A stretch of 64,000 nt of DNA, from the NCBI GenBank assembly GCA_017643165.1, contig JAEPNY010000003.1, forward strand, positions 62,001-126,000, in the 5' to 3' direction. The notes below the pieces were generated by a model. It worked only from the letters and a program-made list of their open reading frames with translations. It ran no database searches and was not told where the DNA came from. The position numbers and the translations under genes are program-made. Numbering within the stretch: the first letter of the stretch is position 1; the number at the start of each line of letters is the position of its first letter. The stretch comes from Psychroserpens sp. (GTDB lineage: Bacteria; Bacteroidota; Bacteroidia; Flavobacteriales; Flavobacteriaceae). Shown here in pieces: positions 1-64,000 of this stretch.

Positions 1-30
1 TTTCCGTATTTTTATGGAAAACGCTAACCA

Positions 31-1710
31 ATGAAATACAATTACTTCCTATGCTTATTACTATTGGTAATGGCATGCAAGAAAACTGAGGATTCTAATC
101 TATCTACTGAAACTGAAACTGAAACAAACGAAACTGTTACAGATGATAATGACATTAGTGACATTTCAACCAAAGATTTTCGAGAATTCAAAGTCTTAGA
201 TTCTAAATACATTTCAAATGAATCCATTTGGGCTGATGTCAATGCGGATCTCGCAGATTTCACTGAAGACGATTACAAGGAACTTTCTCCGTTAATTTTG
301 GATCAGGATATACCTACCTTACATGGAAATATCCTAAATGGGAAGTTAAGCTTTGAAAGCCTAACCAAATTCTACCTCTATCGTATTCGAAAATATGATC
401 GGGAAAATGACTTATCGTTAAACTCAGTTATCTCTATTAATCCCAATGCCATAAATGAAGCTCGTGCTAAAGATGCCATGTTTAAGGATATGGAGGTAAG
501 AGAAAATATTAATTACTCGGTTTTTGGGATGCCAATTTTATTAAAAGATAATATTAACACATCTGAAATGCCTACGACCGCTGGAGCTGTGGCATTCAAG
601 GTTAATCAAACAGATGATGCCTTTATTGTGTCGCAATTGAAAGCGAATCACGCCATTATTTTAGGTAAAGCAAACCTGAGTGAATGGGCCTATTTCTTTT
701 GTGGAGATTGCCCAAGTGGCTATTCGGCAATTGGCGGACAAACACTTAATCCCTATGGCAGACGTGTTATAGATACGGGTGGTTCAAGTTCGGGAAGTGG
801 AGTTGCGGTCGCAGCAAATTTTTGTGCCGCTGCGATTGGTAGCGAAACCTCTGGGTCTATATTGTCGCCTGCAAGTCAGAATTCAACCGTTGGATTGAAG
901 CCAACCATCGGACTCGTAAGCCGTACAGGAATTGTTCCTATATCGTCAACTTTAGATACGGCAGGACCAATTACACGAACAGTGATAGACAATGCCATCG
1001 TACTAGATGCCATATTCGGTGAAGATAAAGTTGATTCTAAATCATTTATGATTTTGTGGCAGCAGCCTTTTTACGCAGAAAATCTCGATAAGGGTTCACT
1101 TGAAGGTAAACGATTTGGGATGTTCAATAATCTAAAATCAGATACGCTCTATATGAGCGCTATTGAAGTCCTCAAAGCTAAAGGTGCAGAGATAGTTGAA
1201 ATGGATCCTTTAGAAATTGATCTGCCTAAGTTCATTCGATTACTGAATTTAGATATGAAACCAGATTTGGCAGCCTATTTAAATGACTACAGTAATTCTG
1301 AATTAGGTTATAAAACTATAGAAGATATTATGGCGTTCAATCAGACAGATAGTTCTGGCATTATGCCTTACGGTCAACGTTTATTTAGAGGTGTATCTAA
1401 TGATTCTTCGACTGCTGAAGAATTCGAAGAAATTAAGACTGTGTTAAAGGCAAATGGACAGCAATTCTTTGATGAGCCTATGAAGACTCATCAGTTGGAC
1501 GGGTTTCTTTCAATTAATAATTATCATGCAGGATATGCTGCAGTTGCCGAATATCCTGCGCTGACCGTTCCTATGGGATATTCTGAAAGTGGTGCGCCTA
1601 AGGGCTTAACATTCATTAGTTCAAGATTAAGAGAAAAGCAGCTTTTAGAATGGGCTTACGTGTATGAACAAGCCTCTAAAATGCGTGTGCCACCGAAAAA
1701 TTATAATTAA
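31..1710 (+). CDS. Amidase-signature family lipoprotein
   Basis: The product is an amidase-signature hydrolase of about 559 residues that probably cleaves C-N amide bonds in the cell envelope. A short signal peptide ends in a lipobox (LVMAC), followed by a charged, Thr/Glu-rich linker, so it should be a lipoprotein. The family triad is visible: Lys172 in LLKDN, the Ser/Gly-rich loop at about 250-257 and the nucleophile Ser276 in ETSGSI. The usual GGSSGGS is GGSSSGS here. It converges with the next gene and their stop codons overlap. The natural substrate cannot be read from sequence; GatA is unlikely because of the lipoprotein signal. Confidence 0.88.
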   Translation: MKYNYFLCLLLLVMACKKTEDSNLSTETETETNETVTDDNDISDISTKDFREFKVLDSKYISNESIWADVNADLADFTEDDYKELSPLILDQDIPTLHGNILNGKLSFESLTKFYLYRIRKYDRENDLSLNSVISINPNAINEARAKDAMFKDMEVRENINYSVFGMPILLKDNINTSEMPTTAGAVAFKVNQTDDAFIVSQLKANHAIILGKANLSEWAYFFCGDCPSGYSAIGGQTLNPYGRRVIDTGGSSSGSGVAVAANFCAAAIGSETSGSILSPASQNSTVGLKPTIGLVSRTGIVPISSTLDTAGPITRTVIDNAIVLDAIFGEDKVDSKSFMILWQQPFYAENLDKGSLEGKRFGMFNNLKSDTLYMSAIEVLKAKGAEIVEMDPLEIDLPKFIRLLNLDMKPDLAAYLNDYSNSELGYKTIEDIMAFNQTDSSGIMPYGQRLFRGVSNDSSTAEEFEEIKTVLKANGQQFFDEPMKTHQLDGFLSINNYHAGYAAVAEYPALTVPMGYSESGAPKGLTFISSRLREKQLLEWAYVYEQASKMRVPPKNYN

Positions 1711-2795
1711 TTATTGATAAGGGCATTTATTTTAGCCCATAATTCATCGTCAAAATTTGATAAGGCGAAATTTAAATCGTCCGCAGATTCACCCATTCTC
1801 ACAACGACCAAGTTTTGATCTGGTACGATGTATATTTTTTGATCATCACGTCCTAATGCACAAAACATAGTTTCTGGAGCATTTGGAATGATCTCACCTG
1901 GAAATTCAAGTTGTAATTGTGGTAATCTATACGTCGATTTTCCGTTTAACCACCACATATAACCGTAGGCTTGATTTAGATCTTGGGAGGTGTTTATTGC
2001 TTCATTCAAAAAAGCTTGCGAAATAATCTGTTCGTTTTCCCAGCGTCCTTCAGCATAGATCATTAGACCATATCTTGCCATACTGCGAGTTCTACTCCAG
2101 AAGGTGCTAAAATCGCCGTTTTGGATCCAAGTGCCTGTCATTCCAATTTTAGATTTTAAAACTTGATCGAAATAATTTGACCAGCTTTGATTGCTCGCGC
2201 TCGAAACAACATCTTGAAGTTTAACGTAGACGTTATGATAAGCCCATCGAGTTCCAGCATCGGCAATATATTGCAAATTCTCAGGGGCGACGCTATCTCC
2301 TAGACTATCATCCAACCCTGAATTCATAGAAAGTAAGTTTTTACAGGTAATGAGGTCTTCTCTCTCGGGAGCGGCACTCGTCCAGCCTGTACCAATATAA
2401 TCTGAAACTTTATCGTCAATATCTAGTAAGCCATTGTCTTGAGCAATTCCAGTAACCGTTGTTGTTAATGTCTTCCCTGCACTAGCCCAATACCATGGTG
2501 AACTTTCAGTATGACCATTCAAATAGGATTCTACAACAATTTTTCCTTCATGCAATATGATGAATCCTTTAGTGTTTTTTTCATCTAAGAAATCAATTAA
2601 TGGTTGCAACGCCGCTGCATTCCATGACAGCTCGTCTATCGATTTTGTTTCCCATTCTGCATTGTTAGTTAATGGCGGAAAATAGATGCTTGATGGTTCA
2701 GTTGATATGATTATTTCCTGATCAGTATTATCATCATCTGTACTGCAATTGAAAAGTATTAGAGCAAATAGAATAATTAAATATTTGACATTCAT
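1707..2795 (-). CDS. Beta-lactamase-family serine hydrolase, lipoprotein
   Basis: This 362-residue serine hydrolase belongs to the class C beta-lactamase/penicillin-binding-protein-like family. The SxxK motif is Ser105-Ala-Gly-Lys108, and a Tyr-x-Asn-type motif (YHN) lies near residue 195. The start is placed at the internal Met at 2795 because MNVKYLIILF leads directly into a hydrophobic segment and a lipobox Cys (LFNCS). The open frame continues ten codons further upstream. It is transcribed away from rimO. Known family roles are esterase, D-amino-acid peptidase or beta-lactamase-like activity; the substrate here is unknown. Confidence 0.85.
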   Translation of the reverse strand: MNVKYLIILFALILFNCSTDDDNTDQEIIISTEPSSIYFPPLTNNAEWETKSIDELSWNAAALQPLIDFLDEKNTKGFIILHEGKIVVESYLNGHTESSPWYWASAGKTLTTTVTGIAQDNGLLDIDDKVSDYIGTGWTSAAPEREDLITCKNLLSMNSGLDDSLGDSVAPENLQYIADAGTRWAYHNVYVKLQDVVSSASNQSWSNYFDQVLKSKIGMTGTWIQNGDFSTFWSRTRSMARYGLMIYAEGRWENEQIISQAFLNEAINTSQDLNQAYGYMWWLNGKSTYRLPQLQLEFPGEIIPNAPETMFCALGRDDQKIYIVPDQNLVVVRMGESADDLNFALSNFDDELWAKINALINN

Positions 2796-2852
2796 TACGT
2801 TGACTTTAATTATAGGACCAATCATTGGAAATAAGGTTTAACGCGTCGATAG

Positions 2853-2860
2853 CAAATATA
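2853..2860 (-). promoter_or_regulatory. Bacteroidota -7 box for the serine hydrolase
   Basis: The reverse strand reads TATATTTG, a perfect TAnnTTTG box, about 57 bases upstream of the Met at 2795. No clear -33 TTTG was found. Confidence 0.5.
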
Positions 2861-2875
2861 TCATAAATCATTGTT

Positions 2876-2883
2876 TATCTTTG
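2876..2883 (+). promoter_or_regulatory. Bacteroidota -7 box for rimO
   Basis: TATCTTTG matches TAnnTTTG and lies 17 bases before the rimO start codon. The divergent box at 2853-2860 is only 15 bases away, so the two promoters may interfere with each other. Confidence 0.55.
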
Positions 2884-2900
2884 CCATCTGAAAATCGATT

Positions 2901-4205
2901 ATGAGAACGAAATCATTAAAGAAGAATAAGATTAATGTAGTGACTTTAGGTTGTAGCAAGAATGTCTATGACAGTGAAGTATTAATGGGACAACTTAAAG
3001 CTAGTGGGAAAGATGTCGTTCATGAAGAAGAAGGCAATGTTGTTGTGATCAATACCTGCGGATTTATTAATAACGCGAAAGAGGAAAGTGTGAACACCAT
3101 CTTAGAGTTCATGCAAAAGAAAGAGGCTGGTGATGTAGATAAGGTGTTTGTTACGGGGTGTCTAAGTGAACGTTATAAGCCAGATCTTGAAAAAGAAATA
3201 CCAAACGTAGATCAATACTTTGGAACTACAGAATTGCCTCAATTACTTAAGGCGTTGGGAGCGGATTATAAGCACGAACTTATTGGTGAACGCTTAACGA
3301 CAACACCGAAAAATTATGCTTATTTGAAAATTGCCGAAGGATGCGATAGGCCTTGTAGTTTCTGTGCAATTCCTTTAATGCGTGGAAAACACAAAAGTAC
3401 ACCAATTGAAGACCTTGTAATTGAAGCTGAAAAGCTCGCCGCAAATGGTGTTAAAGAGCTTATTCTTATTGCTCAAGATCTTACATATTATGGTTTAGAT
3501 CTTTATAAGAAACGCAATCTGGCTGAATTGTTAGAACATCTCGTTAAAGTTGAAGGTATCGAATGGATACGATTACATTACGCATTTCCAACTGGATTTC
3601 CGATGGATGTTCTTGATATTATGAAACGAGAACCTAAGATCTGTAATTATCTCGATATTCCGCTACAACATATTTCTGATGACATCTTAAAGAGTATGCG
3701 TCGTGGGACTACAAAAGCAAAGACGACTAAGTTGTTACAAGAGTTCAGAGCTAAAGTTCCTGAAATGACCATAAGAACAACATTAATCGTTGGTTATCCA
3801 GGTGAGACTGAAGAAGACTTTCAGACTTTGAAACAGTGGGTTCAAGACATGCGCTTTGAACGATTAGGATGTTTTACTTATTCTCATGAGGAAAATACAA
3901 ATGCTTATAATTTGGAGGATGATGTTCCTGAAGCGGTAAAAATTGATCGTGCCAATCAGATCATGGAAATCCAGTCGCAAATTTCATGGGAATTAAACCA
4001 GGAGAAAATAGGAAAGGAGTTTAAGGTAGTTATCGATCGTAAAGAAGGAAATTACTTTGTTGGGCGCACTGAGTATGATTCACCAGATGTCGATAATGAA
4101 GTTTTAATAGATGCAACAAGCACCTATTTAAAAACTGGAGAATTTACACGTATTAGAGTGATCGAAGCTGAAGATTTTGATCTTTACGGAGAAGTTATTC
4201 AATAA
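2901..4205 (+). CDS. rimO: Ribosomal protein S12 methylthiotransferase RimO
   Basis: RimO is a radical-SAM enzyme that adds a methylthio group to the conserved Asp of ribosomal protein S12. The 434-residue length is normal. The N-terminal UPF0004 domain carries cluster-ligand cysteines (TLGCSKN, NTCGF, VTGCLSERY). The radical-SAM CxxxCxxC motif is Cys148, Cys152 and Cys155. A C-terminal TRAM-like domain ends the protein. The motif SCAIPLMRG-like context (CAIPLMRGKHKS) separates it from the tRNA enzyme MiaB. It appears monocistronic and converges with the following lipoprotein gene. Confidence 0.96.
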   Translation: MRTKSLKKNKINVVTLGCSKNVYDSEVLMGQLKASGKDVVHEEEGNVVVINTCGFINNAKEESVNTILEFMQKKEAGDVDKVFVTGCLSERYKPDLEKEIPNVDQYFGTTELPQLLKALGADYKHELIGERLTTTPKNYAYLKIAEGCDRPCSFCAIPLMRGKHKSTPIEDLVIEAEKLAANGVKELILIAQDLTYYGLDLYKKRNLAELLEHLVKVEGIEWIRLHYAFPTGFPMDVLDIMKREPKICNYLDIPLQHISDDILKSMRRGTTKAKTTKLLQEFRAKVPEMTIRTTLIVGYPGETEEDFQTLKQWVQDMRFERLGCFTYSHEENTNAYNLEDDVPEAVKIDRANQIMEIQSQISWELNQEKIGKEFKVVIDRKEGNYFVGRTEYDSPDVDNEVLIDATSTYLKTGEFTRIRVIEAEDFDLYGEVIQ

Positions 4206-4233
4206 AAAAGGGTAAGACATTACGCTTACCCTT
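4204..4233 (-). terminator. Intrinsic terminator of the cadherin-like lipoprotein gene
   Basis: A 9-bp perfect stem (AAGGGTAAG at 4208-4216 with CTTACCCTT at 4225-4233) has an 8-base loop. On the reverse strand it is followed by a T-run (the A-run at 4204-4209), so it should stop leftward transcripts. Rightward from rimO it forms a hairpin without a T-run. Confidence 0.75.
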
Positions 4234-4257
4234 AACAAACTAAATCGGATTATCTGG

Positions 4258-5214
4258 CTAATCCCATTGCTTTAATGTGGTACTTAATCCTTGGTAGAGG
4301 AATACGGCATTGATATTCCCATTTGTAAGTGTATCTGTATCTCCACCATCTCCCCAGCCATAAACCGTTCCGGTGATGTATTTAAATCCTATACTTAGAC
4401 TTGAGAAAATAGCGAGATGCCCTTCGTTACTTGTTGCTGTCGCATTACCTTTAAGAACAAAGTGGTTGTATTCATCATTATGTTGAGGTAAAGTACTTCC
4501 AATGGTATTATATATTCCAAACTCGTCACCTTCAGAGACTTTTACTTTTGTATTTGATGCGTTATTTGCCCAAGAATAGTATTTAAAAGCGAATAAGTAA
4601 CTCGCTTCTGGAATGGTATGGCCATTTCTATTTGCTAAAAGTGCATTTCCAGAATTAGGTTCAATATTGGCATTACTTTGAATATGATTGTCGGTCGCTC
4701 CACTTTTGGTGACTTGAGCTAAATAATTTGCCAAGTCATTATACTCACTTTCGGTTACCATGATCCATTCGCCAACACTTGCATTGTCATACGCGCTTCT
4801 TGAACTATTCAAAAATGCGGCAATGTCGTCTACGTTATTAATATTTATGATGACCAGTTTGTTTTCAGTTTCAGTACCATTACTAATTTGAACGGTAGCT
4901 GTAAAGCTTGTACTCGTTTCATAATCATACATTAACCAATCCAATACGCGCATTTCTCCTGACGAGCTGTTGATGTCGAATGCTTGTGATACCGATTGTG
5001 AAGTTATGCTAAACGTTAAGTTACCAGATAGACTTGAAGTTACAGTTGTTATAAGGTCTCCTGAATTTGGGTACTCATTGATTGATACCTCTACATTTGT
5101 TGTTGATTGTAGATTGTTTGCGTCATCATCCTCACTGCTGCAAGATACTGTGATAAACAAAATTGATACTAGGCAAAGTCCTAATTTAAATGAGTTGGTG
5201 ATTAAAGATTTCAT
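4258..5214 (-). CDS. Cadherin-like-domain lipoprotein
   Basis: The product is a 318-residue predicted surface or periplasmic lipoprotein. MKSLITNSF begins a signal peptide that ends at SILFITVSC, followed by SSEDDD. The open frame extends 30 codons upstream through an atypical GC-richer leader, so the Met at 5214 is preferred. Residues of about 45-125 resemble one cadherin-type repeat (AFDINSSSGEMRV, then LMYDYETS, TFTATV-like and a closing ININNVDD). The C-terminal half of about 180 residues is not recognised. It lies downstream of a GTGGAC repeat array that may place it under the neighbouring LuxR-type regulator. The function is unknown. Confidence 0.75.
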   Translation of the reverse strand: MKSLITNSFKLGLCLVSILFITVSCSSEDDDANNLQSTTNVEVSINEYPNSGDLITTVTSSLSGNLTFSITSQSVSQAFDINSSSGEMRVLDWLMYDYETSTSFTATVQISNGTETENKLVIININNVDDIAAFLNSSRSAYDNASVGEWIMVTESEYNDLANYLAQVTKSGATDNHIQSNANIEPNSGNALLANRNGHTIPEASYLFAFKYYSWANNASNTKVKVSEGDEFGIYNTIGSTLPQHNDEYNHFVLKGNATATSNEGHLAIFSSLSIGFKYITGTVYGWGDGGDTDTLTNGNINAVFLYQGLSTTLKQWD

Positions 5215-5325
5215 AATAAGAATGTTTTGTGGTTTGTTTAAATCGTTTTTGTAGCGTCTTGCAGCTGGCAAGTCTGCAGCCCATACCAGAGCAAGGCACC
5301 ACAAAACTGGTTGTCAACTTAATGA
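5215..5325 (-). promoter_or_regulatory. Structured 5' leader candidate
   Basis: Between the predicted transcription start and the Met at 5214 lies a leader of about 110 bases whose middle is clearly GC-richer than the surroundings. GTTTTGTGGT (5224-5233) is the exact reverse complement of ACCACAAAAC (5298-5307). Inside, CTTGC (5258-5262) can pair with GCAAG at 5268-5272 or alternatively at 5291-5295. I do not recognise a known riboswitch family. Confidence 0.35.
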
Positions 5326-5330
5326 CAGCA

Positions 5331-5362
5331 CAAACATATCTGTAAGCTTTTGTGAATCAAAA
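5331..5362 (-). promoter_or_regulatory. Promoter of the cadherin-like lipoprotein gene
   Basis: On the reverse strand TTTTG (5358-5362) is followed after 19 bases by TATGTTTG (5331-5338). This is a full Bacteroidota promoter (TTTG, 19-base spacer, TAnnTTTG). The GTGGAC array begins 8 bases upstream of its -33 element. Confidence 0.65.
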
Positions 5363-5370
5363 GATTATGA

Positions 5371-5420
5371 GTGGACAATACGTGGACGTCCACTAAATAT
5401 CATCTGGACAATTGGTGGAC
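5371..5420. promoter_or_regulatory. GTGGAC operator array, 11-bp phased (left array)
   Basis: Hexamers GTGGAC start at 5371, 5382 and 5415, with CTGGAC at 5404. The spacings are 11, 22 and 11 bp, close to whole helical turns. The copy at 5382 is part of the perfect palindrome GTGGACGTCCAC (5382-5393). The array lies directly upstream of the -33 element of the lipoprotein promoter and 22 bases past the stop of the TPR-LuxR regulator gene. I infer that it is a binding site for that regulator. Confidence 0.5.
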
Positions 5421-5441
5421 GTTATAAATTAAGTCGCTGAA

Positions 5442-7376
5442 TTACAGCTCTATAACTAATTCTTGTAATGAATCTTCTGTAGACAGATTCAACTTCTTAC
5501 GTAGACGATAGCGTGCCTTTTTTACACCTTCCGTAGAAATATTTAGAATATTGGCGATTTCCTTCGAAGATAGATTCATCTTGAGTAATGCCATTAATCG
5601 CAGATCGTTCGGCGAAACTTCCGGAAATTGCCTTTTTACTTTTGAATTAAATCCTTTATGTACATCTTCAAAATAGGATCTAAATTGCTCCCAGTTGTTA
5701 TCATTGTTGATGTCGAGATTAATGGTATTAATTACTCTTTGGTAATGTCTGCCGTTATCTGAGTTCAACTTTAACTCATTCAACTGTGATTTCAAATCCA
5801 ATAAGACTTCATTTTTGTGTGCTAAATGTAAGGCATGCGTAGTCAGTTCTTTTTCTTTGAATTCAAGAGAGGCATCCAATTTCTCACGTTCAATTTTATT
5901 GCGCTTCATTTTCTGTCTGATGCCATAAAATAATAGCAACCCTAAAAGCACTATCGATATAATACCAATGACTAACAGTAGTTGTCTGGATTTAGAAACT
6001 TTTTCTTGTTCTTCCAATAATTCAATTTGAGATTTTTGAAGTGCAATCTCTTTTTCTTTTCGATTGGTTTCAAAAATGATCTTTTGTTCTTGTGCTAGCT
6101 CAGTTCTCATATAATTATTTAGAGAATCTTTAGCATCACTACTTTCTTGTAATTCGTTGTAGGCATCATTGAGTTTTCCAAGTTGTTTTAATGCTTTGGA
6201 TTTATAAAGTTTAGACCAACTAATATTTCGAAAGGAGTCATTACTCTCAGCAATCTCTAGGCATTTGTTGAAATTCTTTAAGGCGTCTTCTGGTTTGTTA
6301 CGTTTTAGATTTAATTCGCCTAATGTCATATTATAATTATATAAGACTGTCGTAATCATTTGATCTTCCTCTTTGGCGACTTCATCAAGATATTTTTTGG
6401 CTTCAACTAAATTGTCTCGTTTTTTTTCTAGTTCGGCTAGTTGAATTAAGGTTAAGGCTAAATTTCTTCTTAGTTTAATTTCTTTGGAAGTCTCAAGAGC
6501 CAGATTTAAATTAGTCTCAGCTTCGTCCAATTGGTCCAATTCCATTTGTGACATTGCCTTAATTCTATAAAGCTGCGCTATCATATTTTTTTGACCTACC
6601 TGTTCAGAAATATCTATTCCAATATCAAATTGTTCAATGGCCTTTTCGTGTTCGAAAATTTCTTGATATAAACTACCAACTTTATAATACGCTTGCGGTA
6701 AATAAAAGGAGTCTTTGAATTGCTCTCTAAGTTCAATAGTCTCAAGCATTTTTTGAATACTGATATTCCGAAATCCTCTCTTTAGGGCTATGGAGCTTCT
6801 GTGCTCTAACATACTCGCCATTAGAGAGGAATCTTTATAGCGTATGGCGACAGGTTCAATTTCATCTACAAGGCCTTCATATCTTGAAAGGTCATCTGAG
6901 ATCAGACCTACTAATATGGTGAGGTTAGATTTAATGGTTGCTCCAAAAATAGTGTCTCCTATTTTCATAAACTCATCACCAGATCGTTCTAAATAGACCA
7001 TTGAAGAGTCATAGGCGCTTTGCGTGTAATAATAATTCGCTTTCATAGCGAATAAATTAGCCTTGCCGCGTTCATACGACTTTATTTTATAAATGGCTTC
7101 AGCACTATCAATATAGGTTTTAGCTAAAGCTGGATCTTGATAAACGATTGTTTCAGCTAAAGTCAATTGTGCATTGGCTTTAATACTATCATTTTCCGTA
7201 GTCTTTATGACCTGTTGAAGACTATCGATCTCTTTTTCCAATTGCGCAGTTGCGGAAAATGGAATAAATCCTATAAACAATAATATGATCAGTATTCTAT
7301 AAATGTCCACCTGTAAGTAGACAAGTTTTGATTTTGCGATAATTGGGACAATTGAAAGTCGATAATTAAGATCCAT
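5442..7376 (-). CDS. Membrane-anchored TPR / LuxR-type transcriptional regulator
   Basis: This 644-residue protein combines an N-terminal hydrophobic signal or anchor (about 25-45), tetratricopeptide repeats (about 50-420) and a transmembrane helix (about 465-486). After a coiled-coil-like linker comes a C-terminal LuxR/GerE helix-turn-helix (about 587-640; SSKEIANILNISTEGVKKARYRLRKKL). It contains no histidine kinase or receiver domain, so it is likely a one-component sensor whose TPR part faces the periplasm and whose DNA-binding part faces the cytoplasm. The residue-1 ATG is kept although the N-terminus precedes the hydrophobic segment by about 22 residues. The gene is flanked by GTGGAC arrays on both sides, which suggests local control of the neighbouring surface-protein genes. 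Confidence 0.85.
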   Translation of the reverse strand: MDLNYRLSIVPIIAKSKLVYLQVDIYRILIILLFIGFIPFSATAQLEKEIDSLQQVIKTTENDSIKANAQLTLAETIVYQDPALAKTYIDSAEAIYKIKSYERGKANLFAMKANYYYTQSAYDSSMVYLERSGDEFMKIGDTIFGATIKSNLTILVGLISDDLSRYEGLVDEIEPVAIRYKDSSLMASMLEHRSSIALKRGFRNISIQKMLETIELREQFKDSFYLPQAYYKVGSLYQEIFEHEKAIEQFDIGIDISEQVGQKNMIAQLYRIKAMSQMELDQLDEAETNLNLALETSKEIKLRRNLALTLIQLAELEKKRDNLVEAKKYLDEVAKEEDQMITTVLYNYNMTLGELNLKRNKPEDALKNFNKCLEIAESNDSFRNISWSKLYKSKALKQLGKLNDAYNELQESSDAKDSLNNYMRTELAQEQKIIFETNRKEKEIALQKSQIELLEEQEKVSKSRQLLLVIGIISIVLLGLLLFYGIRQKMKRNKIEREKLDASLEFKEKELTTHALHLAHKNEVLLDLKSQLNELKLNSDNGRHYQRVINTINLDINNDNNWEQFRSYFEDVHKGFNSKVKRQFPEVSPNDLRLMALLKMNLSSKEIANILNISTEGVKKARYRLRKKLNLSTEDSLQELVIEL

Positions 7377-7523
7377 GTTTTGTGGTGGTTAGTTAAACGA
7401 ATATAAGAACAAATCCTGCAAGATTATAAAATATTGAAAATCAATATATTAAATTTTAAAACTTGTGAATTTTATTGCTATTATAAAGATGGTCAATAAT
7501 TGAATTTGTTCTTTTTTTTGAAA

Positions 7524-7540
7524 GTGGACAAAGGGTGGAC
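7524..7540. promoter_or_regulatory. GTGGAC operator pair, 11-bp spacing (right array)
   Basis: GTGGAC occurs at 7524-7529 and 7535-7540, again 11 bp apart. The pair lies 38 bases upstream of the candidate -7 box of the T9SS protein-barrel-fibre operon, and between that operon and the divergent regulator gene. The shared hexamer and spacing with the left array make a common DNA-binding protein plausible. Confidence 0.5.
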
Positions 7541-7577
7541 ACGGCGTTTTTTTCTTTTTTTCTGGATATCCCTGTCC

Positions 7578-7585
7578 TACCTTCG
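7578..7585 (+). promoter_or_regulatory. Weak -7 box of the T9SS protein-barrel-fibre operon
   Basis: TACCTTCG departs from TAnnTTTG at one base and lies 21 bases before the start at 7607. The -33 region is a T/C tract without TTTG. A weak core promoter just downstream of the GTGGAC pair fits dependence on an activator, which is inference. Confidence 0.35.
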
Positions 7586-7606
7586 ATGAAATTAAACGTG
7601 TCAATT

Positions 7607-8104
7607 ATGTCATATCAAAACTGGATTATTACAAGTTTAATGCTCTTCGTCTTAATCGGATCAGCTCAAACTTTAAAACGGCAATCATTAGGTGTTCAAG
7701 GATCAACACAGTTGGTCTTTGCTTACACTAAAAGTTATTTCATTCAAGAAAGTATTGGACAAAAAAGTGTTATTCGAACTTATGAAGCGAATAACTATAG
7801 TTTACGTCAAGGGTTTCTACAACCTATTGATGGTGCAATTATTTCTGAAAATCTGGACAACGAATTAACGGGCTTCTTTTACCCTAATCCCTTTATCGAT
7901 CATGTTAATGTGCAATTTGAAGAACCGATAATAGATATCATAACGGTTACGATGCATGATATTTTAGGGAGGTTGGTCTACAATGAAACCTTTAATCCAA
8001 TGCAATCACTTACGATCAATTTTGGTGATCTAAGTTCGGGGAGTTACATATTCAGACTTCAAATGCGTTCAGAAGTCATGATTGCAAAACTGGTTAGACG
8101 ATAG
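7607..8104 (+). CDS. Small T9SS type A sorting-domain protein
   Basis: This 165-residue secreted protein has a signal peptide (MSYQNWIITSLMLFVLIGSAQ) and a short conserved part with SIGQKSVIRTYE and LRQGFLQP. The C-terminus is a type A T9SS sorting domain: NPF.D near residue 95, DILGRLVYNE, LSSGSYIFRL and a terminal KLVRR. The start at 7607 is chosen because the longer frame begins with a GTG inside the GTGGAC repeat. Proteins of this short layout are common beside outer-membrane barrels in Bacteroidota, but their role is not established. It is the first gene of a tight operon with the next two. Confidence 0.8.
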   Translation: MSYQNWIITSLMLFVLIGSAQTLKRQSLGVQGSTQLVFAYTKSYFIQESIGQKSVIRTYEANNYSLRQGFLQPIDGAIISENLDNELTGFFYPNPFIDHVNVQFEEPIIDIITVTMHDILGRLVYNETFNPMQSLTINFGDLSSGSYIFRLQMRSEVMIAKLVRR

Positions 8105-8106
8105 TT

Positions 8107-8754
8107 ATGAGACGATTAGTTTGGATAATATCGTTGACATTGTCAATGCAACTCAGTGCGCAGCAATTGTATATGGAAATAGGTAAAACAAGTTCTGGTT
8201 TTGACTATCAAAATTCTGTGGGTCAAACCCTAGAGAATTTACAATCGACCTCTCAAACGTATTTAAAATTGGGATATCGTGATGTATTAAATAATTCCGA
8301 GACTTTGCACTTTTCATTAGGAGCTACTTACAACGGCTATGGTGCTATTGGAAGTGATCCTGTTTTGGATAATTTCTTCGAATGGGACGTGACTTACGTA
8401 GGTGTAGAAGCTGGTCTCGACTTCCGAATCTTTAGACTTCGTGATTTCTCATTTTATGTGAAGGGTTTGGCGTCTTCTGAATTCCTGATTCAAGGAAATC
8501 AAACCTTGAATAATCAGGTGTTCAACTTGGTAGGAGAAGAAGAATTCAATAACACGATTTTCTTTCTAAAAGGTGGACTAATGATGTCATATCCCATTTC
8601 AAGAAATACCCTTATTACAGCAAATTACACGATTGGAAAAACAGCCTTGTTGGATCAAGGTAATGAAACAGATAATGAACAATTAAAACTTACGGCACAT
8701 CAATTTGGATTCGGAATAATCATAAGTCTCCCAGATTGTAACTGTCCATTTTAA
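8107..8754 (+). CDS. Predicted outer-membrane beta-barrel protein
   Basis: The 215-residue product has a signal peptide (to about LSAQ at residue 19) and then alternating amphipathic strands ending in aromatic residues, such as TYLKLGYRDV, LHFSLGATYNGYGA, DFSFYVKGLA and FFLKGGLMMSYP. This is typical of a small outer-membrane barrel. The last residues contain two cysteines (DCNCPF). It starts 2 bases after the T9SS protein gene and ends 10 bases before the fibre gene. It may anchor or display its partners; no specific family is recognised. Confidence 0.7.
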   Translation: MRRLVWIISLTLSMQLSAQQLYMEIGKTSSGFDYQNSVGQTLENLQSTSQTYLKLGYRDVLNNSETLHFSLGATYNGYGAIGSDPVLDNFFEWDVTYVGVEAGLDFRIFRLRDFSFYVKGLASSEFLIQGNQTLNNQVFNLVGEEEFNNTIFFLKGGLMMSYPISRNTLITANYTIGKTALLDQGNETDNEQLKLTAHQFGFGIIISLPDCNCPF

Positions 8755-8764
8755 ACCAAATATC

Positions 8765-10939
8765 ATGAAGAAAATTACGCTATTAATTACGTTATTTATG
8801 ACCTCACTTTTTGTGAATGCACAAACTGATGGGATCAATTATCAAGCGGTTATAATTGACAATAATCCGCAAGAAATTCCTGGTGTAGATATACCATCCA
8901 ATAACTTACCTAACAAACCCTTAGAAGTTCAATTTACGATCTTTGAAGATGGAAATACAATTGTATATCAGGAAACACACCTTACCGAAACTGATCCTTT
9001 CGGAATGATCAATTTAATGATCGGACAAGGGTCCATAACAGGTTCAAGTCCCGCCTTATTTGAACAGATTTATTGGGATAATCCAAAACAACTGCGCGTA
9101 GAAATCGACTTATTCGATGGGAATGGATTGGTAGTCTTCAGTAATCAGAACTTAACCTACATTCCTTATGTTCGTCATCGCGAAATTATAGCAACTTCGA
9201 CTTTGGATGTTGATGGTGAAACTAATTTAAATAATAGTTTATCGGTAAATAACGAAAGTCCTACATATTTGTCTGGTGCATTAACAGTTGATGGTGAAAC
9301 CAATTTAGGTAATGCGTTGAACGTAAATAATCAAAGTACGACAACCTTTACTGGCGACTTGTTTGTATTAGGAACGGCTTTCTTCACCGATGGTGTTTTT
9401 GATAACCTCACAGTAAATCTGCATTCTAACTTGAATACTGTTACGGCAGATGGAGAAACTAATATCAATAATGAATTTAATGTAAATAATAACAGTTCAA
9501 CATTTTTGTCAGGGCCATTAAATGTTGAAGGTGATTCTAATCTCTATAATAGTTTAAATGTATATGACGCAAATCCTACTGCGCTAACAGGGAATCTCAC
9601 TGTTGATGGCATCTCAAACTTTAATAACAGAATTAGATTAAATGTGAATTTAGATCAAGATGACGAGGATGACTATGAAGCTTATCCGCTGCAAGTCGCT
9701 GGAAGCAGCCAAGGTATAGCTGTGAAATTGAATGCTAATGATCCTAACAGAACAAATAATTACATTTCATTTTGGAGTAATAATAATATTGCACGCGGAC
9801 GCATTGAAGGAAATAATGAATTAGAATCGATTTCTCGAGATCTGGTATTAGATCTGTTGGTGCCTCCTGGATTTGACGATCTGATCCCAGTTGGTGATGA
9901 TGAACCTATTCCAAGTGCATTTGCTAACGACTATTTTAATAATGACTATGCTTTTGGAGCCTATCATTATACTATTGATTTTGTCTTTTCTATAGGTCGT
10001 TTTGGGATTAATCTCACGGCAGCTTCAGGTGCTTGTTTGGCTGGTGACTGTGATGATGCCATTTGGTCTTTTATAGATATGTCCATTGATGGTATTCAAT
10101 TAGCAGAATATATTTTATACAATCAAATGAGTATTGGTGTTGCGTTTGAATCTGGGAGTGCCGATTACGCTGAATGGTTAGTAAAGGAAAACGCAGATGA
10201 AGTATTAACATTCGGAGATGTTGTTGGTGTAAAAGGAGGTTCGATTTCTAAAGAATTTAGAACTGCAGAGAATTATATGGTGGTATCACAAAACCCATTG
10301 ATAAGTGGAGCAATGCCTCAAAAAAGCGAAGAGCATCTTTATGAACGCATCGCATTTATGGGTCAAGTACCAGTGAAAGTAATCGGAAAGGTTAATAAAG
10401 GAGACTATATTTTACCTTCAGGAGCAGGTGATGGATTAGCTATAGCAATACCTGCAAAATCGATGAAAGTCAATGACTATAAAAATATTGTCGGTGTCGC
10501 ATGGGAATCTTCTCCTGGAGACCAGTTATTCGCCTATGTCAATACCGCAGTAGGTATTAACTCCAATGATATGGTTGGGCAAATTGAACAAATGCAATCC
10601 TTAATGAACCAAATGCAGCGATCAATTTCAAAATTAGACGCGTCTTTCGAACCCGTTTATTTTGATCTTGATGAGAACTCAGAATTGCCATCACGAAATG
10701 ATGCAACAGTAATTGATCTTAGAGAAGAATTGAACCATGGGCAGGAAGCCAATAAAGAAAAATTACAGCGTTTAATTAATGAAACTAATAAGCGCTTTAA
10801 AAATCATGAATTTGATTTTTCTAGATTTCCATATTTAGAAGAAACATTAAACAATCCTACAAAAGAGAATGGCGAAAAATTAGCGAATTATTATATGAAT
10901 CTCTATCATCGATTAAAACAGATCGAGATTAAGCGATAA
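8765..10939 (+). CDS. Tail-fibre-like surface protein with peptidase G2-like autoproteolytic domain
   Basis: This 724-residue secreted protein has a signal peptide (MKKITLLITLFMTSLFVNAQ) and an N-terminal Bacteroidota fibre-type domain (DGINYQAV to LTYIPYV, about 22-140). Five imperfect repeats built on DGETNLNNSLNVNN follow at about 146-290. At about 465-615 is a region starting ADYAEWL and continuing with GDVVGVKGG, MVVSQNP, FMGQVPVKV, YILPSG and VGVAWESS. This pattern recalls the intramolecular-chaperone (peptidase G2) domains of phage tail spikes. A coiled-coil-like C-terminus completes it. It probably forms a trimeric fibre on the cell surface. No phage genes surround it, so it is a cellular protein in an operon with a T9SS protein and a barrel. 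Confidence 0.7.
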   Translation: MKKITLLITLFMTSLFVNAQTDGINYQAVIIDNNPQEIPGVDIPSNNLPNKPLEVQFTIFEDGNTIVYQETHLTETDPFGMINLMIGQGSITGSSPALFEQIYWDNPKQLRVEIDLFDGNGLVVFSNQNLTYIPYVRHREIIATSTLDVDGETNLNNSLSVNNESPTYLSGALTVDGETNLGNALNVNNQSTTTFTGDLFVLGTAFFTDGVFDNLTVNLHSNLNTVTADGETNINNEFNVNNNSSTFLSGPLNVEGDSNLYNSLNVYDANPTALTGNLTVDGISNFNNRIRLNVNLDQDDEDDYEAYPLQVAGSSQGIAVKLNANDPNRTNNYISFWSNNNIARGRIEGNNELESISRDLVLDLLVPPGFDDLIPVGDDEPIPSAFANDYFNNDYAFGAYHYTIDFVFSIGRFGINLTAASGACLAGDCDDAIWSFIDMSIDGIQLAEYILYNQMSIGVAFESGSADYAEWLVKENADEVLTFGDVVGVKGGSISKEFRTAENYMVVSQNPLISGAMPQKSEEHLYERIAFMGQVPVKVIGKVNKGDYILPSGAGDGLAIAIPAKSMKVNDYKNIVGVAWESSPGDQLFAYVNTAVGINSNDMVGQIEQMQSLMNQMQRSISKLDASFEPVYFDLDENSELPSRNDATVIDLREELNHGQEANKEKLQRLINETNKRFKNHEFDFSRFPYLEETLNNPTKENGEKLANYYMNLYHRLKQIEIKR

Positions 10940-10972
10940 AAAAAGCGCATATGGTTTACATATGCGCTTTTT
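10940..10972. terminator. Bidirectional intrinsic terminator
   Basis: A perfect 14-bp stem (10940-10953 with 10959-10972) encloses the loop GTTTA. A-rich and T-rich arms give a T-run in both directions. It lies between the convergent fibre and M14 peptidase genes. Confidence 0.9.
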
Positions 10973-10989
10973 AGTATTTTCAATAAGAT

Positions 10990-13485
10990 TTATAATTCAT
11001 AAGAATTGTTATTCACGAAGAAAAGGGCGTTTACAAGGAATAGCTTTCCGTTTTCCCAAAAACTTCTGAACATGACATTTTCAGACATATAAATTAAACT
11101 TCCTCTTCCTAAACGTTGTTCGCCAAAAACTAAGGAGTGATCTAAATTTTTTATCGCATTCTTACCTGCAAATCCTGAAACGTTTTTCGGGTTTTTATCT
11201 AGGAATGCAACGTTATAACCACTATCTAATAAACTAAATGATGAACTTCCTCTTTTTAAGGTGAAGTAATGTTCGTCATAACCAAAGGCCATAGGATGTG
11301 TGTTATCGACTTTAGTTTTAAAAATAGCACCCGTTATTAAATTGTTCGTGTAATCGCGCTCTCTATCTGCATATTTAATTAATCTTGGATCTTCAGTAGG
11401 TTCTGAATTATTCGCTTCCGAAGTATTTCGTTTTAAACCAAAGCCTTCTTTGCCTGCAAAACTATTAAGAGCTCCATCAATCGCAATTAATTTTCCTCCA
11501 GAACGAACCCATGTTTTGATCTTTTCTGTAACTGTATCGTTCAATAAGCCACCATAGTATCCATTTGGCATTATTAAAACATTGTACTTAGAAATATTTA
11601 CACGCGATAAGTCGTCTGTATTTAAAGATGTAACTGGATAATGCAGTTGCTGCTCAAAGAAATGCCACAATTCACCATAACTACCATATGAGGTGTAATC
11701 ACCAGATAATAAAGCAATTTTTGGAGGGGTTACAAGCTTGATATCTGGAGATCCAAAGTCAGGTCCAGTCGTTGAGAAACCAGAATTTAAGGCGTCTAGT
11801 TGGCGTTTATGCTGATTGGCAATACCAACTAATTTACTGTCGAAATTAGCAATATGTTTATTGTCTCCTCGCACAATAATTAAGGTGCCTCGCTCATAAG
11901 AGTTACCTTGAGCAGAAAACGGTTTTTCTGTGAATCTAACTTTAATTTGTTCTTTTAATAGGTGACTTAAGAATTGCGCATCGTTTAAGCTATTCCAATG
12001 TGCTACATAACCAGTGGCTGAACTTTTTGCAACGGCAGTATTAGCAGAAGTAGAATTAGAAGATGACCGCACAAGACTAGTGCTGGCGATAGCTTCTAGT
12101 CCATAGGCATATGGAGCACTCCATGCGGTAATATCGTATGTTAATGAATCACTTAATTTAGCATTTGGTTCAAATAAAACCTTTACCATTTTACCTTTTG
12201 GTTGATTTGTACTTACCACAAGATCATTAGATGAGGTGTTAATTTGCCCTTGACCCGCAATTGAATACTTATAACCGCTTGCTTTGCCATCTGAAGCGAA
12301 TCCATATGCAATCTCGTGCTTGTCTAATAAGTCGGTCAGGCTATTTATTTTATCGCGATTTCCTTGTAGTATGTAGCTTTTGTACTTCAGATTAGCGTTG
12401 TCGAAATATTTGCCAAATTCTGTATTTAATTCAATGGCGTTTTTTGAAGATATTTCTACTGTTGATAGTCCTGTTGTAGTATGATGCGTTAAACGGTCAA
12501 CTAAAGTGAGAACAGCGCCTTCATCATTCAAAATGCCTAATCCCGCAAATCCATGACCTGCTTGTTCATAGGTCATTCCAATAGCACCCATGTAAGTTGG
12601 ATAGGTGTCACCATAACTTGGATAAAGTAAGTCAAAACGTTCTCTAGTAAAGTATAACCAACCTTCTGCATCAAAGTATTTTGCGTGATTCTTTCCTATT
12701 TGCGTTTGAAAGTCTCTTTGCCAATCAGAAATGACTTCATGAAAAGGTTCTGCTGCAGGAGCGAAGTAATACGGTTCATTAATTCCTTGCTCATGAAAAT
12801 CCACATGCACGTGTGGCATCCATTTATTATAAACTTTAATTCGAGATGCCGTCTCAACTTGAGTCGCCCAAGCCCAATCCCTATTGAGATCGAATAGATA
12901 ATGATTTGGTCGTCCGCCAGGCCACGGTTCACTGTGTTCACTTGCTTGTTGATCGATATCATACGGTACACTTGCCGTTTCATTATACCAGTTCACGTAG
13001 CGATCGCGTCCGTCAGGATTTACACAAGGATCGATAATAACTACAGTATTTTCGAGATAACTTGAGTTTTCTGTTAATAGTTTGTATATCGTATTCATGG
13101 AAGCTTCAGTACTTGATGCTTCATTCCCGTGAACATTATAACTTAACCATACAATAGCGATGTCATTGTTAGTTGCAGAGCCGTCAAGGATACCAGTATT
13201 TTTCAGATTATTTTGTCTAATCGTCTCGAGGTTATTCATATTCGCTTCGGAAGAGATAAAACCTAACATAAGGCGTCGGCCTTCATTGGTTTTTCCGTAT
13301 TCCATAAGTTGAACACGAGATGTATTCTGTTCAGCTACGTGTTGGAAGTAATCAATAACTTGATGATGTCTTGAAAATTTGGTGCCAATTTCATAACCTA
13401 AAAATTCAGAAGGCGACTGGAAATTTTGTCCGTATAATTGTAAGGTCAATAAGAATATGACCACTACTGAGAGGGATCTTTTCAT
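10990..13485 (-). CDS. Secreted M14-family zinc carboxypeptidase
   Basis: This metallopeptidase of 831 residues has a signal peptide (MKRSLSVVVIFLLTLQLYGQ). The start is placed at 13485, seven codons inside the longest frame. M14 motifs are present in order: the HGNEAS zinc-binding HxxE, NPDGRDRYVNWYN, DLNRDW, and VDFHEQG as the third zinc His region. The C-terminal half, from about 420, contains a glutamine-amidotransferase-like domain (VLIMPNGYYGG, GGKLIAIDGALNSF). This two-part build is usual for Bacteroidota M14 proteins. It probably degrades extracellular peptides. A TATCTTTA box (reverse strand, 13513-13520) is a near-match promoter. Confidence 0.88.
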   Translation of the reverse strand: MKRSLSVVVIFLLTLQLYGQNFQSPSEFLGYEIGTKFSRHHQVIDYFQHVAEQNTSRVQLMEYGKTNEGRRLMLGFISSEANMNNLETIRQNNLKNTGILDGSATNNDIAIVWLSYNVHGNEASSTEASMNTIYKLLTENSSYLENTVVIIDPCVNPDGRDRYVNWYNETASVPYDIDQQASEHSEPWPGGRPNHYLFDLNRDWAWATQVETASRIKVYNKWMPHVHVDFHEQGINEPYYFAPAAEPFHEVISDWQRDFQTQIGKNHAKYFDAEGWLYFTRERFDLLYPSYGDTYPTYMGAIGMTYEQAGHGFAGLGILNDEGAVLTLVDRLTHHTTTGLSTVEISSKNAIELNTEFGKYFDNANLKYKSYILQGNRDKINSLTDLLDKHEIAYGFASDGKASGYKYSIAGQGQINTSSNDLVVSTNQPKGKMVKVLFEPNAKLSDSLTYDITAWSAPYAYGLEAIASTSLVRSSSNSTSANTAVAKSSATGYVAHWNSLNDAQFLSHLLKEQIKVRFTEKPFSAQGNSYERGTLIIVRGDNKHIANFDSKLVGIANQHKRQLDALNSGFSTTGPDFGSPDIKLVTPPKIALLSGDYTSYGSYGELWHFFEQQLHYPVTSLNTDDLSRVNISKYNVLIMPNGYYGGLLNDTVTEKIKTWVRSGGKLIAIDGALNSFAGKEGFGLKRNTSEANNSEPTEDPRLIKYADRERDYTNNLITGAIFKTKVDNTHPMAFGYDEHYFTLKRGSSSFSLLDSGYNVAFLDKNPKNVSGFAGKNAIKNLDHSLVFGEQRLGRGSLIYMSENVMFRSFWENGKLFLVNALFFVNNNSYEL

Positions 13486-13603
13486 AAAAAATGCATTGAG
13501 AATCAAAAGTTGTAAAGATATGAAGCCCCTTATGAATTAACTAAAATTTAGTACTTAAAAAACGTTAAGAGCAGTATATTTACGCACGAATTGAATCGAA
13601 AGC

Positions 13604-15205
13604 ATGCCAACTGACTATATTCCGTTTCGAAAAACGAACTATTTTTCTTCGCTTATTTGTGATTATTTAGATGAAAAAGAAGAACTGAAAAACTTCTACC
13701 ATCGTTTCCCTAATCTCGAAAATTTTAAGATGCAAATTGAGGAAAAACAGGAAGTATTTTCAGATGCGTCTCGATCCATTTTGGTGGAATCATTAAAAGC
13801 ACAATATGCCTCATTCGATATCTCAGAGGATACTAAATTAAATATTGATAGCCTTAACGATTCCAAAACCTTTACAATCACAACCGGTCACCAATTAAAC
13901 TTGTTCACTGGACCACTTTACTTCTTCTATAAAATTGTTTCTACAATTAACTTATGTAAGGCGTTAAAAGTTGCATACCCAGAATTCAATTTTGTTCCAA
14001 TATATTGGATGGCCACCGAAGATCATGATTTTGATGAAATCAATTTTTTTAATTTTCAAGGCAAAAAAGTCCAATGGAATCGCAACGCCTCTGGTGCTGT
14101 CGGAGAATTAGAATTAAAGGGCTTAGATCATTTATTGAGTGTGTTCGAAGCACAGTTAGATGGCACTATTTTTTCTCAAAAATTAGTTGAGTTATTTGGT
14201 AAAGCCTACTTGTCACATTCCAATTTAGCTGATGCCATGAGACATTTGGTTAATGAACTATTTGGTGCCTATGGCTTAGTGATAATTGACGGTAACAATA
14301 AAGAATTAAAACGTTCATTCATACCATATATTAAAGATGAACTGTTTACAAAAACGTCTTTTGAGCACGTTTCAACTTCAAATTTAGCATTGAATCAAGT
14401 TGATGGTAATTATAAAATTCAGGTCAATCCTAGAGACATAAACTTATTCTACATAAACGATAATCTTAGAGAACGAATTGTTGAAAATCAAGGGAATTAT
14501 CGGGTAAATGGTACAGATATCATTTGGACTAAGGCGCAACTTGGTGAAGAGGTTGATGCGCATCCTGAACGTTTTTCACCTAATGTAATTGTGCGTCCGT
14601 TGTATCAGGAAATTATTCTACCTAATCTGTGTTACATCGGTGGAGGAGGTGAATTGGCATATTGGTTTCAATTGAAATCTAATTTTGAATCGCAAAAGGT
14701 GGTATTCCCTATGTTGCTATTACGTAACTCCGTTTTATTGATGTCGGATAAGCAACAAGAGAAGCTGCTTAAATTAAATGTGTCCGTTAATGACCTCTTC
14801 ATGAATCAATATGATTTAAAGACTAAAATAACGAAACAGATATCAGAGATTGAGATTGATTTTACAACTCAGAAAGAACATCTTAAAGAACAGTTTAAAG
14901 CACTTTATAAATTAGCAGAACAAACAGAAAAGTCATTTCATGGCGCTGTTGCTGCTCAGGAGCGTAAGCAAATAAAAGGATTAGAAAAACTAGAAAAACG
15001 ATTATTGAAAGCACAGAAACGTAAACTAAGTGATCATTTAGAACGTGTCACAGCTATTCAAGATGAACTGTTTCCATCCCATAGCCTACAAGAACGACAA
15101 CTGAATTTTTCAGAATTTTATTTGGAATCAGGAGATGATTTTCTGCCATTATTAATGGATACACTTGAGCCATTAAAATCTGAATTTCTTGTGTTAACAA
15201 TTTAA
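13604..15205 (+). CDS. bshC: Bacillithiol biosynthesis cysteine-adding enzyme BshC
   Basis: BshC adds cysteine to glucosaminyl-malate in the last step of bacillithiol synthesis. The 533-residue length is typical. Family hallmarks are TTGHQLNLFTGPLYFFYKI (about 90-108), VPIYWMATEDHDFDEI, a central HPERFSPNVIVRPLYQE and IGGGGELAYW, followed by a long helical coiled-coil insert rich in Lys/Glu (about 400-490). It implies that this bacterium uses bacillithiol as a low-molecular-weight thiol. No bshA or bshB is in the window. It lies upstream of guaA, which has its own promoter. Confidence 0.93.
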   Translation: MPTDYIPFRKTNYFSSLICDYLDEKEELKNFYHRFPNLENFKMQIEEKQEVFSDASRSILVESLKAQYASFDISEDTKLNIDSLNDSKTFTITTGHQLNLFTGPLYFFYKIVSTINLCKALKVAYPEFNFVPIYWMATEDHDFDEINFFNFQGKKVQWNRNASGAVGELELKGLDHLLSVFEAQLDGTIFSQKLVELFGKAYLSHSNLADAMRHLVNELFGAYGLVIIDGNNKELKRSFIPYIKDELFTKTSFEHVSTSNLALNQVDGNYKIQVNPRDINLFYINDNLRERIVENQGNYRVNGTDIIWTKAQLGEEVDAHPERFSPNVIVRPLYQEIILPNLCYIGGGGELAYWFQLKSNFESQKVVFPMLLLRNSVLLMSDKQQEKLLKLNVSVNDLFMNQYDLKTKITKQISEIEIDFTTQKEHLKEQFKALYKLAEQTEKSFHGAVAAQERKQIKGLEKLEKRLLKAQKRKLSDHLERVTAIQDELFPSHSLQERQLNFSEFYLESGDDFLPLLMDTLEPLKSEFLVLTI

Positions 15206-15249
15206 TGTAATTTTTATACGCTACTTGTTTTAATTATTGTGGCATTTGT

Positions 15250-15257
15250 TACTTTTG
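15250..15257 (+). promoter_or_regulatory. -7 box overlapping the guaA start region
   Basis: TACTTTTG is a perfect TAnnTTTG box whose last base is only 3 bases before the guaA ATG at 15261. Transcription would start at or beside the start codon, so guaA is a candidate leaderless mRNA. Confidence 0.55.
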
Positions 15258-15260
15258 CAC

Positions 15261-16796
15261 ATGCAACACAATAAAGTCCTAATTTTAGATTTTGGATCGC
15301 AATACACACAGTTAATTGCGCGTCGCGTTAGAGAGTTAAATATCTACTGCGAGATCCACCCGTTTAATAAAATTCCGTCTAATTCTGATAGCTTTCAAGC
15401 TGTAATTTTATCTGGAAGTCCAAACTCCGTGAGAGGTGAAGAGGTGCTACATCCAGATCTTAAGGGTCTGCGTGGAGACAAACCTTTACTGGCTGTTTGT
15501 TATGGTGCTCAGTACTTGGCGCATTTTTCAGGAGGAGAAGTCGCCGAATCGAATACAAGAGAATACGGTAGAGCACATTTAGATTACATAAAACCTGAGG
15601 AAGACTTCTTTGAAAACATTCATGAAGGCAGCCAAGTTTGGATGAGCCATAGCGATACGATAAAAAGTCTACCTTCAAATGCGGTTTTACTTGCTAGTAC
15701 AGCTGATGTTGAAAATGCTGCTTATAAGATTGAAGGAGAAACCACATACGCGATACAGTTTCATCCAGAGGTATACCATACGACTGATGGGCATCAATTA
15801 TTACACAACTTTTTGGTTAAAATCGCTAAGGTTAATCAAGATTGGACACCTCAGTCTTTTGTTGAAGAAACAGTTGATGATCTAAAATCGCAGTTAGGTG
15901 ATGATAAAGTTGTTTTAGGATTATCAGGTGGTGTAGATTCATCAGTGGCTGCAATGCTATTGCATAAAGCTATTGGGAAGAATCTATATTGCATTTTTGT
16001 GAACAACGGATTACTTCGTAAAAATGAGTTTGAAGACGTATTGCATCAATACGAAGGCATGGGCCTTAACGTTAAAGGTGTCGATGCTTCGGCACGCTTT
16101 TTGGATGCTTTGGAAGGTATAAGCGATCCAGAGAAAAAACGAAAGACTATTGGTCGTGTGTTCATTGAAGTTTTTGATGACGAAGCGCATCGCATACAAG
16201 ATGTAAAATGGTTAGCTCAAGGAACAATATATCCTGATGTGATCGAGAGCGTATCTGCAACAGGAGGACCAAGCGCAACCATTAAGTCGCACCATAATGT
16301 AGGCGGATTACCCGATTTTATGAAATTGAAAGTGGTTGAGCCTCTAAAAACATTATTTAAAGATGAGGTGAGACGTGTTGGTGCCTCGATGAATATGGAT
16401 TCCCATCTATTAGGAAGGCATCCATTTCCAGGTCCAGGATTAGCAATTCGTATTCTTGGAGATCTAACTCGAGAGAAAGTACGTATATTACAAGAGGTGG
16501 ATGCTATTTTTATTAATAATCTGCGTTCATGGAATTTATATGATAAAGTGTGGCAAGCAGGCGCAATGCTATTACCTGTTAATAGTGTTGGGGTGATGGG
16601 AGATGAGCGAACCTATGAGAAATGCGTGGCATTGAGAGCCGTTGAAAGTACTGATGGAATGACCGCAGATTGGGTAAATTTACCCTACGAGTTTCTCCAA
16701 AAGACTTCTAACGAAATAATAAATAAAGTAAAAGGCGTTAATAGAGTAGTATACGATATTAGTTCTAAACCGCCAGCTACAATAGAGTGGGAATAA
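15261..16796 (+). CDS. guaA: GMP synthase (glutamine-hydrolysing)
   Basis: GuaA converts XMP, ATP and glutamine to GMP. The 511-residue product has an N-terminal class I glutaminase ([17 protein letters not shown], catalytic Cys in [12 protein letters not shown], His/Glu in QFHPEVYHT). The ATP pyrophosphatase domain follows (P-loop [13 protein letters not shown] at about 210), then the C-terminal dimerisation domain ending KPPATIEWE. The start is the ATG at 15261 ([14 protein letters not shown]). The longer frame begins upstream of the promoter box and is rejected. Confidence 0.97.
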
Positions 16797-16875
16797 TAAA
16801 ATGTGACTTATGCACTGATATTGTTTCTTAATTATTGAAGCCATAAACTATATAATGTGCATAAAATATTATTAG

Positions 16876-18780
16876 ATGAAAAGATTAATAGCTATTGTCA
16901 TATTATTCTGTAGTGTTACGCTAAGCGCACAGAATTACAAAACTCACAAGGTAGAGCGAGGAGAAACGATCGAAAGCATCGCCAAGCAATATCTTGTAAC
17001 ACCTTTCGATATTTATGCACTTAATCCAGATGCTAAGAAGAATTTAGCTATCAATACGGTACTTATTATTCCAAATTCTCGCGTAAAAAATGATGCTTCC
17101 GTAGAACCTCAGAAGGAAGTTGTGAATTTTAAAACCCATAAAGTTAAGCGTAAAGAAACCTTATTCAGTATTTCTAAGAAGTATGGTATTGAGATTTCAG
17201 ATATTAAAAAGTACAATGAGCGATTGTATGCTGAAAACCTAAGAAAAGGGGATAAGATCCGAATTCCAAAATTTAAAACAGTTGTCAATAAGGTCTCATT
17301 AAAAAATACGATAAAGAAATACAAAGTTTTACCTAAAGAAGGGAAATGGCGCATCGCCTATAAGTTTGGCATAACCGTTCCTGAATTGGAAGCGCTTAAC
17401 CCAAACTTGGCAGAAGTACTTCAGCCTGGACAAGAAATAAATGTGCCCAACATAAGTACTAATGAGGAAAAACCAGTAGAGGAGAATTATAACTATTATA
17501 CGGTTCTGAAGAGTGAAGGGTATATGGCACTTAACAGAAAGTTAGGGGTTACTCAGGAAGAATTAGAAGCGCTCAATCCAGAATTAAAGGACGGTGGACT
17601 TAAGCTTGGTATGGTACTTCGTATTCCTCAAAATTCAGAGACATCGGTAGAAGTAAAAGATCTTGATAATACTAACTTGTCTTTGAATCTTACTAATTTT
17701 TCGACTAAGAAGGTGGCGTTGATGTTACCTTATCGCACGAATTTGATTGATACAGATTCAGTAGAAGAAGCCAAAGAGCGCATTAAGACAGATCGCTTGC
17801 TTTCCATATCATTAGATTTTCAAGCAGGCGCTATGATTGCAATAGATTCTGCCAAACGCCTTGGTATTTCTACATATTTAAAAGTATTCGATACGCGCAA
17901 TCAGAGTGCAGAACTATCTAAAATACTTGAGGCGAATGATTTTTCAGATTACGATGCTGTGGTTGGGCCTCTACTACCTAAAAATTTCGACAGGATAGCA
18001 AGTGAACTTAAAAGAGATGGAGTGCCTGTAGTATCACCTTTAACTAAGCCGCTTAATTTGTTCAGTAATGTGTTTCAGACGATTCCTTCTACCGAACTCC
18101 TAGAAGAGACAATGATTAATTTTGTAAAGTCAGATTCTCTTCCTAAGCATGTGGTGATTATATCAGATTCTAAACACGTTCGAATTAGTGAAAAATTAAA
18201 AGGCATCTTTCCGAATGCAAAACAGATTTATTCTCGAAAGAATAAGGATGGAAATGAAGCCTACTTTATCTATCCATTAGATCTAGAAAATGTATTTCAA
18301 CAAGGACGCAATATTGTTTTTCTTGAAACACAAGACGAAGGATTTGCTTCTAATGTCATTAGCATGATTAATGGTTTGAATGTTGAGCAACAGGAGATCA
18401 TTCTTATGACTACAAATAAAAATAGAGCGTTTGAAGGTCGTGAAATATCTAATTATCACTTATCAAATCTCAAATTTCATTACCCTTCGGTTAATAAAAC
18501 AGTTACACCGTCGTCAAGAAACGGGTTCATAAGAGCCTATCGACGAACCTATAACGTGAGTCCTAATAGGTATGCAGCACGCGGCTTTGATCTTATGATG
18601 GATCTCTTATTGCGAATGGCTAGTAAGGACGATTTATACGATGCAGCTGGTAGTGATGTCGAAACTGAATATGTTGAAAATAAATTTCGTTATTCGAAAA
18701 AGTTATTTGGCGGTTACTACAACGAAGCTGTATATGTCGTAAAATATGATAATCTAACCATAGTAGAAGCAAAACAATGA
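16876..18780 (+). CDS. Secreted protein with four LysM domains and a periplasmic-binding-protein fold
   Basis: This 634-residue protein has a signal peptide (to LSAQ, residue 19) and four LysM-like peptidoglycan-binding units at about 20-68, 84-133, 143-195 and 205-253. A C-terminal region of about 340 residues resembles a type I periplasmic-binding-protein/LppC-like fold (KVALMLPYRTNL, DFQAGAMIAID, YDAVVGPLLPKNFD, ARGFDLMMDLL). It is probably held at the cell wall, where it senses or positions envelope machinery. It is the first gene of an operon with OsmC, DUF922 and DUF3820 genes, with overlapping stop and start codons. An 8-bp inverted repeat (16808-16815 and 16857-16864) precedes it. Confidence 0.82.
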   Translation: MKRLIAIVILFCSVTLSAQNYKTHKVERGETIESIAKQYLVTPFDIYALNPDAKKNLAINTVLIIPNSRVKNDASVEPQKEVVNFKTHKVKRKETLFSISKKYGIEISDIKKYNERLYAENLRKGDKIRIPKFKTVVNKVSLKNTIKKYKVLPKEGKWRIAYKFGITVPELEALNPNLAEVLQPGQEINVPNISTNEEKPVEENYNYYTVLKSEGYMALNRKLGVTQEELEALNPELKDGGLKLGMVLRIPQNSETSVEVKDLDNTNLSLNLTNFSTKKVALMLPYRTNLIDTDSVEEAKERIKTDRLLSISLDFQAGAMIAIDSAKRLGISTYLKVFDTRNQSAELSKILEANDFSDYDAVVGPLLPKNFDRIASELKRDGVPVVSPLTKPLNLFSNVFQTIPSTELLEETMINFVKSDSLPKHVVIISDSKHVRISEKLKGIFPNAKQIYSRKNKDGNEAYFIYPLDLENVFQQGRNIVFLETQDEGFASNVISMINGLNVEQQEIILMTTNKNRAFEGREISNYHLSNLKFHYPSVNKTVTPSSRNGFIRAYRRTYNVSPNRYAARGFDLMMDLLLRMASKDDLYDAAGSDVETEYVENKFRYSKKLFGGYYNEAVYVVKYDNLTIVEAKQ

Positions 18781-19178
18781 CCTCAAAAGTAACGTACTTA
18801 GGTAACTTAAGAACAGAAAGCGTTCACACAAAATCAAACAATTCATTCATAACAGATGCACCTACAGACAATAATGGTAAGGGTGAAGCGTTCTCACCTA
18901 CAGATACTGTTGCTACAGGATTAGCGAGTTGTATGATAACTGTAATGGGTATTAAAGCACGTGATTTGGGTGTTGATATGACTGGAACGGTCGCGCATGT
19001 TACGAAGACTATGGCAAGTGATCCTAGGCGGATTTCTAAAATCGAGGTTGTTTTAGAGTTTCCTTTTGAAACGGATGCTAAAACAAAAAAGATTCTTGAG
19101 AATACGGCGAATACTTGTCCTGTACATTACAGTTTGCATCCTGATATCGAAAAAGATATCACGTTTAACTGGAAATAA
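18777..19178 (+). CDS. OsmC/Ohr family peroxide-detoxifying protein
   Basis: This 133-residue OsmC-family protein has the two family cysteines in context: ATGLASCMITVMGIKA near residue 47 and NTCPVHYSLHPDIEKDI near residue 113. Family members reduce organic hydroperoxides through the cysteine pair. The start overlaps the LysM gene by ATGA, so translation is probably coupled. Whether it belongs to the OsmC, Ohr or YhfA subfamily cannot be decided here. Confidence 0.88.
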   Translation: MTSKVTYLGNLRTESVHTKSNNSFITDAPTDNNGKGEAFSPTDTVATGLASCMITVMGIKARDLGVDMTGTVAHVTKTMASDPRRISKIEVVLEFPFETDAKTKKILENTANTCPVHYSLHPDIEKDITFNWK

Positions 19179-19720
19179 TGTATTCTAAATTAATTCTATT
19201 TCTTTTCATTGTCTTCGGAACATATAGTATTGAAGAAGAAACTATTGAATGGCGTCAAGATTATAAATTGCAATGGTCGGACTTTAAAGGTCCTGTCGAT
19301 GCAAATTCTGATGCGGTTGCAGTCACTGCTTCGGGTATAACATTTAGTTTCTCACTTAGACAAACGAATGATCGTTATGTTGGTTTTGAGTCGAATGCTG
19401 AAGCGCATTTTTATCCCAATAAATCTTGGTATATGAAAGAAAGCGGAAATGATCATGTTTTGGCTCATGAACAGTTACACTTTGATATTACAGAGTTGCA
19501 CGTACGTCAATTGCGTTATGATATAGCACAGTTGCGTGTATCGCAATCTATAAAGCAGGACCTACAAGAACTGCATAAAAAAGCCAATGAAAATTTGGCC
19601 AAGATGCAACATGCCTATGATACTCAAACTCAGAATTCTATAAATAAAGAACGACAAGCTGTGTGGGCGCAGTTCGTGAAAGATGAACTCCATAAATTTA
19701 GCGCTTATAGATCGCAATAA
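19178..19720 (+). CDS. DUF922-like putative secreted zinc protease
   Basis: This 180-residue protein has a hydrophobic N-terminal signal (MYSKLILFLFIVFGTYS), then LQWSDFKGP and a zinc-binding-like LAHEQLHFDITEL (about 105-117). The C-terminus is helical. The HExxHFD pattern matches the DUF922 family of predicted proteases, whose activity is unproven. Its ATG overlaps the TAA of the osmC-like gene (TAATG), which indicates coupled translation. Confidence 0.75.
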   Translation: MYSKLILFLFIVFGTYSIEEETIEWRQDYKLQWSDFKGPVDANSDAVAVTASGITFSFSLRQTNDRYVGFESNAEAHFYPNKSWYMKESGNDHVLAHEQLHFDITELHVRQLRYDIAQLRVSQSIKQDLQELHKKANENLAKMQHAYDTQTQNSINKERQAVWAQFVKDELHKFSAYRSQ

Positions 19721-19721
19721 T

Positions 19722-19946
19722 ATGATAGGGCCAGATAAAGAATTTTTAATTAAACTAGCACATACTAAAATGCCTTATGGTAAGTATGAAGGACGTTATT
19801 TAATTGATTTACCCGAGTATTATATCGTGTGGTATCATAATAAAGGATTTCCTTCAGGCAAATTAGGAGATATGCTTAAACAAGTATATGAGCTGAAGAT
19901 CAACGGATTGGAGTACTTAATAAAAGAGATAAGAAATCGGCATTAG
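19722..19946 (+). CDS. DUF3820 family small protein
   Basis: This 74-residue protein carries MPYGKYEGRYLIDLPEYYIVW and FPSGKLGDML, the hallmark of the DUF3820 family. The start at 19722 (MIGPDKEFLIKLAHTKMPYG) fits the family, and the longer frame would overlap the upstream gene. It is the last gene of the LysM operon. The biochemical function is unknown. Confidence 0.8.
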   Translation: MIGPDKEFLIKLAHTKMPYGKYEGRYLIDLPEYYIVWYHNKGFPSGKLGDMLKQVYELKINGLEYLIKEIRNRH

Positions 19947-20053
19947 GTATGCTAAACCATAAGTTAGACGTTATTTTCAGCGACTTCTGATGGCCCTAAT
20001 CAATGTTGATAATTAAACAGGCGTCAGATACAGAAATAACTATTTAAATTTTG

Positions 20054-20061
20054 TAAATTTG
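20054..20061 (+). promoter_or_regulatory. -7 box for pyrG
   Basis: TAAATTTG matches TAnnTTTG and lies 20 bases before the pyrG ATG. Confidence 0.5.
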
Positions 20062-20072
20062 CCTGCGTTTAA

Positions 20073-21725
<1,653 letters not shown>

Positions 21726-21730
21726 TATTG

Positions 21731-21758
21731 GATAGCTTTTTGATTAGATGAAGCTATC
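21731..21758. other. Intergenic hairpin between pyrG and yidC
   Basis: GATAGCTT (21731-21738) is the exact reverse complement of AAGCTATC (21751-21758), with a 12-base loop. No T-run follows, so it is more likely an RNA stability or processing element than a terminator. Confidence 0.35.
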
Positions 21759-21793
21759 ATACGCTAACCATTCGGAGAAATTAAATTACGAAT

Positions 21794-23701
21794 ATGGAAG
21801 AAAAGAAATTAGATATAAATTCAATTATTGGATTCATTTTGATCTTTGGGATTTTGTTGTACATGATGTACCAAAATGCTCCAACCCCTGAAGAAATTGC
21901 TGAGCAGGAAAAACAAGAGCAAATTGAAGCCGATAAAAAAGCAAAGGAGGCACAACAAGCAACCGACACTAAAGTTACAACTGCTGAAGACTATGCTTTA
22001 GGTGATACCTCTGATTCATTAAAAGTAGAGGCTTTAAAAAGTAAGTTAGGTTCGTTTGCCTATGCATCAACTTTACCTTCTGGTCAAGACAATGAAACAG
22101 ATTTGTCGACGGAGTTGTTCGATTTAAAATTTAGCAATAAAGGTGGTTTCTTATCTGAGGTGATTTTAAAATCGTTTGTAGATTATGATTCTATTCCTAT
22201 TGCTCTTATTCAAAATGGGAATGAAAGTTTTAATATCACATTCCCAACGGCCGATAATCGTATTCTCAATACCAAGGACCTTTATTTTGAGCCAAATATC
22301 TCAAAAAACGGAGATAATACTGTGGTTTCAATGCGATTAAAAGTTTCAGAGAGTCAGTATTTGGAATACCGCTATGAGTTAAAGCCTGATGACTATATGA
22401 TTGATTTTACCATTCGTTCTCAAGGACTTAGTGGTGTTGTCAATAGTTCTCAAGACATCAATTTAGAATGGGGTTTAAAGACGTATCGACATGATCAAAG
22501 TATTACATATGAAAATCGATACACACGATTAACTTATATGCATGAAGGTGATAAGATTGATAAATTGGCACAAATGACTGATGACGAAGAAGACATTCAA
22601 GATGTGCGATGGTTATCTTATAGACAACATTTCTTTAGCACAATTCTTGTCGCTAATGAACCAATTAAAAAAGCAACAATTACTTCTGTAGATCTTGTAC
22701 AAGATGAAGAAGTTGATACCGTGTTTACTAAATCATACAATTCTAAGTTACCGCTTACATTCACTAATGGTGAAGCTGATAATAACTTTAGTTTATATTT
22801 TGGCCCTACCGATAGTAAAGTTCTAAAGAATTATGAATATAGCTTAGATGAAAGTATACCATTTGGATGGGGTATCTTTGGTTGGATCAACAAGGCTATA
22901 TTTATTCCATTATTCGCGTTTTTAAGTTCGTTCTTGCCTTATGGTATTGCGATTATCGTGATGACTGTACTAATTAAGCTAATGATGTCTTTTGTGCAGT
23001 ATAAGCAGTTTTTATCACAAGCGAAATTACGTGTTCTTAAACCTGAGTTAGACGAAATTAGAGCAAAGTATAAGGACAATAAGATGAAGGCGCAACAAGA
23101 AACTATGGCACTTCAGAATAAAGCTGGAGCTAGTCCGTTAGCTGGTTGTTTGCCTGGTTTAATTCAGTTGCCAGTGTTTTATGCCTTATTCATGTTCTTC
23201 CCTACAGCATTTGATCTTCGTCAAAAGAGCTTCTTATGGGCAGATGATTTATCGTCATATGATGTTATCGCTGAATTACCGTTTAGTATTCCATTTTATG
23301 GTGATCACGTGAGTTTATTCCCAATTTTGGCCGCGATTGCAATATTTTTCTACATGAAAATGACAACAGGTCAACAAATGGCTTCACAGCCTACACAAGA
23401 AGGTATGCCTGATATGAGTAAGATGATGAAGTATATGATTTATTTCTCACCCTTATTAATGTTAGTATTCTTTAATCAGTATGCTTCAGGGTTAAGTTTG
23501 TATTATTTCATTTCGAATGTGATTAGTATTGGTATCATGCTCGTGATCAAGAATTATATCCTTGATGAAGAGAAAATTCATGCACAAATTCAAGAGAATA
23601 AAGCGAAGCCTAAAAAGCAAAATAAATTTCAGAAGAAAATGGCTGAAATGATGGAGCAGGCTGAGCAACAAAAGCAAATGCAACAGCGCCGTAAGCGATA
23701 A
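21794..23701 (+). CDS. yidC: Membrane protein insertase YidC
   Basis: YidC inserts and folds inner-membrane proteins with or without SecYEG. The 635-residue protein starts with one membrane segment (FILIFGILLYMMYQN). A large periplasmic beta-sandwich domain follows (about 75-350). The conserved core has several helices: YGIAIIVMTVLIKLMM, the cytoplasmic helical loop with PELDEIRAKYKDN, and GASPLAGCLPGLIQLPVF. The tail is basic. The length is usual for Bacteroidota. Confidence 0.96.
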   Translation: MEEKKLDINSIIGFILIFGILLYMMYQNAPTPEEIAEQEKQEQIEADKKAKEAQQATDTKVTTAEDYALGDTSDSLKVEALKSKLGSFAYASTLPSGQDNETDLSTELFDLKFSNKGGFLSEVILKSFVDYDSIPIALIQNGNESFNITFPTADNRILNTKDLYFEPNISKNGDNTVVSMRLKVSESQYLEYRYELKPDDYMIDFTIRSQGLSGVVNSSQDINLEWGLKTYRHDQSITYENRYTRLTYMHEGDKIDKLAQMTDDEEDIQDVRWLSYRQHFFSTILVANEPIKKATITSVDLVQDEEVDTVFTKSYNSKLPLTFTNGEADNNFSLYFGPTDSKVLKNYEYSLDESIPFGWGIFGWINKAIFIPLFAFLSSFLPYGIAIIVMTVLIKLMMSFVQYKQFLSQAKLRVLKPELDEIRAKYKDNKMKAQQETMALQNKAGASPLAGCLPGLIQLPVFYALFMFFPTAFDLRQKSFLWADDLSSYDVIAELPFSIPFYGDHVSLFPILAAIAIFFYMKMTTGQQMASQPTQEGMPDMSKMMKYMIYFSPLLMLVFFNQYASGLSLYYFISNVISIGIMLVIKNYILDEEKIHAQIQENKAKPKKQNKFQKKMAEMMEQAEQQKQMQQRRKR

Positions 23702-23724
23702 GCATTATAGTTAAGAATCTAAAG

Positions 23725-23755
23725 AAGCTCTCATGTATTGAGGGCTTTTTTTATT
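23725..23755 (+). terminator. Intrinsic terminator of yidC
   Basis: The stem AAGCTCTCA (23725-23733) pairs with TGAGGGCTT (23739-23747), with one G-T pair and a 5-base loop. It is followed by a run of T. Confidence 0.85.
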
Positions 23756-23911
23756 TAATGGTCCATCTAATTACAGCTTCATATTATATAAATCTGATAT
23801 GTTTAAAGCAATCATATGACCCTATTATATGTTTATTTAATACAATACTTAGTTTGAAAGTAACCTTTACTTATCCTATTACTTCAGTTTTGGGTTGTAG
23901 CCTTAAAAACA

Positions 23912-23942
23912 AAGAGCCCCTAGACTTGGTCTAGGAGCTCTT
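23912..23942 (-). terminator. Intrinsic terminator of the FAS1 lipoprotein gene
   Basis: A 13-bp stem with one mismatch (23912-23924 with 23930-23942) has a 5-base loop. On the reverse strand it is followed by TTTGTTTTT. Confidence 0.85.
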
Positions 23943-24014
23943 CCGTCAAACATTCATTCTGTTTAATTGATGCTATTAATCAATTTTTCGAATGAAAATA
24001 AATTAAGAACGTTC

Positions 24015-25460
24015 TTATTCGTCTGCCGGTAGCATCACTTTGTTTAGTACATGAATAACTCCATTTCCAGCTTGTACATCAACAGCAACAATTCCTATAT
24101 CAGCATTTCCTGCAGCATCGGTAACGTCAGCAATGTTGTCTCCAGTTCCTGGTAAGTTGATAGTGATATTTTGTCCGTTTAACATTCCTGGAGAAACACC
24201 ATCTGTTAAGTTACCAGATACAATGTTTGCTTCAGAAATAACGTGGTGTAATAATACTTGAGTTAATACTGGCTCGTCTGGAACGGCAGCTAATGCTGCA
24301 AATGCATCGTTTGTTGGAGCAAATACAGTAAAGTTTGGATTAATTCCATCCATGTTCATTCCTTCAGTTCTTGAAAGAATTCCAGCGAAATCAGTATTTG
24401 GTGTTAAATCTGTTAACGCGGCTACTAATGTTGAAAAATTTGGATCTGCTAAAGCAAATGTTACTACGGTTGGGATATTGATTACTGCGTTGATAGCATG
24501 TACAATTCCATTAGTTCCAACAACGTCAGCTACAACCACAGTAGCAACACCATTGAATACGACACCGTCAGAAGTGTTAAAGTAGATGCTCACATTTGTT
24601 GCGTTATCTGCTGCATCATTTGGTCCAGCTGCTAATGTATTGTTATATCCAGCACCAGCAGTTAATAAATCGTTAGCGAGGATGTTAGATCCTAAAACGT
24701 GGTTTAATAATACATTAGTTAATACATCATTAGGAATATCACCTAATGAAGCACCATCTAAAAATGCAGTGAATGCATCGTTGGTAGGAGCTAAAACAGT
24801 AAATGTTCCTGCGCCACTTAAAGTTCCGATTAGGTCCGTGTCAGGATCTTCGTCAGCCGCAGATAATGCAGCTACTAAGCTAGAAAATGCTGGATTTGCT
24901 AATGCGTGATCTACAACAGTTGGTAATCCGATCACACCATCTATAATATGAACAGTTCCGTTAGAAGCTTCTACATCTGCTCCTCCTGTAACCACATTTG
25001 CTACACCGTTAAATGATACACCACCTGTAGTATCAAAATAGATGCTTAAGTTTTGTCCAGCAGCACCAGCCGCTAAAGTTCTTTCATATCCAGACCCTAA
25101 TCCAACTAAAGTACTTGATGTGATGTTTCCAGAAATAACGTGATTTCTTAAAACTTGTTCTAAAACGTCTGTTGGGATGTCACTTAATTCATCATCCCCT
25201 AAGAATGCGTCAAAAGCGTCGTTAGTCGGCGCTAATACTGTAAATGGTCCAGGACCGCTTAACACTGTTGCAAGATCTCCATCTGCAGCAAGGATTGCTT
25301 GTACTAAGCTACTTAAATTTGGGTTCGAGCTCGCTAATTCCACAATATTTTGTGGCGTTGGAACTACAATGTTATTATCGTCATCATCACTACAAGCTTG
25401 AAAAGCAAATACGAATAAAAATAACGGTAACAATCTTAATGTTTTTGAAATAATTTTCAT
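24015..25460 (-). CDS. Lipoprotein with three fasciclin (FAS1) domains
   Basis: This 481-residue lipoprotein starts at the Met at 25460 (MKIISKTLRLLPLFLFVFAFQAC), with lipobox AFQAC and a DDDDNN export-type acidic stretch. Three FAS1 adhesion domains follow, at about 30-165, 170-325 and 328-480. Each has the FTVLAPTNDAF or FTVFAPTNDAF core and an NHV or HHVI motif. It is probably surface-exposed and involved in cell-cell or matrix adhesion. The third domain carries a short insertion (RTEGMNMDGINP). Ten residues of a longer frame upstream are not used because the chosen start gives a standard signal peptide. Confidence 0.9.
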   Translation of the reverse strand: MKIISKTLRLLPLFLFVFAFQACSDDDDNNIVVPTPQNIVELASSNPNLSSLVQAILAADGDLATVLSGPGPFTVLAPTNDAFDAFLGDDELSDIPTDVLEQVLRNHVISGNITSSTLVGLGSGYERTLAAGAAGQNLSIYFDTTGGVSFNGVANVVTGGADVEASNGTVHIIDGVIGLPTVVDHALANPAFSSLVAALSAADEDPDTDLIGTLSGAGTFTVLAPTNDAFTAFLDGASLGDIPNDVLTNVLLNHVLGSNILANDLLTAGAGYNNTLAAGPNDAADNATNVSIYFNTSDGVVFNGVATVVVADVVGTNGIVHAINAVINIPTVVTFALADPNFSTLVAALTDLTPNTDFAGILSRTEGMNMDGINPNFTVFAPTNDAFAALAAVPDEPVLTQVLLHHVISEANIVSGNLTDGVSPGMLNGQNITINLPGTGDNIADVTDAAGNADIGIVAVDVQAGNGVIHVLNKVMLPADE

Positions 25461-25516
25461 TTTTTTGAGTTTTTGTTTGTTGTTCAACATTATTAATAAT
25501 GAGTTATTCTGTTTAA

Positions 25517-25524
25517 CAAATTTA
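25517..25524 (-). promoter_or_regulatory. -7 box for the FAS1 lipoprotein gene
   Basis: The reverse strand reads TAAATTTG, about 56 bases upstream of the start at 25460. Confidence 0.45.
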
Positions 25525-25546
25525 TAAAATGATTAAACAAAATATT

Positions 25547-26251
25547 ATGAAGCCCTATTTTTTTATATATATTTTAACAGTTCTATCTTTAAGTATTGAC
25601 GCTCAAAATACTGTCAATCAGTTTGATAGTAATGGAAAACGTCATGGCGTTTGGCGTAAGTACTTTAACAATACAGATCAATTGCGATATGAAGGGCAGT
25701 TTGATCATGGCAAGGAGATAGGCGAATTTAGGTTCTATACCTTAAACAGAGGTAAAAGCGTATTGAGTGCGGTCAAACAATTTAACCCAGATAATGATCT
25801 AGCTTCGGTAAGATTTTTATCGTCAACTGGTAAGTTGATTAGTGAAGGGCAAATGAATGGGAAACTATATATTGGCAAATGGGTCTATTATCACAATAAA
25901 ACTTCTGGTGTACTTTCAATAGAGTATTATAATGACAATGGCCAATTAGATGGAGAAGTCGTCGTCTATTACCCAAATGGCAAGGAAGCGGAGCGCGCCA
26001 ATTATCGTGATGGCAATCTAGAAGGTAGTTCAACATGGTATGCAGAGAATGGCAAGGTATTAAAAGAATTCTTATATAAGAATGACGCACTAAATGGTCC
26101 AGCGACTTATTATGATGCAGATGGAAATATTGCCTCCGAAGGCGTTTATCGTAATGATCTGAAACACGGTATTTGGAATTACTATGAAAACGGTAAGTTG
26201 GTCAAATCAAAGGATCATACTAAGCGCAGTAAAAACCCGAAAAAACAATAA
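25547..26251 (+). CDS. YwqK/MORN-like repeat secreted protein
   Basis: This 234-residue protein has a signal peptide (MKPYFFIYILTVLSLSIDAQ) followed by about seven MORN-like units of the YwqK type. Examples are GKRHGVWRKYF, GKEIGEFRFY, GQLDGEVVVYYPNGK, GNLEGSSTWYAENGK, DALNGPATYYDADGN and DLKHGIWNYYENGK. Databases often call such proteins YwqK-family antitoxins, but no toxin partner is present. A structural or surface role is more likely. The start at 25547 gives a cleaner signal peptide than the Met six codons upstream. Confidence 0.8.
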   Translation: MKPYFFIYILTVLSLSIDAQNTVNQFDSNGKRHGVWRKYFNNTDQLRYEGQFDHGKEIGEFRFYTLNRGKSVLSAVKQFNPDNDLASVRFLSSTGKLISEGQMNGKLYIGKWVYYHNKTSGVLSIEYYNDNGQLDGEVVVYYPNGKEAERANYRDGNLEGSSTWYAENGKVLKEFLYKNDALNGPATYYDADGNIASEGVYRNDLKHGIWNYYENGKLVKSKDHTKRSKNPKKQ

Positions 26252-26317
26252 GTTTCTTCAATAGATACTATTAGTATTTCTAATCGTTGTTCAGATTTTT
26301 TTCCTAATTAAATTTCT

Positions 26318-26325
26318 TAATTTTG
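26318..26325 (+). promoter_or_regulatory. -7 box immediately before mnmA
   Basis: TAATTTTG is a perfect TAnnTTTG box ending 4 bases before the mnmA ATG, so the transcript should have little or no leader. Confidence 0.55.
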
Positions 26326-26329
26326 CGGC

Positions 26330-27517
26330 ATGAAAAGAGTGATTGTCGGACTTTCTGGTGGCGTTGATTCCAGTGTTGCTGCATACCTTTTAAAAGAACA
26401 AGGTTATGAGGTTATAGGCCTATTTATGAAAAATTGGCATGACGACTCTGTAACCATTTCTGACGAATGCCCTTGGCTAGACGATAGCAATGATGCAATG
26501 TTAGTGGCAGATAAGCTGGGTATTCCTTTTCAAACGGTAGATCTAAGCGAACAGTACAAAGAGCGCATAGTAGATTATATGTTTGATGAATATCAAAAAG
26601 GGCGAACACCTAATCCTGACGTGCTTTGTAATCGTGAAATTAAGTTTGATGTGTTTATGAAAATCGCATTAGATCTTGGCGCTGAATACGTTGCTACTGG
26701 ACATTATTGCCGCAAAGGAAGTTTTGAAAAAGACGGCAGCACTATTTATCAATTAATGGCGGGTGTTGACAATAATAAGGATCAGTCTTACTTTTTGTGT
26801 CAGTTATCGCAGGAACAATTATCCAAAGCATTATTTCCAATTGGAGAACTAACGAAGCCACAAGTTCGTGAGATTGCGACGAAACTTGATCTTGTAACGG
26901 CCGACAAAAAAGACTCACAAGGCTTATGTTTTATAGGAAAAGTGCGTCTACCAGAGTTTCTTCAGCAAAAATTGAAACCAAAAGAAGGTGTCATCGTTGA
27001 GATTCCGAAAGAAACCGAATTATATGATGTACAACAACCTGAGTTTACTTCAAAAATAGAAGAATTATCATTCCTAACGCAGCAAGTGAATTATGCAATA
27101 ACAGATGGCAAAATTGTTGGAAAGCATCAGGGAGCACATTATTTTACAAAAGGACAACGAAAGGGCCTAGCTGTTGGTGGAACGGTAGAGCCATTGTTTG
27201 TAATTGATACTGATGTTGAAGAAAATATCATTTATACTGGTCAAGGAAAACAACATCCAGGATTACTAAAAAAAGCTCTTTTTGTTTCAAATGACGAATT
27301 ACATTGGGTTAGAGAGGATCTAGAATTGGCAGTCGATGAAACTATGACTGTTAAAGCGCGTATTCGTTATCGTCAACCACTTGAAACTGCTACACTTTAC
27401 AAAGTAGATTCAGGACTTTATGTTGAATTTGAAAATCTTCAATCAGCCATAACAGAAGGACAGTTCGTAGCATGGTATTTGAATGACGAATTAGTAGGTT
27501 CGGGTGTAATTTCTTAA
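26330..27517 (+). CDS. mnmA: tRNA-specific 2-thiouridylase MnmA
   Basis: MnmA puts sulfur on U34 of tRNA-Lys, tRNA-Glu and tRNA-Gln. The 395-residue protein has the PP-loop [15 protein letters not shown] at residue 8, a CNREIKF motif with catalytic Cys near residue 102, and GHYCR. The second catalytic Cys is in [11 protein letters not shown] near residue 201. The C-terminal beta-barrel ends at VGSGVIS. The ATG at 26330 starts exactly at the family N-terminus ([11 protein letters not shown]). Confidence 0.96.
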
Positions 27518-27586
27518 ATTGCAAGAAAGAAAACCTAAAATACGATTCTGAATCAATCCTAATTTATTATCGTAAAACAGAACGCT

Positions 27587-29194
27587 ATGAAAAAAATCCT
27601 ACTCATCTGCTTTATGCTTTTACAATATGTTGCCATGGCGCAACAGGACGCTTGGGTGTATTTTAATGCCAAAGAAAATGTAGCAGCATCTATCGCTAAT
27701 CCAATCTCAATTTTGACACAACAAGCTATTGATCGAAAAAATGCTCATGGTGTAGTCATTGACGAAAGAGATGTTCCTGTCAACGAAACCTATATTTCTG
27801 CGCTTAAAGCTCCAGGAACTGGTGTAACTGTGCTCGCCAAATCAAAATGGTTCAATGCCGTTTATGTTAGAGGTTCTGAAATGGATATTAATAACCTTGT
27901 AACAAACTTTACGTTTGTAGAGTCTGTTCAATTCGCAGATGACAGTTTAAATCCTTCCGGGCGTTTCGAGCAAGTAAATGATAAATTCGAAATTGAAAGT
28001 ACAGAAGTGATTTTCAACTATGGGAGCGCTCTGAATCAAATTGAAATGATTAATGTTGATGCGTTGCACGCACAAGACTATACTGGCGAAGGAATTATTA
28101 TTGCTGTATTGGATTCTGGATTCAATAATGTAGATACAATGGGTGCCTTTCAACGGTTAAGAGATAACGGTGATCTTTTAGATGGTTACGATTTTGTTGA
28201 TCGCGTTGAAGATGTGTATACTTTTACCGGGAATGATCATGGAACTAGAGTATTGAGTAATATGGCTGGATTTATACAAGATCAATATGTCGGAACTGCG
28301 CCTGATGCATCCTATTACTTATTTAGAACGGAAGATGTATTTACAGAAACACCTGTTGAAGAAGCCTACTGGGTAGAAGCTGCTGAACGTTCAGATAGTT
28401 TAGGTGTACACATTATTAATAGCTCATTAGGATATAAAACCTATCAAAATCCAAATTATAGTTACACTGATAATGACCTTAATGGACAAACTGCTTTTAT
28501 TACTAGAGGCGCTAATATCGCCAATGAAAAAGGAATTATCGTTGTTACGTCTGCTGGAAATTCTGGTGCAAGTGGTGTTGGTGCGCCAGCCGACGCTGCT
28601 GGTGTCATGAGTATTGGTGCTGTAGACGCTGATGGAAATTACGTGTCTTTTAGTTCGCAAGGAAGTGCAATTCAACCTACTCAAAAACCAGATGTGGTAG
28701 CACGAGGAGGATTATCCTTTGTGATTAATAGTAATAATGTCATCGTTAATAATAATGGAACCTCATTTAGTTCTCCAACGATGGCTGGTGGTATTGCCTC
28801 GTTATGGCAAGCACTTCCTGATTTTGATCATGAGGAAATCAAATCCTTTGTAAGGATGTCATCATCACAATATACCACGCCAGATTTCTTTTTAGGATAT
28901 GGTATTCCAAACCTCCAAGTTGCTTTGGATATTGGTTTATCGCTCCAGGAAGAGGAATTTTCTGAATTTAATGTATTTCCTAATCCGGTGACAGATATTC
29001 TTACCATACAAGTGCCTAATTTCAATACTTTAACGAACTTAAAGATTTATGACGTCTTGGGTAAATTGGTTCTCGATCAAAACCTCAATGATGCTTCCAA
29101 TACACTCGATGTAGGGTTTATGGCACCAGGAATGTATATTATGAGATTTGAATCTGGAAATGCTTCTAAAACTTATAAACTTATTAAATCTTAA
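27587..29194 (+). CDS. Subtilisin-like (S8) protease with T9SS sorting domain
   Basis: This 535-residue secreted serine protease has a signal peptide (to MAQ, residue 19) and a propeptide-like region (about 20-150). The S8 triad is Asp in IAVLDSGFNN (about 173), His in NDHGTRVL (about 221) and Ser in NGTSFSSPTMAGG (about 394). A type A T9SS C-terminal domain follows from about 460 (VFPNPVTDILTI, DVLGKLV, APGMYIMRF, YKLIKS). It should be exported through the outer membrane by the type IX system and anchored or released there. The next gene begins at its stop codon. Confidence 0.93.
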   Translation: MKKILLICFMLLQYVAMAQQDAWVYFNAKENVAASIANPISILTQQAIDRKNAHGVVIDERDVPVNETYISALKAPGTGVTVLAKSKWFNAVYVRGSEMDINNLVTNFTFVESVQFADDSLNPSGRFEQVNDKFEIESTEVIFNYGSALNQIEMINVDALHAQDYTGEGIIIAVLDSGFNNVDTMGAFQRLRDNGDLLDGYDFVDRVEDVYTFTGNDHGTRVLSNMAGFIQDQYVGTAPDASYYLFRTEDVFTETPVEEAYWVEAAERSDSLGVHIINSSLGYKTYQNPNYSYTDNDLNGQTAFITRGANIANEKGIIVVTSAGNSGASGVGAPADAAGVMSIGAVDADGNYVSFSSQGSAIQPTQKPDVVARGGLSFVINSNNVIVNNNGTSFSSPTMAGGIASLWQALPDFDHEEIKSFVRMSSSQYTTPDFFLGYGIPNLQVALDIGLSLQEEEFSEFNVFPNPVTDILTIQVPNFNTLTNLKIYDVLGKLVLDQNLNDASNTLDVGFMAPGMYIMRFESGNASKTYKLIKS

Positions 29195-30141
29195 TGGCTA
29201 ATAGAATAACCGAACTCTTCAATATCGAATATCCAATAATTCAAGCTGGGATGATTTGGAATAGTGGTTGGAGATTGGCATCGGCAGCAAGTAATGCAGG
29301 TGCATTAGGTCTAATTGGTGCAGGCTCTATGTATCCAGATGTCCTGAGAGAACATATTCAAAAATGTAAAAAAGCTACAGACAAACCATTTGGTGTAAAT
29401 GTTCCAATGCTATATCCAAATATAGAAGAGATCATGAACATTATTGTGGAAGAAGAAGTCAAAATCGTATTTACCTCAGCAGGAAATCCAAAAACTTGGA
29501 CAACTTGGTTAAAAGAACGCGGAATTACAGTGGTTCATGTTGTGAGCAGTGTAAAGTTTGCTTTAAAAGCACAAGAAGCGGGTGTCGATGCTGTCGTGGC
29601 TGAAGGATTTGAAGCAGGAGGACATAATGGACGTGAAGAAACAACCACGCTTACCTTAATCCCAATGGTTAAAGAACAATTGGATGTTCCATTAATTGCC
29701 GCTGGTGGTATTGCTACTGGTGAAATCATGTTATCCGTTATGATTTTGGGCGCAGATGCTGTTCAAGTTGGAAGTCGATTTGTCGCGAGTGAAGAATCCT
29801 CTGCGCATGAAGCATTTAAACGCGTAGTAGTAGACGCCAAAGAAGGGGATACGCAATTGACTTTAAAAGAATTAGCACCTGTACGATTAATCAAAAATAA
29901 GTTCTTTAATGAAGTTCAGGAGTTATATAAAACAGGACCATCAGTAGAAGAACTTAAAAGTTTGCTGGGAAGAGCTAGAGCCAAACGTGGTATGTTTGAA
30001 GGTGATCTTGAGGATGGCGAATTGGAAATTGGACAGATCGCAGGTTTGATACATGATATTAAGCCAGCAGCTCAGATTATCGCTGATCTGATTTCAGAAT
30101 TTAAACAAGCCAAATCAAAAGTTTCTGACATTACATTTTAA
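29194..30141 (+). CDS. Nitronate monooxygenase / 2-nitropropane dioxygenase family enzyme
   Basis: This 315-residue FMN-dependent TIM-barrel enzyme belongs to the NMO family, which oxidises toxic nitronates to carbonyl compounds and nitrite. Visible family segments are YPIIQAGMIWNSG, FGVNVPML, the active-site EGFEAGGHNGREE with its His, and the phosphate-binding AAGGIATGEI and GADAVQVGSRF. Some members of this family are FabK enoyl-ACP reductases, so the substrate is uncertain. The ATG overlaps the stop of the protease gene (TAATG). Confidence 0.85.
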   Translation: MANRITELFNIEYPIIQAGMIWNSGWRLASAASNAGALGLIGAGSMYPDVLREHIQKCKKATDKPFGVNVPMLYPNIEEIMNIIVEEEVKIVFTSAGNPKTWTTWLKERGITVVHVVSSVKFALKAQEAGVDAVVAEGFEAGGHNGREETTTLTLIPMVKEQLDVPLIAAGGIATGEIMLSVMILGADAVQVGSRFVASEESSAHEAFKRVVVDAKEGDTQLTLKELAPVRLIKNKFFNEVQELYKTGPSVEELKSLLGRARAKRGMFEGDLEDGELEIGQIAGLIHDIKPAAQIIADLISEFKQAKSKVSDITF

Positions 30142-30182
30142 ATATTCTATATTTAGGCTGTTTTTTATAAGCCTTATCTAAA

Positions 30183-31301
30183 ATGAGTGCCAAACTCAAT
30201 GTATTAATTCCTGATGGTGATAGCACATGGGCTATGGCTGTCATTCACTGTCTTTGCAAAATTAAGGACTACAGGTTATTTGTGCTCTCAAATAAAAAAC
30301 GTACGCCTTCAAAATATTCCAGATATACTTATAAGTACAGCTTTGTTGAGAGAACTTCTGATCAATTATGGCTAGATGTGATTAATACGAAAGTTAAGTC
30401 TTATAACATTGATATTATTATACCTATTGCCGAAAATGAAATCATGTTCTTTATTGAGAATAGACTGAAGATTTTAGATTCGGTTAAGCTCATACCTATG
30501 CCAAAGATTTCTGCGTTCAAAACCGCGTCTAATAAACGTGCGTTAAGCGAGTTCTGTGATCTGTATAAAATTCCACATCCCAAATCAATTCTAACCGATA
30601 AACCTGAAATTGATACATTGTATCAAAACGATATAAGCTTTCCTATTCTGATTAAACCACTAGATCAGAAGGGTGGTGATGGTATTGTAAAAGTGAATAA
30701 TCCTCAAGACTATGAAGCAATAATAAATAGAGACATGGGATCTATGTTTATTCAAGAGTTCATTGAAGGCTATGATATTGATTGTAGTGTTTTATGTCAT
30801 GAGGGTAATATTTTGAGCTATACAATTCAGCGCGGAAATTTAAAAGGGCACAATGATTTTGCACCTCAATTGGGCTTTGATCTTTATGATAATCCAGATG
30901 TTCTAAGTGTAGTGAACGATGTAATGTCTGCTCTGAATTGGTCAGGAATAGCCCATGTTGATTTAAGGTATGATGAAAAATCCAATCGTTACTGTATTAT
31001 TGAAATAAATCCACGGTTTTGGGGTAGTATTGGCGCTTCTCTTAATGCAGGAGTGAATTTTCCGCATCTGAGTATTGAATTGGCACTGCATAACACTGTT
31101 CAAAGTATTCAATTTAATAAAGGAGAGTATATGCGCTTAAAAGGCGTGATAAAAACTATTAAAAGACGACCTGGCTTTATCTTTAAGCGAAATTATATGC
31201 TGGAGCGTACTGAGGCTAAGTCTTTTTTAAATGATCCGATGCCAACAGTTTATAGATTTATTGAGTGGTCTGGACGAAAACTTAAGCGAAACTCAAATTA
31301 G
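30183..31301 (+). CDS. ATP-grasp ligase of unknown substrate
   Basis: This 372-residue protein has an N-terminal nucleotide-type domain (MSAKLNVLIPDGDSTWAM) and an ATP-grasp fold. The ATP-grasp parts are the Lys-containing FPILIKPLDQKGGDGIVKV, then FIQEFIEGYDIDCSVLC, and the metal-binding AHVDLRYDEKSNRYCIIEINPRFWGS. The C-terminal tail is basic. Related enzymes ligate carboxylates to amines or thiols. It stands alone with its own terminator, so the substrate cannot be inferred. Confidence 0.8.
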   Translation: MSAKLNVLIPDGDSTWAMAVIHCLCKIKDYRLFVLSNKKRTPSKYSRYTYKYSFVERTSDQLWLDVINTKVKSYNIDIIIPIAENEIMFFIENRLKILDSVKLIPMPKISAFKTASNKRALSEFCDLYKIPHPKSILTDKPEIDTLYQNDISFPILIKPLDQKGGDGIVKVNNPQDYEAIINRDMGSMFIQEFIEGYDIDCSVLCHEGNILSYTIQRGNLKGHNDFAPQLGFDLYDNPDVLSVVNDVMSALNWSGIAHVDLRYDEKSNRYCIIEINPRFWGSIGASLNAGVNFPHLSIELALHNTVQSIQFNKGEYMRLKGVIKTIKRRPGFIFKRNYMLERTEAKSFLNDPMPTVYRFIEWSGRKLKRNSN

Positions 31302-31308
31302 ATAAATA

Positions 31309-31334
31309 CAAAAAGAGGATTCGTCCTCTTTTTG
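31309..31334 (+). terminator. Intrinsic terminator of the ATP-grasp gene
   Basis: A perfect 11-bp stem (31309-31319 with 31324-31334) has a TTCG tetraloop and a T-run in its right arm. Confidence 0.9.
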
Positions 31335-31586
31335 TTTGAAACGTTTTTAACCTTAGTATTTTTAAATCCCTCTAAAATAATAGCTAAAAAAGTTTCTACC
31401 CAAATACCTAACCTACTACAATAAGGTATTTATTGATATTCAAAAATAAAGTAATTAACAGGTCTTTGATCTCAGTGCAAATTCAATTTATTAACAAATT
31501 TAGTTTATAACTTTATAGTAATCAGTAATTTGACTTCAAAGTCATTGATTTTATAAATAAAAGTTATGGTAGGTATGCAAATACAT

Positions 31587-31594
31587 TAACTTTG
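31587..31594 (+). promoter_or_regulatory. -7 box for the MATE gene
   Basis: TAACTTTG matches TAnnTTTG and lies 20 bases before the TTG start at 31615. Confidence 0.5.
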
Positions 31595-31614
31595 TCAATT
31601 GAATAAAAATCCAA

Positions 31615-33000
31615 TTGATCCTTTCACAATATATACGAGAATTCAACTATAATTTGAGACTAGCTTCACCGGTAATCTTGGGAATGCTAGGTCATACGTT
31701 TGTCAGTTTTATTGATAATGTCATGGTTGGTCAACTTGGAACCGCAGAACTGGCAGCCGTATCATTAGGTAATAGTTTTATGTTTATTGCTATGTCAATT
31801 GGTATTGGATTTTCAACAGCGATAACACCATTGGTTGCCGAAGCTGATGCGGCCAACAATTTTGATGAGGGTAAATCTTCATTTAAACACGGTCTGTTTT
31901 TATGTACCGTTTTAGGAGTTTTACTGTTTTTATCTGTTTTTTTAGCAAGACCATTGCTCTATTTTATGAAGCAACCGGTTGAGGTGGTTGAATTAGCTAT
32001 TCCCTATTTGAATCTAGTAGCATTTTCGCTAATTCCATTGATAGTGTTTCAAGCCTTTAAGCAGTTTAGCGATGGTTTGTCGATGACGCGATATCCAATG
32101 TACGCAACATTATTAGCAAACATAATTAATGTCATTCTCAATTACGTTTTGATATTTGGGAAGTTTGGATGTCCTCAATTAGGTATCGTCGGAGCCGCAT
32201 ATGGCACTCTAATTGCCAGATTTGTTATGGTCGCCCATCTTTGGTGGCTACTAACTCAAAAAGAGAAATCGAAAGCGTTTGTTACGAATATTAAGTTCTT
32301 TGTTCTAAATAATGTAATGACTCGTAAGCTTATTAATCTTGGCGCGCCTAGTGCAATGCAAATGTTTTTCGAAGTTGCAATTTTTACTGCTGCAATATGG
32401 CTCAGTGGGTTACTAGGAAAAAATCCACAGGCCGCGAATCAGATTGCGCTAAACTTGTCGTCTATGACCTTTATGGTTGCCATGGGATTGAGTGTCGCAT
32501 CGATGATTCGAGTGGGAAACCAAAAGGGATTACACGCTTATTTCGAATTGAGACGCATTGCCTTTTCTATTTTTCTACTGGCTACTATCCTCGCGATTTG
32601 TTTCGGAACTCTATTTTTTATATTTCACGAAGACCTGCCTAAATTGTATGTTGATTTTGATGATGTGGCCAACTTTAATGATAATATGGAAGTGATTTCA
32701 ATCGCTTCAAAACTTATGATAGCCGCTGCTTTCTTTCAAATAAGCGATAGTATTCAAGTCGTAGTTTTAGGCGCACTTCGTGGTTTGCAAGATGTGAAGA
32801 TTCCAACTATTATAACGTTTATTTCTTACTGGGTTGTAGGTTTTCCTATTAGTTATTTCTTTGGTAAAGAAGATTCATTTGGAAGTTTTGGAATATGGCT
32901 CGGACTACTAGCAGGTTTAACAACTGCCGCAATATTATTATTTCTTAGGTTTAATTATCTCACGAAAAGATTAATTTTGTCAAACAGTAATGCGCAATAA
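31615..33000 (+). CDS. MATE family multidrug efflux transporter (TTG start)
   Basis: This 461-residue inner-membrane transporter has about 12 helices and belongs to the NorM/MATE family, which exports drugs or metabolites using Na+ or H+. Typical segments are SPVILGMLGHTFVSFIDNVMVGQLG and the repeated half beginning LGAPSAMQMFFEVAIF. The start is TTG at 31615: an in-frame stop lies five codons upstream, no ATG precedes the conserved N-terminus, and the codon sits at a normal distance from the -7 box. The next two genes follow closely. Confidence 0.9.
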   Translation: MILSQYIREFNYNLRLASPVILGMLGHTFVSFIDNVMVGQLGTAELAAVSLGNSFMFIAMSIGIGFSTAITPLVAEADAANNFDEGKSSFKHGLFLCTVLGVLLFLSVFLARPLLYFMKQPVEVVELAIPYLNLVAFSLIPLIVFQAFKQFSDGLSMTRYPMYATLLANIINVILNYVLIFGKFGCPQLGIVGAAYGTLIARFVMVAHLWWLLTQKEKSKAFVTNIKFFVLNNVMTRKLINLGAPSAMQMFFEVAIFTAAIWLSGLLGKNPQAANQIALNLSSMTFMVAMGLSVASMIRVGNQKGLHAYFELRRIAFSIFLLATILAICFGTLFFIFHEDLPKLYVDFDDVANFNDNMEVISIASKLMIAAAFFQISDSIQVVVLGALRGLQDVKIPTIITFISYWVVGFPISYFFGKEDSFGSFGIWLGLLAGLTTAAILLFLRFNYLTKRLILSNSNAQ

Positions 33001-33005
33001 ACACT

Positions 33006-33233
33006 ATGGAACTACCAAAATTCATACTCGGCGATAATACAGACTTTCCAAATGCCATATATGTAATTCATACAGATTTTCCGCGATTCATCATTAACCT
33101 CGAAAATGATGAGGTGGAGTGGATGGAAGAATTTGATGAGCATGATCAACGCGAGTTAGAACACCAAACTGAAGGGTTAATACAAGAAGCTACCGATTTT
33201 TACGATAGAGAAGTTTCAAGATACGACGAATAA
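33006..33233 (+). CDS. Conserved small acidic protein of unknown function
   Basis: This 75-residue acidic protein (MELPKFILGDNTDFPNAIYVIHTDFPRF, then EWMEEFDEHD) has no signal peptide or membrane segment. It lies 5 bases after the MATE gene and overlaps the start of the PAP2 gene (TAATG), so it is translated within that operon. I recognise no named family. Confidence 0.75.
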   Translation: MELPKFILGDNTDFPNAIYVIHTDFPRFIINLENDEVEWMEEFDEHDQRELEHQTEGLIQEATDFYDREVSRYDE

Positions 33234-33808
33234 TGATCGATCAATTAGTACAACTCGATACCGATCTATTTTTATACCTGAATAATCTTGGGACAACAAC
33301 TTGGGATGGATTCTGGATGTTTTATACAACCAAGTTCAATTGGATTCCATTCTATGCTGTTCTCGCATTTTTAATGTACAAACGACTCAATACAAAGATG
33401 TTTATACTAACATTACTTGTAATTGCGTTAATGATCACCTTTACCGACCAGATCACCAATCTATTCAAGAAAGTACTGGTCATGCGTTTGCGTCCTTGTC
33501 ATAATGAAGATATTCAAGGGTTGTTTCGATTGGTAAAGGAATATTGTGGTGGACGCTACGGTTATTTTTCAGGACATGCTTCTAATTCTATGGCAATAGC
33601 CGTTTTTACAAGTTTTATGTTACGCGCAAAATATAAGTATTTACCATACCTAATGATTATTTGGGCCATGGCAATGGGTTATAGCAGAATCTATATTGGC
33701 GTACATTATCCTCTTGATGTAATTAGTGGAATGCTATTTGGAGCGTTATCAGGATTTTTATTTTACCGTTTAGATCGTTACTTACAATTCCGTTTTAGAT
33801 TAAGCTAA
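33233..33808 (+). CDS. PAP2-family membrane phosphatase
   Basis: This 191-residue integral membrane protein carries the three PAP2 motifs: KVLVMRLRP (about 80-88), FSGHAS (about 115) and SRIYIGVHYPLDV (about 151-163), with catalytic His residues. Family members dephosphorylate lipid phosphates such as phosphatidic acid or undecaprenyl diphosphate. Its end overlaps the convergent LAB_N gene by 9 bases. Confidence 0.9.
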   Translation: MIDQLVQLDTDLFLYLNNLGTTTWDGFWMFYTTKFNWIPFYAVLAFLMYKRLNTKMFILTLLVIALMITFTDQITNLFKKVLVMRLRPCHNEDIQGLFRLVKEYCGGRYGYFSGHASNSMAIAVFTSFMLRAKYKYLPYLMIIWAMAMGYSRIYIGVHYPLDVISGMLFGALSGFLFYRLDRYLQFRFRLS

Positions 33809-34429
33809 GGCTTTTTTTGACAGTTCTAAGTGAATATTCCGCATATATATGAGTATGCCAAAACTATGTCCAACAAGAAGCACCCAATCTGTTCTGATTA
33901 TAGCATAGATTAGTATTAGTACGCCTCCTATCAAACTCATAATCCAAAAATTTAAGGGTAAAATGGAGGTTTTTTCCCTTTCAGAATTCAACCATTGGAC
34001 TACAAATCGAAACGTAAATATTAGTTGAGAGAGTATGCCTAAAACTAGTAACCAAGTTGGTATGTTAGGATGATTGAGTAATAACGAAAGATTGATGGTA
34101 TTAGTAACTAGAAAATACACTAATAAAATCGAAGGCACAATCAGAATTATATAACGAAGAATAATTGAAATTGATTGCCACTTCTTTTGAAGGTGTAAAT
34201 TTCTAATATAGATAAAGTAGGTTAGAAACTGACCTAGCATAATGGCAAGATCTTCTCGGAGAAAACCATAAACAAACAAAAGAATGGATGCAATCAGACT
34301 TAAAAACCAGAATAAGGTAGGAGCGACAACTTTTCTTTGTCGTTCGGAGAAAATCCATTGAACTAATAGTCGTGCCGCAAATAGTAATTGCGCAATGAAT
34401 CCGAAGCCATACATAATCCATACACTCAT
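33800..34429 (-). CDS. Membrane protein with two LAB_N domains
   Basis: This 209-residue protein consists of about six membrane helices arranged as two similar halves. Each half has a LAB_N signature (ARLLVQWIFSERQRK with PTLFWFLSL; FRFVVQWLNSEREK with PLNFWIMSL). The LAB_N domain is named from the N-terminus of some lipid-A-disaccharide synthases, but here it stands alone without the glycosyltransferase domain. It overlaps the GT2 gene by 4 bases, which suggests that the two act together in lipid glycosylation. A SemiSWEET/EmrE-like transporter role is an alternative. Confidence 0.8.
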   Translation of the reverse strand: MSVWIMYGFGFIAQLLFAARLLVQWIFSERQRKVVAPTLFWFLSLIASILLFVYGFLREDLAIMLGQFLTYFIYIRNLHLQKKWQSISIILRYIILIVPSILLVYFLVTNTINLSLLLNHPNIPTWLLVLGILSQLIFTFRFVVQWLNSEREKTSILPLNFWIMSLIGGVLILIYAIIRTDWVLLVGHSFGILIYMRNIHLELSKKALA

Positions 34430-35151
34430 AGATCAGAATTTGATATGTCATACCTTATATAGCGACGTTTCATCCATAGAAAAGCAAAGCAGTCTGCCAA
34501 GGGGCCGAAAGAACGGTTCCAAATTCCGAATTTAGACTTGCCAGCACGTCGAGGAAAATGTTGAACAGGAACCTGTTTTACGGTACCGTTTTGAAGGATA
34601 ATCATTGCAGGTAAAAAACGATGCATGCCTTTAAACATTGGTATCATTTTGGCAGAACTCGTCCTAATAACTTTTAGTGGACATCCTGTATCGTCAATAC
34701 CATCGTGGGTAAACATACGTCTGAAATTATTCGCTAAAGCAGAACTCATCCGTTTAATAAAATTATCCTTTCTGTTACTTCTTATACCTGTAACCATGGT
34801 AAAATTATCAATATGATCAAGTAGCAAATTAAAGTCATTGGGATCGGTTTGAAGATCGGCGTCCATATATCCCACTAAGCTTGTTTTGACGTTATCAAAT
34901 CCAGCCTTGAGTGCTGCACTCAATCCATAGTTTTGAGTGAAGGATAGGTAATTGAAATCTGAATTTTCTTCACAAATAGCGATAATAATAGGTTCGCTAT
35001 TATCGGTTGAACCATCATTTACAAAGAGTATTTTGGTTTGTAACTTTGCTTGATTAATATAAGATTGTAACGAGTCTTTTAAACGATGAAGATTATCTTC
35101 TTCATTATATACTGGAATTATAATGGTTAAATTATCCATCATAGAAGTCAT
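34426..35151 (-). CDS. GT2 glycosyltransferase (dolichol/undecaprenyl-phosphate type)
   Basis: This 241-residue GT-A transferase has the family start LTIIIPVYNEEDNL, then FVNDGSTDNSEP, GLSAALKAGFD and the metal-binding YMDADLQTDPND. Its closest look is to enzymes that load a sugar onto a polyprenyl phosphate (ArnC/DPM1-like), although there is no large membrane domain. Together with the LAB_N membrane protein it may modify lipid A or another envelope glycan. The start could also be Met4 or Met5. Confidence 0.88.
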   Translation of the reverse strand: MTSMMDNLTIIIPVYNEEDNLHRLKDSLQSYINQAKLQTKILFVNDGSTDNSEPIIIAICEENSDFNYLSFTQNYGLSAALKAGFDNVKTSLVGYMDADLQTDPNDFNLLLDHIDNFTMVTGIRSNRKDNFIKRMSSALANNFRRMFTHDGIDDTGCPLKVIRTSSAKMIPMFKGMHRFLPAMIILQNGTVKQVPVQHFPRRAGKSKFGIWNRSFGPLADCFAFLWMKRRYIRYDISNSDL

Positions 35152-35155
35152 GGTG

Positions 35156-36232
35156 CTAAGACAGATTCAATAAATATTCTGCGGCAACGAATGGTGTGGT
35201 TTTACCTTCCTCAATTAATTGCAATTGATCTTCTAATGCCTCTTTGATTTTCGGTTGATTAAAAAAATCTGATTTTAAGCGTTCTTCAATGGTTTGAAGT
35301 AACCAAAATTTATTCTGATTGGTTCTATTTGATTCAAAATAGTTGTTTGCTTTGGTGTGCTCTAAGTAGTTTGTGATTAATGCCCACAAATCTGAAATCC
35401 CTTCCCGTTTCAAAGCACTACAAAGTGTCACTTTTGGTTGCCATTCCGAATCCTTTTGAGGATACAGGTGAAGTGCACGATTGAACTCAACTTTCGCAAG
35501 TTTTGCCGACTTTAGATTATCACCATCAGCTTTATTGATGGCTATGGCATCAGCCATTTCAATGATACCACGTTTAATACCTTGTAGTTCATCACCAGCT
35601 CCTGCAATCTTTAACAATAAGAAGAAATCTACCATGCTATGCACTGCAGTTTCACTCTGTCCAACGCCTACAGTTTCGATAATAATGGTATCAAAGCCTG
35701 CAGCTTCACAAAGAATTATGGTTTCTCGAGTTTTACGAGCTACACCACCTAATGATGTGCCAGATGGCGAAGGGCGAATGAATGCGTTTTCGTCTTTTAC
35801 GAGATCTTCCATTCGAGTTTTATCACCTAAAATACTGCCTTTACTGAGACTACTACTAGGATCTACTGCGAGGACGGCTACTTTTTTTCCTATTTCGGTT
35901 AGATGTAATCCAAAGGCTTCAATAAAGGTACTTTTTCCAACTCCAGGAACACCTGTGATACCAATTCTAACTGAATTATTGGCATGAGGTAAACACATCT
36001 TAATAATAGCATTGGCCTTTTCTAAATGGGTTGGGTTAGAACTTTCAATTAAAGTAATAGCCCTACTGAGTGCGGTAATGTTTCCTTTTAAAATCTCAGA
36101 AACTAATTCATCAGTAGACGGTTGTACACGACGTTTATGTTTAATGGATTGTATAGAAGCCTCATTGGTGATTTCAGATTCTGAAACCCCATCTTTTTCA
36201 TGAAGTGCAGATGGCTTTTGCTGTTTTGACAA
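35156..36232 (-). CDS. meaB: Methylmalonyl-CoA mutase-associated GTPase MeaB
   Basis: MeaB/ArgK is a SIMIBI GTPase that loads and protects adenosylcobalamin-dependent methylmalonyl-CoA mutase. The 358-residue protein has the P-loop GITGVPGVGKSTF (about 94-106), LAVDPSSSLSKGSILGDKTRM, the switch region IIETVGVGQSE and the guanine-specificity segment AINKADGDN. The N-terminus carries about 40 extra polar residues. The mutase is not in the window, but a cobalamin adenosyltransferase gene lies at 49.2-49.8 kb. It is in an operon with DUF2911 upstream and GT2 downstream. Confidence 0.95.
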   Translation of the reverse strand: MSKQQKPSALHEKDGVSESEITNEASIQSIKHKRRVQPSTDELVSEILKGNITALSRAITLIESSNPTHLEKANAIIKMCLPHANNSVRIGITGVPGVGKSTFIEAFGLHLTEIGKKVAVLAVDPSSSLSKGSILGDKTRMEDLVKDENAFIRPSPSGTSLGGVARKTRETIILCEAAGFDTIIIETVGVGQSETAVHSMVDFFLLLKIAGAGDELQGIKRGIIEMADAIAINKADGDNLKSAKLAKVEFNRALHLYPQKDSEWQPKVTLCSALKREGISDLWALITNYLEHTKANNYFESNRTNQNKFWLLQTIEERLKSDFFNQPKIKEALEDQLQLIEEGKTTPFVAAEYLLNLS

Positions 36233-36237
36233 ACCCT

Positions 36238-36810
36238 TTAATTTTGGTCCTTTACTACATCTAAAGGTACTGCAATTTTTATGTTATCCCAAGCCATGGT
36301 TAACTTAAGTCTGTCGGTAGAATTATCAAATGCTATTGTGAATTGTTCAACGGTGGTATCTAATTGTTCAATTGGAACTTCAATTTCTAACAAATCATAA
36401 TTAGGGTCCCACATCGGTTGCATCTCTTCATCAACTCCCCAAGAATACTGCTTAGTATTAAATATGACTTTCCAGCTGGAATCATTCGGTACAGTCCATA
36501 ACGTATACTTACCTTTTGGTACAAATATTCCTCTTACCATTAAATTATAGTTGGTTTCAAAGGTCGTTGCCTCGTTGGCTCCCGTTCGCCATACTTTATT
36601 ATAGGGAACTAGTGCTCCAAAAATTTCTCGTCCCTTTTTTGATGGTCGATTATAAAACACTTCAAGTTTCAGGTCGTTGAGTTTAAATTCTACCGTATCT
36701 TTAGGACTAAGTCTAGGCGAAAATATGTTTTCTACAAAGTGAGAATATAGAAATAAACCTAAGGCAATTAAAGATAGAACGATCAATAAGCGCTTAAAAG
36801 AGGTATTCAT
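36238..36810 (-). CDS. DUF2911 family membrane-anchored protein
   Basis: This 190-residue protein has one N-terminal membrane helix (LLIVLSLIALGLFLYSHFV) and a DUF2911 domain (LEVFYNRPSKKGREIFGALVPYNKVWRTGANEAT with PKGKYTLWTVP). The function of the family is unknown. It is the first gene of the reverse-strand operon leading into meaB, with 5 bases between them. Confidence 0.85.
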   Translation of the reverse strand: MNTSFKRLLIVLSLIALGLFLYSHFVENIFSPRLSPKDTVEFKLNDLKLEVFYNRPSKKGREIFGALVPYNKVWRTGANEATTFETNYNLMVRGIFVPKGKYTLWTVPNDSSWKVIFNTKQYSWGVDEEMQPMWDPNYDLLEIEVPIEQLDTTVEQFTIAFDNSTDRLKLTMAWDNIKIAVPLDVVKDQN

Positions 36811-36840
36811 AGCAAATTAGGTGATAGTAATTTTTGAAAT

Positions 36841-36848
36841 CAAAGATA
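36841..36848 (-). promoter_or_regulatory. -7 box for the DUF2911-meaB operon
   Basis: The reverse strand reads TATCTTTG, 30 bases upstream of the ATG at 36810. Confidence 0.5.
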
Positions 36849-36918
36849 ACTTAATATCAGTATTATAACGATTTGAAAGCATAAATTATTCTCAAATTTA
36901 AAAAATCTAAATTTTTTT

Positions 36919-36946
36919 GCAACACTCACTTTTTTGTGTCGTCTTT
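36919..36946 (+). promoter_or_regulatory. Candidate ECF-type (autoregulated) promoter
   Basis: TGCAACACT (36919-36927) and CGTCTTT (36940-36946) are arranged like an ECF promoter, with AAC of the -35 element and CGTC of the -10 element 16 bases apart. They lie about 30 bases upstream of the ECF sigma gene. Autoregulation is inferred from ECF practice. Confidence 0.4.
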
Positions 36947-36975
36947 AAGATGAACTCAACCAAACCAAAAGTAAT

Positions 36976-37533
36976 TTGAAGACACTTCAAGTTGACATTA
37001 TTGAAGAATGCAAGCAGAACAATAGGACTGCTCAATTAAAATTGTACAATCAATATTGCGATGGCATGTTTGCCGTAGCAATGCGGTTTGTAAAGGATTC
37101 TATGGAAGCTGAAGATATCGTTCAAGAAGCCTTTATTCGTGCATTTACAAAGCTTCATCAATACAAAGCAGAAGTGACTTTTGGAGCCTGGTTAAAACGT
37201 ATCGTTGTAAATAAAGCGATCGACCATTTAAAATCTAAGAAGCAGCACATGCAAAACTTAGAAGAGGTGCACCTAAAAGTGGTAGATGAGAATTATGAAG
37301 ACGAATGGTTAGTGGAAGATACAATCTCTATTGAGGATGTAAAAGAAGCAATAGCAAAACTTCCTGATAAGTATCGCTATGTAGTGATGTTATTCCTTGT
37401 TGAAGGATATGATCATCAGGAAATTTCGGAAATTTTAAAAATTTCTGAAGTAGCTTCTAGAACACAACTCTCTAGAGGAAAGTCAAAATTGAAAGAACTG
37501 TTAATACCTATGAAAAATGGCACAAGATCTTAG
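36976..37533 (+). CDS. ECF-type RNA polymerase sigma factor (TTG start)
   Basis: This 185-residue sigma-70-family ECF factor has sigma2 (LYNQYCDGMFAVAMRFVKD, MEAEDIVQEAFIRAF) and sigma4 (LPDKYRYVVMLFLVEGYDHQEISEILKISEVASRTQLSRGKSKLKELL). The start is TTG at 36976, because the next ATG would delete part of sigma2. It overlaps the next gene by 17 bases. The pair probably forms a sigma/anti-sigma module controlling envelope genes including the PEM-repeat protein. Confidence 0.92.
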   Translation: MKTLQVDIIEECKQNNRTAQLKLYNQYCDGMFAVAMRFVKDSMEAEDIVQEAFIRAFTKLHQYKAEVTFGAWLKRIVVNKAIDHLKSKKQHMQNLEEVHLKVVDENYEDEWLVEDTISIEDVKEAIAKLPDKYRYVVMLFLVEGYDHQEISEILKISEVASRTQLSRGKSKLKELLIPMKNGTRS

Positions 37534-38101
37534 AAACTTATTTAAAGAAGAGCAGGAGAAATCGCATTTAAAAATGAACGAAGGTCATGAGGCACGATTT
37601 ATTAAGAAACTCGATGCAGCATTACCTGAAAAGTCATCAGTCAAAAACCGATTCAGTATTTTCTATATAGCTGCGAGTATTGTTGTGCTAATTGGATTAG
37701 CCTTTGGAGCTTATCAGTTTTTTAATAATTCAGAGTCATTTGAAAATCAACTAGTTGATACCGATCAGCCTACAAACGAACGTGAGTTGAAATCACTAGG
37801 CGATATTTCACCTGATCTCAAGAAAGTAGAGGATTACTACTTGGCGCATATCAACTTAGAATTATCAAAGGTGAAATTGACACCTGAGAATAAAGAACTA
37901 TTTGATGCTTATGTAGTGCGTTTAGCTGAACTCAATGAAGAGTATAAGCAACTTTCAATCGAATTAACTGAAAATGGCCCGAATGAACTAACAGTGAGTG
38001 CCTTAATTGACAATCTGAAATTACGACTTGATTTATTGTATCGATTAAAAGAACAATTAAGTGACCTAAATGCTTCGGATGAAGCACAAACCACATCATG
38101 A
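37517..38101 (+). CDS. Putative membrane-bound anti-sigma factor
   Basis: This 194-residue protein has a cytoplasmic N-terminus (about 1-45), one membrane helix (FYIAASIVVLIGLAFGAYQFF, about 48-68) and an extracytoplasmic helical C-terminus. The layout and the 17-base overlap with the ECF gene suggest an anti-sigma factor. It lacks a recognisable zinc-binding ZAS motif (HxxxCxxC), so the assignment rests on position and topology. Confidence 0.6.
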   Translation: MAQDLRNLFKEEQEKSHLKMNEGHEARFIKKLDAALPEKSSVKNRFSIFYIAASIVVLIGLAFGAYQFFNNSESFENQLVDTDQPTNERELKSLGDISPDLKKVEDYYLAHINLELSKVKLTPENKELFDAYVVRLAELNEEYKQLSIELTENGPNELTVSALIDNLKLRLDLLYRLKEQLSDLNASDEAQTTS

Positions 38102-38167
38102 ACATTACCAACCAAAACAAGGACTTACGAAATTAGTTAGGTGGTTCTGATGTAAAAGAATTATAAA

Positions 38168-39751
38168 ATGAGAACAAAATATACAACCGTATTGATCATG
38201 TTATTCTGTTTCACATGGAGTGTGACAGCACAACAGAAATTAACAAAAATGTCGAAATCGATCGACGTTTCAAAAGATGTCAAAATTGATTTGAATACCA
38301 GTTATGTGCAAATTGAAGTTGATACATGGAATAAAAATACTTTAGAAATTGAGGCCTATATCGAAGGTGAGAAATTATCTAAGGAAGAATTAGAATCGGC
38401 GTTAAAACGTTGGAACCTTAAAGTAGATGGATCTGGTGATTATGTGAAGATTTCTTCTGAAGGAGGACTTCATAGTTCATGGGAAGACTTAGGAGATATT
38501 AGAATAGAGCTTGAGTCTTTGGAAGCCTTAAAGGCCTTAGAAGTTTTAGGCGAAATTGACTTGCAAGATCTTCCTGAGATGCCAGAGATGCCTGAAATGC
38601 CAGAGATGCCAGAAATAGCTAGGTTTGAGATGCCAGAGATGCCAGAAATGCCTGAATTACCAGAATTGCCTGAGCTTCCAGAAGGGATTACAAATGTGAG
38701 TTTCGATACCGAAGCTTATAATAAAGATGGTGAAGCTTATCTTGAAAAATGGAGTAAGGAGTATGAGAAAAAATTTGGTAAAGAGTATCAAGAGCGTATG
38801 AAAGATTGGGGTAGAGCAATGGCTAAAGTAGATTTTTCAGATTATGAAGAACGAATGGAAAGATGGGGAGAAAAGTTTGGAAAGAAATTCGAAAAACAGT
38901 TTGGTGAAGATTACGCTAAGAAGATGGAAGCCTGGGGTGAAGAATTTGGAAAACAGTTTGACGAAAAATGGGCTAAAGAAATGGAAGTCTGGGGAGAGCG
39001 TTTTGGAAGAGAAATGGAAAAACGAGGTGCCGAACTTGAGAAACGTATGGCAGAGCGTGAAAAGGAAATGGAGAAACGTCAGGTTGAGATGGAAAAACGT
39101 CTTCACGAACGCGAGAAAATGCAAGAAAAGCGACGCGAAAAACTGGCAAGACGTTATGAATTAAGACGTGATAAAGTTAAAAAGACCATTAAGATTAAAA
39201 TGCCTAAAAAAGCTAAATTAAATTTGAATGTTAGACATGGCGAACTTAAAATGGCCTCAGTAATAAACAACCTAAGAGGAGATATATCACACGCTGCATT
39301 TGTAGCAAATCACATTGATGGAAGCGAGACTTCCATCAATGTGGCTTATTCACCAGTTGATATTACAACGTGGAGTTTGGGTGAGCTCAACCTTAAGTAT
39401 GTTAAAGATGCTCAGGTAGAAACTGTTGAGCGTATGGTACTAAATAGTAATTCATCCGATATTATTTTAGGAACTATAAATAACAATGCGATTATTGACG
39501 GAAGTTTTGGCGAATTAACGATTACAAGAGTCGCCGATACATTCAATAATATGAATATCATTCTTGAAAATAGTGAAGCTTTAATCGCCTTACCGAAATC
39601 TGACTTTACAGTTTATTTCAAAGGGAAACGATCGAAGTTAAATAATGAACTAACGTCACAGAAAACAATTGAGAACTTTCCTAATGATAAGAATTCAGGA
39701 AAATCGATTGTAATTAATAGTAAGTTTAGTGATGTTGTTTTAAAGAACTAA
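38168..39751 (+). CDS. DUF4097-like secreted protein with PEM repeats and a charged coiled-coil insert
   Basis: This 527-residue protein has a signal peptide (to VTAQ, about residue 21) and a beta-rich N-terminal part (about 22-115; VKIDLNTSYVQIEVDTWNKNTLEIEAY). A Pro-Glu-Met tripeptide tract follows at about 136-172. Next come repeats of about 20 residues built on WGEKFGKKFEKQFGEDYAKKM (about 195-290) and a long Glu/Arg/Lys helix. The C-terminal beta part (about 345-527) resembles DUF4097/adhesin-like beta-helix strands. The charged middle is an insertion between two beta-rich halves. It follows the ECF/anti-sigma pair and is probably its envelope-stress target or sensor. Confidence 0.75.
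   Translation: MRTKYTTVLIMLFCFTWSVTAQQKLTKMSKSIDVSKDVKIDLNTSYVQIEVDTWNKNTLEIEAYIEGEKLSKEELESALKRWNLKVDGSGDYVKISSEGGLHSSWEDLGDIRIELESLEALKALEVLGEIDLQDLPEMPEMPEMPEMPEIARFEMPEMPEMPELPELPELPEGITNVSFDTEAYNKDGEAYLEKWSKEYEKKFGKEYQERMKDWGRAMAKVDFSDYEERMERWGEKFGKKFEKQFGEDYAKKMEAWGEEFGKQFDEKWAKEMEVWGERFGREMEKRGAELEKRMAEREKEMEKRQVEMEKRLHEREKMQEKRREKLARRYELRRDKVKKTIKIKMPKKAKLNLNVRHGELKMASVINNLRGDISHAAFVANHIDGSETSINVAYSPVDITTWSLGELNLKYVKDAQVETVERMVLNSNSSDIILGTINNNAIIDGSFGELTITRVADTFNNMNIILENSEALIALPKSDFTVYFKGKRSKLNNELTSQKTIENFPNDKNSGKSIVINSKFSDVVLKN
38573..38684 (+). repeat. In-frame 9-bp tandem repeat encoding Pro-Glu-Met/Leu
   Basis: Imperfect copies of CCAGAGATG/CCTGAAATG encode about 12 PEM or PEL tripeptides, interrupted once by Ile-Ala-Arg-Phe-Glu-Met. 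Because the unit is 9 bp, copy-number change would keep the reading frame. Confidence 0.85.
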
Positions 39752-39795
39752 TTAAAAGCTGTATTTTTATATGAGATAAAATTACTATTTACATC

Positions 39796-41301
39796 ATGAG
39801 ACTACTCCAACGATTTGCATTAGTATACCTGTTCTTGGTATGCTTTTTTTCTTGTAAGACTGATACAAATAACGAAACCGAAGTCAATTCTGCTGAAAAA
39901 TACGAAGCTTTCGTAAAAGCAATGGATGAACAAGGTATAGCTACTGGGAATTTGTTAGTTTACAAAGACGGCGAAGTGATTTTTAGAAGTGCTCATGGTT
40001 TAAGGTCTATTGACCCTTTAGATTCCTTAGATTTAAACTCACAATTCAGATTGGCCTCTGTTAGTAAGCAATTTACTGGGATGGCTATCATGAAATTAAA
40101 AGAAAAAGGTAAGATAGACTATGATCAAAAGGTAAATTCAATACTTTCAGACTTTCCTTATGATAATATTACTGTACGTCATTTACTTCACCATACATCA
40201 GGACTTACAGATTACGAGCGTATAATCGCAGATCACTTTGATCGAGAAGATCCTAATAAACAATATATACTGGGTAATAATGAAATCTTAGATGTGTTTT
40301 ATAGGGTGGATCCTGATCTAGATTTTCAACCGGGAGAGCGTTGGGAATATAGTAACACGGGTTATTTAGTTCTCGCAACTATCGTTGAGACAGTATCAGG
40401 ACAACATTTTAGAGATTTCCTTAAGGAACAGATTTTCGATCCAGTTGGAATGACAAATACTACCTTATATCAGTATCAAATTGAAGCCGATCCAAATATG
40501 CCGAATCGTGTTTACGGATATCGAACAGCACTTAATCAGAAAGATCTCATTTCGAATGATTATGATATTGTTAATGATGTGCGAGGTGATGGTGGTATTT
40601 TTTCCACTTTAGATGATCTTTATAAATGGAATATGGCACTGGCAAACCACACGATTATTCCAAAGTCGTATTTAGATGAAGCCTGGACGACAGGTAAAAC
40701 CAATGGTGGTGAAAATACAAGTTATGGTTTTGGTTGGTTTTTAGATTATGATCCAGGGAATCCTGTGGTTGTTAATCATTCTGGAGGATGGGTCGGTTTT
40801 GCTACATTTCTTCAAAATGAAGTCGATAAGAAAAATGGTTTTGTAATACTTACTAATAACTCTAGTGAATATGTAGGAGCGATTTTCAGAAATCTGTTCG
40901 CGCTGTCTTCTGGTGAAGATTTTGAACTTCCAAAAAAATCAATTCGTACAGCACTAGCGAAGAAAATTTTCAATGAAGACATTTCATCTGCTTTAGCCTA
41001 TTATACCGAAGTCAAATTAAATAACCCTGATGACTTTAATTTTGATGAAGCTGAGCTCAACATACTGGGCTATAATTTAATGAATGATGAGCGCTTAGAT
41101 GACGCCCTTGAAATATTCAAACTAAATATGGAACAATTCCCAGAATCTGCAAACCCATATGACAGTTACGGTGATGCCTTATTAGCAAAAGGAGATACAC
41201 TTCAGGCACTGGAAAACTTTAAAAAATGCTTTAGTATGGACAGTACCTTGATCTATTCTAAGGATAAGATCGATGCGTTAGAAGCCATCTTCACTAGATA
41301 A
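39796..41301 (+). CDS. Serine hydrolase (beta-lactamase family) lipoprotein with C-terminal TPR
   Basis: This 501-residue lipoprotein has lipobox CFFSC near residue 20. The class C-type serine hydrolase domain has SxxK (SVSK, about 93-96), YSNTGY (about 183-188) and HSGGWVGF near 330. Residues from about 390 to the C-terminus form TPR-like helices (DALEIFKLNMEQFPESANPYDSYGDALLAKGD). This hydrolase-TPR layout occurs in Bacteroidota; the substrate is not known. Confidence 0.88.
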   Translation: MRLLQRFALVYLFLVCFFSCKTDTNNETEVNSAEKYEAFVKAMDEQGIATGNLLVYKDGEVIFRSAHGLRSIDPLDSLDLNSQFRLASVSKQFTGMAIMKLKEKGKIDYDQKVNSILSDFPYDNITVRHLLHHTSGLTDYERIIADHFDREDPNKQYILGNNEILDVFYRVDPDLDFQPGERWEYSNTGYLVLATIVETVSGQHFRDFLKEQIFDPVGMTNTTLYQYQIEADPNMPNRVYGYRTALNQKDLISNDYDIVNDVRGDGGIFSTLDDLYKWNMALANHTIIPKSYLDEAWTTGKTNGGENTSYGFGWFLDYDPGNPVVVNHSGGWVGFATFLQNEVDKKNGFVILTNNSSEYVGAIFRNLFALSSGEDFELPKKSIRTALAKKIFNEDISSALAYYTEVKLNNPDDFNFDEAELNILGYNLMNDERLDDALEIFKLNMEQFPESANPYDSYGDALLAKGDTLQALENFKKCFSMDSTLIYSKDKIDALEAIFTR

Positions 41302-41312
41302 GAAATTTTGCA

Positions 41313-41996
41313 ATGAATGCATTAGAAAACGAACTACTGGTATCGCCTCGATGCTATGTTCTGGATAATAGAATTGCAATCAATGACTATGTCGCTTTAG
41401 ACTTGTCAAAATCAAATCAATCTTTAGAAGATGTCGATGTTTCATCTTCTGAGAGACTCGGAAATTTCATTAATGCTCACATTGCAAGGCATAACGCAAA
41501 AGTGGCGTGTGGTGGCTACCTTGAAACACGCGGTATTTATGAGCGTAGTAATTATTTTAATAACACCGATCCTTACGATGAACGTAACATACATTTGGGA
41601 TTAGATCTTTGGATTCAAGCCGAAACACCAATCTTCACACCATTAGACGGTATTGTGCACAGCTACAAGAATAATACGAATTATGGCGATTATGGTCCAA
41701 CAATTATTTTAGAGCACAATCTTAACGATGTGAAATTCTACACACTTTATGGGCATCTGAGTTTAGAATCATTAGAGGGCCTCACTATTGGCAAAATATT
41801 TGAAAAAGGTGAACAGATTGCGACACTTGGTGACGCTAGCGTGAATGGTGATTATGCACCGCACTTACACTTTCAAATCATAAATGACTTACAAGATTAT
41901 CAAGGTGATTATCCTGGTGTTACCTCTAGTAGAGACATCGAATTTTATCGCTCTAATTGTCCAGATCCTAATCTGTTACTTAAAATAAACCTTTAA
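41313..41996 (+). CDS. M23-family peptidase, probably cytoplasmic or non-classically exported
   Basis: This 227-residue protein has a LytM/M23 fold. Zinc ligands are in NIHLGLDLWI (HxxxD near residue 92), and the second motif HLHFQ is near residue 188; TLYGHL lies between them. Family members cut peptidoglycan cross-links. There is no evident signal peptide, unlike the other M23 gene at 44.5 kb. It follows the serine hydrolase by 11 bases and is probably cotranscribed with it. Confidence 0.85.
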   Translation: MNALENELLVSPRCYVLDNRIAINDYVALDLSKSNQSLEDVDVSSSERLGNFINAHIARHNAKVACGGYLETRGIYERSNYFNNTDPYDERNIHLGLDLWIQAETPIFTPLDGIVHSYKNNTNYGDYGPTIILEHNLNDVKFYTLYGHLSLESLEGLTIGKIFEKGEQIATLGDASVNGDYAPHLHFQIINDLQDYQGDYPGVTSSRDIEFYRSNCPDPNLLLKINL

Positions 41997-42029
41997 CAAA
42001 ACCTTAAATATTTACTCATAGTATAGCCG

Positions 42030-42037
42030 TATTTTTG
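42030..42037 (+). promoter_or_regulatory. -7 box for the UbiA-family gene
   Basis: TATTTTTG matches TAnnTTTG and ends 7 bases before the ATG at 42045, giving a very short leader. Confidence 0.5.
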
Positions 42038-42044
42038 CAATGCT

Positions 42045-42899
42045 ATGAAATTGTCACTAAAAGAAGTCTTTTATCTCTCCAGACCTCGTTTTTGGATGTA
42101 TGTATTGGGTACATTTCTTGTTGGAATGATCGCTGCTGGAAATCCTTTTGAACATGGTCCTTTGACGACCATTTTACTCCTATCTTTTAGCGTATTCTTT
42201 TCGTTACCAGCAAATGTTTTAATATATGGTGTAAACGATATTTACGATTATCAAACCGATATTCACAATGAAAAGAAACTTGCATATGAAAGCATACTAC
42301 AACCAAATAAGCATAGAAACTTATGGGTTATTACTAGTCTGTTGATTTTACCATTTTTACTATTATTTATTTGGTCTAATACACCCACGAAAATTGCACT
42401 CATGGTGTTTTTGTTCACAGGTATTTTTTATTCTGCGACTCCAATTCGCGCTAAAAGTAAACCGCCATTAGATGTATTATTTTCCTCAATAATTTATGTG
42501 TCGCCAGCAGTGGTTGGCTATTTTGTGACGGGACAAACGAATATAGAGTGGCTGGCCGTAGTAGGAGGACTGATTTGGGCTTTCGCTATGCAAACCTATT
42601 CGGCCGTTCCTGATATCGACGCCGATCAAAAAGCAGGTGTTCATACCCTTGCTACACTATTTGGTGAGAAAAAAGCATTGTGGTTTTGTCTGGTTTGCTA
42701 TCTGTTATCAGCTTCAATAGGGTTTTATTATCTCGGACCTATAGCGGTTGTTTTTGGCGTTGTCTATTTAGCTATGGTTTTGCTTAGCATTTATAACACC
42801 AACAAACTGTTTAAATATTACACGTACTTTCCATTAATTAATGTAATTACTGGAGCTTTGCTTTTCTTTAATTTATTTTATCAGGAAGTTTTTGTCTAA
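42045..42899 (+). CDS. UbiA-family prenyltransferase, carotenoid-linked
   Basis: This 284-residue integral membrane prenyltransferase has about eight or nine helices. The two Asp-rich motifs are NDIYDYQTD (about 67-75) and DIDADQKAG (about 190-198). It converges with crtI with 3 bases between the stop codons. In related bacteria, UbiA-type genes beside phytoene desaturase encode lycopene elongases or carotenoid prenyltransferases, so a role in carotenoid modification is inferred. Menaquinone- or heme-type prenylation cannot be excluded. Confidence 0.82.
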   Translation: MKLSLKEVFYLSRPRFWMYVLGTFLVGMIAAGNPFEHGPLTTILLLSFSVFFSLPANVLIYGVNDIYDYQTDIHNEKKLAYESILQPNKHRNLWVITSLLILPFLLLFIWSNTPTKIALMVFLFTGIFYSATPIRAKSKPPLDVLFSSIIYVSPAVVGYFVTGQTNIEWLAVVGGLIWAFAMQTYSAVPDIDADQKAGVHTLATLFGEKKALWFCLVCYLLSASIGFYYLGPIAVVFGVVYLAMVLLSIYNTNKLFKYYTYFPLINVITGALLFFNLFYQEVFV

Positions 42900-42902
42900 T
42901 CC

Positions 42903-44408
42903 TTAAAGTGTACTTAAAGGTTTTGGTGTTTTGATCTTTTGAATACGTTTGTAGACCAATTCAGCAGAGATTAAACAAATTGGCATTCCAATTCCTGGGC
43001 TGGTTCCGGCGCCAACGTAGTATAAATTTTTCACTTTCTTGCTATAGTTTAAGGGACGTTTGAGCGTTTGTTTAAGCGTATGTGCCAAACCAAGAGCCGT
43101 GCCTTTATAGGCATTATAATCTCTTCGGAAATCATCACTCCAGAATGACCGTTCATATACGATATAGTCTTCAATATCGGGAAGTTCTAGATCGGTTTTT
43201 ATAAGATCTAGAATCTTTTGACGATAAACTGTCATGTCTTCTTCGGAGAGGGTTAAACCTGGTGGGATTGGTACTAATACAAATAAATTATCAGTCCCTT
43301 CTGGTGATAATTCTGGATCTGTTTCTGTAGGTTTACAGATGTAGTAACTAGGATCTTCAGGAAGCTGGGGCGTATCAAATAACTCCTTAAAATTTTGTTT
43401 CCAGTCTGAACCAAATCGAAGATTATGATGACTCAAAATATCCAATTCGCGATCTAATCCTAAATACATAATAAATGCACTCGGACTTAATACTGAGCGT
43501 TCCCAATATTTTTCAGGATAGGTCTGATAAGGTTTTTCGAGTAATCGTGTTTCAGTAAACCAAAGGTCCGCATTAGAGATAATCAAGTCAGCCTTTAGCA
43601 CATCTCCATTTTCGAGTTGCACGCCGCCGGCCTTTTTACCTTCAATGTTAATTTTAGATACTGCTGTATTCGTATGAAAAGAAGTACCATGTTTTTTATT
43701 GATACGTTCTAAGGCTTTTACAATTTCATAGATGCCACCTTTCGGATAATACACACCCATATTAAAGTCTATGGCATTCATAATATTATACATCGCAGGT
43801 GTTTTAGCTGGATCTGAGCCTAAGAACACCAGCGTGTATTCAAGAATCTTTTTAAGTCGATCACTCTCAAACCATTTGTTCAAATAAGACTGCATAGTTT
43901 GAAACGGATTGAGCTCAATACCTTTTTTGATCACTTTCCATTTTAAGAAATCTAAAGAAAATCCCAGATTGCGGTACATAAATGTTTCCTTTGCCATTTC
44001 GTATTGCTCACCAGATCGTTCTAAATATGCTTTAATCTTTGGTGTAACACCAGGTTCAAGCTGTTCGAATAATGGTAAATCTTTGTCTAGATCAGAATGA
44101 ATATCAACGATGGGAAGTTCTTTATCATTTGAAAAGAAAACACGATAGGAAGGTGAAAGTTTAATGAGCTCCAGATGGTCATTAATATCTTCTTCCAATA
44201 AGTTAAAATACTGTTCAAAAACGTCTGGCATTAAATACCAGGAAGGGCCCATATCAAATGTGTACCCTTCTGCTTCAAAGATATTTGCACGGCCTCCAAG
44301 ATTCGCATTCTTTTCTAAAACGGTAACCTCATATCCAGCTTTGGCAAGAAGTGCAGCAGAGCCTAATCCACCAATACCTGAACCTATAATGATAACTGAT
44401 TGTTTCAC
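42903..44408 (-). CDS. crtI: CrtI-type carotenoid (phytoene) desaturase
   Basis: This 501-residue FAD-dependent desaturase/isomerase has an N-terminal dinucleotide fold (SVIIIGSGIGGLGSAALLAKAGYEVTVLEKN) and LGGRANIFEAEGYTFDMGPSWYLMP. The C-terminal signature is NLYYVGAGTSPGIGMPICLISAELVYKRI. CrtI converts phytoene to lycopene or a related carotenoid. CrtD-type hydroxycarotenoid desaturase is the alternative. Phytoene synthase (crtB), normally adjacent, is absent, so this locus is incomplete or split. Confidence 0.88.
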   Translation of the reverse strand: MKQSVIIIGSGIGGLGSAALLAKAGYEVTVLEKNANLGGRANIFEAEGYTFDMGPSWYLMPDVFEQYFNLLEEDINDHLELIKLSPSYRVFFSNDKELPIVDIHSDLDKDLPLFEQLEPGVTPKIKAYLERSGEQYEMAKETFMYRNLGFSLDFLKWKVIKKGIELNPFQTMQSYLNKWFESDRLKKILEYTLVFLGSDPAKTPAMYNIMNAIDFNMGVYYPKGGIYEIVKALERINKKHGTSFHTNTAVSKINIEGKKAGGVQLENGDVLKADLIISNADLWFTETRLLEKPYQTYPEKYWERSVLSPSAFIMYLGLDRELDILSHHNLRFGSDWKQNFKELFDTPQLPEDPSYYICKPTETDPELSPEGTDNLFVLVPIPPGLTLSEEDMTVYRQKILDLIKTDLELPDIEDYIVYERSFWSDDFRRDYNAYKGTALGLAHTLKQTLKRPLNYSKKVKNLYYVGAGTSPGIGMPICLISAELVYKRIQKIKTPKPLSTL

Positions 44409-44413
44409 TTTTG

Positions 44414-44421
44414 CAAAAATA
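44414..44421 (-). promoter_or_regulatory. -7 box immediately before crtI
   Basis: The reverse strand reads TATTTTTG, 5 bases before the crtI ATG at 44408, so crtI should be almost leaderless. Confidence 0.55.
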
Positions 44422-44496
44422 CGGAAGGTTATAGGAGGACTATATTTATTTAAGAAGGAATTAAGAAAGAAATTAGCGTATCTGTCGATACTCGAA

Positions 44497-45294
44497 TTAT
44501 TTCTTTACCCAAACTCCAGAGCGCTTTCCAATCTTTTTGTTTGCTTTAAATCGAATAGGAATGGCATCTCTAAAGTTTCGAACTACAAAATGTAAATGTG
44601 GTGTAGTCGTAAAACCTGTATATCCAGAAATGCCGATATTCTGTCCTGCTTCCACCAAATCGCCAACGTCAACGAGTGCACCGTCTTTGTCAAGATGGAC
44701 ATAAAAAGCCAAGGTGCCATCATCATGATAGATAACCACTTGATTGGCTTTATCGCGATAATCCCGTCCGCCACGTTCTGTAAAATGCTCAATAGCACTC
44801 ACTACACGGCCAGAGCGCGCCGCTACAATAGTATCGCCTATTGCTATTTTAAAATCTATAGCAAATCTCGACTGGTCGCTCGAGTGGCTAAACTTTCCGT
44901 TAAATCCTTGTATGATCTTGTATCGTTTTCCTGTCTGAAATGGGAGTTCGTATAATACATCTTCAACTTCAGAATCCTCCAATTGTTTTCCATAAGACAC
45001 TGAAGAACTAAAATGATCACTGGTTTCAAAATCGGGATCTGCATCAATAAACGACTTTGGTATTTCAATAACTCCGATTATAGAGTCTGTTGGCGAACAA
45101 ACAATTGGTGCACTAGGAAGTAAAAGATCCAACGTAGATTTTTTACTTACTGTTAATGTTACTGGGATAGGCAGTTTATTGTAAAACGTATAGCTAACTA
45201 GACTATCATTTTCAGATTTTGTGTAACCAAAATCCTGTGCTTGCATTCCTTGAAGAACAAGTAAGCTCAGAATTAAAGTATAAAACCGAAACAT
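44497..45294 (-). CDS. Secreted M23-family peptidase
   Basis: This 265-residue protein has a signal peptide (MFRFYTLILSLLVLQGMQAQ) and a LytM-type M23 domain (FSHSSDQSRFAIDFKIAIGDTI, ARSGRVVSA, YVHLDKDGALV, TTPHLHFVV). The first His stands eight residues before AIDF, the arrangement usual for the longer M23 subfamily. It probably trims peptidoglycan in the periplasm. It starts 14 bases after the secA stop and is probably in the secA transcript. Confidence 0.88.
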   Translation of the reverse strand: MFRFYTLILSLLVLQGMQAQDFGYTKSENDSLVSYTFYNKLPIPVTLTVSKKSTLDLLLPSAPIVCSPTDSIIGVIEIPKSFIDADPDFETSDHFSSSVSYGKQLEDSEVEDVLYELPFQTGKRYKIIQGFNGKFSHSSDQSRFAIDFKIAIGDTIVAARSGRVVSAIEHFTERGGRDYRDKANQVVIYHDDGTLAFYVHLDKDGALVDVGDLVEAGQNIGISGYTGFTTTPHLHFVVRNFRDAIPIRFKANKKIGKRSGVWVKK

Positions 45295-45308
45295 AGTGAT
45301 TTACTTAA

Positions 45309-48300
45309 TTAATCTTCGACCAAAACCCATTCACCTTTAGCGATCAATGGTTCAGCCTGCTTATACTTAACGACTTTATTCTCACCACTCATAACGTGTT
45401 TAATTGTAACACGATCATTACGACCAATTTTTGGTTTGTCACGAACAATGGTTTCAACAACCTCAGGCTGACGTTGCGTATTACCTGCAGCTCTATTCTG
45501 TGCGGCACGTTCATCCATATTTGGAATTTCGTCTTTCTGAGTTTGAAGCTTCTCACGTTTACGCGCTTTGGCTTCTTGAATTGTATTTTGAGTTTCTGTA
45601 GGTAATTCTCCTTTGAATAAGAATGAAATGACATCTTTATTCACTTGATCAATCATTTCTTTGAATAATTCGAACGCCTCGAACTTATAAATCAATAATG
45701 GATCTTTTTGCTCGTGAACCGCAAGTTGTACAGATTGCTTCAATTCATCCATTTTACGTAAATGTGTTTTCCATGAATCATCTACGATTGCAAGTGTAAT
45801 GTTCTTTTCAAAATCATTAATTAACTGCGTACCTTTTGATTCATAAGCTTTTTCTAAATCTGTAACCACCTGAAGGTTCTTAACGCCATCAGTAAATGGA
45901 ACAACGATACGCTTAAAACGATCACGCTGATTTTCATAAACACTCTCAATTACTGGATACGCAAGTTCCGCATTGCGCTGCATTTTCTCACGGTAATGAT
46001 CAAATGCTGCTTTATATACTTTTCCTGCAATATCTTGGAATGATAGTTTCTCAAATTCTGCTTCTGCAATAGGTGAACTCATTGAGAAATATCGGATAAG
46101 TTCGAATTCGAAATTCTTAAAATCATTCGCAGCTTTATTGCTTTCAGCAATGCCTTCAGAAGTATCATAGATCATATTAGCGAGATCAACGCGAAGGCGA
46201 TCTCCTTCAATGGCGTGACGACGTCTTTTATAGACAACCTCACGTTGCGCGTTCATCACATCATCATACTCTAATAATCGTTTACGTACACCAAATTGAT
46301 TTTCCTCGACTTTCTTTTGAGCACGTTCGATAGATTTAGAAATCATTGAATGTTGAATAACTTCACCTTCTTTTAACCCCATTCTATCCATCATTTTGGC
46401 AATACGTTCGCTACCAAATAAACGCATTAAATTGTCTTCGAGTGATACATAGAATTGAGAACTACCAGGATCTCCTTGACGACCAGCACGACCACGCAAC
46501 TGTCGGTCAACACGTCGAGAATCATGACGTTCCGTACCAATAATTGCTAATCCGCCTGCTTCTTTTACAGCATCGGTCAATTTAATGTCGGTACCACGAC
46601 CAGCCATGTTTGTTGCAATGGTAACCTGACCAGGTTGACCAGCTTCTGCTACAATATCTGCTTCTTTTTTGTGCAATTTTGCATTAAGTACATTATGAGG
46701 AATTTTACGAATGCTAAGCATTTTACCTAATAATTCTGAAATCTCTACCGATGTCGTACCAATTAATACTGGTCGACCTGCTCGAGAGAGGTTAGTCACC
46801 TCATCGATCACGGCATTATACTTCTCACGTTTGGTTTTGTATACTAAATCCTCACGATCATCTCTAGCAATAGGTCTATTCGTTGGAATCTCAACAACGT
46901 CTAATTTATATATTTCCCAGAATTCACCAGCTTCGGTAACGGCAGTACCAGTCATACCTGAAAGCTTGCGATACATTCTAAAATAGTTCTGAAGTGTGAT
47001 CGTAGCAAACGTCTGTGTGGCATCTTCAATTTTCACATTTTCTTTGGCCTCGATAGCTTGATGTAAACCATCACTATAGCGTCGACCATCCATGATACGT
47101 CCAGTTTGTTCGTCAACAATCATTACTTTATTGTCAATTACAACATACTGGATGTCTTTTTCAAAAAGAGCATATGCTTTTAATAACTGATTTAACGTGT
47201 GTATACGTTCAGATTTTACACCGAAATCTCTAAATAAATCTTCTTTTTCTGCGGCTTCCTCTTCTTTAGAAAGTCCTTTAGCTTCAATTTTCGCAATTTC
47301 GAGTCCGATTTCTGGCATTACGAAAAAATCAGGGTTTTCTTTACCCGATAAGAACTCAACACCTTTATCTGTAAGTTCTACTTGATTGTTCTTTTCTTCG
47401 ATAACGTAATAGAGTTCAGCATCAATCTTCGGCATCTCTCTATTGTTGTCTTGCATGTAGAAGTTTTCGGTCTTTTGTAATAACTGCTTTACACCTTCTT
47501 CACTTAAGAACTTGATCAAGGCTTTATTCTTCGGAATACCTCTATATGCACGTAATAATTGGAAACCACCTTCCTTGGTGTCACCTGCAGCAATTAATTT
47601 TTTAGCTTCGGCTAACACGCCAGTTAAATATTTACGTTGAACCGATACAATATCATCCACCTTTGGTTTTAGTTCAATAAATTCATGACGATCACCTTGA
47701 GGAATTGGTCCAGAAATAATCAATGGCGTCCTTGCATCATCCACTAATACTGAATCCACCTCATCGACAATGGCATAGTGATGTGGACGTTGAACAAGAT
47801 CATCAGGAGAGTGCGCCATGTTATCTCTTAGGTAATCAAACCCAAATTCATTATTTGTTCCGTATGTAATATCTGCTTGGTACGCTTTACGTCTAGCATC
47901 CGAATTAGGTTGATGATAATCTATACAATCAACGCTTAATCCATGAAATTCGAAAATAGGAGCCATCCAAGCGCTATCACGTTTTGCTAGATAGTCATTT
48001 ACCGTAACTAAGTGAACACCTTTGCCAGCTAATGCATTAAGATAAACGGGTAAGGTTGCTACTAAGGTTTTACCTTCACCAGTTTGCATTTCAGCAATTT
48101 TTCCTTGGTGCAATGCCGAACCTCCAATAAGCTGGACATCATAATGGATCATATCCCAAACAATGGCTTTACCGGCAGCATCCCACGAATTTGACCAAAC
48201 GGCTTTATCATCTTTTAAGGTAACGTAGTCTTTATCTCCTGAAACGATACGATCAAATTCGTTCGCTTCAACTGTGATTTCCTCATTATTTACAAAACGT

Positions 48301-48662
48301 TTAGCTGTTTCCTTCACTAAAGCAAAAGCTTCAGCCATAATATCATTCAATACGACTTCGGTAACTTCAAAGATCTCATCTTCTAACTTATCAATTGACT
48401 CATAAATATCTTCTCTTTTGTCAATGTCTTCGGTTTCTTCTGCGTCTTTCTGTAATTTATCAATCTGTTCTTGAACAGGTTTTCGAGCCTCTGCGATCTG
48501 TGCTTTGAATGCTATCGTTTTTGCTCTCAATTCATCATCTGATAACTGCTCTAATGTCGCTTCAAATGCATTAACTTTAGAAACAATAGGGGATAATGCT
48601 TTTACATCTTGTTTAGCTTTATCTCCTACAAATACTTTTAATACTGAATTTAAAAAACTCAT
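45309..48662 (-). CDS. secA: Preprotein translocase ATPase SecA
   Basis: SecA drives secretory proteins through SecYEG. The 1117-residue length is usual for Bacteroidota, which carry large insertions. Visible are the DEAD-type motor ([40 protein letters not shown]), GGRP/AGRP region ([15 protein letters not shown]), [11 protein letters not shown] and [15 protein letters not shown]. The C-terminus ends in KGEWVLVED without the CxCx(8)CH zinc finger of E. coli SecA. The mRNA leader contains an 18-bp perfect palindrome. Confidence 0.98.
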   Translation of the reverse strand: [1117 protein letters not shown]

Positions 48663-48683
48663 GGTGTGTTTATTATATTTTAT

Positions 48684-48701
48684 TACGTTGCTAGCAACGT
48701 A
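48684..48701. promoter_or_regulatory. Perfect 18-bp palindrome in the secA leader
   Basis: TACGTTGCTAGCAACGTA is a perfect inverted repeat between the -7 box (48727-48734) and the secA start (48662), ending 21 bases from the ATG. As RNA it forms a 7-bp stem with CUAG loop; as DNA it is a typical dimer operator. It lies inside the predicted 5' untranslated region. Confidence 0.5.
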
Positions 48702-48726
48702 GGGTATGTCATGTTTTATCGAATCT

Positions 48727-48734
48727 CAAAGATA
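48727..48734 (-). promoter_or_regulatory. -7 box for secA
   Basis: The reverse strand reads TATCTTTG, a perfect TAnnTTTG box, 64 bases upstream of the secA ATG. Confidence 0.5.
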
Positions 48735-48767
48735 AGATTTGTGTTATTTTTTCCGAAGTTTCAGGCA

Positions 48768-48794
48768 CAAAAAAAGTCTCGTGAAGAGACTTTT
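48768..48794 (-). terminator. Intrinsic terminator of the DUF2795 gene
   Basis: AAAAGTCTC (48772-48780) pairs perfectly with GAGACTTTT (48786-48794) across a 5-base loop. On the reverse strand a run of T follows. Confidence 0.88.
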
Positions 48795-48835
48795 AACGTT
48801 TATTTGGTTTTATCAAAGCGGAAACCATTCCATCT

Positions 48836-49057
48836 TTAATATTCATCCTCATTCCAGAGGTAATCTTCATCAGTTGGATAGTCTGACCAGATTTCTTCGA
48901 TGGAATCGTACGAATCGCCTTCGTCTTCTATCGCTTGTAGATTTTCAACAACTTCTAAAGGAGCTCCTGTTCTAATAGCGTAGTCGATTAATTCATCTTT
49001 TGTTGCTGGCCAAGGTGCATCACTTAAATAGGATGCTAGTTCTAATGTCCAATACAT
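48836..49057 (-). CDS. DUF2795 family small protein
   Basis: This 73-residue protein has a DUF2795 core (MYWTLELASYLSDAPWPATKDELIDYAIRTGAPLEVVENLQ) and a strongly acidic tail (SDYPTDEDYLWNEDEY). The family is small, soluble and of unknown function; similar proteins are widely conserved in Flavobacteriaceae. It has its own promoter and terminator. Confidence 0.88.
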   Translation of the reverse strand: MYWTLELASYLSDAPWPATKDELIDYAIRTGAPLEVVENLQAIEDEGDSYDSIEEIWSDYPTDEDYLWNEDEY

Positions 49058-49079
49058 TTCTTACAGGTTTATTTTTTTG

Positions 49080-49087
49080 CAAAAATA
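49080..49087 (-). promoter_or_regulatory. -7 box for the DUF2795 gene
   Basis: The reverse strand reads TTATTTTTG, containing TATTTTTG, about 22 bases before the ATG at 49057. Confidence 0.5.
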
Positions 49088-49205
49088 AAATTATAGTTCA
49101 TAAAGTCAAGAAAAAAGTGAATTAATTAAAAATTAATTTAAAGAACGTTTTGTTTTTATTGATTTTTAAGCCAAGTGAACTACATTTAATTCTGCAAAGT
49201 TTTAT

Positions 49206-49781
49206 TTAAGATTCCTTTTCAGGAATCCATTTTACTTCGTCGGCTCGTAAGTCATGGGACAACTTTCGTGCCAATACAAATAGGTAGTCAGAAAGTCGGT
49301 TTAAGTACTTTAAACTCTCTGGTTGAAATGGTTCTAAATCATTTAGCGCACTCGCTAATCGTTCAGCACGTCTACAAACACAGCGTGCGATGTGACAGAA
49401 TGACACCGTTTGATGACCTCCTGGTAATACGAAGTGTGTCATAGGAGGTAACGCTTCATTCATTGCGTCCATTTCGTTTTCCAAAACTGAAATATCAGCT
49501 TCAGAAATCTTTGGAATGTTTAAGCGTTCCTTTCCACTTTTTAGAATTGCCTTCTCTGGATCGGTTGCTAAGATTGCACCAACAGTAAACAAACGATCTT
49601 GAATCGTCATTATGATCTGTTTATACTGTTCATTGATGTCTTGGTCTCTTATTAGTCCAAGATGCGAATTAAGCTCATCAACCGTGCCGTAGCTGTCAAT
49701 ACGTATATGGTGTTTAGGAACCCTTGTGCCTCCAAAGAGTGCTGTTGTTCCTTTATCTCCTGTTTTGGTATATATTTTCAT
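49206..49781 (-). CDS. Cob(I)alamin adenosyltransferase, PduO type
   Basis: This 191-residue enzyme transfers the adenosyl group of ATP to cob(I)alamin. The ATP-binding N-terminus KIYTKTGDKGTTALFGGTRVPK and the signature CRRAERLASAL are typical of PduO/MMAB. It may supply the coenzyme that MeaB (35.2-36.2 kb) loads onto methylmalonyl-CoA mutase. Confidence 0.94.
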   Translation of the reverse strand: MKIYTKTGDKGTTALFGGTRVPKHHIRIDSYGTVDELNSHLGLIRDQDINEQYKQIIMTIQDRLFTVGAILATDPEKAILKSGKERLNIPKISEADISVLENEMDAMNEALPPMTHFVLPGGHQTVSFCHIARCVCRRAERLASALNDLEPFQPESLKYLNRLSDYLFVLARKLSHDLRADEVKWIPEKES

Positions 49782-49803
49782 AGCAGAAATACGATTTGAT
49801 GTG

Positions 49804-49811
49804 CAAATTTA
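49804..49811 (-). promoter_or_regulatory. -7 box for the adenosyltransferase gene
   Basis: The reverse strand reads TAAATTTG, 22 bases before the ATG at 49781. Confidence 0.5.
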
Positions 49812-49854
49812 CGAGTTTTTGAATCGATAAAGGTGTAGGTCGCAATTGAATCAA

Positions 49855-50052
49855 TTAATTTCTGACCTTAACGCGAATTCCCTTACTTAAGGTGCTAACA
49901 CCAAATACGAACATTAGCACAGGTAATAATAGATAATATAAATAAGCCGTGTTTTTATTTTCAATAACAAAAAGCGCCATTTCGTTTAATACTATTGATG
50001 CTATAAAACAGAGTAAGATTCCAGAGATAATAAAGCCTAATTTTTTAGTCAT
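49855..50052 (-). CDS. Small two-helix membrane protein
   Basis: This 65-residue protein has two hydrophobic helices (LGFIISGILLCFIASIVL and YLYYLLLPVLMFVFGVST) and a basic C-terminus. No family is recognised. It starts 20 bases after the ABC ATPase stop and may be cotranscribed with it. Confidence 0.65.
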   Translation of the reverse strand: MTKKLGFIISGILLCFIASIVLNEMALFVIENKNTAYLYYLLLPVLMFVFGVSTLSKGIRVKVRN

Positions 50053-50072
50053 GGTATTAGGTGTTATTTGAA

Positions 50073-50756
50073 TTAGTTTCGAGTGTCACTTTCAATCATA
50101 CCATCTCTTAATCGTATTATACGCTTGGCGTGAGCCGCAATATCTTCTTCATGCGTCACCATGATAACAGTATTTCCTGCCTGATGAATTTCATCGAAAA
50201 GGGTCATGATTTCATGACCTGTTTTTGAATCTAAATTACCAGTAGGCTCATCGGCCAGTATGATAGAAGGTTTATTTACAAGGGCACGTCCAACGGCAAC
50301 ACGTTGACGTTGTCCACCAGATAATTGATTAGGTTTATGATCCATTCTATCGGCTAATCCAACATCAGTAAGAACTTCTTCAGCACGCTTGTGTCGCGCA
50401 GTTTTTGATTGACCTGCATAGACCATAGGTAGTGCTACATTATCTAAAGCCGTTGTTCTTGGTAACAGATTGAAGGTTTGAAAAACGAATCCGATTTCGG
50501 TATTTCTAATCTCTGCCAATTCATCATCACTCATCTGACTAACGTCTTTACCATTGAGAATATAGGTGCCAGCGGTTGGAGTATCCAAACAACCTAAAAT
50601 ATTCATAAGCGTTGATTTTCCAGACCCTGACGGTCCCATTATCGCGACATAATCACCAGTCTCGATATCGAGATCAATTCCTTTAAGTACATGAACAGTC
50701 TCCTGACCGAGTTTAAAATCGCGTATAATGTCTCTAATTTCAATGACGTTACTCAT
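50073..50756 (-). CDS. ABC transporter ATPase of the LolD/MacB type
   Basis: This 227-residue ATPase has Walker [13 protein letters not shown], the LolD/MacB-type insertion [19 protein letters not shown], signature [15 protein letters not shown] and Walker [13 protein letters not shown]. Such subunits power lipoprotein release (LolCDE) or MacB-type export. No permease is adjacent, so its partner lies elsewhere. Confidence 0.93.
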
Positions 50757-50832
50757 ACTGGGCTTTCTTTAATTTTTGTTGAATCTGCAAGATACAGATT
50801 TCACTACATATGACGCAATAGACCGTCGCTTG

Positions 50833-51603
50833 TTACACTCTGATCTTGAAATTTTGTTTCACCTGTTCATTTCTAAAAAACACTAAGCCCCAAAAGAAGG
50901 TATCCACAGTTACAGTAACATCCGGATGAGCCTTTATTTCTTTCCAAGCTGCTTTCATGTCTTTTGACCAATAAATGTCGTCAAAAATAAAGACCGAATC
51001 GTTATGTGCGGTTTTTATTAATATGTCGAAGTAGTTAAGCGTCGCTTCTTTCTCATGGTGTCCATCAAAAAAGATAAGATCAAAGTGTTTGTTAGCTAAT
51101 TTTGGTAAAATTTCATTAAAGCTGCTATTTATAATGTCAACATTTAAAATATGAGCCTCTTTTAGCTGGTGTTCAGCAATTTTAGAAATTTGATCGCAAC
51201 CTTCAATGCTTACAATTGAATTATTTGGATTCCCGAGCGCTAAAACCTGCGTTGCCATGCCTAGAGAGGTGCCGAGTTCCAAACTTTGACGAGGTTCAAA
51301 ATACTTAGTAATTCTGTAAAGTAATTTAATGCGTTTTAATGTACTTCCTGAAGTTTTTGCAATGGCATTAATTGCTCTTTTATTTGAATTGAAAACACGT
51401 GATCCAGAACCGAAATCGGTTATAGTGATCTCAGTAGAATCTTCAAGTAAATTCTGACGGTATGATTTAATAAATTGATAGTCTTTATAAATGGATTTAT
51501 CATAAAAACACTTTGTGACTAAATCATAAACAAAAGGTGAATGAACACCATGTTGATTGGTGGATTTAAAAAGAAACTTTATGTATTCAATAATTTGAAA
51601 CAT
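50833..51603 (-). CDS. SAM-dependent methyltransferase (O-methyltransferase-like)
   Basis: This 256-residue protein has a class I methyltransferase fold (SLELGTSLGMATQVLALG as motif I, VSIEGCDQISKIAEHQL, FDLIFFDGHHEKEATLNYFDIL). The DGHHE segment resembles catechol-type O-methyltransferases. The substrate is unknown. It lies 2 bases after the ABC-F gene and is probably in the same transcript. Confidence 0.85.
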   Translation of the reverse strand: MFQIIEYIKFLFKSTNQHGVHSPFVYDLVTKCFYDKSIYKDYQFIKSYRQNLLEDSTEITITDFGSGSRVFNSNKRAINAIAKTSGSTLKRIKLLYRITKYFEPRQSLELGTSLGMATQVLALGNPNNSIVSIEGCDQISKIAEHQLKEAHILNVDIINSSFNEILPKLANKHFDLIFFDGHHEKEATLNYFDILIKTAHNDSVFIFDDIYWSKDMKAAWKEIKAHPDVTVTVDTFFWGLVFFRNEQVKQNFKIRV

Positions 51604-51605
51604 CG

Positions 51606-53474
51606 TTAAGATTCAAATTTCTCAGAAAGTTCGAACCAGCGCAATTCTTTAGTTTCAATAACTTCTATTAAAGCTTGAAGCTCTAAAGATAGCTCGTTAA
51701 TTTCTTCAGCATTCAATGTGGCATCATTGAATTTTGCTTCCAACGCTTTTTTATCTAATTCAAGGGATCGAATCTTACTCTCTAAATTTCGATACTCTTT
51801 TTGTTCATTAAAGCTTAATTTTTGCGCCTTGTTATCGGCTTCGCCAGAGGTGTTTTTGGTACTGACTTTAGTAGCTTCGGAAGATTTGGGCGGATTTGAA
51901 GATTCATAAGCTCTATAATCCGTATAATTTCCAGGGAAATCCTTTATAATACCTTGGCCTTGAAATACAAATAAATGATCTACAATTTTATCCATAAAAT
52001 AACGGTCATGAGACACAACGAGAAGACATCCAGGAAAGTCGAGTAGGAAATTCTCCAAGATGTTAAGTGTAACAATATCTAGATCGTTAGTTGGTTCATC
52101 GAGGATCAAGAAATTCGGGTTTTGTATCAAAACTGTACAGAGGTATAGGCGTTTTTGTTCGCCACCACTTAGTTTTTCTACAAAATCATGCTGCTTCTTA
52201 CCATCAAATAAAAAGCGTTCTAATAGTTGTTTAGCACTTATTTGACGTCCTTTAGTCAATGGGATATATTCTCCGAATGCCTTTATCACATCAATAACCT
52301 TTTGTTCAGGTTTAATCTGGATACCACCTTGTGTATAATATCCAAATTTCACGGTGTCGCCAACTATGATTTTTCCCGCATCTGGCGTGATACCATTCGT
52401 AAGCATATTCAGAAAGGTTGATTTCCCTGTACCATTTTTGCCAATAATACCTATGCGTTCCCCTCTTTTAAATGTGTATTCAAAATTCTTCAGAATGATT
52501 TTGTCTTCAAACGCCTTAGATACATTATGAAACTCAATAATTTTAGAACCGAGGCGTTCCATATTAATTTCAAGTTGAACTGTATGGTCTTTCCGGCGTT
52601 GATGCGCACGTTTTTTTATATCTGAAAAATCATCTATTCGCGATTTGGACTTAGTTGTTCGCGCTTTTGGTTGACGACGCATCCACTCCAATTCTTTTTT
52701 GAAAAGTTGTTTTGCTTTTCCAGTTTCAATTTGCTCTAAGGTTATGCGAGCCTCTTTTTGTTCTAGATAATAGGAGTAATTACCCTTGTAAGTATAAAGT
52801 TTTCCGTGATCTAATTCTATGATTTCATTGCAAACACGTTCTAAGAAATAACGGTCATGCGTCACCATAAATAGGGTTAATTGTGATTTGGCAAAATAGT
52901 GTTCTAGCCATTCAATCATCTCTAAATCAAGATGGTTTGTTGGTTCATCTAAAACTAATAAATCAGGTTCACTAATTAATGCCTGTGCCAAAGCTAATCG
53001 CTTAATTTGACCGCCAGACATGGTTTTAATCTTTTGATCTAAATCATTTAGTTTTAATTGCGATAGAATTTGTTTAAACTGCAATTCGAACTCCCATGCA
53101 TTGTGGATTTCCATTTGTTCGAAAGCACTTTGATAGGCTTCTGTGTCATCAGGATTTTGAAGTGCTTGCTCGTAATTCTCAATAATTTTTAGCTGAGGTG
53201 CTTCAGAGCTAAAAATCGTATCCTTAATACTAAGATTTGGATCGAAATAAGGTGATTGTGGTAAGAAGGCCATTCGGATGCCTTTTCTCATAACTACCTG
53301 ACCTGAATCAGGTGTGTCATCACCCGATAGGATATTTAAAATGGATGTTTTTCCGCTTCCATTTTTAGCAACAAAGGCAATCTTATCATCCTTATGAATG
53401 CTAAATGATAGGTCCGAAAACAGCTCTAATTCGCCATAAGATTTCGAGATATGTTCTACAGTCAGATAGTTCAA
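51606..53474 (-). CDS. ABC-F family ATPase (TTG start)
   Basis: This ABC-F protein of about 622 residues has two ATP-binding domains without membrane segments. Walker A sites are VAKNGSGKTSIL and IGKNGTGKSTFL; signatures are MSGGQIKRLALAQ and LSGGEQKRLYLC. The linker is the basic P-site motif region (about 240-300), and a C-terminal coiled coil follows. It probably acts on the ribosome (Uup/EttA-like). The start is taken as TTG at 53474 (NYLTVEHISKSYG); the longer frame to 53579 would add a non-homologous hydrophobic stretch and collide with the divergent wza gene. Confidence 0.9.
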   Translation of the reverse strand: MNYLTVEHISKSYGELELFSDLSFSIHKDDKIAFVAKNGSGKTSILNILSGDDTPDSGQVVMRKGIRMAFLPQSPYFDPNLSIKDTIFSSEAPQLKIIENYEQALQNPDDTEAYQSAFEQMEIHNAWEFELQFKQILSQLKLNDLDQKIKTMSGGQIKRLALAQALISEPDLLVLDEPTNHLDLEMIEWLEHYFAKSQLTLFMVTHDRYFLERVCNEIIELDHGKLYTYKGNYSYYLEQKEARITLEQIETGKAKQLFKKELEWMRRQPKARTTKSKSRIDDFSDIKKRAHQRRKDHTVQLEINMERLGSKIIEFHNVSKAFEDKIILKNFEYTFKRGERIGIIGKNGTGKSTFLNMLTNGITPDAGKIIVGDTVKFGYYTQGGIQIKPEQKVIDVIKAFGEYIPLTKGRQISAKQLLERFLFDGKKQHDFVEKLSGGEQKRLYLCTVLIQNPNFLILDEPTNDLDIVTLNILENFLLDFPGCLLVVSHDRYFMDKIVDHLFVFQGQGIIKDFPGNYTDYRAYESSNPPKSSEATKVSTKNTSGEADNKAQKLSFNEQKEYRNLESKIRSLELDKKALEAKFNDATLNAEEINELSLELQALIEVIETKELRWFELSEKFES

Positions 53475-53525
53475 ATTGAAATTTTTTACAAAGTAAATCA
53501 ATATCCTCAAAAAAACGATGAATAG

Positions 53526-53556
53526 TTTTGTTATTAATGGTGATAGGTTATATTTG
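53526..53556 (+). promoter_or_regulatory. Promoter of the surface-polysaccharide operon
   Basis: TTTTG (53526-53530), an 18-base spacer and TATATTTG (53549-53556) form a complete Bacteroidota promoter. The wza ATG follows 22 bases later. It is the strongest promoter match seen in the window, and no other clear promoter occurs before the end. Confidence 0.7.
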
Positions 53557-53578
53557 TGAAGCATCAAGCAACTTAACA

Positions 53579-54373
53579 ATGAATAGACAGTTTCTGCTAA
53601 TTGGAGTCCTGCTCTGTGCGGTTTTTACATCCTGTATTCCGCAAAAGGATATTGTATATCTTCAGAATAAAAATGAGGCCTTAGATTCGACTCAGATCAT
53701 GGTAGAGCAACCAAAGCTTTATCGCGTTCAGATTAACGATATCCTAAATATCAGAATAAAGGTCTTAGATCAGGAAAATGTCACTATTTTTAATCCTGTT
53801 GGTGAGGGAAATTTAAATGCCACTAGTCAGGAGCGTGCTTATTTCGATGGGTTCACTGTTGATATACACGGTAATATTCGCGTGCCTACTTTAGGAAAAT
53901 TTAATGTTCTCGGTTTCACTATGGAAGAAATTGAGGATAATATAAAAGAGCGATTACTTGAAGATCAGTTTAAGGAAACAGCCAACATTTTTGTAACGGT
54001 GAAGTTAGCTGGATTACGCTATACAGCTACAGGTGAGGTTGCGAGTCCGCAGACGGTTACCCTTTTTCAAGAGCGTGTTAATATATTTGAAGCTTTGGCA
54101 AATGTGGGAGATATTCCTGTCACAGGTAATAGAAAGGAAGTTCAAATTATTAGGCAATACCCTGACGGTCAAAAAATACATACTTTAGATCTTACCGATA
54201 GAGCTGTAATGAAGTCGCCATATTACTTCATACAACCTAATGATATGATCTATGTGAAACCATTAAAGCAAAAATCATTAGGTACGGGAACAACTGCTGT
54301 TCAAACACTTGGGACGGTCGCTACTGTTTTGTCACTGATAACGACTTCCGTACTCATATTTACCAGACTATAA
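53579..54373 (+). CDS. wza: Polysaccharide export outer-membrane lipoprotein (Wza-like)
   Basis: This 264-residue lipoprotein has lipobox FTSC (MNRQFLLIGVLLCAVFTSC). It contains a polysaccharide-export domain (YRVQINDILNIRIKV, GFTVDIHGNIRVPTLGKFNVLG) and a SLBB domain (RYTATGEVASPQTVTLF). A C-terminal hydrophobic helix should span the outer membrane, as in Wza. The start at 53579 removes 17 codons that would overlap the promoter. It forms the outer-membrane exit for the polysaccharide made by the genes downstream. Confidence 0.93.
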   Translation: MNRQFLLIGVLLCAVFTSCIPQKDIVYLQNKNEALDSTQIMVEQPKLYRVQINDILNIRIKVLDQENVTIFNPVGEGNLNATSQERAYFDGFTVDIHGNIRVPTLGKFNVLGFTMEEIEDNIKERLLEDQFKETANIFVTVKLAGLRYTATGEVASPQTVTLFQERVNIFEALANVGDIPVTGNRKEVQIIRQYPDGQKIHTLDLTDRAVMKSPYYFIQPNDMIYVKPLKQKSLGTGTTAVQTLGTVATVLSLITTSVLIFTRL

Positions 54374-54376
54374 CGA

Positions 54377-56857
54377 ATGGATTACAAACCGCAAGATGAA
54401 TTTGAATCAGGAGAATCAGGACGTTTAAGTTTTGATTTTAGAGGATACCTATTCAAAGTTTTGAATATGTGGAAATTTGTTATGCTTTGTATTGGCATAG
54501 CTATGATTGTAGCTTATTTAATTAATGTTCGAAAACAGAACGTTTACAAATTAGATTCGCTCATATCGATCGAGAATGATCAGAATCCTTTTTTTACTGC
54601 GAATACTAGTATCTCATTCAATTGGGGAGGCGTCTCTGGAAAAGTTGGTAAGATAATTACAACAATTAAAACACGAAGTCATAATGAACTCGTAGTAGAT
54701 TCACTACAGTATTATATGACGTATTTGGCAGAAGGGAAGTACCGTAAAGAAGATATCTACAAGCGTGTGCCTTTCGATTTTATTTTAGATAAATCTAAGC
54801 CACAAGTTTTAGGATATCCCGTTGGTATCCGATTTAAAGAGAATAATACCTTTGAAGTTTTTACTGAATTTGAAGGATCCCGAAGAACAGCTCAGATTTA
54901 TGAGGATAAGTCCGTAAAACGAATAGAAGTCCCGACTGGAGTATTCACACAATCTTATAATCAGAGCGATATTATTGATTTGCCATTTCTATCTGGTAAG
55001 ATTAAAGTCAAACCAAAACTTTTGATAAAACCTGGATCAGAATTTTTTATTCAATTTTCAAATTTTGATGCTATTGTCAATCAATATAAAGGCAAGATTT
55101 CAATTGGAACATTTTCGTCGTCTTCATCTTCAGTCTTAAGATTGCAATTGTCAGGAACCAATAAAGCCAAAATAGTTGACTACTTGAATGCGACTTCTGC
55201 TATTTTGAGTCGCACAGAGCTTGAGCGAAAGAATCTTTACGCTACAAATACGATTAAATTCATCGACAGTACCTTGGCCGCAGTGGATGTAGACCTTAAA
55301 GACGTGACTGACGAGATGAATCAATTTCGAAAGAAAAATAAGGTGTTTAATGTTTCCGAAGAAATAAAGACTATTTCTGAGCAATTAAGAGAGAATGAAC
55401 TGAATAAGCAAAATGAAAAATTAAAGCTCGATTATCTCGATAATTTAGAAAGCTATTTACAGACCAAAACAGATTACACCAATATAGCTGCACCCACGAG
55501 TGTTGGGATCGAGGAAGAAAATATTTTAAGTAGCGTTAGAAAAATAACAGGTCTCGCTATCGAACGACAAAATCTTGAATATACTACAAAAGAAGGCTCG
55601 GGATTATTTAAGGATTTAGACCGTAGAATAGATTCTGAAAAAAATGTGTTGTTAGAAACAATTGATGCCACGCGTAAAACAATTGGCATTCAGTTATCCG
55701 CAATCAATCGATTAATTGCAAATTTTGAGGCTCAGTTAAGTGGTCTTCCTGAAGATCAGCAAGAGTATTTGAAGATTCAGAGGAAATTAGATATAAGCCA
55801 GGAAGCTTATGATGTTTACATGGCTAAACGAAGTGAGGCTGCTATCGTAAAGGCCGCTAATATTTCTGACATTACAATTATTGATGAAGCCAAAGATATA
55901 GGCGGAGGATTAATTGGTCCGAATAAATCCTTGAATTACATGATGGGATTAATGATGGGCTTCTTTATTCCTATGTTCTTAATCTTTATCATCTTTTTAT
56001 TAGATAATACTATTCATGGATCAGATGAAGTCGAGTTACTCTCTAAAATTCCTATCCTTGGATTGATTGGAAAATACAACTATAAAAATAATTTAGTTGT
56101 CTTTGAAAAGCCTAAATCTGCCGTTGCCGAATCCTTTAGGGCAATACGTTCTAGTCTACAATTCTTCTACAAGAAGTTAGATACTGACCATGGAAAAACC
56201 TTAATGATCACATCTTCGGTAAGTGGAGAAGGTAAGACCTTTTGTTCTATTAATATGGCTACGGTTTACGCCTTGTCTGGTAAGAAGACCATTTTGCTGG
56301 GATTAGACCTTCGAAAGCCGAAAATTTTTAACGATTTTGATATCACTAATGATAAAGGTGTCGTCAATTATCTTATTGGCGAAAGTCGATTTGAGGATGT
56401 AATACATTCTACACATATTGAAAATTTAGATATTGTACCTTCAGGGCCAATACCACCAAACCCTTCCGAATTATTAATGAGCGATCAGTTAAGAGATTTA
56501 ATGCCTAAACTGAGAGCCGAATATGACATGATTATTCTGGATACGCCTCCGTTAGGACTAGTTACGGATGCATTGGAACTTTCGCAATATGCTGATGCGA
56601 CCATTTTTATGGTAAGATTAGATTATACTAAAAAAGGAATGCTAGCCTTAGTAAATGCTAAATATAAAGCCGGAGAACTAAAGAATATCAGCTTTGTGTT
56701 GAACTTCTACAAACATAAAACTAATCATAATTATGGCTACGGTTATGGCTATGGCTATGGTTATGGTTACGGTTATGGTGTATATGGAAATGCCTATCAT
56801 GAACGTGACAATGATTCTTTATGGAAACGAATGAAACGCTTTTTAAAACGTATTTAA
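54377..56857 (+). CDS. wzc: Wzc-like polysaccharide co-polymerase / tyrosine autokinase
   Basis: This 826-residue inner-membrane protein has a first helix (about 30-50), a long Wzz-type periplasmic part with coiled coils (about 285-480) and a second helix (about 521-543). The BY-kinase domain has Walker A SSVSGEGKT (about 613-621), Walker A' LLGLDLRKP and Walker B MIILDTPPLG. The Tyr-rich tail begins at residue 786 with eight Tyr-Gly pairs, plus Tyr803 and Tyr807. Cyclic phosphorylation of such tails controls chain length and export in the family. It follows wza by 3 bases. Confidence 0.94.
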   Translation: MDYKPQDEFESGESGRLSFDFRGYLFKVLNMWKFVMLCIGIAMIVAYLINVRKQNVYKLDSLISIENDQNPFFTANTSISFNWGGVSGKVGKIITTIKTRSHNELVVDSLQYYMTYLAEGKYRKEDIYKRVPFDFILDKSKPQVLGYPVGIRFKENNTFEVFTEFEGSRRTAQIYEDKSVKRIEVPTGVFTQSYNQSDIIDLPFLSGKIKVKPKLLIKPGSEFFIQFSNFDAIVNQYKGKISIGTFSSSSSSVLRLQLSGTNKAKIVDYLNATSAILSRTELERKNLYATNTIKFIDSTLAAVDVDLKDVTDEMNQFRKKNKVFNVSEEIKTISEQLRENELNKQNEKLKLDYLDNLESYLQTKTDYTNIAAPTSVGIEEENILSSVRKITGLAIERQNLEYTTKEGSGLFKDLDRRIDSEKNVLLETIDATRKTIGIQLSAINRLIANFEAQLSGLPEDQQEYLKIQRKLDISQEAYDVYMAKRSEAAIVKAANISDITIIDEAKDIGGGLIGPNKSLNYMMGLMMGFFIPMFLIFIIFLLDNTIHGSDEVELLSKIPILGLIGKYNYKNNLVVFEKPKSAVAESFRAIRSSLQFFYKKLDTDHGKTLMITSSVSGEGKTFCSINMATVYALSGKKTILLGLDLRKPKIFNDFDITNDKGVVNYLIGESRFEDVIHSTHIENLDIVPSGPIPPNPSELLMSDQLRDLMPKLRAEYDMIILDTPPLGLVTDALELSQYADATIFMVRLDYTKKGMLALVNAKYKAGELKNISFVLNFYKHKTNHNYGYGYGYGYGYGYGYGVYGNAYHERDNDSLWKRMKRFLKRI
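56732..56779 (+). repeat. Hexanucleotide tract encoding eight Tyr-Gly pairs
   Basis: Eight contiguous units of TAYGGY encode the phospho-acceptor tail of the Wzc-like kinase. The units are very similar at DNA level (mostly TATGGT and TATGGC), so slippage would change tyrosine number without a frameshift. Confidence 0.9.
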
Positions 56858-56858
56858 A

Positions 56859-57446
56859 GTGATTAGTGAAACGCAATTAACGATTAAACGCCTCTTTGAC
56901 CTGTGTTTATCGATAGCGTTGATTCCGATACTTATTTTTCCAATTATAGTATTAGTTGTATTAAGTTCAATCGATACTGGAAATCTTGGACTATATAAAC
57001 AACCAAGAGTTGGACAGCACGGCAAACTATTTCAAATCTACAAGATCAGAACATTAAAAGAAGGTAATCACCAATTGGGGCAATTGAATCGTCATGCTAC
57101 GGCATTTGGTCGTTTTATTAGATCTAGTAAAATGAATGAATTACCGCAAGTATTTAATGTTTTGTTAGGTGATATGAGTTTTGTGGGTCCTCGTCCGGAT
57201 TTGGCTGGATTTGCTGATGTCTTAGAAGGTGATGATCGATTGATCTTAAAAGTAAAGCCAGGAATAACCGGACCAGCAACTATTAAATACAAACAAGAAG
57301 AACAGTTGTTGTCTCAGCAGGTTGACCCAGAAACTTACAATAGAACGATTATTTGGCCTGATAAGGTTGAAATCAATAAAAAGTATGTCAAAAATTGGAG
57401 TTTTTCTTTAGATTTGAACATTCTTTGGAAAACCATATTCGGCTGA
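56859..57446 (+). CDS. Initiating sugar-phosphate transferase (bacterial sugar transferase family)
   Basis: This 195-residue monotopic membrane transferase (PglC/WcaJ C-terminal type) loads the first sugar phosphate onto undecaprenyl phosphate. It has one membrane segment (LCLSIALIPILIFPIIVLVVL), then KQPRVGQHGKLFQIYKIRTL, the catalytic SSKMNELPQVFNVLLGDMSFVGPRPD, and KVKPGITGPA. The start is GTG at 56859, one base after the wzc stop. It has no extra N-terminal WcaJ helices. Usual substrates are UDP-linked HexNAc or related sugars. Confidence 0.92.
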   Translation: MISETQLTIKRLFDLCLSIALIPILIFPIIVLVVLSSIDTGNLGLYKQPRVGQHGKLFQIYKIRTLKEGNHQLGQLNRHATAFGRFIRSSKMNELPQVFNVLLGDMSFVGPRPDLAGFADVLEGDDRLILKVKPGITGPATIKYKQEEQLLSQQVDPETYNRTIIWPDKVEINKKYVKNWSFSLDLNILWKTIFG

Positions 57447-57448
57447 TA

Positions 57449-58741
57449 ATGAATACAACAAAAAAAATAACAATACTGGGTTTAGGCTATGTTGGCTTGC
57501 CACTTGCGGTTGAATTCGCAATGAAATATTTGGTGGTTGGTTTTGATATCAACGCACAACGAATTCAAGAACTAAACAGTGGTATTGATAAAACTTTAGA
57601 AGTTGAAAATGATGACTTAAAATCAGTATTGACTTCAGATGTAAATGCAACTTCCGGATTACTTATTTCTGATCAATTGGAAGCGATAGCTGATTCAGAA
57701 ATATATATTGTTACAGTTCCAACACCTACAGATGCCTTGAATAAACCAATTTTCACACCACTGGTAAAAGCTAGTGAATCTGTTGGTAAGGTACTTAAAC
57801 AAGGCGATATCGTTATTTACGAATCAACCGTATATCCAGGTGTTACTGAAGATATCTGTGTGCCAATCTTGGAATCTGAATCAGGTTTGACATTTAATAA
57901 GGACTTTTTTGCTGGTTATTCACCAGAACGTATTAACCCAGGTGATAAAAAACATACGGTTACAAAAATTCTAAAGGTTACTTCGGGTTCAACACCAGAA
58001 ATTGCAAAAGAAGTAGACGACTTGTATAAATCGATCATCACAGCAGGTACGCATATGGCGCCTTCGATTAAAGTTGCAGAAGCCGCGAAGGTGATTGAAA
58101 ATTCGCAGCGCGATATCAATATTGCCTTTGTGAATGAATTGTCAAAAATTTTTAGACTTTTAGATATTGATACTAAAGCTGTGTTAGAAGCCGCAGGGAC
58201 GAAATGGAATTTTATCAAATTCACCCCAGGATTAGTTGGTGGTCACTGCATAGGCGTTGATCCGTATTATTTAGCACAAAAAGCTATAGAGTCAGGATAT
58301 AATCCTGAAATCATTTTGGCAGGTCGTAAAATGAACGATTCTATGGGTGGCTATGTTGCTCAGGAAACCGTTAAAATGATGATCAAAAAAGGCGCTAGGA
58401 TTAAAGGTTCTAATGTTTTGGTTCTAGGTATTACGTTTAAAGAAAATTGTCCTGATATTCGAAATTCAAGGGTTATCGACATCGTTCGAGAATTTGAAAC
58501 CTACAATGTGAATGTAGATGTTTATGATCCATGGGCATCAAAGGATGAAGTTCAACACGAATATGGATTTGATTTATTGGACAATACCTCTCAATTAAGA
58601 TCCGATTATGATGCTATCGTTTTAGCAGTATCACATAAAGAATTTTTAGAAATAGACCTTAACGAATTGAAATCAGATATAGGTGTCATATTTGATGTCA
58701 AATCCTTATTACCAAAATCGTCAGTAGACGCAAGATTATAA
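57449..58741 (+). CDS. tviB: UDP-N-acetylhexosamine 6-dehydrogenase (TviB/WbpA-like)
   Basis: This 430-residue NAD-dependent dehydrogenase has an N-terminal Rossmann fold (ITILGLGYVGLPLAVEFA), TVPTPTDALNKP, STVYPGVTE, a catalytic Cys in VGGHCIGVDPYYLA and a C-terminal LGITFKENCPDIRNSRV. The segment lengths fit the TviB/WbpA branch, which makes UDP-GlcNAcA or a related uronic acid, rather than UDP-glucose dehydrogenase. The start at 57449 (MNTTKKITILGLG) replaces a longer frame that overlaps the previous gene. The next gene overlaps its stop codon. Confidence 0.93.
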   Translation: MNTTKKITILGLGYVGLPLAVEFAMKYLVVGFDINAQRIQELNSGIDKTLEVENDDLKSVLTSDVNATSGLLISDQLEAIADSEIYIVTVPTPTDALNKPIFTPLVKASESVGKVLKQGDIVIYESTVYPGVTEDICVPILESESGLTFNKDFFAGYSPERINPGDKKHTVTKILKVTSGSTPEIAKEVDDLYKSIITAGTHMAPSIKVAEAAKVIENSQRDINIAFVNELSKIFRLLDIDTKAVLEAAGTKWNFIKFTPGLVGGHCIGVDPYYLAQKAIESGYNPEIILAGRKMNDSMGGYVAQETVKMMIKKGARIKGSNVLVLGITFKENCPDIRNSRVIDIVREFETYNVNVDVYDPWASKDEVQHEYGFDLLDNTSQLRSDYDAIVLAVSHKEFLEIDLNELKSDIGVIFDVKSLLPKSSVDARL

Positions 58742-59718
58742 TGTACGAACATAAATATCACAACGAAGACCTTAGCCAACTTTCTTTTTTAGTAACTGGA
58801 GGAGGTGGATTCATAGGATCTAATATTGTTGAATACTTACTAAAGTATGGTGCAAAAAAAGTTCGCGTATTGGATAATTTTTCAAACGGACATCGTAAAA
58901 ACCTCACTGAATTTCATGACAATCCAGCATTCGAATTGATTGAAGGGGATATCCGCGATATGCAAACTTGTATTGACGCTATGGAAGGCATTGATTATGT
59001 GTCGCACCAAGCTGCATTGGGTTCGGTACCACGATCTATAAATGATCCTGCGACCAGTAATGCAGTGAATGTTTCGGGTTTTTTAAACATGATGATCGCC
59101 TTAAAAGATTCACCAACAGTAAAACGTATGGTTTATGCGGCCTCGAGTTCTACTTATGGCGATAGTAAGACTTTGCCGAAAATTGAACACTCGATTGGTA
59201 AACCCTTATCACCTTACGCCGTAACTAAGTATGTTAACGAGCTTTATGCAGACGTATTTGGAAAAACGTATGATACGGATGTCATCGGATTGCGCTACTT
59301 CAATGTTTTTGGGCCAAAGCAAAGTCCGGATGGTGCTTATGCTGCAGTAATCCCATTGTTCATGCAAGCGCTAGTTGATAATAATTCGCCAACCATAAAC
59401 GGCGATGGTGAACAGACGCGAGATTTTACATTTGTAGATAATGCAGTTCAGGCAAATATTCGAGGTTTCTTTGCTTCGGAAGCTGCAAAAAATCAAGTAT
59501 TCAATGTTGCCTGTGGTGAACGCATATCTGTTAATTATTTATGGAATTCACTATGCGAATCAGCGAATTCGGGTCTGAAAGCTACTTATGGTCCACCAAG
59601 ACAGGGTGATGTACGAGATTCATTAGCTAATATTTCAAAAGCACAAGAGCTCATAGGATATGAGCCACAATTCACAGTTCGAGAGGGCTTAAAGATTACT
59701 TGGGAAAACTTTAATTAA
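58741..59718 (+). CDS. tviC: UDP-HexNAc(A) 4-epimerase (TviC/WbpP-like)
   Basis: This 325-residue SDR epimerase has the NAD motif VTGGGGFIGSNIVEYLL and the catalytic SSST...SPYAVTKYVNELY. The tail is GYEPQFTVREGLKITWENF. The long N-terminus (MYEHKYHNEDLSQLS) and ALGSVPRSINDP resemble TviC and WbpP, which interconvert UDP-GlcNAc(A) and UDP-GalNAc(A). Its ATG overlaps the TAA of the dehydrogenase, so the two are translationally coupled. Confidence 0.9.
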   Translation: MYEHKYHNEDLSQLSFLVTGGGGFIGSNIVEYLLKYGAKKVRVLDNFSNGHRKNLTEFHDNPAFELIEGDIRDMQTCIDAMEGIDYVSHQAALGSVPRSINDPATSNAVNVSGFLNMMIALKDSPTVKRMVYAASSSTYGDSKTLPKIEHSIGKPLSPYAVTKYVNELYADVFGKTYDTDVIGLRYFNVFGPKQSPDGAYAAVIPLFMQALVDNNSPTINGDGEQTRDFTFVDNAVQANIRGFFASEAAKNQVFNVACGERISVNYLWNSLCESANSGLKATYGPPRQGDVRDSLANISKAQELIGYEPQFTVREGLKITWENFN

Positions 59719-59794
59719 TCCCAGAAATAAGTTCGAAGAGTTTTATTGTCTTTGGGCATTTAGTATATTAGCCTAAACTTAATCTAAATTCATT

Positions 59795-60658
59795 TTGAGT
59801 ACTGAATCTAAGGATCAATGGCTATACACCATTTCTTCCAAGCGTAAGTTGATCAATATCAATTTCAAGGAAATTTGGCAGTATAGAGATCTGTTGTTAT
59901 TGTTTGTAAAACGTGATGTAATCACAGTATATAAACAGACCATCTTAGGACCTTTATGGTATTTTATTCAGCCACTCTTTACTGCAATTACATTTACATT
60001 AATTTTCAATAAGGTCGCCAATATCGAAACTGGAGCGGTTCCACCTTTCTTATTTAACCTTGCAAGTGTTTCAGTTTGGGGATACTTTAGAACCTGTTTG
60101 ACCGCCACAAGTGATACGTTTAAAAGTAATGCCGCTATATTTTCTAAGGTGTATTTTCCAAGAATTATTTCGCCTTTATCCTTGGTAACATCGAACTTAG
60201 TAAAATTTGGGATTCAGATGTTGCTGTTCATTTGTTTCTATATATATTATTATAGCCAAGGAGCAAGCTTGTCAATAGGTTCTTCGCTCTTGTTTTTTCC
60301 GTTGTTAGTAGTATTAATGGCAATGTTAGGGCTGGGATTAGGGATGATTATTTCTTCGATGGTAACAAAATATCGTGACCTAAAATTCTTAGTAGCCTTT
60401 GGAGTTCAGTTACTAATGTATATATCAGCTGTAATGTATCCTTTGGCATTAATTCGTGAAAAGCTTCCTAAAATCGCTTGGTTAGTAGAGTACAACCCAA
60501 TGGCATATATTATTGAATCAGCAAGGTATATGCTTTTAGGTGAAGGAACGATAAGTACCTTTGGATTAGTTTATACTGTTGTCGTTACTATTGTGATATT
60601 CTTTGTTGGAATTATTATATTTAATAAAACTGAAAAAACATTCATTGACACCGTTTAA
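59795..60658 (+). CDS. wzm: ABC-2 type polysaccharide exporter permease (Wzm-like, TTG start)
   Basis: This 287-residue protein has six membrane helices and the family N-terminus YRDLLLLFVKRDVITVYKQTILGPLWYFIQPL, followed by FSKVYFPRIISPLS. It is the membrane half of the ABC exporter that moves lipid-linked polysaccharide across the inner membrane, and the ATPase follows 2 bases later. The start is TTG at 59795, because no ATG precedes the conserved N-terminus. Confidence 0.92.
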   Translation: MSTESKDQWLYTISSKRKLININFKEIWQYRDLLLLFVKRDVITVYKQTILGPLWYFIQPLFTAITFTLIFNKVANIETGAVPPFLFNLASVSVWGYFRTCLTATSDTFKSNAAIFSKVYFPRIISPLSLVTSNLVKFGIQMLLFICFYIYYYSQGASLSIGSSLLFFPLLVVLMAMLGLGLGMIISSMVTKYRDLKFLVAFGVQLLMYISAVMYPLALIREKLPKIAWLVEYNPMAYIIESARYMLLGEGTISTFGLVYTVVVTIVIFFVGIIIFNKTEKTFIDTV

Positions 60659-60660
60659 GC

Positions 60661-61899
60661 ATGTCTGAGATTATTCTAAAAGCCACAAATATTAGTAAGC
60701 AGTACCGCTTAGGATTGATAGGTACTGGGACGGTTAAGAATGATCTTAAACGTTGGTGGTATGGATTGAGAGGTAAAGAAGATCCATTTTTGAAGGTAGG
60801 TGATGTGAATGACCGAAGTACTGCAGGTTCAAGTGATTATGTCTGGGCTCTTAAGGACATCAACTTTGAAGTTAAGCACGGAGAAGTATTAGGTATCATT
60901 GGAAAAAATGGAGCTGGAAAATCTACCTTACTTAAAATATTATCTAGAGTTACTGGACCGACCACTGGAGAGATAAAAACTAAAGGTCGTATAGCATCAT
61001 TATTGGAAGTAGGAACCGGATTTCACCCTGAATTAACAGGTAGAGAGAATATCTATTTAAACGGAGGAATTTTGGGTATGACCAAGGCGGAAATACGCTC
61101 TAAAGAGTCTGAAATTATTGAGTTTTCGGGATGTGAACGCTACGTTGATACGCCTGTTAAGCGTTATTCTTCGGGAATGCGCGTAAGATTAGCGTTTGCG
61201 GTAGCTGCGTTTTTAGAACCCGATATATTGGTTATCGATGAGGTACTCGCCGTTGGAGATGCTGAATTTCAGAAAAAGGCTGTAGGTAAAATGCAAGATA
61301 TTTCTAAAGGTGAAGGAAGAACTGTTCTTTTTGTAAGCCATGATATGGCTGCGATACAAACACTTTGTAGCCGATTATTAATTTTAGAGAACGGACTTCT
61401 TAGCTACGAAGGAGATGTCTCCAAAGGTGTTGAACATTATCTTTCGAGTGTAAAATCAGGACAATTAAATTACCAAAATTTGAATTGTACCACTGGTATT
61501 AAAACCATAACCTTTTTAGATGACAAGGATGATCACATAGAAAGTATACTCGTTGGTCAAAAAATAAAAATACAGGTCGAGTATCAGAATGAGAATTCAA
61601 GAGATTTATCAATTTCTTTAGGTTTCTTCGATGTATTTTCAAATTTTAAGTTTGCCTGTAGAAGTGATATCATTGATAAAACCTACAATAGTCAGACCGG
61701 AGTTGCAACACTTACCATAGATAAATGGCCACTAAGTGAAGGCATATACTATTATAATTTGGCTGTTCATGATAAAGGTGTCATGATAGAGAATGTAAAA
61801 GAGGTAGGAATACTAAACACAGAGCGTGGTGACTTTTATGGCAACGGAAAATTGCCTGGTCATAAGAAAGGATTTTATATAGATTATAATTGGTCATAG
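60661..61899 (+). CDS. wzt: Polysaccharide exporter ATPase with C-terminal glycan-recognition-type domain (Wzt-like)
   Basis: This 412-residue ATPase has Walker A IGKNGAGKSTLLK (about 80-92), signature YSSGMRVRLAFAVA and Walker B ILVIDEVLAVGD. A C-terminal beta-sandwich extension (about 275-412; FLDDKDDHIESILVGQKIKIQVEY) follows. In Wzt proteins this extension binds the finished, often capped, polysaccharide before export. Its presence predicts a chain modification that is recognised here. The next gene, a sulfotransferase fusion, starts 1 base after it. Confidence 0.92.
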   Translation: MSEIILKATNISKQYRLGLIGTGTVKNDLKRWWYGLRGKEDPFLKVGDVNDRSTAGSSDYVWALKDINFEVKHGEVLGIIGKNGAGKSTLLKILSRVTGPTTGEIKTKGRIASLLEVGTGFHPELTGRENIYLNGGILGMTKAEIRSKESEIIEFSGCERYVDTPVKRYSSGMRVRLAFAVAAFLEPDILVIDEVLAVGDAEFQKKAVGKMQDISKGEGRTVLFVSHDMAAIQTLCSRLLILENGLLSYEGDVSKGVEHYLSSVKSGQLNYQNLNCTTGIKTITFLDDKDDHIESILVGQKIKIQVEYQNENSRDLSISLGFFDVFSNFKFACRSDIIDKTYNSQTGVATLTIDKWPLSEGIYYYNLAVHDKGVMIENVKEVGILNTERGDFYGNGKLPGHKKGFYIDYNWS

Positions 61900-61900
61900 C

Positions 61901-63244
61901 GTGAAAACAATACTAAAATCAATATTTCAGCCTATTCTCAATAAATTGCATGTAATGCTCGTTGCAAAAGGTAGGGAGATAAGTGACAAGAAGAAAAATG
62001 TCCTTATTGAGAGTATTCAAAGTGTTGGTGATGGGTTTTGTCTGAACGGTGATCAACATTTCATTTCAGATCCGAATAAAATGATAGTTGGGAGTAATGT
62101 TCATATCGGAAATAACTCTTATTTCAAAACTGAAGGCGGTTTCATAATAGGAGATAACACCCATATTTCGAGAAATACCGTTGTTTATACTGTTAATCAC
62201 GATTATGAAGGTACCGCGTTACCGTACGACAGTAAACTTAATTACAAACCAGTAATTATTGGTAAAAATGTGTGGATAGGAATGAATGTTTCTATTGTGC
62301 CAGGTGTTACTATAGGTGATGGTGCTATTATTGGACTTGGAACTGTTGTAAACAGAGATGTGGAACCATTTGAAATTGTAGGTTCGGGAAAGGCAATTAC
62401 CTTGAAGAAAAGAGATCTTGCGCATTATGATTCATTAGAAAATCAGAAACGTTACGGTGGCGTAGATGGGAAGGCATATGAACGTCATTCGGATAGTTCT
62501 AGTTATCTCGCAAATCGAGATAAAGTCATATGTTTTGTATTAAGTACAGGAAGAAGTGGCTCAAAAACTATAACGAAAATATTGAATCAGGATAGAAGCT
62601 GCCACGCGCTACATGAAGATATTCACCAATTAATTCGAATCAGTACACAATTGTCGTATGATCCGAAAAATGTGTCTTTAAAAAACGAACTAGATGCTAT
62701 TTTCGCATTTAAAACTTGGCCTTCTAATGAAGGACAGGTTTTAATTCACTCTGATCAACGACTATGGAATTTAGTTTCGTACTTAAGTGAAAATTTTCCG
62801 AATGCTAAATTTATACACCTAAAACGTGAAGCGACGTCATGCATTCGATCAATGTTATATCGAGATTGGTATCAGCCAAATGAGTATCCAAAATACAATA
62901 ATCATGATTGGGCAATGTACAGATTGCAGGGGGACAAACTAGGCGTGTTTAGCACATCAGAATGGAACGAGATGACGCCTTTAGAAAAGTGCACCTGGTA
63001 TTATAGTTATGTAAATTCAAACATTGAAGCATCATTAAAAGCTATTCCTGGAGAACGCCATATGTATATAGAAGTAGAAAATTTGTCTGAATCAATCAAG
63101 GACGTACAGCGCTTCTTGAACTTGGATCTACAAGAATTGAATGTAGTGGCAAGTAATACTATGAAAAAAGAACACGGTCATAAACAGATTAATGAAAATG
63201 ACCTAAATGAGGAGATAACAAAAGCAATAAACAAATTTAATTGA
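61901..63244 (+). CDS. Fused hexapeptide acyltransferase-sulfotransferase
   Basis: This 447-residue protein starts with GTG at 61901. Residues of about 45-160 are a left-handed beta-helix acyltransferase (VGSNVHIGNNSYF, IGDNTHISRNTVVY, VNHDYEG with the catalytic-type His, IIGKNVWIGMNVSIVPGVTIGDGAIIGLGTVV). Residues of about 210-447 are a sulfotransferase domain with a PAPS-binding loop STGRSGSKTITKIL (about 215) and the 3'-phosphate site HLKREATSCIRSMLYRDW. One polypeptide could thus acylate and sulfate the exported glycan. Both halves keep their key residues. No such fusion is named in my knowledge. Confidence 0.88.
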   Translation: MKTILKSIFQPILNKLHVMLVAKGREISDKKKNVLIESIQSVGDGFCLNGDQHFISDPNKMIVGSNVHIGNNSYFKTEGGFIIGDNTHISRNTVVYTVNHDYEGTALPYDSKLNYKPVIIGKNVWIGMNVSIVPGVTIGDGAIIGLGTVVNRDVEPFEIVGSGKAITLKKRDLAHYDSLENQKRYGGVDGKAYERHSDSSSYLANRDKVICFVLSTGRSGSKTITKILNQDRSCHALHEDIHQLIRISTQLSYDPKNVSLKNELDAIFAFKTWPSNEGQVLIHSDQRLWNLVSYLSENFPNAKFIHLKREATSCIRSMLYRDWYQPNEYPKYNNHDWAMYRLQGDKLGVFSTSEWNEMTPLEKCTWYYSYVNSNIEASLKAIPGERHMYIEVENLSESIKDVQRFLNLDLQELNVVASNTMKKEHGHKQINENDLNEEITKAINKFN

Positions 63245-63289
63245 GCTTGTTTCAAATTGCTAACAATTAAATAATCGTCCAATATAGGT

Positions 63290-64000
63290 TTGGCACTAGA
63301 CAGTCAAAATATCAAGATTAATATTCTTACAAGAACCTCTAATAGACCTATTGGGTTTAAATTTACCTACTTATCAATTAAAGAGCAGTCCTATTCTAAT
63401 ATTCATCATATCGTGGCGTACGACAATAAAGAAGATTTACCGTATTTAGATGATTTGAAAATTGAGTTAGTTGATGTTACTCAAATGAATATGGCGGACA
63501 ATTATCCAAAAACAGATTCAGAAGGTAACTTATTCGCGCCTTATAATTTATATTGCAATTCACTCTTGGATACCGTTGAAGATGGCTGGATCTTATTTTT
63601 AGATGACGATGATTCCTTGTACCATAGTAAAGTAATTAAAGAGCTTGTTGATATTATTAACGACGACTATTCTACAGATAACATTTTTATATGGCAAATG
63701 CGATATCCTGATGGTCGGGTATTACCTGCAAATAATCAAGTAGACCAAAGAATAATAAAGAAAAATTATATTGGCAGTCCTTGTTATATATTTCATAGTT
63801 CCTATGTAAATGCCGCCCGATGGGATTCATATAAAGCATCAGATTTTAGATTCCTTAAACAGTTACTCGAGATAATACCTAATCATATATTTATTAAAAA
63901 AATTGGTATTCAGATTAATAATTTTGGCGATTTAGGTAGGCGAAATGATATTCAATTGAATGGAGCAAGCCTTAAATTACCGGGTTCATTTTACAAAAAC
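63290..64000 (+). CDS. GT-A glycosyltransferase, truncated by the window end (TTG start)
   Basis: An open frame of 237 codons runs from a TTG at 63290 to the last base. An in-frame TAA lies six codons upstream, and no ATG precedes the conserved start. It begins ALDSQNIKINILTRTSNRPIGF, contains the DxD-type GWILFLDDDDSLYHS near residue 100 and continues with SPCYIFHSSYVNAARWDSYKASDF. This matches a family 2-like glycosyltransferase. It is probably part of the polysaccharide operon and uses a TTG start. Confidence 0.75.
   Translation, partial: MALDSQNIKINILTRTSNRPIGFKFTYLSIKEQSYSNIHHIVAYDNKEDLPYLDDLKIELVDVTQMNMADNYPKTDSEGNLFAPYNLYCNSLLDTVEDGWILFLDDDDSLYHSKVIKELVDIINDDYSTDNIFIWQMRYPDGRVLPANNQVDQRIIKKNYIGSPCYIFHSSYVNAARWDSYKASDFRFLKQLLEIIPNHIFIKKIGIQINNFGDLGRRNDIQLNGASLKLPGSFYKN

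Follow-up and report, generated by a model that had tools for sequence, protein, structure and literature searches.

A gene for a putative membrane regulator in Psychroserpens sp. is flanked on both sides by GTGGAC-type hexamers spaced at 11 or 22 bp. The arrangement raises the question of whether these repeats are operators, which protein reads them and which genes they serve. We analyzed the locus within a 64,000-nucleotide stretch of the genome (the window), together with homologous loci. The relevant features are the following:

4258..5214, reverse strand: cadherin-like surface lipoprotein (MKSLITN...TVSCSSEDDD)
5217..5328, reverse strand: structured 5′ leader RNA of the lipoprotein mRNA
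5331..5338, reverse strand: −7 box TATGTTTG of the lipoprotein promoter; nearest half-site 32 bp away
5358..5363, reverse strand: −33-like element CTTTTG of the lipoprotein promoter, assigned by sequence
5371..5420, forward strand: putative operator array of four half-sites, phase 0/11/33/44, with the same phase in relatives
5442..7376, reverse strand: regulator with signal anchor, TPR solenoid, transmembrane helix, flexible linker and C-terminal LuxR/GerE-type HTH
5493..5534, reverse strand: recognition helix of the regulator, residues 615–628 (TEGVKKARYRLRKK), placed by the model and by ungapped alignment to NarL (1je8)
5508–5510, reverse strand: Tyr623, the code residue, inside the recognition helix of the model
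7305..7322, reverse strand: GTCTAC-N6-GTGGAC within the regulator 5′ coding end (+54/+66), a candidate autoregulatory site
7524..7540, forward strand: putative operator pair GTGGAC-N5-GTGGAC, in forward orientation to the T9SS operon
7578..7585, forward strand: −7 box TACCTTCG serving the T9SS-barrel-fibre operon; the right pair ends 37 bp before it
7607..8104, forward strand: short protein with a T9SS type A sorting domain, start codon ATG at 7607
8107..8754, forward strand: 215-aa protein, called a barrel in the sequence-only reading that preceded this work
8765..10939, forward strand: 724-aa fibre-like protein

All hexamers listed by the sequence-only reading were found at the positions and spacings it gave. 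The left array consists of GTGGAC at 5371 and 5382, CTGGAC at 5404 and GTGGAC at 5415 (steps of 11, 22 and 11 bp); it starts about 20 nt past the regulator stop codon and lies in reverse orientation to the lipoprotein gene. The right pair has GTGGAC at 7524 and 7535, again 11 bp apart, and a further GTGGAC lies on the reverse strand at 7305–7310. This last hexamer, at +66 of the regulator, is kept in relatives in which the regulator and the T9SS/barrel operon are arranged divergently. Sites in the regulator start region lie at +66/−164/−153. A perfect palindrome had also been pointed out, and GTGGACGTCCAC at 5382–5393 is indeed one, but relatives read, for example, GTGGACACTCC, GTGGACAGTCC or GTGGACACCTT at the same place. 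The palindrome was therefore rejected as a conserved element and is regarded as incidental.

Single GTGGAC hexamers are not enriched in the window (14 observed, 12.1 expected), so only the phased pairs were taken further. The pair, in contrast, is enriched: the 3.14 Mb genome holds two exact GTGGAC-N5-GTGGAC pairs, both beside the regulator gene, against about 0.1 per genome expected from the hexamer rate in the window and none for the reversed-pattern control. With one mismatch allowed, three of four genomic sites fell at the regulator locus; the control also gave four.

The regulator has hydrophobic segments at about residues 28–46 and 466–484, the latter being the predicted transmembrane helix. 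Its structural model shows TPR helices at 63–398, a long helix at 402–503 and a C-terminal HTH with helices at 589–599, 604–611, 615–628 and 637–643; linker residues 499–553 are not resolved in the model. The HTH has the tetrahelical fold of C-terminal GerE-type domains, with a Pfam GerE match (E 6.6e-5, 22.9 bits) just below the cut-off of 23.5. Its best PDB match was EL222 (E 0.004), while the matches to NarL (E 0.85) and EsrB (E 0.65) were both weak. The Pfam scan found neither a receiver domain nor an ATPase in the regulator, and its TPR_MalT match was sub-threshold (23.4 against 45 bits). We infer a membrane one-component transcription factor with one membrane crossing, a presumably periplasmic TPR solenoid that would receive a periplasmic signal, and a cytoplasmic HTH.

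The sequence-only reading had named absence of the repeats beside orthologous regulator genes as evidence against it. Instead, orthologues in many genera have them alongside, again phased at 11/33 bp. Among 127 distinct regulator homologues, 74 have identical hexamers 11 bp apart no more than 200 nt from the stop codon and 50 have them at 33 bp, with all other spacings at 1–14. Comparison thus supports the proposed operator code, but not its description as local, as the code is family-wide. Across 299 family genomes, exact pairs with any spacer were close to control level (GTGGAC 61 against 45 reversed-pattern controls; GGGTAC 45 against 54); the signal sits in the pairs with an AANNN spacer, 26 of 29 (GTGGAC) and 13 of 17 (GGGTAC) of which belong to the regulator system. 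Pairs with a non-AA spacer in L062, L097, L098 and L099 lie within open reading frames, with no regulator match nearby. Period-11 arrays of the GTGGACTCAST type, with a different spacer, were seen in G097, G316 and G161. In a literature search, with subscription journals and preprints outside its scope, none of the titles listed concerned a GTGGAC regulator motif in Bacteroidetes or a TPR-LuxR operator, and a query narrowed to Flavobacteriaceae came back empty.

Comparison of the homologues showed that the half-site follows the recognition helix. Helices of the KKAR-Y type go with GTGGAC, those with Q with GGGTAC, those with N with GGTGAC, and those of the PG...Q type (PQ) with GGAGAC or GTATAC; a divergent LPDSVLKSKY subfamily (L100, L101, L185, L186, L187) goes with ATGGAC. 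When exact pairs were tabulated, 59 Y regulators stood with GTGGAC (plus two with GTAGAC and one on the other strand), 12 Q regulators with GGGTAC and five N regulators with GGTGAC, with zero cross-over; 28 Y and 11 Q rows had no exact pair. Relaxed matching of 115 regulators (at least 10 of 12 letters) recovered the regulator's own motif for N in 5/5, Q in 13/16, PQ in 6/6 and Y in 69/88 with two ties, where GTGGAC was the sole hexamer predicted beforehand and the others were learned from the same rows. One weak discordant case was found and 19 of the 115 had no motif; no recognisable array was seen in the stretch examined for 16 of the 88 Y and three of the 16 Q regulators. Shuffled flanks gave 0/115 full matches for any code. 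At 10 of 13 loci with regulators of different codes, each regulator has its own motif. A motif-first search for GGGTAC with the AANNN spacer placed 11 of 17 pairs directly after a regulator gene; every one of these 11 regulators carries Q, and at least six were already in the exact-pair table. Since the half-site differs when the recognition-helix residue differs, the earlier proposal that the regulator's LuxR-type HTH reads the operator gains support from these comparisons.

The code changed 17–18 times on sensor-only trees, and independent pairs on supported branches were concordant in 9/9 and 10/10 cases (p 0.004 and 0.002). Counted by tree, there were 3 changes for the HTH, 11 for the linker (88 residues, short and noisy) and 20 for the TPR region; all trees came from FastTree and a short IQ-TREE search. 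The same correspondence was seen at T9SS/barrel promoters at least 2 kb from the HTH codons, where the sites lie past the opposite end of the regulator gene or kilobases away: GGGTAC beside Q in three rows and GTGGAC beside Y in 26.

The sites also keep a fixed distance to the promoters. The left array ends 7 bp from CTTTTG, which we take to be a −33-like element by the Bacteroidetes −33 consensus. Of 47 leader promoters, 42 have their nearest half-site 32 bp from the −7 box, and 22 of 31 T9SS/barrel pairs stop 37 bp short of TAnnTT. Site orientation is opposite between the two promoter classes, reverse at 32 bp and forward at 37 bp, and T9SS-type promoters have no good −33 element as judged by eye. 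An excerpt of a study on F. psychrophilum gives the sigma-A box as TAnnTTTG at −12 to −5 (PMC9723704).

Among the presumed targets, the lipoprotein has a Cadherin match of 19.9 bits, below the cut-off of 28.8. A longer frame of the short T9SS protein, from GTG 7535, would begin within the operator pair. The 215-aa protein has no match in Pfam, NCBIfam or PHROGs, and the fibre-like protein weakly matches an NCBIfam model for the N-terminal domain of mosaic adhesive trimer fibres from Bdellovibrio (20.2 bits where the cut-off is 60; E 4e-4). A phage origin of the fibre operon was rejected, as PHROGs gave no match.

We therefore favour, with a probability of roughly 85%, the reading that the 11-bp-phased hexamers are operators of the neighbouring membrane TPR-LuxR regulator, which would activate the lipoprotein mRNA and the T9SS/barrel/fibre operon. 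Each HTH would read one hexamer, two HTHs side by side would cover GTGGAC-N5-GTGGAC, and the second pair would lie three helical turns off on the same face of the helix. Bound next to the −33 element, the regulator would switch on two transcripts, the surface lipoprotein mRNA that opens with the structured leader and the T9SS/barrel/fibre operon. The hexamer would be set by the central recognition-helix residue (Tyr623; Tyr, Gln or Asn in relatives) and by the residue before the helix glycine, so that paralogous regulators of one genome could address their own targets. Direct binding of the arrays by the regulator is suggested by the sequence comparison, and activation is its most likely effect.

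That the repeats are chance, or act at the RNA level, for example as part of a terminator, is close to inconceivable. The single hexamer is at chance frequency in the window and genome-wide pairs of any spacer hardly exceed controls, but the only two exact genomic pairs lie here, and the 11-bp peak, the code table, the fixed 32 bp and the shuffled flanks all speak against it; the sites are also upstream of the −7 boxes, outside the transcripts in question. Conservation and phase already contradict this reading. It is improbable, though less extremely so, that another DNA-binding protein reads the arrays and that the regulator HTH and array hitch-hike by adjacency. HTH codons and array lie within about 200 bp, so block recombination alone could keep them matched, and the rise in code changes from HTH to linker to TPR tree looks as if the gene's 3′ end and the array move as a block. 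However, in the model the varying residue is part of the recognition helix, and helix and half-site change together in the 9–10 independent pairs with no exception. The code also fits the distant T9SS/barrel promoters, and these argue against block recombination, with only three non-GTGGAC rows among them.

Repression of both promoters, or activation of one and repression of the other, is unlikely but carries more weight. Half-sites adjoining the −33 element could block polymerase, orientation and distance are unlike between the promoter classes, and the conserved site in the regulator 5′ coding end is downstream of the presumed promoter, where repression is easier to imagine. Against this, with the nearest half-sites near −45 to −50, both −33 and −7 stay free, as is typical of activator sites; the spacing is constant to the single base pair, which repression does not require; and T9SS-type promoters seem by eye to lack a good −33 element.

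The leader RNA consists of a hairpin P1 and a long hairpin whose GGCUGCAGAC loop is conserved, and its 5′ arm has two alternative partners. Covariation supports this structure. The near and far pairings of the 5′ arm are mutually exclusive and both conserved, with 90.4% of near-helix and 96.4% of far-helix cells paired in 76 distinct rows, which suggests that the leader may act as a switch. That the leader is simply a stabilising hairpin, or serves as an RNA-binding protein site, has a chance a little short of even: the minimum-energy fold is the near form for 21 of 28 members and the far form for seven, and the two pairings could reduce to one used structure, but the retention of both partners argues otherwise. 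Rfam 15 gave no matches in the window and two tRNAs only at seven other leader loci; with mir-182 (E 2.1) as the single sub-threshold match for the window leader and nothing above the gathering threshold, a known riboswitch or Rfam element was rejected.

We consider it somewhat better than an even bet that this one regulator family holds a natural readable protein–DNA code, in which E/D-G...Y, D-G...Q, V/A/S-G...N, P-G...Q and LPDS...Y specify GTGGAC, GGGTAC, GGTGAC, GGAGAC/GTATAC and ATGGAC, respectively. HTH-plus-operator modules would have been swapped between different periplasmic sensors, and each genome would carry sensor-operator-leader-lipoprotein cassettes insulated from one another, with switch-like leader RNAs of a new class as a second control layer.

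LuxR/NarL-type HTH proteins are among the commonest bacterial regulators, but to our knowledge it is seldom possible to predict their DNA targets from sequence. In this family, a difference at one helix position is repeatedly accompanied by a different operator at an unchanged geometry, so that targets can be predicted and a clean residue swap can be designed. The matched helix and tag differences between relatives suggest a small, naturally occurring lock-and-key code by which surface proteins would be switched on. For marine Flavobacteriaceae, the system also provides a sequence-based entry to how surface lipoproteins and T9SS-secreted fibres are controlled, and it adds a leader RNA that is a candidate for a new kind and is supported by covariation.

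The HTH resembles that of NarL/FixJ proteins (GerE, LuxR); the weak match to NarL 1je8 has equal lengths on both sides, thus no net gap, and the code residue aligns with NarL Lys192, which we take to be a base contact. NarL sites are inverted heptamers, whereas the membrane-bound regulator, lacking a receiver domain, has direct repeats at 11 bp. MalT of E. coli likewise combines a TPR-like sensor region with a LuxR HTH and uses tandem asymmetric sites containing GGA. However, MalT is a soluble ATPase whose family is defined by an N-terminal ATPase and a MalT-type TPR, and the regulator falls outside it on both counts. Its C-terminal 88 residues match the end of the BT3442 family model (NCBIfam NF053779), but at 25.7 bits against a curated cut-off of 940. 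The TPR protein that gives this family its name is encoded beside the MACPF genes of Bacteroides thetaiotaomicron. In an excerpt of the published work, the TPR protein BT_3442 belongs to a gene cluster that also encodes lipoproteins and putative pore-forming proteins, and no operator is described (PMC2954219).

Like ComA of Bacillus subtilis, the regulator has a LuxR/NarL-type HTH and a site next to the promoter with two identical hexamers in direct repeat at a 5-nt spacer. ComA is a soluble, phosphorylated response regulator that reads TTGCGG, whereas the Pfam scan found no receiver domain in the regulator, which has a TPR sensor and a membrane anchor. In an excerpt of the published work, ComA binds hexamer-N5-hexamer direct repeats, with n = 5 optimal, and activates promoters (PMC4797271). 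The same excerpt describes no half-site code among ComA paralogues, whereas the family studied here appears to have one.

The sequence-only reading had placed GTGGAC-type hexamers, 11 or 22 bp apart, on both sides of the gene for a membrane TPR-LuxR regulator, and all of their coordinates were confirmed in the window sequence. The features concerned are:

5217..5328, reverse strand: leader, the structured 5′ RNA of the lipoprotein mRNA
5371..5420: left hexamer array, adjoining the lipoprotein promoter
5442..7376, reverse strand: regulator gene
7305-7322: GTCTAC-N6-GTGGAC in the 5′ coding end of the regulator gene (relatives at +54/+66)
7524..7540: right hexamer pair, upstream of the T9SS/barrel/fibre operon (7607-10939)

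Single GTGGAC hexamers occur in the window at chance level (14 versus 12.1 expected). The 3.14 Mb genome contains exactly two copies of the pair GTGGAC-N5-GTGGAC, both adjoining the regulator gene, and 0 copies of its reversed control.

Absence of the repeats beside orthologous regulators had been named as a refutation, and 11-bp repeats are present there. Among 127 distinct regulator homologues from 118 loci (L062-L179) and the window, 74 have an identical hexamer pair at this spacing within 200 nt past the stop codon and 50 have one at 33 bp, in rows that are related and at loci partly chosen for carrying the system. The remaining spacings between 7 and 39 bp occurred in 1 to 14 of the 127 regulators, and shuffles gave 1 to 9. 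The array phase of the window, 0/11/33/44, was found again in other genera. Six loci (L080, L118, L123, L124, L144 and L157) contain two regulator homologues, often with a recognisable array behind a single one.

The regulator, with 644 residues, shows TPR matches and a GerE match slightly below the Pfam cut-off. Its AlphaFold2 model (33 sequences, mean pLDDT 82) contains a TPR solenoid (~63-398), a long helix (402-503) including a hydrophobic segment (466-484), a linker without resolved structure (499-553) and a C-terminal HTH with the recognition helix at 615-628. Two hydrophobic segments suggest that the TPRs lie in the periplasm. The HTH matches NarL (1je8) weakly, with equal lengths on both sides, and the alignment places Tyr623 at what we take to be Lys192 of NarL. 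In NarL, Lys192 contacts a base.

The residue type in the recognition helix is paired with the operator hexamer. Exact pairs for the 90 Tyr rows were GTGGAC in 59, GTAGAC in 2, one on the other strand and none in 28; the 23 Gln rows gave GGGTAC in 12 and none in 11, and all 5 Asn rows gave GGTGAC. The 9 rows whose helix was not parsed by the script comprise GGGTAC by a Gln fragment, GCGGAC, a shifted-frame ATGGAC-type array (one each) and six without a pair. Seven motif-less Gln rows have Pro before the helix glycine and are paired with GTATACC-TTTGTC-CCCC, that is, GGAGAC-N5-GTATAC. We then tallied matches of at least 10 of 12 letters for the 115 rows with at least 550 bits and a parsed helix, a set that excludes one Pro-Gln row as a partial protein (L151_1). 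The own-code motif was present in 5/5 Asn, 13/16 Gln, 6/6 Pro-Gln and 69/88 Tyr rows, where GTGGAC alone was specified in advance and the remaining hexamers were learned from the same rows. The other Tyr rows were two ties, 16 without a motif and one weakly discordant (L147_6, 10 of 12); in all, 19 of the 115 regulators had no array. Markov-shuffled flanks gave full matches in 0/115 per code and at least 10 of 12 letters in 2-5 of 115. At 10 of the 13 loci with regulators of differing codes each regulator is matched by its own motif; the remaining three (L147, L160, L179) each include one Tyr regulator with no motif or a weak discordant one. A divergent subfamily, LPDSVLKSKY, is paired with ATGGAC at five loci (L100, L101, L185, L186, L187). 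In L095 the Gln-type regulator is split across two frames and the GGGTAC array downstream is retained.

Searching by motif, we found GTGGAC pairs with any spacer 61 times in 34 of 299 family genomes (reversed control 45), and GGGTAC pairs 45 times, also in 34 of 299 (reversed control 54). These totals are close to the controls, and hexamer pairs as such are therefore not enriched genome-wide. In contrast, pairs with an AANNN spacer are enriched in the regulator system. For GTGGAC, 26 of 29 are next to one of the system's regulators, leaders or T9SS/barrel operons; for GGGTAC, 11 of 17 lie directly behind a regulator gene among the matches listed, with Gln in all 11 regulators, at least six of which were already present in the 127-row exact-pair table. 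Of the other six, one lies upstream of a regulator-less leader (L181), one ~2.2 kb from a regulator (L220, genome G247) and three elsewhere (L216, L221, L222); the sixth is in genome G130. The L181 leader has a GGGTAC array and no regulator in the 9 kb fetched, and the genome encodes a Gln-helix regulator elsewhere (L218); L181 may thus be a target in trans. Three genomes (G097, G316, G161; L050, L051, L059) carry several tandem GTGGACTCAST-kind arrays each with an 11-bp period, a different kind of repeat whose spacer is unlike the operator's.

On HTH-free trees the code residue changes 18 times (FastTree) or 17 times (IQ-TREE quick), and code residue and operator agree in 9/9 and 10/10 of the independent pairs that fall on supported branches (77 rows with both traits), which suggests that the helix-operator match is not mere ancestry. 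Linkage alone could keep HTH and array matched, because the HTH adjoins the array. However, the code also holds at the T9SS/barrel promoters, which lie at the opposite end of the gene or some kilobases away: GGGTAC is present beside Gln regulators in 3 rows, and GTGGAC beside Tyr regulators in 26; two further GTGGAC rows (L064, L082) have no regulator within the fetched stretch. The number of code changes falls from 20 on the TPR tree to 11 for the 88-residue linker and 3 for the HTH, as expected if HTH modules with their trailing array swap between sensors.

Leader matches were obtained with the search model R1: 77 in 70 selected sources (one the antisense of another) and 53 in 32 of the 299 family genomes. 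After removal of three antisense overlaps, 40 of 50 leaders immediately follow a regulator, 3 are divergent from one and 2 are convergent within 2 kb, among the regulator matches listed. The remaining five have no regulator among these matches; L180 nonetheless carries a GGTGAC array together with an Asn regulator, whereas for L181-L184 no regulator was found in the 5-9 kb fetched. The leader has no Rfam match. In an alignment fitted to R1 (76 distinct rows including the antisense row), double changes occur at 12 of the 20 pairs, in 42 cells versus 8.6 in shuffles and 2-14 in slid controls. The 5′ arm GUUUUGUGG can pair with a near copy (90.4% of cells) or, alternatively, with ACCACAAAAC directly ahead of the start codon (96.4%). 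These pairings are mutually exclusive, and the leader may act as a translational switch.

Among the 53 leader-like places, the pattern gave no box in five, of which three are false leader matches (L065, L152 at 4882, L171 at 20823), and L105 has no listed half-site. In the 47 measured, the nearest half-site lies 32 bp (42) or 43 bp (5) before TAnnTTTG or a close variant, independently of the code. At 22 of 31 T9SS/barrel promoters an oppositely oriented pair stops 37 bp short of TAnnTT; one further row is a chance intragenic match, and row L087 ends before the box place. With the box taken at -12 to -5, as in PMC9723704, half-sites lie at ~-45 to -50 and outwards, adjoining the -33 element, a position that points to activation by the regulator.

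For the 50 leaders left without the three false ones, a simple rule found 44 downstream ORFs, 36 with the strict lipobox pattern; BLAST placed the targets in five groups and two singles. The window target is a cadherin-like lipoprotein. Six of ten neighbour proteins scanned (L063, L066, L067, L069, L079, L083; regulated or adjacent gene) contain the Pfam Thiol_cytolysin (CDC-like) domain, and one control module thus serves surface proteins that are unrelated to each other; PMC11169675 deals with CDC-like toxins. On the operon side, the fibre-like protein at 8765-10939 weakly matches the N-terminal domain of Bdellovibrio mosaic adhesive trimer fibres.

Within the regulator frame, GTGGAC lies at exactly +66 in 18 of 88 Tyr-type regulators and at +71 in a nineteenth (L078_4). 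The T9SS-side pair is at -152 to -166 in 17 of these 18, and the distance between +66 and this operator is nearly fixed at 218-221 bp. In 16 aligned start regions (one mis-started) most rows have TGTCC at ~+27 and TGTCTAC at +54. The +54/+66 sites are a plausible candidate feedback site on the regulator, and the GTG at +66 could be its actual start codon.

We do not claim the regulator as a member of BT3442, MalT or ComA proper. ComA is a LuxR/NarL-type HTH protein on hexamer-N5-hexamer direct repeats, n = 5 being optimal (PMC4797271), and to that extent it is the nearest described counterpart to the mode proposed for the regulator and the repeats beside it.
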